DNA from: Desulfobacterales bacterium
GTDB taxonomy: Bacteria > Desulfobacterota > Desulfobacteria > Desulfobacterales > C00003060
Reading direction: 5' to 3'
Length of the DNA stretch: 33,811 nt
Assembly (NCBI GenBank): GCA_013375395.1
Contig: JABXJW010000014.1
Span: 1 to 33,811 of the forward strand
The notes beneath the pieces were generated by a model. That model was not told where the DNA came from. It saw only the letters and a program-made list of their open reading frames with translations, and searched no databases. How positions within the stretch are numbered: position 1 is the first letter of the stretch; the number at the start of each line of letters is the position of its first letter. The position numbers were made by a program, and so were the translations under genes. Positions 1 through 33,811 of this stretch are shown one piece after another.

Positions 1-2
1 TT

Positions 3-197
3 GTAGAGGCAATCAGCATGGCAGGAGGATTCACGCCCATTGCGGCCAGAAACCGGACCCGCATCATCCGCGTTGAGAACGGCGTTGAAAAGGTCATAGA
101 GGTGAAGGTGGATGCCATTACGAGCGCCGGGAAAAAGATACAGGATGTTATCATCCGGGCCGATGATGTGATTGTGGTTCCCGAGAGCTTTTTTTAA
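3..197 (+). CDS. Polysaccharide export protein (Wza/SLBB-type), C-terminal fragment cut by window edge
   Basis: Frame 3 reads VEAISMAGGFTPIAARNRTRIIRVENGVEKVIEVKVDAITSAGKKIQDVIIRADDVIVVPESFF*, typical of Wza-like C-termini; stop TAA overlaps the next ATG. Confidence 0.8.
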   Translation, partial: VEAISMAGGFTPIAARNRTRIIRVENGVEKVIEVKVDAITSAGKKIQDVIIRADDVIVVPESFF

Positions 198-2416
198 TGG
201 AAAAAGGCGGGAAAGAACAAGTAGATCTCCGTGATTACCTGCGCGTAATCATCAAACGCAAGTGGACCGTCGCTGTCGTTTTTGCGGTGGTTGTAATCAC
301 CGTCACCATCCACGCATTTACAGCCACCCCGATATATGAGGCCACCACACGGCTGATCATCGACAAGGAAAATCCGAACGTGGTCTCCATCCAGGAAGTC
401 ATGGCCGTGGATACCTCGGGCAGCGACTATTACCAGACGCAATATAGGATCATGGAGAGCCGTGCCGTGGCACGGGAAGTCATAAAACGCCTCCATTTGA
501 ACGAGAGCGAGGAGTTCTTCCCCAAACCAAAGAATAGCTTCATGTCCGCCCTGAAGCATTCCCTCCTGGATGCAGTTTCTTTCTGGATGGATTCGATTGC
601 TTCTCTGCTGAAGACTGAAAACAAGGGAACTCCTGAAGCATTGGAGGAACATGGGCCGAGCTCGGCCCTCGTATCACGTTTTGTCGGAAGGATAAGCGTT
701 AAACCGATCCGCAGCAGTCGTCTTGTGGACGTCAGCTTTCAGGCAAAAGATCCTGCCCTGGCCGCTAAGATCGCAGACACCATTGCCCACGCCTATGTTG
801 ATCAGAACCTTGATACCAGGCTCACGGCCGTCAAAAATGCGGTCAAGTGGCTCCACAACCGCATCGAAGAGGAGCGCAAAAGGGTGGAAAACTCCGAGCA
901 AGCCTTGCTTCGGTATAAAGAATTGCACCATATCATTACCGAATTTTCCAGCGACACGGAAAAGATCACTGCCCAGAAGCTGGCACAGTTGAACGCCAAG
1001 GTGGTTGAGGCGGGATCAAAACGGGTTGAGGCGGAAACCCGCTACAAACAGGCTATGGCCATGGAAGCCACGCCGGATATGCTCGACTCCATACCCGAGG
1101 TGCTGAATAACGAGTTGATACGCCAGATCAAGGCCATGGAAGTTGAGCTGTACAAGCGCATGTCCGAACTGTCCAAGAAATACGGCCGAAAACACCCCCG
1201 CATGGTGGCCGCCAACTCTGAACTCAAGACTATTCAAAAACGAAAAACCCAGGAAGTCAATCGGGTTATCAACTCTTTGAAGAATGAATACCGGGTGGCG
1301 CTGGCAAGGGAGGAATCCTTGAAAGCCGCCCTTGCCGCACAGAAGGAGGAATCGCTCGAACTCAATCAAAAGGCCATCCAACACGGTGCGCTCAAGCGAG
1401 AAGCTGAAAGCGCCAGGCATATGTATGAATTGCTGATCAGGCGTTTCAAAGAGACCACCCTCACCGAAGATATGAGGACAGGAAACATCCGGGTCATTGA
1501 CAGGGCCGAGGCGCCAAAGGAGCCGGTGAAGCCCAATAAAAGGCTCAATATTCTCCTTGCCGTTATTTTCAGTCTGTTTGCGGGAACCGGTCTGGCCTTC
1601 TTTTTCGAGTATCTGGACAACACCATAAAGAGTCCCGAAGACATCAAGAGGCATCTTAATATCCCATATTTGGGGCTTGTTCCGGCAATAGCCGTGGAAA
1701 GTAATGGAAACTACGGCGGCGAGATCAAGCCGAATCTGGTCACCCTCCATTCACCAAAGTCGGTGGCAAGTGAAGCCTACCGGGGGATCAGGACCGGCAT
1801 TCTATTTTCTTCAGCCGAAACCGAACCCAGGGTCATCCTTGTCAGCAGCGTCGGGCCCCAAGAAGGCAAGTCCATCACGGCAACCAATTTGGCCATTACC
1901 ATGGCACAGTCAGGCAGCAGGGTCATCTTGCTTGATTGCGACATGCGCAGGCCCGACATTCACAAGGCATTTGAACTCTCACGAAAAAAGGGAATGTCAA
2001 ATATTCTTGTAGGTGGCTGCACGATAAAAGATGCTGTGGCACATACCAGGGTCACCAGGCTTGATGCCATACCATGCGGCCCCATACCGCCGAATCCTTC
2101 CGAACTGTTGGGATCTGCCCGGATGGCAAAGCTCCTGGAGGTGCTCCAAAAACATTATAGGCGAGTCATTATTGATTCTCCTCCCATTACGGCAGTGACG
2201 GATGCAGCGGTTCTGGCAAAATCCGTTGATGGCGTCGTACTTGTTGTGCGTGCAGGCGAGACGCCCACGCAAATTGTACAGAATGGATTGAGCCATCTTC
2301 AGTCATTTAATGCCCGGATATTAGGCGCGGTCTTAAACGGTGTAAATATAGGCCGGGACAGCTACTATTATTACTACTATTATGGTGAAAACGGCAAAAG
2401 GAAAGGAAAGGCCTAG
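197..2416 (+). CDS. Wzc-like chain-length determinant / BY-family tyrosine autokinase
   Basis: 739 aa; N-terminal Wzz-type domain, coiled-coil, Walker A SSVGPQEGKSITATNLA, Walker B-like VILLDCDMRRPD, C-terminal tyrosine cluster DSYYYYYYYGENGK. Confidence 0.93.
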   Translation: MEKGGKEQVDLRDYLRVIIKRKWTVAVVFAVVVITVTIHAFTATPIYEATTRLIIDKENPNVVSIQEVMAVDTSGSDYYQTQYRIMESRAVAREVIKRLHLNESEEFFPKPKNSFMSALKHSLLDAVSFWMDSIASLLKTENKGTPEALEEHGPSSALVSRFVGRISVKPIRSSRLVDVSFQAKDPALAAKIADTIAHAYVDQNLDTRLTAVKNAVKWLHNRIEEERKRVENSEQALLRYKELHHIITEFSSDTEKITAQKLAQLNAKVVEAGSKRVEAETRYKQAMAMEATPDMLDSIPEVLNNELIRQIKAMEVELYKRMSELSKKYGRKHPRMVAANSELKTIQKRKTQEVNRVINSLKNEYRVALAREESLKAALAAQKEESLELNQKAIQHGALKREAESARHMYELLIRRFKETTLTEDMRTGNIRVIDRAEAPKEPVKPNKRLNILLAVIFSLFAGTGLAFFFEYLDNTIKSPEDIKRHLNIPYLGLVPAIAVESNGNYGGEIKPNLVTLHSPKSVASEAYRGIRTGILFSSAETEPRVILVSSVGPQEGKSITATNLAITMAQSGSRVILLDCDMRRPDIHKAFELSRKKGMSNILVGGCTIKDAVAHTRVTRLDAIPCGPIPPNPSELLGSARMAKLLEVLQKHYRRVIIDSPPITAVTDAAVLAKSVDGVVLVVRAGETPTQIVQNGLSHLQSFNARILGAVLNGVNIGRDSYYYYYYYGENGKRKGKA

Positions 2417-2487
2417 AGGAAGAGAAAACCTGGGACAGGGTCCCGCGAAGGAGCATAGGGCTCGCCCAGGAACAACTTGATAGTATA

Positions 2488-2559
2488 GGAATTTCGCAGC
2501 CGTTCAGAGGTTCAGGGTTCACCCTGAACCTCTGAACCCGTGAACGTTTGCGGAATTTC
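2488..2559. repeat. Long inverted repeat with perfect 16-bp core stem
   Basis: GTTCAGAGGTTCAGGG (2502-2517) TTCA CCCTGAACCTCTGAAC (2522-2537); imperfect extension to GGAATTTCGC...GCGGAATTTC; T-tract follows. Confidence 0.85.
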
Positions 2560-2616
2560 TTTTTTTGAGTCCGTCACAGGCGGACGTTACATAAGAGCGC
2601 GAAGCGATTTCATAAC

Positions 2617-3366
2617 TTGATAGACCTCCACTGTCATATTCTCCCGGGTGCGGATGACGGACCAGAGTCACAAGAAGAGAGCCTTTCCATGGCAAGAAAG
2701 GCGGTCGAAGACGGCATCCATACCATAGTGGCAACGCCGCATACCTTAAATGGCCTCTACACAAACCCTGCCGGGCAAATCAGTTTGCGGGTGGCAAACC
2801 TTCAAAAGACCCTGTCGGATAAACATATCGAGCTTCGGCTGTGTGTGGGCGCCGATGTGCATTTATGCCCCCGCCTGCTGGAACGGATTGAAAATGGCGA
2901 TGCGACTACAATCAATGACAATAAAAAATACATACTACTGGAGTTCCCTTCGCAGGCAATTCCGACGGGAGTCAAAGATGAGATTTTCACTCTGATTGTA
3001 AACGGCATCACACCCATTATCAGCCATCCTGAACGTAATCCCATAATACAGCATGACATAAATATTCTATATGAATTTGTTCGTATGGGCGCATTGAGTC
3101 AGATTACGGCGATGAGTATTACCGGCGATTTTGGAGAGATGGTCGGACAGTGCGCTGAAATGCTCCTGACACAACGGCTGGCTCATGTGATTGCCAGCGA
3201 TGCCCATTCAGCAGTCGATCGCCCTCCGGTCTTATCCGAGGCGGTTGAGGCCGCAGCAAAAATCCTGGGCAGCTATGAGGATTCAGAGCGTATGGTCACG
3301 GAAATGCCGGCCGCACTCCTTTCCGGTGACGTGGTTGAAATTCCCGAACCAAAACGTGCAAAATGA
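2617..3366 (+). CDS. CpsB/CapC/YwqE-type PHP-domain protein-tyrosine phosphatase (TTG start)
   Basis: MIDLHCHILPGADDGPESQEESLSMARKAVEDGI, HPERN and SDAHS metal-ligand motifs; directly downstream of the BY-kinase. Confidence 0.9.
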   Translation: MIDLHCHILPGADDGPESQEESLSMARKAVEDGIHTIVATPHTLNGLYTNPAGQISLRVANLQKTLSDKHIELRLCVGADVHLCPRLLERIENGDATTINDNKKYILLEFPSQAIPTGVKDEIFTLIVNGITPIISHPERNPIIQHDINILYEFVRMGALSQITAMSITGDFGEMVGQCAEMLLTQRLAHVIASDAHSAVDRPPVLSEAVEAAAKILGSYEDSERMVTEMPAALLSGDVVEIPEPKRAK

Positions 3367-3395
3367 GATCATGGTTTTGGGCCCTATGTGTATAG

Positions 3396-3446
3396 TTTCA
3401 GCCTTCAGCTTTGAGCTTGTGAGCTTTCAGCTTTTTTTCGCTTTGA
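3396..3446 (+). repeat. Degenerate heptanucleotide repeat cluster A
   Basis: TTTCAGC CTTCAGC TTTGAGC TTGTGAGC TTTCAGC ... CGCTTTGA. Confidence 0.6.
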
Positions 3447-3447
3447 A

Positions 3448-3501
3448 TTGACAAGTTGCTTTCCGCTCTGACATAACGAAATCCAACCCTATCTTCGTTA
3501 T
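3448..3501 (+). promoter_or_regulatory. Candidate promoter plus inverted repeat upstream of the membrane protein gene
   Basis: TTGACA at 3448-3453, ATAACG-type box about 17 nt downstream; inverted repeat ATAACGAA (3473-3480)/TTCGTTAT (3494-3501). Confidence 0.35.
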
Positions 3502-3516
3502 CAAAGTTTCCAACCC

Positions 3517-4773
3517 ATGAATATACCAAGAATTACATACCGTATCATCGAAATATGCCTTATTGTACTACTGGTTTTCACACCCCTTGCCCGCGGCACA
3601 GTCCAGGTATGGGCGGTATCAGTCGCCCATTTTATCACTCTGGTCATGCTTACAGCCTATCTCTTACGCATCATCTTTGATGCGCAATTCCAATGGGTGA
3701 GAACACCTCTCGATCTTCCCCTGATCGGCCTGTTTCTCCTTGCCGTTGTCTCGTCCTTTTCTTCCATTGAATGGTATGCCAGTCTTCATGCCATTATGAA
3801 ACTTGCCAATTATATTATTCTCTATTTCATCATTGTTCATACTATGAGGGAGCGAGACCAGGTGCGGCGCGTGGCCTATACTATCACCATTGTAGGAAGT
3901 TTTCTGGCCCTGTTCGGTATGATCAAATACCTGGGTGGAATTTGCCCCCCGTGGTGGGACTATGACATAACATATAAAGGGATGGTGGCCACCTTTGGCT
4001 GCAAGAATCACCTGGCAGGATACATGGAGATGGTCATTCCCATAACCATCGGCCTCCTTGTGGCGGAAAGAAAAGGATGGAAGAAGGCCCTGTGCGCTTT
4101 TTGCTTGTTTTCCTTATGTGTCGCCCTGACGTTGTCTTTGTCTCGCGGCGGGTGGATGTCCGGAGTTTTTGCCCTTAGTTTTATGCTTATTGTCTATCTT
4201 CTAAAAAGAAAGGGGAAATACAGAGATCTGATGGTTACTGCCGTTGGAATGACAACGGTTGTAGTTATGACCGTCCTGGCGAGCACACCGGCCATAGAAA
4301 AATTGGAAACGTTAACCCGTGGTCACGATTTGCTCAACTCACAGGCCAGGACGGCCGTCTGTGCAAGCACTATCGACCTCATTCGTAACCATCCGTTTCT
4401 TGGGACTGGGCCGGGCACGTTTGCCATCGCATTTACACCGCACCGGCCTGCGGGCGTGAATGCAATGTATCTCCACACCCATAATGATTATCTCCATTGC
4501 ATTTCAGAAACCGGCATCTTAACGGCAGGGCTGATTTTGTGGCTGATGGTTGCAACTTTTTGGTCCGGCATCCGAAAGATTATGGCCGCCGACAGCCGCT
4601 TGACACTGGGAATATCCCTTGGCTCACTTGCCGGTATCGTGGCCATTATGGGGCACAGTGTGGTAGATTTTAATCTCCACATCATGGCAAATGCCATGTT
4701 ATTTACGGTTTTGGCGGCACTCTTGATGACAGCAGGTAGTAAGGAGGCTGGCGGGATAAGGGAGGTGTCATAG
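3517..4773 (+). CDS. O-antigen ligase/polymerase-like (Wzy_C family) membrane protein
   Basis: Multi-TM 418 aa; motifs RGTVQVWA, LSLSRGGWMSG, HPFLGTGPGTF, HTHNDYLHCISETGI. Confidence 0.88.
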   Translation: MNIPRITYRIIEICLIVLLVFTPLARGTVQVWAVSVAHFITLVMLTAYLLRIIFDAQFQWVRTPLDLPLIGLFLLAVVSSFSSIEWYASLHAIMKLANYIILYFIIVHTMRERDQVRRVAYTITIVGSFLALFGMIKYLGGICPPWWDYDITYKGMVATFGCKNHLAGYMEMVIPITIGLLVAERKGWKKALCAFCLFSLCVALTLSLSRGGWMSGVFALSFMLIVYLLKRKGKYRDLMVTAVGMTTVVVMTVLASTPAIEKLETLTRGHDLLNSQARTAVCASTIDLIRNHPFLGTGPGTFAIAFTPHRPAGVNAMYLHTHNDYLHCISETGILTAGLILWLMVATFWSGIRKIMAADSRLTLGISLGSLAGIVAIMGHSVVDFNLHIMANAMLFTVLAALLMTAGSKEAGGIREVS

Positions 4774-4961
4774 ACAATTTTTCTCTATGAAAAATGGATG
4801 TCGCCTAATTGCTACTCGGACGTAAGTCAACGTAGTCAAGATGTCCCCAAAAGGGTCTAAGGTGAAAAAGAGGTCCCCTTTTTCAGGTCCTGTATGGTAT
4901 ATTAAAAAACTTAGTTCGCTTCGCTCACAATTGGGCACGCAGTGAAGCTTTAGCGCTATGT

Positions 4962-5126
4962 TGGAATAATGGAATGATGGGCACGAAGTGAAGCTGTGCG
5001 CTATAATGGGTTCTGGGAAAATGGGACAATGGTTTATTGGCAAAATCTCTCTTGACAGGCAAGTTAATAAATGTGTAACTTCCTTTGAAAACCAATATTC
5101 CAATATTCCACCATTCCATTATTCCA
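4962..5126. repeat. Inverted copies of TGGAATAATGGAATGRTGG and 8-nt tandem repeats
   Basis: TGGAATAATGGAATGATGG at 4962-4980; CCACCATTCCATTATTCCA at 5108-5126 (18/19 complementary); preceding CCAATATT CCAATATT octamers. Confidence 0.7.
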
Positions 5127-5199
5127 TGCGCGAGGCAAAAACCCAGGCCTCGAAAACCTCCTATATTTTCAATAAGTTGCAGAAATTCCGAGACGTCAA

Positions 5200-5544
5200 T
5201 TAAGGTAGGGCCAGATGAATTTTTATGGCTCTTTCAATTTCGGCCATCTCTTTCTTTCCTATTGTCCCGATTAATTTCACGATCCTGCTCTTGTCAAGGG
5301 TGCGGATTTGGTCAGATTTAACCTTTGAAGTTTTCGGCAGTTTTCCGGCTTGTTTAGGCAAGAGCACCTCAAAAGGGTAGATCCTCTGGATGTTCTTGGA
5401 AGTTATAGGCAAAATGGTTACCGTTCCCGAGAATTCGTTGTTTTTGTCGTTGGAGACAATGACAACCGGGCGGGTATTTGAAATCTCTTTTCCCACAACC
5501 GGATCGAGGACGGCAAGACGTATTTGCCCCCTTTTAATATTCAT
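5200..5544 (-). CDS. MazF/PemK-type endoribonuclease toxin
   Basis: MNIKRGQIRLAVLDPVVGKEISNTRPVVIVSNDKNN...; RPVVIVSND and TILPITS motifs; overlaps the antitoxin end. Confidence 0.88.
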   Translation of the reverse strand: MNIKRGQIRLAVLDPVVGKEISNTRPVVIVSNDKNNEFSGTVTILPITSKNIQRIYPFEVLLPKQAGKLPKTSKVKSDQIRTLDKSRIVKLIGTIGKKEMAEIERAIKIHLALP

Positions 5545-5776
5545 CCCATCCCTCCAGATCGGTAGGCTCAAACTCTTTTGTTATGGCAAGACTCTCTGCC
5601 TTCCTGGCTTTATAGCCTTCTTTCAGACGTTTCTGTATTTGATCATTTTCCATTTTTTCAATCCGTTGTCTCAAGGCTTCAGTAATGAAACGACTCTTTT
5701 TTCTGGGTCCCACTAACCTATCCAACTGGTGAGCCAAGTCTTCCGGAAGCGTGATATTTAACCGAACCGTATCCAT
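5534..5776 (-). CDS. Ribbon-helix-helix antitoxin partner of MazF
   Basis: MDTVRLNITLPEDLAHQLDRLVGPRKKSRFITEALRQRIEK, RHH fold. Confidence 0.85.
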   Translation of the reverse strand: MDTVRLNITLPEDLAHQLDRLVGPRKKSRFITEALRQRIEKMENDQIQKRLKEGYKARKAESLAITKEFEPTDLEGWDEY

Positions 5777-5796
5777 AATGCACCTCCATAAGGGGA

Positions 5797-5827
5797 TTAT
5801 AATATGTATTTACAATACATATTATAA
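5797..5827. promoter_or_regulatory. Perfect 14-bp-arm palindrome, probable operator of the RHH/MazF operon
   Basis: TTATAATATGTATT (5797-5810) TAC AATACATATTATAA (5814-5827), just upstream of the antitoxin start at 5776. Confidence 0.75.
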
Positions 5828-5896
5828 AGGGGCCTGTCAAGCGAAAAACACAGGGGAACCATGAAGCTCAACGCAATATTATGCTTTATCCTTTTA

Positions 5897-5950
5897 GCCT
5901 GCGACCTGCGCGGTGCTCTTTGCCCTATGCCCTCTGCGTTTTTGCGCCTT
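5897..5950 (+). repeat. Degenerate heptanucleotide repeat cluster B
   Basis: CCTGCGA CCTGCGC GGTGCTC TTTGCCC TATGCCC TCTGCGT TTTTGCG. Confidence 0.55.
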
Positions 5951-6095
5951 TAATATTTTGATGAAATGTATGTAACTCAGGGGTAATATTTAATCTTAAG
6001 ATGTTACCCTGATCGAATCCAGCTTTCCCCAGCTTTCCAGGGAGTTATTCAACGAATTCAACAAAGTTCCCGGACTTTCCTGATGCACGATTCTC

Positions 6096-6455
6096 TTGTT
6101 GCATTCTGTTTGCGGACATGCTATGGGTACTTTTATGGAAGCAGATGAAATTACAGTAGAAATTGAAAATATTGTAGGGCAAATCATCCAGAAATATCAC
6201 CCCTTGAAAATCATTCTGTTCGGTTCGGCTGGGCGGGAAGAGTATGATAAGGTTAACGACTTAGATTTTCTTATCATAAAAAAGGATGTACCTTGTTATG
6301 GCCTTGCAAGGATGCGTGAACTGGACGAATTAATCGACCGCAATATCGCTGCAGATATGCTTGTTTACCGTCCCGATGAATTCCAGGAGCGCGTCAAACT
6401 GGGCGATCCGTTTATTAAGGCCATTCTCAAAGAAGGCAAGGTTCTTTATGGCTGA
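6096..6455 (+). CDS. MNT-type minimal nucleotidyltransferase (antitoxin of MNT/HEPN module); true start may be 6123 or 6138
   Basis: KIILFGSAGREEYDKVNDLDFLIIKKDV: GSx(n)DxD nucleotidyltransferase motif. Confidence 0.85.
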   Translation: MLHSVCGHAMGTFMEADEITVEIENIVGQIIQKYHPLKIILFGSAGREEYDKVNDLDFLIIKKDVPCYGLARMRELDELIDRNIAADMLVYRPDEFQERVKLGDPFIKAILKEGKVLYG

Positions 6456-6714
6456 TCCACAGGTGGTCAGTGAGTGGCTAAAAAAATCAGACGAAGATTT
6501 CGAATTTGCTACATCTATTATAGAGGATAGCACGTATTACGCTCAAATTTGTTTTCATTTTCACCAGGCAGCTGAAAAGTATCTTAAGTCTTTCATAATA
6601 GCCTTCGATCTGGAATTCAAAAAGATTCATGACTTACCAGTGCTCTTGAAATCGTGCGTGTCCAAAGAGCCCAGTCTGAAAGCAGTTATGGATGACTGCA
6701 AGTTAAGGGATTAG
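6448..6714 (+). CDS. HEPN-domain protein, apparently C-terminally truncated
   Basis: MADPQVVSEWLKKSDEDFEFATSIIEDSTYYAQICFHFHQAAEKYLKSFIIAFDLEFKKIHDLPVLLKSC...; FHxxQAAEKYLK motif; overlaps the MNT stop. Confidence 0.82.
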   Translation: MADPQVVSEWLKKSDEDFEFATSIIEDSTYYAQICFHFHQAAEKYLKSFIIAFDLEFKKIHDLPVLLKSCVSKEPSLKAVMDDCKLRD

Positions 6715-7116
6715 TGCAAATCCCGCTGTGACAAAGTGATGATCAAAGGAGAAAGCTTGTACGATTCCATGTTGCTTCATGAGAGCAAAACTGACTGCAT
6801 CGGTATAGCTGAAATCCTGATCTTTATATTTCTGCAAGATGTCTTCCGCTGTTTCTTCCAATATGTTGTCAGAATAAATTTTGATCACTCGTGGGCTTGC
6901 TGCAATATTTTCCGAAAAGGTAATAGCCGCTTGATGCCCTATGGCGCGGCGTATCAAGATGTACGTTTCAGCAATAACAAGGTTTGTTGTTGTTAAATGA
7001 TGGTAGCTGCTTAGCAGCTTGGGATAAATTTCGATAGCCTGATTGTGATGTTGATCGGATCTGTCCGCCAAAGCAAACCACGCTCCGGTGTCAACAAATA
7101 GTGACTTTTTCTCCAT
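6703..7116 (-). CDS. PIN-domain (VapC-like) toxin
   Basis: SLFVDTGAWFALADRSDQHH..., IAETYILIRR, QDFSYTDAVSFALMKQ, FSFDHHFVTAGF. Confidence 0.87.
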   Translation of the reverse strand: MEKKSLFVDTGAWFALADRSDQHHNQAIEIYPKLLSSYHHLTTTNLVIAETYILIRRAIGHQAAITFSENIAASPRVIKIYSDNILEETAEDILQKYKDQDFSYTDAVSFALMKQHGIVQAFSFDHHFVTAGFALIP

Positions 7117-7125
7117 TTTATAGCT

Positions 7126-7371
7126 CTACTTTTCGTATGAAACCAGGTAGTCATCGTGTTTCTTGGCGATGTCTTGTTTTCCCGAGGACCCCAGGTTCAT
7201 AATACCAAGCGCCGGATCTTTTTCCAGGGGGAGACGGTCGATGAATTTGGAGATGCAAGAGCGGATAATGGCTGCTTTGGACTTGCCGCTGGCCTTCGAC
7301 AAAAGAGTAATGATTTTTTCCTGTTCCGGTTCTAAATAAATTTGAATCGGGGTTTTCTTGAGCCTTTTCAT
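7126..7371 (-). CDS. RHH antitoxin partner of the PIN toxin (ORF track start 7419; RBS-supported ATG at 7371)
   Basis: MKRLKKTPIQIYLEPEQEKIITLLSKASGKSKAAIIRSCISKFID; GGAG 8 nt upstream of ATG. Confidence 0.8.
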   Translation of the reverse strand: MKRLKKTPIQIYLEPEQEKIITLLSKASGKSKAAIIRSCISKFIDRLPLEKDPALGIMNLGSSGKQDIAKKHDDYLVSYEK

Positions 7372-7524
7372 GGCAACGTTCTCCATATCGTCGAGATGTA
7401 ATGTATAAAAATATGACATATAAAATAGTGATTGTCAACAAGAAATTCACCATGATCCCTTACACTTTAATCCCGCCCAATATGAAACTGTCTCTGGAGG
7501 ACGCTCGTATCGTCCCCTGTCCTC

Positions 7525-7574
7525 CACTGGGTGAATTTGCGTCACGGCAGAACCTGAGTAAGTCAATGTAGTCA
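7525..7574 (+). repeat. 50-bp direct repeat, copy 1
   Basis: CACTGGGTGAATTTGCGTCACGGCAGAACCTGAGTAAGTCAATGTAGTCA; partner at 16315-16364 differs at one base. Confidence 0.9.
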
Positions 7575-7824
7575 TGGATGCCCCCAAAGTTCTCCCAAAG
7601 TTCACTCAAAGTACGTATGAACTTCAGTCAAATTCATAGCATATTGATTTTACTTAATATTCAATGATACAATTTTTTGCTTGACACGACTGCTATAGGA
7701 TGTCCCGCAAAACGCCTAACGATTAATAGTGAAGGTTTGACCACAGCGCTTCTCTTAAAGGGTGATTAAAACTTGACTTAGTCCGCGGTTTAGTCTATAT
7801 TCCTTGCCATGGAGGTGACCTAAG

Positions 7825-8061
7825 ATGCCAGTGACGTTTAATATCCACGAAGCAAAAACCCACTTCTCCAAACTCCTGGCCCGCGTAGGAAATGGAGAGG
7901 AGATTGTCATTGCCAAGGCAGGCAAGCCCATTGCCCGTCTGGTTCCGTCAGTGGAAAGGCCGACCCGACGTGTTCCTGGAGGCGCTAAAGAGAAGGTTGT
8001 CATGGCGCCGGATTTTGATGCCCCTTTACCCGAATCTATTCTGGAAACATTTGAAAGATGA
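7825..8061 (+). CDS. Phd/YefM-family antitoxin
   Basis: MPVTFNIHEAKTHFSKLLARVGNGEEIVIAKAGKPIARLVP. Confidence 0.92.
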   Translation: MPVTFNIHEAKTHFSKLLARVGNGEEIVIAKAGKPIARLVPSVERPTRRVPGGAKEKVVMAPDFDAPLPESILETFER

Positions 8062-8444
8062 AGGCACTACTAGATACCCATGCCTTCTTGTGGTGGATTA
8101 CCGACGATCCCCGATTATCACCTCGTGCTCGGGAGATAATCGGGGATGGCAATACCGAGCTTTACCTCAGCGCTGCCAGTGGTTGGGAAATGGCCATTAA
8201 GGCAGGTCTCGGTAGATTACACCTGACCGACAGCCTGGAGCGGATTATTTCGGAACAACTGGCTGCCAATGCCATATATAGCTTGCCTGTTCAGATGAGC
8301 CACGCTTTACATGTTTATACTCTACCGGGTCATCATCGGGACCCTTTTGACCGAATCCTTATTTCCCAGGCCATATTGGAGCATTTGCCCTTATTGACCA
8401 TTGACCCTGAAATTGCCAAGTATACTGCGGAGGTTCTCTGGTAA
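8058..8444 (+). CDS. VapC-type PIN toxin
   Basis: MKALLDTHAFLWWITDDPRLSPRAREII...; HHRDPFDRILISQA; ATGA overlap with the antitoxin. Confidence 0.92.
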   Translation: MKALLDTHAFLWWITDDPRLSPRAREIIGDGNTELYLSAASGWEMAIKAGLGRLHLTDSLERIISEQLAANAIYSLPVQMSHALHVYTLPGHHRDPFDRILISQAILEHLPLLTIDPEIAKYTAEVLW

Positions 8445-8551
8445 GAAACACAATCTGGGAGTTGAAAGGAACAAATGTCAATATTTCACGAGCGGCCCAA
8501 AAGGTACGCTGCTCACCATCCTGAAACAAGCCGGTATTTCCAGAGATGAAT

Positions 8552-8656
8552 TTTGAACTTTCAGCTCTACCCTTTGCACTCTGCCCTATGCGCCATGCGC
8601 TTTGAGCTTTCAGCTGCAATCTTCTCACTGTGAACTATGAACTATGAGCTTTAAGT
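8552..8656 (+). repeat. Heptanucleotide repeat cluster C: 15 consecutive 7-nt units
   Basis: TTTGAAC TTTCAGC TCTACCC TTTGCAC TCTGCCC TATGCGC CATGCGC TTTGAGC TTTCAGC TGCAATC TTCTCAC TGTGAAC TATGAAC TATGAGC TTTAAGT. Confidence 0.85.
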
Positions 8657-8823
8657 TAAGTCAACCTATAGGCATTGTGCGCATACTTTACGACTTGTTG
8701 TATTAAGAATAGCTTACTTATGGTTGTTGATCAAGTAAACTAAAGAAAATGTGACTGGCGGAATGTCAAATGTTGAGATTTAACCCCTCTCCTCATTCGA
8801 TTGGTCCGACCCCGAAAGGTATA

Positions 8824-9084
8824 ATGGAACCTATATTTTTGCAAATTCCTCCTGAAATAGCGGCACAATTAAAGCTACCACCAAAGAGGGCTCAAAGGGT
8901 TCTGATGGAAGAGCTTGTGTTGCGCCTTTATGAGGAAGGCATTATTTCTGCTGGCCAAGGGGCATATCTGTTAAAAATGGATCGGCTGTCCTTTGAGCGC
9001 TTTATGGCAGAGCGTTGTATAGCTATTCATTGTGATGTTGAAGAACTGGATCAGGATATTTCTCACTTGGACCAGGCATTATGA
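8824..9084 (+). CDS. UPF0175-family antitoxin-like protein
   Basis: MEPIFLQIPPEIAAQLKLPPKRAQRVLMEELVLRLYEEGIISAGQGAYLLKMDRLSFERFMAERCI. Confidence 0.85.
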   Translation: MEPIFLQIPPEIAAQLKLPPKRAQRVLMEELVLRLYEEGIISAGQGAYLLKMDRLSFERFMAERCIAIHCDVEELDQDISHLDQAL

Positions 9085-9635
9085 TTGTCAGCAATACCAC
9101 GCCCATCAGCAATTTACTTCATATTGACAAGATTTCAGTTTTAAGTGAACTGTTTGGCACCATTCATATTCCGGAAGCAGTGGCTAATGAAGTAAACGTT
9201 GTTTTTTCAAGTTACCCCTAACGTTGCAGAAATCGAGGGTGCCGCAGATTCAAGGCGTCGAGGGTGAAGCTGTAGTAATTTACCGCGAACCCTCGACAAC
9301 ACAGGAGATGCGGTGTCCTCGGTTTTCCCGAAGGGTGAACAACAGGGCGAATATGAAACTGTCTCTCAACCTCACTATATGTGGAATCATGGAAAATGCC
9401 TGGAAATCTATAGAATCCTTTAGTGCCAAGGTTTCTTTATGGTCTAGCCCTGTTGTTTATGCAACATTAGGGTTACGAAGAATGGCAGGAGTATGTTGAA
9501 GGAGAGCAGATAATTATTCAGCCCATATCGAACACTATTTTTGTAAAACAATTGGTGCCATTTCTTCATCAAGGCGAGGCCGAAGCGATTTGTCTTATAG
9601 TCTTGAAAAAAAGCAAAACTATGCCTTATAGATAA
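9081..9635 (+). pseudogene. DUF3368 PIN-like toxin gene split by a 257-bp insertion; 3' end also decayed
   Basis: 5' part MIVSNTTPISNLLHIDKISVLSELFGTIHIPEAVANEVNVVFSSY; 3' part EEWQEYVEGEQIIIQPISNTIFVKQLVPFLHQGEAEAICLIVLKK; ATGA overlap with UPF0175. Confidence 0.9.
9216..9472. mobile_element. MITE-like non-autonomous element with TIRs and 4-bp TSD
   Basis: TIR CCCTAACGTTGCA (9216-9228) / TGCAACATTAGGG (9460-9472), 12/13 complementary; TTAC at 9212-9215 and 9473-9476; internal stem GTCGAGGGT (9257-9265)/ACCCTCGAC (9289-9297). Confidence 0.88.
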
Positions 9636-9720
9636 CAAGTAACAGTGCAAATGGGCGATTAATCAAACCCGCACAACTTGTCGCCCCATACTCTTGTCTA
9701 TTTCATTTTGGAGGAGAAAT

Positions 9721-9960
9721 ATGGAAGACTTGCTGAACCGTATCACCTTTAATAAAGATGTTCTTTGTGGCAAGCCTCTCATTCGTGGTTTGCGGATATC
9801 TGTTGAAATGATATTGGAGCTATTGGCCAAAGGGGCTACAGAAGAAGAGATTTTACAAGACTATCCTCAACTTGAATCAGATGACCTCCGCGCCGCATTG
9901 CTCTATGCCCATCATATGGTGGCTAGAGAGGATGTTTTTGATCGTGCCTCGGCCGGATAG
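9721..9960 (+). CDS. DUF433 antitoxin-like protein 1
   Basis: ITFNKDVLCGKPLIRGLRISVEMILELLAKGATEEEILQDYPQLESDDLRAALLYA; GGAGGAG upstream of ATG. Confidence 0.92.
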   Translation: MEDLLNRITFNKDVLCGKPLIRGLRISVEMILELLAKGATEEEILQDYPQLESDDLRAALLYAHHMVAREDVFDRASAG

Positions 9961-9969
9961 ATAAATGCT

Positions 9970-10320
9970 ATGAATTTCTTGTCAGATGTCAACGCGAGTG
10001 GGGCGGTAGCTCGTTGGTTGATTGACCGGGGGCATAATGTGGCGGAGGTGGGTCAGAAGGACCCAAGAATGAGTGATGATGAGATCTTGAGGTGGGCTTT
10101 GAGAGAGCGTAGGATTATTGTTACGACAGACAATGATTTTGAGGAAATGATCTGGCGACAAGGGAAGTCACATTGTGGTGTCTTACGTTTGGAAAACCTA
10201 CCACGATCTCAGAGAAAAGCACTTGTACATGATGTTCTGGATCGCCATAGCAAGGATTTGGAATCAGGGGCCATTGTCATTGCGTTAAGCAGGAAGTTCC
10301 GTGTTCGTAGGCAGTCCTAA
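9970..10320 (+). CDS. DUF5615 PIN-like toxin 1
   Basis: MNFLSDVNASGAVARWLIDRGHNVAEVGQKDPRMSDDEILRWALRERRIIVTTDNDFEEMI. Confidence 0.9.
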   Translation: MNFLSDVNASGAVARWLIDRGHNVAEVGQKDPRMSDDEILRWALRERRIIVTTDNDFEEMIWRQGKSHCGVLRLENLPRSQRKALVHDVLDRHSKDLESGAIVIALSRKFRVRRQS

Positions 10321-10324
10321 CGAG

Positions 10325-10398
10325 TTTCAGCTTTGAGCTATCAGCTCTTTTTTGCCTCCAACGTCAAACCTAATACCTATTGCGGCGCAGCCCTGTGC
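10325..10398 (+). repeat. Island repeat block, copy 1
   Basis: TTTCAGCTTTGAGCTATCAGCTCTTTTTTGCCTCCAACGTCAAACCTAATACCTATTGCGGCGCAGCC; near-identical to 12972 onward, shorter match at 14683. Confidence 0.85.
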
Positions 10399-10407
10399 GC
10401 CTTACGC

Positions 10408-10479
10408 TTTCAGCTTATTACACTCTGCGCTCTGCTCTCTTCCCTCTGCTGTTTGCCCTATGCGCTATGCGCTATGGAG
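10408..10479 (+). repeat. Heptanucleotide repeat cluster D
   Basis: TTTCAGC ... TCTGCGC TCTGCTC TCTTCCC TCTGCTG TTTGCCC TATGCGC TATGCGC TATGGAG. Confidence 0.8.
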
Positions 10480-10623
10480 AAATCGAGAAACTTAAGAAGT
10501 AAATGTCCCCCAAAGGCGTCCCCGGGGTCAATCCTGTTCTAATATGGCTAATCCTCTCTAATAATATGCTTTATTCAATCAAGCTTGACAAATAGTAACA
10601 TTAATGTTACTTCCTAAAAGTGC

Positions 10624-10950
10624 GTGATAGAGGTAAAGGAATACATAGACGAGGCGGGCAAGTCGCCTTTTGCCGTGTGGCAGGATCACTTGAATGCGAG
10701 GACGGCCGCGAAAGTCTCTACAGCATTGTATCGCCTTGAGCAGGGGAACTTTTCGAATACAAAAGGTATTGGTGGTGGAATTTTCGAGTACAAAATTGAT
10801 TTTGGTCCTGGCTACCGGATCTATTTTGGCAAAGATAGCAAGCATATTGTAATAATTTTAGGCGGCGGAACAAAGAAACGCCAACAACAGGATATAAATA
10901 CCGCAAAGGCTTACTGGCGGGACTATAAAGCCCGGAAACGCAAAAAGTAA
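10624..10950 (+). CDS. RelE/HigB-type toxin (phage-derived Gp49-like/HigB family), GTG start
   Basis: FAVWQDHLNARTAAKVSTALYRLEQGN...IFEYKIDFGPGYRIYFGKDSKHIVIILGGGTKKRQQQDINTAKAYWRDYK. Confidence 0.87.
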   Translation: MIEVKEYIDEAGKSPFAVWQDHLNARTAAKVSTALYRLEQGNFSNTKGIGGGIFEYKIDFGPGYRIYFGKDSKHIVIILGGGTKKRQQQDINTAKAYWRDYKARKRKK

Positions 10951-11025
10951 CCCTGATGTTTTAATTGTCTATTCATACTCTCGTCGTCTTGTTTATGCAA
11001 TGTTAGAGATAAGTGAGGTATTATA

Positions 11026-11394
11026 ATGGTTTTAACAAGAGATTTTCGAAAAACTATACAAGCCCGTGCAAGAAAAGACCCCGCGTACCGAGAAGCTATG
11101 CTGACCGAAGCGGTGGACAGCTTTTTGTCTGGTGACATTGAGGTTGGCAAGGCAATGCTGCGTGATTATATAAACGCTACAATTGGCTTTGAAGCACTCA
11201 GTCAGCAGATCGGTAAGCCCAGCAAAAGCCTTCAACGGATGCTGGGCCCGGCCGGCAATCCGAAAACAAGCAACTTCTTCCACATTCTGCGGTTTTTACA
11301 GCGCAATGAAGGAGTGGAATTAGTAGTTAAGGCTCGCCACCATACAGATGCCGGAATGTATGGTGTGGCAGAAGAGATTCACTTGGAGCCTTGA
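11026..11394 (+). CDS. HigA-like helix-turn-helix antitoxin
   Basis: MVLTRDFRKTIQARARKDPAYREAMLTEAVDSFLSGDIEVGKAMLRDYINATIGFEALSQQIGKPSKSLQRMLGPAGNPKTSNFFHILRFL. Confidence 0.85.
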   Translation: MVLTRDFRKTIQARARKDPAYREAMLTEAVDSFLSGDIEVGKAMLRDYINATIGFEALSQQIGKPSKSLQRMLGPAGNPKTSNFFHILRFLQRNEGVELVVKARHHTDAGMYGVAEEIHLEP

Positions 11395-11461
11395 GCTTTC
11401 AGCTTTTTTCGCTCTGCCCTTTACTCTCTTGCATTCAGCTTTGAGCTTTCAGCTCTCTATG
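11391..11461 (+). repeat. Heptanucleotide repeat cluster E
   Basis: TTGAGC TTTCAGC ... TCTGCCC TTTACTC TCTTGCA TTCAGC TTTGAGC TTTCAGC TCTCTATG. Confidence 0.7.
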
Positions 11462-11556
11462 ATCTTAGATGCAGTCTTCGTCTAAAACAAATTGTGCACG
11501 TTCAGCACGAATGTCCCCTTTGATCCCTGGCGTGAGTAGACCAGAACCCTATTATT

Positions 11557-11587
11557 ATCCCACAATAAAGACAAGAGATTGTGGGAT
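11557..11587. repeat. Perfect 10-bp inverted repeat
   Basis: ATCCCACAAT (11557-11566) AAAGACAAGAG ATTGTGGGAT (11578-11587). Confidence 0.8.
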
Positions 11588-11748
11588 TTGCTTGGATATT
11601 AAGTGACAAAGTGCCAACGTCCCCAGCTACCTCCCCGAAAGAGGAATGAGAATCCTTGACAACCCGTAAATTATAAGCCAATATTTGGGCATAAATTCAA
11701 AAGGTAAGATGTCCCCTCACATCTCTTTCGTTTAAGGAGGTTTGTAAC

Positions 11749-11970
11749 ATGCAAAGAATAATCATTGATAAGAATATTAGACACGGTAAACCTGTTACAA
11801 GAGGTACAAGAGTTCCAGTGGACATTATTCTTGGTTCCCTGGCTGGTGGCATGTCATACCAGGAAATTTGCGAGGATTATGAAATAACAGAGGATGACAT
11901 AAAGGCAGCTATAGAATATGCCACCAGACTGGTTGCTGATGAAGAAGTTCACCTATTAGAGGCTATATAG
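11749..11970 (+). CDS. DUF433 antitoxin-like protein 2
   Basis: MQRIIIDKNIRHGKPVTRGTRVPVDIILGSLAGGMSYQEICEDYEITEDDIKAAIEYATRLV. Confidence 0.93.
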   Translation: MQRIIIDKNIRHGKPVTRGTRVPVDIILGSLAGGMSYQEICEDYEITEDDIKAAIEYATRLVADEEVHLLEAI

Positions 11971-12352
11971 TGATTAAGATCTTAGTTTATGAAGACATGC
12001 CTCGCCCTACTGCAGATTTGTTGCGATCTCTTAATATCGACGCATTTGACGTAAGGGAAGTTGGCTGAGGGGAGCAACAGATCAAGAGATTTTCAAATAT
12101 GCCCAAAAGAAAGGGATGATTATCATATCAAGAAATAAGGAGTTCAGTAGTATTGTAAAATATCCTCTGGGTACTCATTCTGGAATCATTGTAGCAAGGC
12201 TTCCCTATACTTTTGTTCGTAGTCAAATCTTGTCCATTATTAAGAAGTTTTTTATTGATGTTGAAAAGAGTAAGCTGCCAAACAATTTAACTATTTTGGA
12301 AGTTGAAAAATATAGGATTAAGACAGTAACACCTGTCTCTCAACAAGCATAG
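11970..12352 (+). pseudogene. DUF5615 PIN-like toxin 2, broken by a single frameshift
   Basis: Frame 1 VIKILVYEDMPRPTADLLRSLNIDAFDVREVG* (stop 12066-12068), then another frame LRGATDQEIFKYAQKKGMIIISRNKEFSSIVKYPLGTHSGIIVARLP. Confidence 0.85.
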
Positions 12353-12386
12353 TTATGCGCCGTATGAAACAACGAATTCCTATTCC

Positions 12387-12557
12387 TCTTTTGGGAAAGA
12401 CAGATTTGAAGAAGGAAAGTTATTATTGCAGACGGCTTGGAGGGTGGACCCGAGGCTTCAACCAGTACCGATATCATCCGAGGCATTTAAAAAGAATACA
12501 TGGATACCGCTGATACACGAAATAAGAGAAAAAGGTGTTGAAATCAGGGCTGCCTGA
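12387..12557 (+). pseudogene. C-terminal remnant resembling an MNT-type nucleotidyltransferase
   Basis: Frame reads SFGKDRFEEGKLLLQTAWRVDPRLQPVPISSEAFKKNTWIPLIHEIREKGVEIRAA*. Confidence 0.55.
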
Positions 12558-12633
12558 CAACAACCGTTTACCAAAGGCGTACTGAGTAAACGATGTCCCC
12601 CTTTTTCGCTGCTCCGCCGCAGGCAGATTGTGT

Positions 12634-12702
12634 TTTCTCAGTTTCATCCCCGTCCGCCTCGCCTGAGCGGCTCGCGATGGCGGGCAGACGGAAACCGAGA
12701 AA
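12634..12702. repeat. Long imperfect hairpin
   Basis: TTTCTCAGTTTCATCCCCGTCCGCC ... GGCGGGCAGACGGAAACCGAGAAA. Confidence 0.7.
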
Positions 12703-12727
12703 GAAAAAATCCCATTAATCCTGCTTG

Positions 12728-12794
12728 CCCCGTTAAATGTTTACCCCCGTTGAATCGAGTTTATTCGACCGGGGAACCACCATATTTAACCGGG
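12728..12794. repeat. Nested inverted repeats
   Basis: Outer CCCCGTTAAAT/ATTTAACCGGG; inner CCCCCGTTGAAT/ATTCGACCGGGG. Confidence 0.65.
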
Positions 12795-12814
12795 ATAAAT
12801 CCTGTCTAACAAAT

Positions 12815-13003
12815 TGTGCTTCTGCTCTATGCCCCTTGCTTTCAGCTTTGAGCCTTGAGCTCCGAACTGTGTCTTCTGCCGTCCGACATCTGTCATCTGT
12901 CATCTGTCATGTGTCATCTGTTTTCTGCGCTTGACGCTCTGCTCTATGCTCTCTGCACCATGCGCATACACTTTCAGCTTTGAGCTATCAGCTCTTTTTT
13001 GCC
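12815..13003 (+). repeat. Heptanucleotide repeat cluster F (longest)
   Basis: Includes TCTGTCA TCTGTCA TCTGTCA TGTGTCA TCTGTTT TCTGCGC TTGACGC TCTGCTC TATGCTC TCTGCAC CATGCGC ... TTTCAGC TTTGAGC TATCAGC. Confidence 0.85.
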
Positions 13004-13110
13004 TCTAACCTCAAACCTAATACCTGCCGCGGCGCAGCCCCTGTGCTCCTGAGACCTAACGCAGCGCAGCCTAATGAGTTACTGATTTACAAATGGACGT
13101 CCCTATTTTC
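12972..13110 (+). repeat. Island repeat block copy 2 followed by CCTAACGCAGCGCAGCCTAATGAGTTACTGATTTACAAATGGACGTCCC
   Basis: Block match to 10325 onward; second part (13055-13110) matches 13566-13614 and 14735-14792. Confidence 0.85.
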
Positions 13111-13139
13111 TAATTGTCGTCTTCGACAACCATCAGCGC

Positions 13140-13505
13140 GTGGGGCTCCCGACCAGCCCTTTCGAGGCAATCCAGGTTTTTGGCACCGTTCAACGTCGTC
13201 TCATTTACAATCAAGACATTGGAGGCACTGAAGATCGGGGTTGGGCTCATGGCCCGCGCCAGATTCTCACCCCAAACCGTAAGCAGTATGTCTCAGCCGT
13301 GGCGATCAACCTGCCAAAGGCTGGCAACGCGTACACAGAACCACCGACCATCGAGCGGCCCATGCGGCTTCAAATAGTCCACAATCCATACGCAACGTGT
13401 CCATTGGACAAGAGCCTCTTTGCTGATCCTGAAGACGAACATTACGAGCTGGTTGAGGGGCAATGGGTCAACGCTGTAACCAAGGAGCCTCTCCTGAGAT
13501 CGTAG
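13140..13505 (+). CDS. Hypothetical ORF, unassigned; could be a fragment
   Basis: 121 aa open frame flanked by dispersed repeats; no family recognised. Confidence 0.3.
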   Translation: MGLPTSPFEAIQVFGTVQRRLIYNQDIGGTEDRGWAHGPRQILTPNRKQYVSAVAINLPKAGNAYTEPPTIERPMRLQIVHNPYATCPLDKSLFADPEDEHYELVEGQWVNAVTKEPLLRS

Positions 13506-13565
13506 TGTCCTTTCTCAAAGCTTGTTGCGTAGCCGGTATGCCTCGTCTACTGTGCGCAAACTAAC

Positions 13566-13614
13566 CCTAACGTAGCGCAGCCTAATGAGTTGCTGATTTA
13601 CAAATGGACGTCCC
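13566..13614 (+). repeat. Second dispersed repeat, copy 2
   Basis: CCTAACGTAGCGCAGCCTAATGAGTTGCTGATTTACAAATGGACGTCCC. Confidence 0.88.
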
Positions 13615-13766
13615 GCTTGCCGCCGCGAACGTCCCCTTAGCCGCTAAGGTTTTCCTTGACCTAAGCCACAATTTTTTTTATAATTTTAATATTATTGATT
13701 TCCATTTGTTTCTTTCCAAGAAGTAGTTTTAATGTGATAGAAAAAATAAATGAAAGGGGGAATACT

Positions 13767-14078
13767 ATGGCTGTAGCATTACAAGCGAAAACATATCCCC
13801 ACATTGGATCTGACCCCGAAATTGCCGATGGAAAACCTATAATTGTTGGAACTCGAATCACTGTCAGATGTATTGCTGGATATTATCAGATGGGGATGAG
13901 CGCTGACGAAATTCTAACAACCTTGCCCCACTTAGCGCCCTCACAGGTCCATTCAGCTTTGGCATACTATTTTGACCATCAAGAGGAGGTTGACGCGGAT
14001 CTGGCTGAATCTTCAGATGTGGAGTTCTGGAAATCAAAGATTGCGCCGCACCCTAGTCAGAAAGCCCCGAATGTATGA
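13767..14078 (+). CDS. DUF433 antitoxin-like protein 3
   Basis: HIGSDPEIADGKPIIVGTRITVRCIAGYYQMGMSADEILTTLPHLAPSQVHSALAYYFDH; GAAAGGGGG upstream of ATG. Confidence 0.92.
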   Translation: MAVALQAKTYPHIGSDPEIADGKPIIVGTRITVRCIAGYYQMGMSADEILTTLPHLAPSQVHSALAYYFDHQEEVDADLAESSDVEFWKSKIAPHPSQKAPNV

Positions 14079-14413
14079 AAATCGAGTTATTTTTGGACGA
14101 AGATGTACATTCAGGGTTGGCACATGCCTTGCGGAAAAGGGGATATGATGTCATTCATGCTCAGGAACTGGATCGGAAAGGACGGTCTGATTCAGATCAG
14201 CTTCTATTTGCCATTCAGAAAGAAAGATGTCTTTTTACTTTCAATGTGAAAGATTTTGTGATCCTCCACAACCAGTACGCAAAAAGCCAACAAGAACACT
14301 GGGGGATTATTGTTTCAAAACAAGTTCCATTCAGAGAATCAATGTCAAGATTGTTACGCCTGCTTCAGCGTACTGCCAAAGAAACAATGAAGAACCATTT
14401 GGAGTTCTTGTAG
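14075..14413 (+). CDS. DUF5615 PIN-like toxin 3
   Basis: MKIELFLDEDVHSGLAHALRKRGYDVIHAQELDRKGRSDSDQLLFAIQKERCLFTFNVKDFVILHN; ATGA overlap. Confidence 0.92.
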   Translation: MKIELFLDEDVHSGLAHALRKRGYDVIHAQELDRKGRSDSDQLLFAIQKERCLFTFNVKDFVILHNQYAKSQQEHWGIIVSKQVPFRESMSRLLRLLQRTAKETMKNHLEFL

Positions 14414-14425
14414 ATTCTCTTTTTT

Positions 14426-14536
14426 CCAGAACTTGATAATTTCCCCCATCACAAGCATCTCCCGAATGAAGTAACCGGAATTGAGAAACCTTCGATTTTT
14501 GAGGCAATTGAGGAGGCAAGGCTGTCGGCTCAATAA
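14426..14536 (+). pseudogene. C-terminal remnant resembling a TumE-like (DUF6516) toxin
   Basis: PELDNFPHHKHLPNEVTGIEKPSIFEAIEEARLSAQ*; FPHHKHLP motif. Confidence 0.5.
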
Positions 14537-14601
14537 TATGTCAACAGGTAGTAATGAGGCTATCTTGTGAATCCTGTCAAAAAGAATATTTAACTTTATT
14601 C

Positions 14602-14629
14602 TCTGCACTATGCGCCATGCGCCTGTGAG
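14602..14629 (+). repeat. Heptanucleotide repeat cluster G
   Basis: TCTGCAC TATGCGC CATGCGC CTGTGAG. Confidence 0.65.
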
Positions 14630-14682
14630 TAATTCAACGTAGTCAAAGGCGTCCCCAAAGTTCTGTGTTTTTGCTTTTTCTC

Positions 14683-14751
14683 TTTGAGCACTCAGCTCTT
14701 TTCGCTTCTTTTGCCTCCAACCTCAACCCTAACACCTAACGCGGCGCAGCC
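14683..14751 (+). repeat. Island repeat block, copy 3 (diverged)
   Basis: TTTGAGCACTCAGCTCTTTTCGCTTCTTTTGCCTCCAACCTCAACCCTAACACCTAACGCGGCGCAGCC. Confidence 0.7.
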
Positions 14752-14760
14752 TAATGAGTT

Positions 14761-14824
14761 ACTGATTTACAAATGGACGTCCCTGTTTTCGCACTGATTT
14801 ACAAATGGACGTCCCTGTTTTCGC
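14761..14824 (+). repeat. Perfect 32-bp tandem duplication at the transposase 3' end
   Basis: ACTGATTTACAAATGGACGTCCCTGTTTTCGC at 14761-14792 and 14793-14824. Confidence 0.95.
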
Positions 14825-16167
14825 ATTAGATCTTTCCGAACAGTAGGGTTTGCGCTCATAGTCAGGGTGAGTTCTCCTTGGGGCCGTGTGAGTCGGCCAG
14901 CGCGTTGAACGATGCGATGCCGGAGGGTATCGAGAGCTTGGAAGGTCCAAGCTGCGGGACGTTTTGGAAGTGCCCGAGGTGACGGAGGGCTGGCAAGCAT
15001 TTGTATTTCGCGAGACAAGTTGTGGGCCATCATGGCGCACAGTGTAAATATCTGGTTGCCTGCCAATCGCCTCGTAGCAATGACGTCGAGGCCGGTATCG
15101 TTTTTGGCGTCACCGAAGATGGCTTCCTGTGAGCCACGCCCATTATGGAACAGAACCACGCTCTTTGCCGATTCGCTCTTGTTTGTAACAATGACCTTGT
15201 ATTCGTAATCGAAATCACGGGGTTCGAACAGATGCAGTTGCAGTGGGCCTTTGTATTGCTTTTTTGTTTTCTTGCGAGTGAAGATAAATCGGTATTTGGT
15301 ATCCCAAGACTTGGGTTTCCAATTGGCCGCAAAGTATGACCAGTCGCTGTCGATGCGCCGCCAGCGTTTTCGCTGCTCGATCATATTCTTGAGCATTGGA
15401 AATCTTTCGAATGGAACGGAGGCCGTAAAGCGCACATTACGGCTGTCGAGAACACAGAAGATTTTCTTGTCAAAGAATGCGGAATCAACTCTTGACTCAA
15501 ATGGTGTATTTTTCAACTCGTTTTGTGCTTTATCGAAACAACGCATCATGAACTCTGGTGCACCATTGGAGTCGTGAACATTTCCTGGGCGATGATGAAC
15601 GTCGAAAAATTGGCTTGTTTGGGCCACGGTACAAAACAGTGGATAGTAACTTCGGCCACCCTTTTTCTTTTTGTTGAAACCGACAGCGGTGCCTTCTGCG
15701 TGGGCCTTGGTTGTGAGCACTGAGCCATCGAAGTCAAGGGTTAAGCGAGGTAGGTGCTCGCGCCTAAGGCCTTCGACAACGAGTGAACAAAACAGGTCAC
15801 GAACCTTGTCGACTTCCTCACATTGCATTTGTGAAAGAGCGCGGGAAACGGTGGAAACATCTGGTAGCTTGCGCAAACCCAATAAACGAAGAACCAAAGG
15901 ATCGTCACGATAGTAATCGATTTCGCGCAGACGGCGAAAGCCAAGCAAAAGATGCACAATCAGTAGTAGCACGACGAGATGCCGTCCAAAGATAGGCGAT
16001 ATTTTCAAATGACTAAAACACTTTTTCAGCCGGCGCTTCAGATTCATTCTCACAAAAAGTGCCTGAAATATCAATAAACCCGAAAAGGAAGTAAGTTTTT
16101 GGTCCTCAAAACGAATGGTCGGAATTTTGTGGAATTTGGCAAGAATTTGTGCTTTACTGGATTTCAC
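14767..16167 (-). CDS. IS1380-family-type DDE transposase
   Basis: 466 aa; FGRHLVVLLLIVHLLLGFRRLREIDYYRDDPLVLRLLGLRKLPDVSTVSRAL, LTLDFDGSVLTT, KKGGRSYYPLFCTVAQT, RPGNVHDSNGA. Confidence 0.85.
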   Translation of the reverse strand: MKSSKAQILAKFHKIPTIRFEDQKLTSFSGLLIFQALFVRMNLKRRLKKCFSHLKISPIFGRHLVVLLLIVHLLLGFRRLREIDYYRDDPLVLRLLGLRKLPDVSTVSRALSQMQCEEVDKVRDLFCSLVVEGLRREHLPRLTLDFDGSVLTTKAHAEGTAVGFNKKKKGGRSYYPLFCTVAQTSQFFDVHHRPGNVHDSNGAPEFMMRCFDKAQNELKNTPFESRVDSAFFDKKIFCVLDSRNVRFTASVPFERFPMLKNMIEQRKRWRRIDSDWSYFAANWKPKSWDTKYRFIFTRKKTKKQYKGPLQLHLFEPRDFDYEYKVIVTNKSESAKSVVLFHNGRGSQEAIFGDAKNDTGLDVIATRRLAGNQIFTLCAMMAHNLSREIQMLASPPSPRALPKRPAAWTFQALDTLRHRIVQRAGRLTRPQGELTLTMSANPTVRKDLMRKQGRPFVNQCENRDVHL

Positions 16168-16314
16168 TTGCGGTGGCCTCCTGGATCAGGTTTTTTTGAG
16201 CTAGTCAAACTCTTTCTAACCCAGTATCCACGGGCACCGCAAGTATTTTTTTGACTAAAATTCATGATTTTTTATGCAACTATGGGGTGTAATCAAGGGC
16301 GTCCCGAAAGTTCA

Positions 16315-16364
16315 CACTGGATGAATTTGCGTCACGGCAGAACCTGAGTAAGTCAATGTAGTCA
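16315..16364 (+). repeat. 50-bp direct repeat, copy 2
   Basis: CACTGGATGAATTTGCGTCACGGCAGAACCTGAGTAAGTCAATGTAGTCA. Confidence 0.9.
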
Positions 16365-16402
16365 AGGACGTTAAACTTCCCTACAAAGTTCACCCCCACA
16401 AG

Positions 16403-17413
16403 ATGTGCCAGCAAGAAAAACGCTCCGCCACCAATTACTCTAGGATTACTTGTCCAAGCTGCGGCAATTCTATCATGCCAGTAATGGTTTTGGTCAATAC
16501 GAAGAAGGGCTGGCACATCAAGCGATGTCCGAGCTGCAAAATAACATTCGCAGATCCGCAGCCGAGTGACAGGGAGATCAATGATTACTACAATGGTATG
16601 TATTCAGAACTCGCCTCTGACTTTAGCGAACAAAAGATGCAATGGGCAAGAGGGTCTCTTTCTGCGTATTTGGAAGTTATATCAAGATACGGATTCGCAG
16701 AGAGGAGGCATTTCCTTGATCTGGGTGGTGGGCTGGGGTATTGCTCCAAGGCAGCAGAAGAACGAGGACTATCAGTTACGCTGGTTGAGCAAGATCCCGT
16801 ATCAGCGGGCTTTGCTAAATCGGTTCTAGGACTCAGGGACGTTAGGGAACAAAGCATAGACGATTTCTGCTTTGAGAGCAAGGGAGGAAAGTACGATTTG
16901 ATCTTCTTGCGCCATGTTATCGAGCACACTCGATATCCTGCAAAGCTGATTGAGTGTATCTCAACCCTTCTGAAAACACGGGGAGTGCTAGTAGTGGAGA
17001 CCGACAACAATGCCGGAATTGAGCTCCTTTTCAGGCTTGGCACGGCCAGGTTCTATCTGAGACTATACGACAGTTCCTATTCGCCATCGTCATTCTTGTC
17101 CTTGCTGATAAGAAGGCCTTTCGCGGTTGATCCTCCGCGTCATTTATTTGGCTTCCGAATGTCCAATCTTTCACGATTGCTCGAAAGCCATTCCTTGACT
17201 CCTTTCAAGAAAGTACATTACCGTCTAGGTCATTCCATCTATTGGCCTAATCTGCCCTTGCCAGAAGTCAAGAGCATTGCTACGGAACTGCTTCATTTCA
17301 ATTGGTTGAAGGTTATCGCATACGCTACTGACTATTGTCTCTCCCCTTTGAGATTAGTGCTGCAAGTGCTTGGATTGTCTTCCGGAATCTGTATCTATGC
17401 CGCCAAGAGATAG
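16403..17413 (+). CDS. Class I SAM methyltransferase with N-terminal zinc ribbon
   Basis: CPSCGNS...KRCPSCKITFADPQPS; FLDLGGGLGYCSKAA; HVIEHTRYPAKLI. Confidence 0.87.
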   Translation: MCQQEKRSATNYSRITCPSCGNSIMPVMVLVNTKKGWHIKRCPSCKITFADPQPSDREINDYYNGMYSELASDFSEQKMQWARGSLSAYLEVISRYGFAERRHFLDLGGGLGYCSKAAEERGLSVTLVEQDPVSAGFAKSVLGLRDVREQSIDDFCFESKGGKYDLIFLRHVIEHTRYPAKLIECISTLLKTRGVLVVETDNNAGIELLFRLGTARFYLRLYDSSYSPSSFLSLLIRRPFAVDPPRHLFGFRMSNLSRLLESHSLTPFKKVHYRLGHSIYWPNLPLPEVKSIATELLHFNWLKVIAYATDYCLSPLRLVLQVLGLSSGICIYAAKR

Positions 17414-17540
17414 TAACTATCCTGTTGTTGCTTTCCTTCCTGAAACGAGCAGCGTGATCGTTTGCTAGGACCTCTGTAGATGGTAAAAACGTAGAGTTTA
17501 ATGTTGGGAATATTGATTCGCAATTAATCTCAGATAAATA

Positions 17541-18341
17541 ATGCAAATCCGAAAGTTATGTAATATGAGCATTTTCAAATCTTTTTTAGTAAACTTATTT
17601 AATAAAATTAACATAATAGTAATTGGTAAACGGCCTAACAATACAATTTTCTCGTTTAACTTTCATAACATAAGACATATCAATTCCTTTTTACGTAAGC
17701 ATCAGAGTTCTTTAACCAGGAATAATTATGTTATTATTGATGTTGGAGCTGGTCAAAGTCCATATTATCAATTTTTTGAGAAATTTACAGAGAAATACAT
17801 AGCGGTTGACCTGGAAAGCAGCCTTCCAAAAAATGAAAAAAGGGAAATCCAGCAAATGGCAGGTTTGGCCGAAGACCTTCCAATTGAAGATAATTTTGCT
17901 GATATAGTACTTAGTAACCAGGTATTAGAGCACGTATTGGACGAAAGGAAAGCAGTGAAAGAAACTTTAAGGGTTTTAAAGCCTGGTGGAATCTTTATCG
18001 GAAGTGTTCCTCATATTAGCCCTGTTCATTTAGAGCCAAATGATTTTAGAAGATTTACAGACATGGGGATAAAAAAACTTCTTGGTGATGCAGGCTTTAC
18101 TAATATTTTTGTACAGGGTAACGGAGGAGTTTTCAGGTCTGCTGCATTAATGATAAATATGGATATTTTAATGTCTGTGAAAAAAGATAATAAAAAACAA
18201 GAATTTAAGGGTGTCATGGCTTTCCTTTTATTCCCTATAGTAGGATTAATAAATTTGTTAGGATTAATACTGGACTTTATATCAGGGGATAGAAGACGTA
18301 CTCCTTCGAATATCTGTTTCATCGGATATAAAAATAAGTAA
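17541..18341 (+). CDS. Class I SAM methyltransferase
   Basis: VIIDVGAGQSPYYQFF, IVLSNQVLEHVLDERKAVKETLRVLKPGGIFIGSVPH. Confidence 0.87.
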   Translation: MQIRKLCNMSIFKSFLVNLFNKINIIVIGKRPNNTIFSFNFHNIRHINSFLRKHQSSLTRNNYVIIDVGAGQSPYYQFFEKFTEKYIAVDLESSLPKNEKREIQQMAGLAEDLPIEDNFADIVLSNQVLEHVLDERKAVKETLRVLKPGGIFIGSVPHISPVHLEPNDFRRFTDMGIKKLLGDAGFTNIFVQGNGGVFRSAALMINMDILMSVKKDNKKQEFKGVMAFLLFPIVGLINLLGLILDFISGDRRRTPSNICFIGYKNK

Positions 18342-18399
18342 TTAAGGAGCAAAGTTTCTGAGATTTTTTCCGGATTCGGAAGGTCGAGGGGCCTTTGGA

Positions 18400-19719
18400 A
18401 TGCTGTACAGATATTGTAGGTTATCTCAACTGAAGAAGAATGTACTTTCTGGCCCTGTGCTGGCTGTTGGAAGCATTCCCGTTCTCCTTATCTCTTATCC
18501 GTTATATTTGTACTACTTGGGAACGAAGTTATACGGACTCTGGGCCACCATATCGGTTGTTGTGGCATTCAGCCAGCTTGGCAATATGGGAATCAACACT
18601 GCTATTGTCAAATACACTGCTGAAGAATATGGTAAGCGTCAGACTGAGGCAATAACAGAGTACTTTACTACTTCTGTGTGTATTCTCGCAGTGGCCTCGG
18701 CGTTGATTATCGCAATACTCGTCGTCTTCAGGTATCAAATCGTTGCATTCCTCGATCTAGACAAGGAATACCAGCAAAGGGCTCTTGTTCTGGTCCCATG
18801 GGTGGGCGGACTTTCAGTAATTGCTTTCCTTGCTAATTTAGCGAGAGGAACCCTCACCGGAATTGGAAGAGCGGATCTGTCCAACTATGTATTTCTTGGT
18901 GGTAGGCTAATGCAAGTAGCTGTTTCACTTCTATTTCTCGCGATTGGCTTGGGCATATGGGGTCTATTTCTTGGAGCGTTGTTTTCACATCTAATAGTTC
19001 TATCGGGATACATTGGAATACTGACAAGATATAAGATTAGGCTGTTCAGTTGTTCTGCCTTTAGAAGAGACAAGTTCAGAGCCTTGATGCAATTTGGGGG
19101 AACTCTCTGGACTGCTCAGACAATTTCGATGCTGACCGAACCCTTCAACAAGGTCGTAATCTCGAAGTATGTCGGGCTTTCTGAAGTCACATTCTATGAT
19201 ATCGCGGTCAAAGCAGTAGTTCAGTTGAGAGGTATATATGCAGTGGGATTGGCTGCGTTAGTGCCCAAAATAAGTGAAATCAGAGGAAGGTTCAGCGATT
19301 TCAAAGACAGGATAGCAGACGTTCATGACAAAGGAGTCAGATTTGCAGGACTGGCCGGATTTCCTCTTTTCTTTGGCCTGTTCATGTTTTGTCGTCCGAT
19401 GATGAAGACATGGCTTGGCGCAAATTATGACGAACAGATCGTTTTTGGATTTAGGATTTTGCTGCTGAGTTATTACCTCAATCTATTGGCAGTTCCTTCT
19501 TTAAATGTTTTCCTGGGGTTGGGCCGAATGAGAGTCTGTTTCAACTCAATTGCGATGAGGTCTTTCTTGAACTTCTCCGTCGTATTCCTTTTCATATTAC
19601 TTAATAGTACAATAACCCTTAACCTGATGTTCGTCATTCATAGCACATGTGTGGTCGTTGTCTCGGTTTACGTATCCGTGAACTATGTACGTAGGACTTG
19701 GTTGGAAGATCACAGGTAG
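18400..19719 (+). CDS. Wzx-like polysaccharide flippase
   Basis: 439 aa multi-TM; YPLYLYYLGTKLYGLWATISVVVAFSQLGNMGINTAIVKYTAE. Confidence 0.85.
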   Translation: MLYRYCRLSQLKKNVLSGPVLAVGSIPVLLISYPLYLYYLGTKLYGLWATISVVVAFSQLGNMGINTAIVKYTAEEYGKRQTEAITEYFTTSVCILAVASALIIAILVVFRYQIVAFLDLDKEYQQRALVLVPWVGGLSVIAFLANLARGTLTGIGRADLSNYVFLGGRLMQVAVSLLFLAIGLGIWGLFLGALFSHLIVLSGYIGILTRYKIRLFSCSAFRRDKFRALMQFGGTLWTAQTISMLTEPFNKVVISKYVGLSEVTFYDIAVKAVVQLRGIYAVGLAALVPKISEIRGRFSDFKDRIADVHDKGVRFAGLAGFPLFFGLFMFCRPMMKTWLGANYDEQIVFGFRILLLSYYLNLLAVPSLNVFLGLGRMRVCFNSIAMRSFLNFSVVFLFILLNSTITLNLMFVIHSTCVVVVSVYVSVNYVRRTWLEDHR

Positions 19720-19774
19720 TGAATTTCTCTTGATGTCCCCGTTCTATTGTAAAATGGCCTGAAAGTGTCGATTT

Positions 19775-19802
19775 GTCTGGAGTTTCGAGTCTGGAGTTTC
19801 GA
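19775..19802 (+). repeat. Perfect 14-bp tandem duplication
   Basis: GTCTGGAGTTTCGA x2. Confidence 0.95.
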
Positions 19803-19831
19803 CTTGAACCCAAAAAGCCAGTGAATTCTGA

Positions 19832-22249
19832 ATGAATAAAGGGTTTGATAGCAAAAATTACAATAAAGTGGAATCACCAATGATAAATCTAATTGAAAGA
19901 ATCGAAGACATATTAATATTGTTTAGGAAAAAACCCTGGCCTCTTCAAAAACCCAGGGTGATTCAATTTCCCGTGAATGATATTTGTAATGCCCGTTGCC
20001 AAATGTGCCACATCTGGCAGCAAAAATTGGATTATCAGATTTCACCATTCGAGCTTGAAAAAGCGCTCGAAAATTCCTTGTTCACGGAGGTGCGTGCCGT
20101 CGGAGTTAACGGCGGGGAACCAACGTTACGCAAAGACCTTGCGAAGATTGTCGATATCTTATTCCGCAAGTTGCCTAAACTCAAAGGGATTGCCTTAATT
20201 ACAAATGCTTTTGTTTACAAGAACGTAATCGCTCGCATTGCGGAAGTCGGCAAGGTTGTCAGGGATCATCGCGGCTCTTTTGGTGTCATGGTGTCGCTCG
20301 ACGGTGTGGCTGAGGTGCATGACCGGGTGCGCGGGCGTAAAGGCAGCTTTCAAAATGCGGTCAAGGTTATTGATTTCATAAAGGAATGCGACTTAATCAC
20401 AAACTGCCGCCTTGGGTGTACGGTGATAAAGGAGAATGTGTATGGCTTACATGATTTATTGGATTTCGCTATCGAGAAAGGTATTTATATCAAATTCCGG
20501 CTCGGAGTACCACACCAACGGTTATATACCCAAGATATGAGCGAGCCATTTGCATTGTCATTCGAAGAAAAGGTGCACTTTTGCGGTTTTTTGGAGAGCC
20601 TGACGCGTTATTATGAGCGCTCGGCACACCAAAATTTCTTCTATCGTTCTTTAATTGACCAGCTTATGCATGGTGAGCCGCGTAAAGCTGGGTGTGCCTG
20701 GCAGCACCGAGGGGTTACTATCTCAGCGCGCGGCGAACTATTATATTGTGCAGTACAGAGCCATTCATTAGGTTCGATTGTTGATGAGGATAGTAAAAAG
20801 CTGTATTTCGAGAATCACGATCATCTGAGTGAGATTGTGGAAAACAAATGTGCCAATTGTAAACACGACTACATGGGCCTATTACCCGGGCCCGTATTGC
20901 TAAAACACTACTTGGCCAGAGCTTCGGAGAAAGTTGGTATTCCTGCCGATGAGATTAAAAATCATAAGCTTTTGGCGCCAATCAACAAACTTGTTCAACG
21001 AAGGCGTTTTTGCGCACGTTTGAAACGCCTCGCGGCGAACGGTTATGGAGCCAAATGTCCAGTAAGAAACCTTAAACCGCTGGTGAATAGGAGTGGTAAA
21101 TCCTGTCGGGTGATGATCTGCGGCTGGTATGGCACTGAAACACTGGGAGACAAAGCGATATTATGTGGCGTAGTGAGTAGCATCCGAAAATTTTTGGGAG
21201 AAGTCTCATTTTACTTGGTTTCACTGGAACCTTATATTTCCAGGATTACCGTAAACCAGATGCCAGAGTTGTCGGGGACCGTTATTGTCAACACCGAAAA
21301 AGGGATATCGCTTGCAAAGAATATGAACTTAATTGTTTTTGGCGGGGGACCGCTGATGGCATTAGATAATCTTGCCGAGATGATAGCGATTTTTGAGCAA
21401 GCAGCCGAACATGGCGTGCCCGCGATGATTGCTGGGTGTGGGGTTGGCCCATTTGGTGCGGGCTGTCATAATAAAGCGATTAAAAGGCTTCTTGAGCTGG
21501 CCTCGATTCGCATTTATCGAGATCTAAAGTCCAAGGATTATGCTTCCACTCTCGGAGTTGATGTGGCGAATGATTTTGTCGCTGAAGATCCAGCGTTTAC
21601 CTGGCTTGTGGAAAAAGGAAAAGCCGAAAGTGTCGGCTGTCCGAATGATAACGCCTGCCTCAGCCTGATTCTTGGATTACGCGATTGGCCATACCAACAG
21701 TATGCGCCAGAATTGCCAGCCGATAGGGGGGGGGAACTCAAAAAAAAATTCGAAGAGGAAGTGGTTTCTGCACTCTATCGGTTAATTGACCGCTATTCTA
21801 ACATAAAGATCATTCCGTATCCTATGTGTACCAATCATTTCGGTGGCGATGATCGTTGGTTTTATAGACGACTGTTTAGAGGGCATGCTGACATACTCAA
21901 GGCTGTGGATCGCTCGGTAATGTCTTATGAGTTGAGCCCCCACCAAGCTTTGAAAGTATTTAGCGCGGCTGATGTGGCTCTAACGATGCGGTTTCATTCT
22001 CTGGTGTTCGCTGTAGGCACCGGCACGCCTGCCGTCGCTATTGACTATACGCTGGGGCGGGGAAAGGTTGCGGGTTTTGCAAGTGCCTACGGTATACCTC
22101 ATATGTCGCTGGACCGAATTAATGCAGAATTCATCGTGCGAGGCATAGAAAGTGCTGCCAAGAACAAGTCCAAGTTTAACGCAGTCATACACAATCTGAA
22201 GCACGTTTTTCCGCAGGTGTTAAGTAAGGCGATGGAGGACCTGAGGTAG
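19832..22249 (+). CDS. Radical SAM domain fused to polysaccharide pyruvyl transferase domain
   Basis: 805 aa; CNARCQMCHIW (CxxxCxxC), GVNGGEPTLRKDL, C-terminal Cys cluster NKCANCKHDYM; then VMICGWYGTETLGDKAILCGVV and ADVALTMRFHSLVFAVGTGTPAVAIDY typical of CsaB/WcaK-type enzymes. Confidence 0.87.
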   Translation: MNKGFDSKNYNKVESPMINLIERIEDILILFRKKPWPLQKPRVIQFPVNDICNARCQMCHIWQQKLDYQISPFELEKALENSLFTEVRAVGVNGGEPTLRKDLAKIVDILFRKLPKLKGIALITNAFVYKNVIARIAEVGKVVRDHRGSFGVMVSLDGVAEVHDRVRGRKGSFQNAVKVIDFIKECDLITNCRLGCTVIKENVYGLHDLLDFAIEKGIYIKFRLGVPHQRLYTQDMSEPFALSFEEKVHFCGFLESLTRYYERSAHQNFFYRSLIDQLMHGEPRKAGCAWQHRGVTISARGELLYCAVQSHSLGSIVDEDSKKLYFENHDHLSEIVENKCANCKHDYMGLLPGPVLLKHYLARASEKVGIPADEIKNHKLLAPINKLVQRRRFCARLKRLAANGYGAKCPVRNLKPLVNRSGKSCRVMICGWYGTETLGDKAILCGVVSSIRKFLGEVSFYLVSLEPYISRITVNQMPELSGTVIVNTEKGISLAKNMNLIVFGGGPLMALDNLAEMIAIFEQAAEHGVPAMIAGCGVGPFGAGCHNKAIKRLLELASIRIYRDLKSKDYASTLGVDVANDFVAEDPAFTWLVEKGKAESVGCPNDNACLSLILGLRDWPYQQYAPELPADRGGELKKKFEEEVVSALYRLIDRYSNIKIIPYPMCTNHFGGDDRWFYRRLFRGHADILKAVDRSVMSYELSPHQALKVFSAADVALTMRFHSLVFAVGTGTPAVAIDYTLGRGKVAGFASAYGIPHMSLDRINAEFIVRGIESAAKNKSKFNAVIHNLKHVFPQVLSKAMEDLR

Positions 22250-23485
22250 ATGCGTGTCTTATTGGTTAACTCTATCGACCTCTCCGGTGGAGCGGCTCGT
22301 GCTGCTTACCGGCTGCACCAGGGGCTGGTTTCTATTGGCGTGGATTCGACCATGCTGGTGCAGAACAAAACCAGCGACGATTATCGTGTTATCGGTCCCG
22401 TCTCAAAGTCTGCCAAGGCGTTGGCAAAATTGCGGCCAACGCTGGATGCTTTGCCTTTGTACTCTTATCGAAACCGAAGCAAAATTCCTCTTTCTACAGC
22501 TTGGTTGCCTGATCAGTTACCCAAGAAGGTATGCCAACTGAATCCTGATGTTGTGCATCTGCACTGGATCGCTGGTGGTTTTGTTCGCATCGAAACGCTG
22601 GCGAAAATTCGGAAGCCCATTGTATGGACTTTGCATGATATGTGGGCTTTTACTGGTGGGTGTCACTATGATGAAGGGTGCGGTCGTTATAAGGTTGAGT
22701 GCGGTGAGTGCCCAGTGCTTGGTTCCAATAAACGTCGAGATTTGGCGTATCGGGTATGGAAACGAAAACATAAAGCCTGGCAGGGGCTGAAACTGACCGT
22801 GGTAACGCCCAGCCGTTGGCAGGCAGAGTGCGTGAAGGCCAGTCAGCTGTTGGGCAGCTATTCTGTGAAGGTGATTCCCAATGGCCTGGATTTGACACAA
22901 TACAAGCCGGTGGAAAAGGCACAGGCGCGGGTCATTTTAGGTTTGCCACAGGATAAAAAGCTGATTCTTTGTGGTTCCATTATCGATCCGCGTAAAGGTT
23001 TTGAGCTTTTGCGGCCTGCTTTGCATCGGTTGGCGACCGTGGTGGATAGGACGCAATACGCGGTATTGATCTTCGGGGCATCCGAGCCAAAACAGCAACT
23101 AGATTTTGGTTTTGAGGCATATTATCTTGGTCATTTGTATGACGATATTTCCCTGGCAATATTGTATTCGGCGGCGGATGTGTTTGTCGCTCCTTCAAAG
23201 CAGGATAATTTGCCGAATACCGTAATGGAAGCATTGGCCTGTGGCACACCCTGCGTAGCCTTTAACATTGGTGGCATGCCGGACATGATAGAAAACCTAA
23301 TAAATGGTTATCTCGCCAGGCCTTTTGACATCGAAGATTTTGCTTACGCTATCAGTTGGGTGTTATCCGATTCAGAACGTCACCAGGCCCTGTCCCAAGC
23401 GGCGCGGAAAAAGGTGGAAAGTGAGTTTGAATTGACAAAAGTGGCAAAGAGATATGTTAAGTTATATGAAACATTGGTTGGATGA
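22250..23485 (+). CDS. GT4-type glycosyltransferase
   Basis: MRVLLVNSIDLSGGAARAAYRLHQGL; VFVAPSKQDNLPNTVMEALACGTPCVAFNIGGMPDMI. Confidence 0.93.
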   Translation: MRVLLVNSIDLSGGAARAAYRLHQGLVSIGVDSTMLVQNKTSDDYRVIGPVSKSAKALAKLRPTLDALPLYSYRNRSKIPLSTAWLPDQLPKKVCQLNPDVVHLHWIAGGFVRIETLAKIRKPIVWTLHDMWAFTGGCHYDEGCGRYKVECGECPVLGSNKRRDLAYRVWKRKHKAWQGLKLTVVTPSRWQAECVKASQLLGSYSVKVIPNGLDLTQYKPVEKAQARVILGLPQDKKLILCGSIIDPRKGFELLRPALHRLATVVDRTQYAVLIFGASEPKQQLDFGFEAYYLGHLYDDISLAILYSAADVFVAPSKQDNLPNTVMEALACGTPCVAFNIGGMPDMIENLINGYLARPFDIEDFAYAISWVLSDSERHQALSQAARKKVESEFELTKVAKRYVKLYETLVG

Positions 23486-23571
23486 TTGTGAGATTACGTT
23501 GCCTGTAATCCGATAACTTTTGTAGTTGGAACATCTAATGCAGAAACTATAACCCTATCTTTTGCAATAGC

Positions 23572-24921
23572 TTGGCCTGGGATTTAAGAAACATGTCGAC
23601 TCATAGAGACACATACTCATCTCATCCTTATTATGATTATGAGGATGAAAAGAAAAAAGTATTCGGAGATGCTATCATCCTTTTGATTTCTACTCTGACG
23701 TTTGTGGAATTCAGACTGATAGGAAGATTGTTTCTTTCAGAGATCATATTGCTTGGACTTCTGCCTTTCCTGCTTTTTTCTAAGGGTTGGATGCTCTGGG
23801 AGCCATTGCCGAAGAAACTAATAACTTTGGGTATACTTTGGTTGTGCGCACAAGTAATCACGGATTTGATAAGAGCTACCCCTTTTCAAGATTATATAAG
23901 GGGATGGGCCAAGATTACGCTTTTTTTGGCTCATTTTGCTGCTTTGTACATGCTTCTTTACGGCAACAAAAGGCGGCTCATTTTATTTGCGTTAGGTTTA
24001 GTATTCAGCGAGTTTCTTGCCTATAAGTTCAACATTGACAGGCCCTTTTCTCATGCCAGGAGCCACCCATGGAAATTCGGTGTAGGTGCCCCCATAACCC
24101 TTTTACTTATATTGATTTCCACGACTACTTTTGTCTCTCGCATGCGATTATTGCCTTCATTTATCCTGTTTTTCTTAGCTTTACTCAATCTATATATGGG
24201 ATTTCGCAGTTTGGCGGGAGTGTGTTTTTTAGCAGCAGTTTACACTTTTACTCAACAATATTTTGCTGCAATCGTAGATGTGAGTGTAAGATTATCTTTG
24301 AAGAAAGTAGCCTTTATCTCGTTGCTCATAATTGGCGCCGGGGTTTCCTTTTTTAAATTCTATGAGTACGCGGCAGAAAATTATTGGCTTGGGGAAAGAG
24401 CCAGGCGACTAGTTCGGTTACAATCAGGCAGTTTCGGAGTCTTATTAGGAGGCCGAACAGGGATTTATTCTGCCACCAAAGCAATTATGGACTCCCCGTT
24501 GATAGGGCACGGCTCCTGGGCTAAGAACCCTGATTATATTGATGCTCTGAGAGATCTTGAGAAATATGGTTACACTATTAGAAGCTTAAAAACATCTTAC
24601 AGAAGCGGATTAATTCCGACACATTCTTATCTTCTGGGTGGTTGGGTCGAGTCTGGTATTCTGGGAGCGGTGTTCTGGGGTTGGGTATTGATACTGACAG
24701 CTAAGACTTTTTTTTACCAATATAATATTAGGGACCCATTGAACCCATTAGTTGCATATATTGGTATCGGCCTTGTTTGGAGTATTATGTTTTCACCTTT
24801 TGGCGCAACGGGCAGATTAGCCACGGCGTTTTTTCTTGTTTTGATAATGTCCGTATCACAAACATCGCAAACAAATGGACAACATACATTAGATGATAAT
24901 CCTTCTGTTCCCAGCCAGTGA
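23572..24921 (+). CDS. Wzy-like O-antigen polymerase/ligase membrane protein
   Basis: 449 aa multi-TM; GGRTGIYSATKAIMDSPLIGHGSWA, PTHSYLLGGWVESGILGAVFWGW. Confidence 0.83.
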   Translation: MAWDLRNMSTHRDTYSSHPYYDYEDEKKKVFGDAIILLISTLTFVEFRLIGRLFLSEIILLGLLPFLLFSKGWMLWEPLPKKLITLGILWLCAQVITDLIRATPFQDYIRGWAKITLFLAHFAALYMLLYGNKRRLILFALGLVFSEFLAYKFNIDRPFSHARSHPWKFGVGAPITLLLILISTTTFVSRMRLLPSFILFFLALLNLYMGFRSLAGVCFLAAVYTFTQQYFAAIVDVSVRLSLKKVAFISLLIIGAGVSFFKFYEYAAENYWLGERARRLVRLQSGSFGVLLGGRTGIYSATKAIMDSPLIGHGSWAKNPDYIDALRDLEKYGYTIRSLKTSYRSGLIPTHSYLLGGWVESGILGAVFWGWVLILTAKTFFYQYNIRDPLNPLVAYIGIGLVWSIMFSPFGATGRLATAFFLVLIMSVSQTSQTNGQHTLDDNPSVPSQ

Positions 24922-24946
24922 CATTTCATAACAGAGTAGCCATGCA

Positions 24947-25783
24947 ATGAGATTTTCAATTGTCACGATTTCCTATAACCAAAGGAAGTTCCTTGAAAGA
25001 GCAATCAAATCGGTGATCGAGCAGGATTACGATGATATTGAGTATATTATCGTAGACCCAGGCTCGACTGATGGGAGTTGGGAAATCATTGAGGGGTACC
25101 GGGATCGCATCGCCAAAGTAATCGCAGAGCCGGACAAAGGCCCACCGGATGGTTTAAATAGAGGTTTTGCCTGTGCTACAGGTGATATATGTGGCTGCCT
25201 CAATGCCGATGATGCATATTTGCCTGGTGCAATTGGCAGGGTAGTAGCCGCTTTTCGTCGCATGCCTGAAGCAGACGTGATTTGTGGCCACGGCTACATG
25301 GTAGATGCGGAAGGCCGGGTCCTGCGCCGTTTCTACTCAAATCGCTTTACGCCATGGCGTTATGTTCATGGTGGGGCCACAGTGATGCAGCAGTCAACTT
25401 TCTTTCGGCGGGAAACATTAGCTGATATAGGAGGCTTTAATCCGGATAATCGCATCTGGTGGGACGGGGAGCTACTACTGGACTTAAGTTTAGCAGGCAA
25501 GCAGATTGTCATTATCAACGAGTTTTGGTCGATTTTTACTATTCACGATCAATCAATTTCTGGACAGCGGGGGAAAGACACCGAGAGAGCTAGGAGACTG
25601 GACAAGGAACGCCAGCGCACTCGCATGCGTCTTTACGAAAAAGTGATGGGCCGCCCACTCGATCGTCGAGCGAGACTTGGAATGATCATCGCCCGAATAC
25701 AGAAATGGATTCTGCATCCGAAGAATACTCTTTGGCGATGTATAGAGAAATTAGACATACACATAGACACTCAGGTTTATTAA
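24947..25783 (+). CDS. GT2-type glycosyltransferase
   Basis: MRFSIVTISYNQRKFLERAIKSVIEQDYDDIEYIIVDPGSTDGSWEII; CLNADDAYLPGA. Confidence 0.93.
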   Translation: MRFSIVTISYNQRKFLERAIKSVIEQDYDDIEYIIVDPGSTDGSWEIIEGYRDRIAKVIAEPDKGPPDGLNRGFACATGDICGCLNADDAYLPGAIGRVVAAFRRMPEADVICGHGYMVDAEGRVLRRFYSNRFTPWRYVHGGATVMQQSTFFRRETLADIGGFNPDNRIWWDGELLLDLSLAGKQIVIINEFWSIFTIHDQSISGQRGKDTERARRLDKERQRTRMRLYEKVMGRPLDRRARLGMIIARIQKWILHPKNTLWRCIEKLDIHIDTQVY

Positions 25784-25794
25784 TCGCTTAAATA

Positions 25795-26928
25795 ATGAAT
25801 ATCGCCGCCTTCTCTCATTCGTACCTTGAACCTGAAAACCGGAAGAATATACTCGCGCTTACAGCCTATGCGAGCGTGCGCGTTATACTGCCCTCCAGAG
25901 GTCCTGTGTTGATTTTTCGCAACTACGAATTTGAACGAAGTCACTTCGGCCGCAAGTTTTTCATGCCGTTTCGGCCCTTATATCTGTTTAATGGCCAATA
26001 TCTGCTCTGGACTTCGACCATGGGGTTGCGCCGATTCCAGCCAGATGTGATAAATGTTGAGTACAATCCTTGGTCGGCTATGTTCTTCCAGGTAATTCTA
26101 TATCGAGCCCTGTTTTGCCGCCGTGCCAAGCTGATTTGTACGGTAAAAAAGAATACCTACCGTCGATATCCTAGCTGGCGCGGTTGGCTGAAGAAGTGGC
26201 TGTCCCGGTTCAGTTTCAAGCGGATCGATCATATTATCGCTGCTAGTGCCATGGCCGCACGACTCTATGAGCATAAATTCTCTGTGCCGGAACACCGGAT
26301 AACAAAGCTTCATCACTTGGGAGTAGATACATCATTGTTCGTGCCAAAACCAGTGAGACAAGATGAAGCTACAAGACCGATAACCATTGGCTATTGTGGT
26401 CGCTTTGACGTGGACAAAGGGATTACTGACCTTATCACTGCGGTATATCGAGTCCAAAGCCGGGTAACGCGGTCACTGGTATTAAGGTTATTAGGTGATG
26501 GTTCGTTGACCCTCGAGTTAAAGCAACAAGCTGCCAACACGGATTGGCTGGAAATCCTGCCCCCCGTTGCTAATGCCGAGGTGGCGGGCTTCCTGCAAGA
26601 CTTGGATATCTTTGTATTACCATCGCGCATCCTTGAAGACCACCAGGAACACGATGCTCATGCGTTACTAGAAGCTCTTGCAGTTGGTGTGCCGACGATT
26701 GGCACCCGTTCTGGAATTATCTCGGAGATTCTTGGTGATGGCACTGGACTTCTGGTGCGTCCGAAAGAGCCAGACGAACTTGCGGCAGCGATAGAAGAGT
26801 TAATGAATGACCATAGAGCCAGAAAAATGCTTGGTATGCGTGGAAGGAAGAAAGCAGAAAATGAATTCGCGCTGGATGTTATTGCACAACAAAAGATTAA
26901 GACCTTCCAGAGGGTCTTAGATGAGTAG
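25795..26928 (+). CDS. GT4-type glycosyltransferase
   Basis: ITIGYCGRFDVDKGITDLITAV, HDAHALLEALAVGVPTIGTRSGIISEIL. Confidence 0.9.
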   Translation: MNIAAFSHSYLEPENRKNILALTAYASVRVILPSRGPVLIFRNYEFERSHFGRKFFMPFRPLYLFNGQYLLWTSTMGLRRFQPDVINVEYNPWSAMFFQVILYRALFCRRAKLICTVKKNTYRRYPSWRGWLKKWLSRFSFKRIDHIIAASAMAARLYEHKFSVPEHRITKLHHLGVDTSLFVPKPVRQDEATRPITIGYCGRFDVDKGITDLITAVYRVQSRVTRSLVLRLLGDGSLTLELKQQAANTDWLEILPPVANAEVAGFLQDLDIFVLPSRILEDHQEHDAHALLEALAVGVPTIGTRSGIISEILGDGTGLLVRPKEPDELAAAIEELMNDHRARKMLGMRGRKKAENEFALDVIAQQKIKTFQRVLDE

Positions 26929-27571
26929 TAATAGAGAGTTGTATTACAGCGCCAGGGAAGCATACCAAAGCTACTCAGTTGCAGAGGAATATGAGCGAGT
27001 ACGTTTTTCTGGCATTCTTGGTCGATACCGCTTTGTCCGAGAGTTTAGGGCTGTTACAAGCCTCATTGACATGCTCCCCAAGGGTATTACTATTGCTGAT
27101 TGTCCGTGCGGTACTGGCCGATGGTGGCCGATATTAGCTCGCCGCGCCCAACGCATTATTGCTCTCGATATTTCTCGAGGGATGTTACGCTACGCGAGTG
27201 AACAAGCAGAGAAGATAGACATTGATGTCGAAGTATACGAGGGAGACGCCGAATGTTTACCTCTTCCTAATGGTAGCGTAGATTATACATTCAGTCACGC
27301 CTTGACAAAACACCTCCCAATCCCGGTGCAGTATGGAGTGTTGGCTGAGTTTGCACGTATAGCCCGTTCAGGAGTGATATGTTCTTTTAGCGTTTTCTCA
27401 CACCTTACCTATGAATTCTGGCGTCGCAGGCACCTAAAAGAATCATATCCTGTTTTTTTTGAAGAGTTGGAATGGATGGCTGCCGGAGCAAATTTAAAGA
27501 TTCGAACTATGCGTAAATGTACCACCCCGATTGGGGTTGAGCACACAGTATTATTTGATAAGCTTGACTGA
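26921..27571 (+). CDS. Class I SAM methyltransferase
   Basis: IADCPCGTGRWWPILARRAQRIIALDISRGMLRYASEQ; 8-bp overlap with the preceding gene. Confidence 0.85.
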   Translation: MSSNRELYYSAREAYQSYSVAEEYERVRFSGILGRYRFVREFRAVTSLIDMLPKGITIADCPCGTGRWWPILARRAQRIIALDISRGMLRYASEQAEKIDIDVEVYEGDAECLPLPNGSVDYTFSHALTKHLPIPVQYGVLAEFARIARSGVICSFSVFSHLTYEFWRRRHLKESYPVFFEELEWMAAGANLKIRTMRKCTTPIGVEHTVLFDKLD

Positions 27572-27661
27572 TCTTTGACAGAAACCAAACAATTATAGGG
27601 AGGCACATAGGGAGTTGATGCGGAAGAAGGTTGTTGAGCAGTTGACGGGGAGGCCACCCTT

Positions 27662-28420
27662 ATGAAAACCAACGAAGAATGGAAAGCTTGGGGCAAAGAT
27701 GACCCTTTATATGGCGTAGCCAGTTGGGCAGGGCGACGGTGCGGCAAGGACAATGAATGGGCTGATGTTGAATTCTACGATTTAGGGCGATCAGATTGGC
27801 GTGATTTTTCAGCACGCTGGGATTGTTATGGCTACAATCGGGACTCCTGTTTGGAAATTGGTTGTGGAGCAGGGCGTATCACTAAGCAGCTCTGTGAAAA
27901 GTTTCAAGAGGTTCATGCGTTGGATGTTTCTATTGATATGATTAACTATGCTCAGAGAAATGTTACAGGAAACAATGTGACTTGGCATGTGACTGACGGC
28001 ACATCAATACCATTACAAGATAGTCTCGTGTTAAGCGTTTTTAGTTCCCATGTGTTTCAGCATTTTCCTTCAGAGGAGGATGGGCTAAGCTACTTTGAAG
28101 AAATCTACAGAATTTTAAAGCCGGGCGGCACAATGATGATCCACCTCCCGTTACATGATTTTCCATCTGTCAACAGGAAATTCAGTAAGTTAGCGCGCTA
28201 TCTATATTCTTTCTTTCTTGTGTTAACCTCAGTCAAGGCTGATATTCGCCGCTGGCAGATGCGTCGCGGTGGGAGAAAATATATGCACGGTATAAGCTAC
28301 GAAGCGCCCCAACTCTACGAGAAACTTAAGGGAATTGGATTTGACAAAATTGAGTTTGTCAATTTTCCAATGCAAAGTAATGACGATCTTCATTCATGTG
28401 TTTTTGCGACAAAAACGTAA
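27662..28420 (+). CDS. Class I SAM methyltransferase
   Basis: CLEIGCGAGRITKQLCEKFQEVHALDVSIDMINYAQ; IYRILKPGGTMMIHLPL. Confidence 0.88.
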   Translation: MKTNEEWKAWGKDDPLYGVASWAGRRCGKDNEWADVEFYDLGRSDWRDFSARWDCYGYNRDSCLEIGCGAGRITKQLCEKFQEVHALDVSIDMINYAQRNVTGNNVTWHVTDGTSIPLQDSLVLSVFSSHVFQHFPSEEDGLSYFEEIYRILKPGGTMMIHLPLHDFPSVNRKFSKLARYLYSFFLVLTSVKADIRRWQMRRGGRKYMHGISYEAPQLYEKLKGIGFDKIEFVNFPMQSNDDLHSCVFATKT

Positions 28421-28530
28421 CTTCAAACAAGTTCAACAGCTTGCCTGATACATTTTGAAATTACAATACCTTCTCCACGTTACTGGGAGCCCGCTGAGGC
28501 TGGCCCCATTAGAGCCCAAGCGCTGATAGT

Positions 28531-29715
28531 ATGATGAAAATCCTCCACATTATTGCAAACCTTGCCTCCCGCTATGGCGGTCCGCCGAAAGCCTGCTTCG
28601 AAATGACGCGGGCAATGGCCAATTTAGGTCATGCTGTAAGTATTTATACTACGAACCAGGATGGTCCGTATGAGCTGGACGTACCTACCGACTGCTCAGT
28701 TTTCAAGGTTGGGGTTGAGGTGCGATACTTTGCTATTCAGCATCCTCGCTTCTGGGGATTTTCTATTCCACTGGCTCGGGCGCTCCGCAAGGCTATTAGA
28801 GAAGTTGATATCGTCCATATCCATTCCCTCTATCTGTTTCATGGTACGGTAACAGCTCACTACTGCCGGAAATACAATGTTCCTTATTTGATTCAACCAC
28901 ACGGAGCACTGGATCCATTTATATACAAACGGCATCGATTTCGGAAAAGCGTTATGGAATTTTTGTTTGAGCGCAGAAATATTAAACATGCTGCTGCGAT
29001 TCATTTCACTACGGAAGAAGAGAAGAGTCTGGCTGCAACGTATACTTTCCAAACCCCCGGAGTTGTTGTGCCGCTGGGGCTTGAGTTATCCGAATATGAG
29101 AAACTGCCGGAGCGAGTAACGTTCAGAGCTCAATATCCTGAGACCAATGGGAAGAAAATCATATTGTTTTTTGGACGGCTTAATTTCAAGAAAGGACTGG
29201 ACATACTTGTTCATGCCTTTGCACAAGTTGCGCTGGAGCGGGATGATGTGCATCTGGTAATTGCAGGCCCTGATAATGAGGGGTTTGGGGACAAGGTGCG
29301 AGCATGGTTAAACGAGGAAGCTGTTCTCGACCGTGCTACTTTCACGGGTATGCTGACAGGGGAAGATAAGCTGGCCGTATTGCGGCATGCAGACATATTT
29401 GTTTTGCCATCGTACTCCGAGAATTTTGGTATTTCTGTTATTGAAGCCATGGCCTGCGGGGTGCCGGTTGTTATTTCCGATAGGGTGAACATCTGGCACG
29501 AAGTGGAGGCAAATGGGGCAGGTAGAGTTGGCCCTTGCGATGCAGATCGTTTTGCGGAGATAATATCAGATTTGCTTGATAACCCGGAGTCGGCAAAGCA
29601 GATGGGCGTGAAGGGGAAGGCTCTCGTGAAGGAACGTTTTCAGTGGCCCAGCGTGGCGCTGGCCATGGAGGCTGCCTATCGCACAATCCTTTTAAGGGCT
29701 AATCCTGATAACTAG
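28531..29715 (+). CDS. GT4-type glycosyltransferase
   Basis: MMKILHIIANLASRYGGPPKACFEMTRAMANLGH; FFGRLNFKKGLDILVHAFA; ADIFVLPSYSENFGISVIEAMACGVPVVIS. Confidence 0.94.
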   Translation: MMKILHIIANLASRYGGPPKACFEMTRAMANLGHAVSIYTTNQDGPYELDVPTDCSVFKVGVEVRYFAIQHPRFWGFSIPLARALRKAIREVDIVHIHSLYLFHGTVTAHYCRKYNVPYLIQPHGALDPFIYKRHRFRKSVMEFLFERRNIKHAAAIHFTTEEEKSLAATYTFQTPGVVVPLGLELSEYEKLPERVTFRAQYPETNGKKIILFFGRLNFKKGLDILVHAFAQVALERDDVHLVIAGPDNEGFGDKVRAWLNEEAVLDRATFTGMLTGEDKLAVLRHADIFVLPSYSENFGISVIEAMACGVPVVISDRVNIWHEVEANGAGRVGPCDADRFAEIISDLLDNPESAKQMGVKGKALVKERFQWPSVALAMEAAYRTILLRANPDN

Positions 29716-29724
29716 CTAAGTGAA

Positions 29725-30549
29725 GTGGCCATGAATATATATGGAAACAGAGTAATCGCATACATTTTCTGGCGTTTAATACTCAGGAAGCCGCGTCTAA
29801 GGAGGTTTCTCACAAGTTTAGTCGTACCAGACGAAGATGTGCATATCGAGTTATTTGGAGCTCACCTCTGCGTAAACAAGAGGAGAGAAATAGGTTATTT
29901 ACGAGCGTATAAGAATCAAAAAAGCAATGTCGTTTTTAGGGATGAAAGCGCTTCCCTGTTAAATCTCGCGCTGATATTAGAGCCTTCAGATACTTTTATT
30001 GACGTTGGCGCAAATGTAGGACTTTACTCATCTGTTTTGTCAAAATTACTTATTTTATTTCCCAAAGTAAACTTTTATGCATTTGAAGCCAATCCTGACA
30101 CAGCTAAAAGATTGAAGGTTTCCTTGGAGGAAAGAAATATCAACATTTTTGATTTTGCTTTATCCTCAAAGATCGGTAAATTGGAGTTTGTTGGCGGAGC
30201 AATATCAGGAGTGTTTGGTGCCAAGGCGAACATGTCCCACTTCCAAATTGCCGAGGAAACAATCATGGTAGAAGCGAAAACATTGGATAGCATTGGCATC
30301 AATGGCGATTCAATAGTATTAAAAATTGATGTTGAAGGTCATGAACGAGAAGTCATCCAGGGCGGATTGAATTTGTTCAAAGCCAATCGTATTAAGGCTG
30401 TCTACTTGGACGGGTGTAACGATAAAGCGTTAGCAGAATTTCTTGAATCAATGGGTTTTACCCTTTTTGATGGGCAGACACTCCATCCGGTGAGCGTGGC
30501 AGAGCATAGTTTATTGGCATTGCACCAAAAATACTTGGGCGGAAAGTAA
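29725..30549 (+). CDS. FkbM-family methyltransferase (start GTG 29725 or ATG 29731)
   Basis: DTFIDVGANVGLYSSVLSKL, FYAFEANPDTAKRLKVSLEE, LKIDVEGHEREVIQGG. Confidence 0.93.
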   Translation: MAMNIYGNRVIAYIFWRLILRKPRLRRFLTSLVVPDEDVHIELFGAHLCVNKRREIGYLRAYKNQKSNVVFRDESASLLNLALILEPSDTFIDVGANVGLYSSVLSKLLILFPKVNFYAFEANPDTAKRLKVSLEERNINIFDFALSSKIGKLEFVGGAISGVFGAKANMSHFQIAEETIMVEAKTLDSIGINGDSIVLKIDVEGHEREVIQGGLNLFKANRIKAVYLDGCNDKALAEFLESMGFTLFDGQTLHPVSVAEHSLLALHQKYLGGK

Positions 30550-30718
30550 CAGGCAGAAGACCGGACAACTACTGGGCATGCGTATTTTGTTTACGTTAGT
30601 CTGTTGTGCAAAACCTCGTTGTTCTGTTTAGTGATTCACCATTGCAATGTTACGCCCGCTCAAAAAGAAGCATTTTTTGAAGGATAGATCATGAGATCTG
30701 AATCTTGGAAGAGCACAA

Positions 30719-31333
30719 GTGATTCATCAGAAGGTTAAAGACGTCTATTATTTACTGCTTTACCCAGTATCCTTTTTCTTGCGCTTCCTCTATATGATGC
30801 ACTATAAGATATTTCGCAGTGAATTCACGAAGATCCATGTTGGATGTGGGAGAAATTATCTTTCTGGATTTGTCAACATAGACGCAAATTTCCAGCGAAA
30901 AGCTGATTATTTGCTGGACGCACGGGTTAAGCTTCCCTTTCCCGATGACACAATAGATTTCATTTATTCATGTCACATGCTAGAGCACGTACATATTACT
31001 GAGGCAATTAATATGCTTAAGGATTGGTATCGAGTGCTCAAGCCTTCCGGCTACGCACGATTAACTTTGCCTGATTTTGAATACGCAATTCAAATTGCTT
31101 CTAAAAAACATGAGGCCAAGTTTCCCAGGGCTTTTGACTCACCGAATGGTCAGGCAATAAATTTCTTGTTCTGTGATGGGCAGCATAAATTTGCATATGC
31201 TGCTGACGTAATTGAGGAATTAGCGTCAAAAATCGGTTTCTCTAAGGTAGAAGCAGCAAAGGAAGTTGACCCACACATAGAAAGCACTCTGATGGAACCT
31301 GCTGGTAGTTTTTCAGTCAATTTGTATAAGTGA
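30719..31333 (+). CDS. Class I SAM methyltransferase, GTG start
   Basis: IHVGCGRNYLSGFVNIDANFQ, FIYSCHMLEHVHITEAINMLKDWYRVLKPSGYARLTLPD. Confidence 0.87.
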   Translation: MIHQKVKDVYYLLLYPVSFFLRFLYMMHYKIFRSEFTKIHVGCGRNYLSGFVNIDANFQRKADYLLDARVKLPFPDDTIDFIYSCHMLEHVHITEAINMLKDWYRVLKPSGYARLTLPDFEYAIQIASKKHEAKFPRAFDSPNGQAINFLFCDGQHKFAYAADVIEELASKIGFSKVEAAKEVDPHIESTLMEPAGSFSVNLYK

Positions 31334-31362
31334 ACAGGATATAGGACGAAAAAGACGGAATA

Positions 31363-32229
31363 ATGGGCATATCGGTAATTGTTTTGTCCTTCAATTCCGA
31401 AGAAACTATCGGAGCTACCCTGGAGAGTGTATGCAGGGTTTCCGATGATATACATGTTGTCGATTCGTTTAGCACCGACGAGACGCTCGAGATCGCCCGG
31501 CGTTATGGTGCAAATATTGTGCAGCACGTGTTTGAAAATTACGGCGCGCAACGCAACTGGGCCATTGATACGCTTGCCCTGAAATATGACTGGCAACTGC
31601 ACCTGGATTCGGACGAGCGGCTCTCGGGCGGCCTGGTGGAGGAGTTGAACAGCCTCAAGTCTTCATTCCCCGATAATGTTGAAGGATACTACATCCCGCG
31701 TCTCGTCTATTTCTTAGACCATCCAATCCGCCATGGCGGTATGTTTCCGATCTGGCATATGCGTTTGTTTCGAAATGGTGCGGGAAGGTGCGAAAGCAGG
31801 CGCTACGACCAGCACTTTTACGTCAACGGTGCGACGAGTCGGCTGACCAAACCGATGATCGACGATCACCGTATGAGCCTGGCCGAGTGGATCGCACGCC
31901 ACAACCGTTGGTCAGATGCCGAGGTGGACGAATTGATGTCTCCAGGCAACAGAAACAGGGCCATTGAGGGAAGGATGCAAGGCAACCCTGTAGAAAAGAA
32001 ACGCGCGCTTCGCGGCTTTTACTATCACATGCCGCTGTTCGTCCGGCCATTTCTGCTGTTTTTGTACAGGTACGTTTTCCGCCTCGGTTTTTTGGACGGC
32101 AGGGCTGGCCTGATCTTCTTTGTGCTGCAAACTTTTTGGTTCCGCTTTCTTGTTGATGCAAAACTGTTTGAAAGGCGCTTGAAGCGGGGGTGGGACGAGA
32201 ACTCGTTAAATCATGGCAAGGAACCATGA
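31363..32229 (+). CDS. GT2-type glycosyltransferase, WaaE/KdtX-like
   Basis: MGISVIVLSFNSEETIGATLESVCRVSDDIHVVDSFSTDETLEIARRYGANIVQHVFENYGAQRNWAID...LHLDSDERLS. Confidence 0.9.
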   Translation: MGISVIVLSFNSEETIGATLESVCRVSDDIHVVDSFSTDETLEIARRYGANIVQHVFENYGAQRNWAIDTLALKYDWQLHLDSDERLSGGLVEELNSLKSSFPDNVEGYYIPRLVYFLDHPIRHGGMFPIWHMRLFRNGAGRCESRRYDQHFYVNGATSRLTKPMIDDHRMSLAEWIARHNRWSDAEVDELMSPGNRNRAIEGRMQGNPVEKKRALRGFYYHMPLFVRPFLLFLYRYVFRLGFLDGRAGLIFFVLQTFWFRFLVDAKLFERRLKRGWDENSLNHGKEP

Positions 32230-33588
32230 GACAGGCAGCATTAAGACATTAGAGCCAACTTCAAAATCCTTTTTGGAAAGAAGCAGGCCCCTGTCAAAAT
32301 GTCTGATCATGGTGACACTGTCTCTAAGTGTGACGCGATTCTGATATTTAACTTCAACAGGTTGCGGCCCTTCCGGGGCAAGAAACACGAAATCGATTTC
32401 CTTGCCCGCTTTGCTTTGCCAGTAGAAGAGGTCCGAGGTCGAAGAGAGGCCGGAATTTATGAAGCGGCTTTTCCTCAAGACATGACTGCCTACAACAGCT
32501 TCGACCAGCGCGGGGTCTTCAATCGCCAAGTGTGGATGGTAAGTCATTAAAAGCCTGCTGATGACAGGATCAAAGGGATAGATCCTTTTTCCTTTTTTCA
32601 ACCTGGGTACGTTTTTGTTCGCATCCAGGGCCTGAAGGAAGTAAAGAATATAGGAGTCCGAGAGGATAGAGATGTAATCCTGTGCCGTATGGTGGGAGCC
32701 CATGCCTGTTTCTACAGCCAGCTTTTTCCAATCAACAGGCGTTCCCAAGTGTTTCAGAAGTGGAAGCGCCATGTGCATTAGAAAGGAGGCATTTCTATTC
32801 AGCCTGGCCAGATCTCCCTCAATAATTGCCCGAAATGTCATAAAAGGGTTTTCCTCGAGTTCGCCCTTTAGGTGGGCATCAATCCGTGAAGGGAAACCGC
32901 CGGTTTGGAGATAGGCGTGCAAGGCCCCGTCTAATTCAGTCTTGTACATGAGCAGATCAAGGAAATCCTCTTCCTTTTTTTGGAAGAATTGGGAAATGGA
33001 ATCGACCGGGCTAAGTCTTATCTGGGGATAAAGAACGCTCAAAAATTGACCGAAAGAAAGGGGCAACAGGACAAAGTCGCTCCCTTTTCCCCGCCTGCCC
33101 GGAAGTTTTTCGGAACTTTTTTTCAGGTCAATGGCCGAAGAACCGGTAACAACATACGTGGCATTCCTGTCAAAGCCCATGTCGATAAGAACCTTTATCC
33201 CGCGGGGCCACTCTGGCAGGAAGGAGGCTTCATCTAAGAACAGGTATTTTCGGTTGGAAGTTCTGGCGGTCTTGAAAAAATAGAGGATTACTTCCAGGAC
33301 TTCATCTACGCTTCTGGCGGCATCTATGGAGAGGAAGAGGATATCTTTTTCGGAAACATTTTTATCGGCCAGGAGATTCTTTATTAAAAGCTTGAGCAGG
33401 GTAGTTTTGCCTGCCTGTCTCGGGCCCTTGATGATATGAAGGGCGTCTTCCTTCTGGGGAAGCTTGAGCAACGGTGGGCGCCACTTGATTTTTGATGCCT
33501 CGAATGCCTGGATGTATTTGTCCTGTTGGATGGCCTGTCTGTCGCGCCACCATGGATTCATATCAAAAATAAGATCTATTAGGGCCAT
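32206..33588 (-). CDS. AAA ATPase with DUF4143-type C-terminal domain
   Basis: IIKGPRQAGKTTLLKLLIKNLL (Walker A), KYLFLDEASFLPEW (Walker B), YVVTGSSA, FYWQSKAGKEIDFVFLAPEGPQPVEVKYQ. Confidence 0.9.
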   Translation of the reverse strand: MALIDLIFDMNPWWRDRQAIQQDKYIQAFEASKIKWRPPLLKLPQKEDALHIIKGPRQAGKTTLLKLLIKNLLADKNVSEKDILFLSIDAARSVDEVLEVILYFFKTARTSNRKYLFLDEASFLPEWPRGIKVLIDMGFDRNATYVVTGSSAIDLKKSSEKLPGRRGKGSDFVLLPLSFGQFLSVLYPQIRLSPVDSISQFFQKKEEDFLDLLMYKTELDGALHAYLQTGGFPSRIDAHLKGELEENPFMTFRAIIEGDLARLNRNASFLMHMALPLLKHLGTPVDWKKLAVETGMGSHHTAQDYISILSDSYILYFLQALDANKNVPRLKKGKRIYPFDPVISRLLMTYHPHLAIEDPALVEAVVGSHVLRKSRFINSGLSSTSDLFYWQSKAGKEIDFVFLAPEGPQPVEVKYQNRVTLRDSVTMIRHFDRGLLLSKKDFEVGSNVLMLPVSWFLAMI

Positions 33589-33631
33589 AATTCAGTCCTT
33601 TGTGGCTTCAGCATGCCGCAAATGTAGGACG

Positions 33632-33653
33632 TTGTGGCAGTACATTGCCACAA
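33632..33653. promoter_or_regulatory. Palindrome, candidate operator of the AAA/DUF4143 gene
   Basis: TTGTGGCA (33632-33639) GTACAT TGCCACAA (33646-33653), about 44 nt upstream of the start codon. Confidence 0.5.
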
Positions 33654-33769
33654 TATCTATCCTGCGTGAGATGTTTTGTCAAGTGAAAAATAGGGGGTCG
33701 GGAAAATAGGTCGTCTGCACTCTTGACAAGCAGACAATGACTTCTTACCCATTTCAGCTCAAGGTCGTA

Positions 33770-33807
33770 GATCCGCCCCTGAAAGTCCGCCGTCAGGTTG
33801 GCGGATC
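33770..33807. repeat. REP-like hairpin
   Basis: GATCCGCC CCTGA AAGTCCGCCG TCAGG TT GGCGGATC. Confidence 0.75.
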
Positions 33808-33811
33808 AGTT

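What the first reader, a model, noticed from the sequence alone, without database searches (positions are those of the whole stretch)
3396..14715. Degenerate heptanucleotide repeat family (about TNTGNNC) in the gaps between TA modules, always in one orientation
Clusters near 3396, 5897, 8552, 10325/10408, 11391, 12815, 14602 and 14683 resolve into consecutive 7-nt words. The 8552-8656 cluster is 15 exact-length units, nearly all ending in C; 12815-13003 is longer. Seven of the clusters lie in gaps beside TA modules, and all read the same way on the + strand although some modules face the other way. I saw none by eye in the glycosyltransferase block (16.4-32 kb). Heptanucleotide STRR repeats are known from heterocystous cyanobacteria; the variable words and cassette-like placement here look different. 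Inference: the repeats could be homology or slippage sites through which modules accumulate, or debris tolerated between addiction modules.
Basis: partly seen in the sequence, partly recalled or inferred. Interest (0 to 1): 0.82.

Follow-up and report, generated by a model that had tools for sequence, protein, structure and literature searches.

The report
One-way seven-base repeats punctuating toxin-antitoxin cassettes
Between the toxin-antitoxin modules of this bacterium lie real arrays of loosely matching seven-letter words that all point one way and that border a set of modules which differs between related species, so they look like the joints of a swappable addiction-gene island, although the same repeats also occur in many ordinary gaps of the genome.

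Summary
Lag-7 arrays sit at nearly all stated places. In the toxin-antitoxin (TA) island every word chain (YNTSNNC) reads forward: 10 to 0 here, 32 to 0 over this and related islands, against 0.7 per strand in shuffles. The family is not confined to TA gaps: it lies in intergenic DNA genome-wide (55 arrays against 1.0 shuffled in 649 kb), often beside housekeeping genes, and in 89 of 395 genomes of the phylum. Elsewhere arrays also form inverted pairs (28, none everted), as reported for Geobacter metallireducens. Arrays gain and lose whole heptads.

What is distinctive is the island. At the same exopolysaccharide locus relatives carry other TA modules, separated by forward heptads and often a nonamer motif. 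Some modules are 94-95% identical between species whose adjacent gene is 82-83% identical. One deletion junction lies at an array start, and two close genomes diverge inside that array. Breakpoint enrichment at arrays is not statistically proven (P=0.08), and no attC sites were found in the window. The swap-joint mechanism is inferred.

The parts
3386..3445 (+). short heptad array upstream of the wzy-like gene (TTTCAGC CTTCAGC TTTGAGC, then out of phase)
   Evidence: no such array just upstream of the orthologous gene in L064
4825..4853 (+). nonamer motif AGTCAACGTAGTCAA..GTCCCC, degenerate copy (6 mismatches)
4908..5199 (.). dispersed element whose arms are degenerate octads (GGAATAAT / ATTCCATT) in inverted orientation; part of it 96% identical to L040 9190-9384
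5200..5776 (-). PemK/MazF toxin and ribbon-helix-helix antitoxin; 5197-5853 is 95.5% identical to G018, where the flanking wzy gene is 82.7%
5877..5950 (+). heptad array
6096..6714 (+). nucleotidyltransferase-HEPN module
6703..7419 (-). PIN toxin and upstream small gene (VapBC-like)
7561..7589 (+). nonamer motif, degenerate copy, upstream of the Phd-PIN module
7825..8444 (+). Phd/YefM antitoxin and PIN toxin
8541..8662 (+). heptad array; 15 exact units at 8552-8656
8770..9084 (+). UPF0175 protein (antitoxin-like); the downstream frame is broken
9694..10320 (+). DUF433-DUF5615 pair (VapBC-like)
10325..10402 (+). heptads plus CCTAA..GCGGCGCAGCC tail; 91% identical to 12972-13050 and 79% to 14682-14751
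10390..10502 (+). heptad array
10624..11394 (+). RelE/Gp49-like gene (below Pfam cut-off) and small downstream gene without a Pfam match (HigBA-like)
11379..11479 (+). heptad array overlapping the 3' end of the previous gene
11749..12352 (+). DUF433-DUF5615 pair; the second gene is matched over its C-terminal half only
12389..12562 (+). fragment 90.2% identical to the 3' part of a nucleotidyltransferase gene of the G018 island
12817..13027 (+). longest heptad array, words of several subfamilies (TTTCAGC, TGTCATC, TCTGCTC)
13764..14413 (+). DUF433-DUF5615 pair
14590..14626 (+). heptad array (TTTATTC TCTGCAC TATGCGC CATGCGC)
14632..14660 (+). nonamer motif ATTCAACGTAGTCAAAGGCGTCCCCAAAG (4 mismatches)
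14660..14767 (+). degenerate heptads with CCTAACGCGGCGCAGCC tail

Best explanation
The clusters are degenerate heptanucleotide arrays (YNTSNNC, complement GYNNANR) of a large family of short-word intergenic repeats in this bacterium (a MAG whose close relative is named Desulfobacteria bacterium). Arrays gain and lose whole heptads, and their words turn over faster than single bases around them (shown on a dispersed element of two relatives). In the TA island of the exopolysaccharide locus they all have one orientation and follow individual TA modules, in relatives often with a nonamer motif (AGTCAACNTAGTCAACAACGTCCCCAAAG) next to them (shown). Different species carry different modules at the same place, and some modules moved between lineages (shown from identity). 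Inferred: the repeats give neighbouring and incoming modules short shared homology in a fixed direction, so that modules are joined, lost and exchanged there by recombination or replication slippage without inverting the island.
For: Chains in six islands: 32 forward, 0 reverse, 0.72 expected per strand in shuffles. The wzy orthologues of G018, G020 and G007 are followed by different TA modules separated by heptad arrays. Nonamer motifs stand between TA modules in G018 and G020 with 0-2 mismatches and in G007 with 2-7; copies in the window are degenerate. G018 against G020 (flanks 96-97% identical): a MazEF block is present in one only; a toxin gene is deleted in G018 with the right endpoint at the first heptad, TGTGCTTTTCGC; after 29 shared array bases the two genomes differ completely. 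A nucleotidyltransferase-HEPN block including its array is 94.0% identical between G007 and G020, whose wzy genes are 82.4%, and the match ends inside the nonamer motif of G020. The MazEF block is 95.5% identical between window and G018 against 82.7% for wzy. Whole-heptad turnover: in copies of one element with 1.9% spacer divergence, arm lengths differ in 64% of comparisons and word position 4 in 22%.
Against: Breakpoints are not significantly enriched at arrays over other non-coding island DNA (P=0.08), and several counted endpoints are ends of array-to-array matches. The MazEF gain between G018 and G020 has no array at its junctions. Most TA loci elsewhere in the genome lack arrays and many arrays lie far from TA genes. 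Exopolysaccharide gaps without TA genes also carry arrays. The wzy-linked islands are one homologous locus, so the polarity count is not 32 independent events. No recombinase was identified.
Confidence: 0.5

Rival explanations
1. Tolerated debris: the arrays are selfish or neutral short-word repeats that grow by slippage and spread wherever a gap is long and harmless. TA modules gather in the same permissive gaps of a fast-evolving exopolysaccharide locus, and the two are linked only through the place.
For: Genome-wide intergenic family with periods 7, 8, 9 and 10. At the orthologous rpe gap of same-genus genomes the occupant varies: a short gap free of arrays in several, a heptad inverted pair here, 9-mer or octad inverted pairs, nested inverted pairs, or a HEPN-like gene in G007. 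A heptad pair fills a 143-bp gap here that is 35 bp in G002. Most TA loci have no array.
Against: Complete polarity in islands (32:0), whereas arrays elsewhere occur in both orientations and as inverted pairs; recurrence of heptads plus nonamer motif between modules.
Confidence: 0.28
2. Rho-dependent terminators or insulators: on the gene-sense strand the arrays are long C-rich, G-poor, pyrimidine-rich stretches behind most modules, so they could load Rho and keep addiction modules from reading into each other.
For: C 32%, G 17%, pyrimidines 66% over 18 arrays; C/G above 1 in 17 of 18; the opposite strand usually folds more stably. Same direction as the islands' main transcription; single arrays between co-directional genes 12 co to 4 anti.
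Against: Arrays are not clearly depleted from divergent gaps (5 of 47 arrays against 19% of gap bases). Most island arrays are not less structured than shuffles of the same composition. A rut site needs no strict 7-nt period. Two modules in the window face the other way.
Confidence: 0.12
3. Binding arrays for a DNA-organising or regulatory protein, as proposed for the paired tandem octa- and heptanucleotide sites of Geobacter metallireducens.
For: Constrained word grammar shared across arrays (fit 598 against 410 +/- 14 when columns are permuted within arrays); inverted pairs of one polarity only (28:0); position 4 of the two arms is not complementary (30 of 90), which speaks against a base-paired stem; Geobacter precedent.
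Against: No protein known; the number of words varies freely between copies of one element; the window's arrays are not paired.
Confidence: 0.07
4. An integron: the TA modules are integron cassettes and the spacers are attC sites.
For: An IntI-type integrase over the curated cut-off is in the genome (G000:C390) and in G004, G005, G007; TA cassettes are common in superintegrons (general knowledge); CCTAACGC.GCGCAGCC words resemble half of an attC.
Against: No RYYYAAC..GTTRRRY pair with matching L boxes in the window or in the G018 locus; one in the G020 contig, on a scan that gives about 0.1-0.35 by chance per locus. The integrase lies on another contig beside cobalamin-type genes, with no such pair on it.
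Confidence: 0.03

Closest known systems
STRR heptanucleotide repeats of heterocystous cyanobacteria, and the abundance of heptanucleotides among long simple repeats of prokaryotes
   Same: intergenic tandem heptanucleotides in many copies; slippage as proposed source
   Different: words here are degenerate under a shared grammar and several subfamilies mix in one array; other phylum; TA-island polarity. STRR facts are general knowledge; the heptanucleotide survey is summarised in PMC4679880
[quoted passage not shown]
   Same: four to five tandem octa- or heptanucleotides, mostly in pairs on opposite strands at variable distance; insertion sequences at class 1 sites
   Different: consensus MTYCTGA or GTTGCTYN against GCTSAAA here; the window's island arrays are unpaired and one-directional
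TAACTGA heptamer repeats of marine Beggiatoaceae (PMC4679880)
   Same: abundant intergenic direct heptamers with patchy distribution
   Different: one invariant word, related heptamers rarely repeated; placed directly before start codons
Superintegron TA cassettes
   Same: many TA modules in a row in a variable island
   Different: attC scan negative in the window and no integrase in the locus; spacers are heptads and nonamers

Membership tests
Short tandem heptanucleotide repeats (STRR-like) | tandem 7-nt period well above chance, intergenic | tested here: met
Short tandem heptanucleotide repeats (STRR-like) | near-identical unit within an array | tested here: not met
   words vary at positions 2, 5 and 6 and in part at 1 and 4
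Geobacter-type paired tandem-repeat sites | arrays mostly in pairs on opposite strands | tested here: not met
   met for part of the YTTSARC arrays elsewhere (28 pairs, 60 single); not for the window's island, which has no reverse chain
Geobacter-type paired tandem-repeat sites | consensus MTYCTGA or GTTGCTYN | tested here: not met
   fitted consensus GYNNANR
Integron cassette array | attC sites between cassettes | tested here: not met
   none in window or G018 locus, simple box scan only
Integron cassette array | IntI next to the array | tested here: not met
   IntI on contig C390, not on C226; contigs are fragmented
Rho utilisation site | C-rich, G-poor sense strand | tested here: met
Rho utilisation site | Rho-dependent 3' ends in vivo | not testable with these tools
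   needs RNA data
Structured RNA family | match to an Rfam model | tested here: not met
   no Rfam match in the window at gathering thresholds

The most novel reading that the evidence does not exclude
A cassette system without integron features: toxin-antitoxin modules captured in one orientation into an exopolysaccharide locus, each carrying a heptad array as a 3' tail and meeting the next at a nonamer site, with exchange between species at these sites by a dedicated or homology-based mechanism.
Probability: 0.2. Interest if true: 0.85.

Novelty: new variant of a known kind. Interest (0 to 1): 0.6.

Why it matters
How TA modules accumulate side by side in chromosomes outside integrons is poorly understood. 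An island with comparable modules in several sequenced relatives, a fixed repeat polarity and a recurrent boundary motif makes the joining mechanism directly testable. The wider family, whose words change by whole units under a shared grammar, gives a marker for intergenic turnover in a phylum where such repeats seem little described.

Tried and rejected
RNA stem from paired arms: position-4 bases of the two arms are not complementary (30 of 90 in loop register), so rejected as the general explanation. TA-specific element: rejected from the genome-wide counts. Integron: rejected on present evidence. Terminator by gap type: no clear depletion in divergent gaps. Plasmid or phage origin: no match of the 8541-8662 array in plasmid or phage collections, none of the boundary motif in plasmids and none of its exact form in viral contigs; 120 or more stretches of viral contigs carry four YTTSARC words in a row, not followed up, host contamination possible. 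Rfam: nothing. Replication-strand bias could not be tested on a 591-contig MAG.
Full report
Check of the observation. The window is contig C226 of a 4.25 Mb, 591-contig MAG. Lag-7 identity over 105-bp windows gives seven peaks between 5839 and 14767, and at a threshold of 0.48 only lag 7 and its multiples score. Words fit YNTSNNC: 13 runs of three or more on the + strand and 1 on the - strand. The 15-unit array at 8552-8656 is as described. The TA modules are confirmed by Pfam. The glycosyltransferase block has only 826 bp of non-coding sequence, so the absence of arrays there is weak evidence.

The family beyond the window. In a 649 kb sample of the same genome, 55 intergenic lag-7 arrays were found against 1.0 in block shuffles, with further arrays at lags 8 (24 against 1.2), 9 (9 against 0.2) and 10 (10 against 0.6). 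Much of that sample was fetched because it held arrays; in 226 kb of contigs picked by number the density was 0.82 arrays per 10 kb of intergenic DNA, and at PIN/DUF433 loci 4.8 per 10 kb, but that excess comes mainly from three places, C226, C509 and C372, all near exopolysaccharide genes, and overlapping loci were counted more than once. A fit with free phase and strand finds a shared grammar GYNNANR, score 598 against 410 +/- 14 when the columns of each array are permuted. YTTSARC triplets occur in 19 of 21 other genomes called the same genus and in 89 of 395 genomes (61 of 252 genera) of the phylum, mostly far above the reversed-pattern control. Of the YTTSARC runs in fetched loci, 28 inverted pairs (reverse arm, spacer, forward arm), no everted pair and 60 single arrays were seen. 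The two arms are not complementary at word position 4.

How arrays change. Thirteen copies of one dispersed element of G002 and G008 were found; nine could be compared in both arms. They differ by 1.9% in the spacer and 1.8% at six word positions, but by 22% at position 4, and arm length differs in 64% of comparisons. Whole heptads are thus gained and lost. At the orthologous rpe gap of same-genus genomes several have a short gap without arrays, while others have a heptad pair (this genome), 9-mer or octad pairs, nested inverted pairs (G005 with one layer more than G020), or a HEPN-like gene (G007). The HEPN call for G007 rests on reading the sequence, not on a profile search. The polA-menF gap is 143 bp with a heptad pair here and 35 bp in G002.

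The island. Orthologues of the wzy-like gene (3517-4773) were found in G018, G020 (82% protein identity), G007, G008 and G017 (75-76%). In G018, G020 and G007 it is followed by TA modules mostly other than those of the window, alternating with heptad arrays; in G008 and G017 arrays stand in exopolysaccharide gaps without such an island. The identity of modules in relatives rests mainly on sequence reading and on homology to each other. In the window, G018, G007, G020 C523, C509 and C372 all chains of three or more words read in the direction of the island's main genes: 32 to 0, shuffled mean 0.72 per strand. C509 was turned to match its genes and C523 to match the motif, and the wzy-linked islands are one homologous locus, so this is not 32 independent events. 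A nonamer motif, AGTCAACNTAGTCAACAACGTCCCCAAAG, stands between modules in G018 and G020 with 0-2 mismatches, in G007 with 2-7, and in the window in three degenerate copies. The strict motif also occurs at places without an obvious TA gene (G016, G020 C475).

Exchange and breakpoints. G018 and G020 are 96-97% identical around wzy. G018 has a MazEF block between wzy and the next antitoxin gene that G020 lacks; no array lies at those junctions. G018 lacks the toxin gene next door: the deletion ends at the first heptad of the array, and 29 bases further the two genomes diverge inside the array into different modules. The MazEF block is 95.5% identical between window and G018 against 82.7% for wzy. 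A nucleotidyltransferase-HEPN block with its array is 94.0% identical between G007 and G020 against 82.4% for wzy; it starts at TTGACA of its likely promoter and ends inside the motif of G020. A test of 21 homology endpoints gave 13 at arrays against 9.4 expected in non-coding island DNA, P=0.08; some of these are ends of array-to-array matches, and the G007 endpoints were left out because the island limits for G007 had been set wrongly in that script. Statistical enrichment is therefore not established.

Alternatives. An IntI-type integrase is in the genome on C390 but the attC-like box scan finds nothing in the window or the G018 locus. On the sense strand arrays are C-rich and G-poor (32% and 17%), which would suit Rho loading, but gap-type counts give no support. 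No Rfam family matches.

Judgement. The repeats are a genuine, abundant, degenerate relative of known heptanucleotide repeats and of the paired sites of Geobacter metallireducens. Their strict polarity between swappable TA modules is the unusual part. Whether they cause the swapping or merely share the place is open.

Noticed in passing
window 9076-9473: The frame after the UPF0175 gene looks like a broken PIN gene; 9216-9473 is 98% identical to L068 389-646, another TA contig, as if a 258-bp piece had been inserted.
   Followed up: partly
window 14761-14825: Perfect 32-bp tandem duplication at the end of the DDE transposase gene (14767-16167); parts of it recur at 13079-13110 and 13566-13614 and in the G007 island.
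   Followed up: partly
L167 and L174 (G005 and G020, upstream of rpe): Nested inverted pairs of different word families (CACTTTAG outside, CACGAAA inside); G020 lacks the inner layer.
   Followed up: partly
L017 5482-5565: A heptad array lies inside a polysaccharide deacetylase-like gene and is read in frame (QRSAVRNQRSAVRGQQSVV).
   Followed up: no
L069 1681-2616 (G000:C390): Integron-type integrase gene beside cobalamin-type genes, without recognisable attC pairs on the contig.
   Followed up: partly
L039 3920-4169, L044 8384-8445, L014 4793-4853: Arrays alternating 9 and 10 bases (CACTTTAGCT CACTTTAGG), in L039 as an inverted pair about 110 bp apart.
   Followed up: no
L036 9393-9554: A fragment that reads like a REP-associated tyrosine transposase stands next to a mixed heptad array.
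   Followed up: no
window 12724-12800 and inter-module gaps of G018 and G020: Hairpins of the form GGGGTTAAAT-loop-ATTTAACCGGGG with variant stems recur between arrays and the nonamer motif.
   Followed up: no
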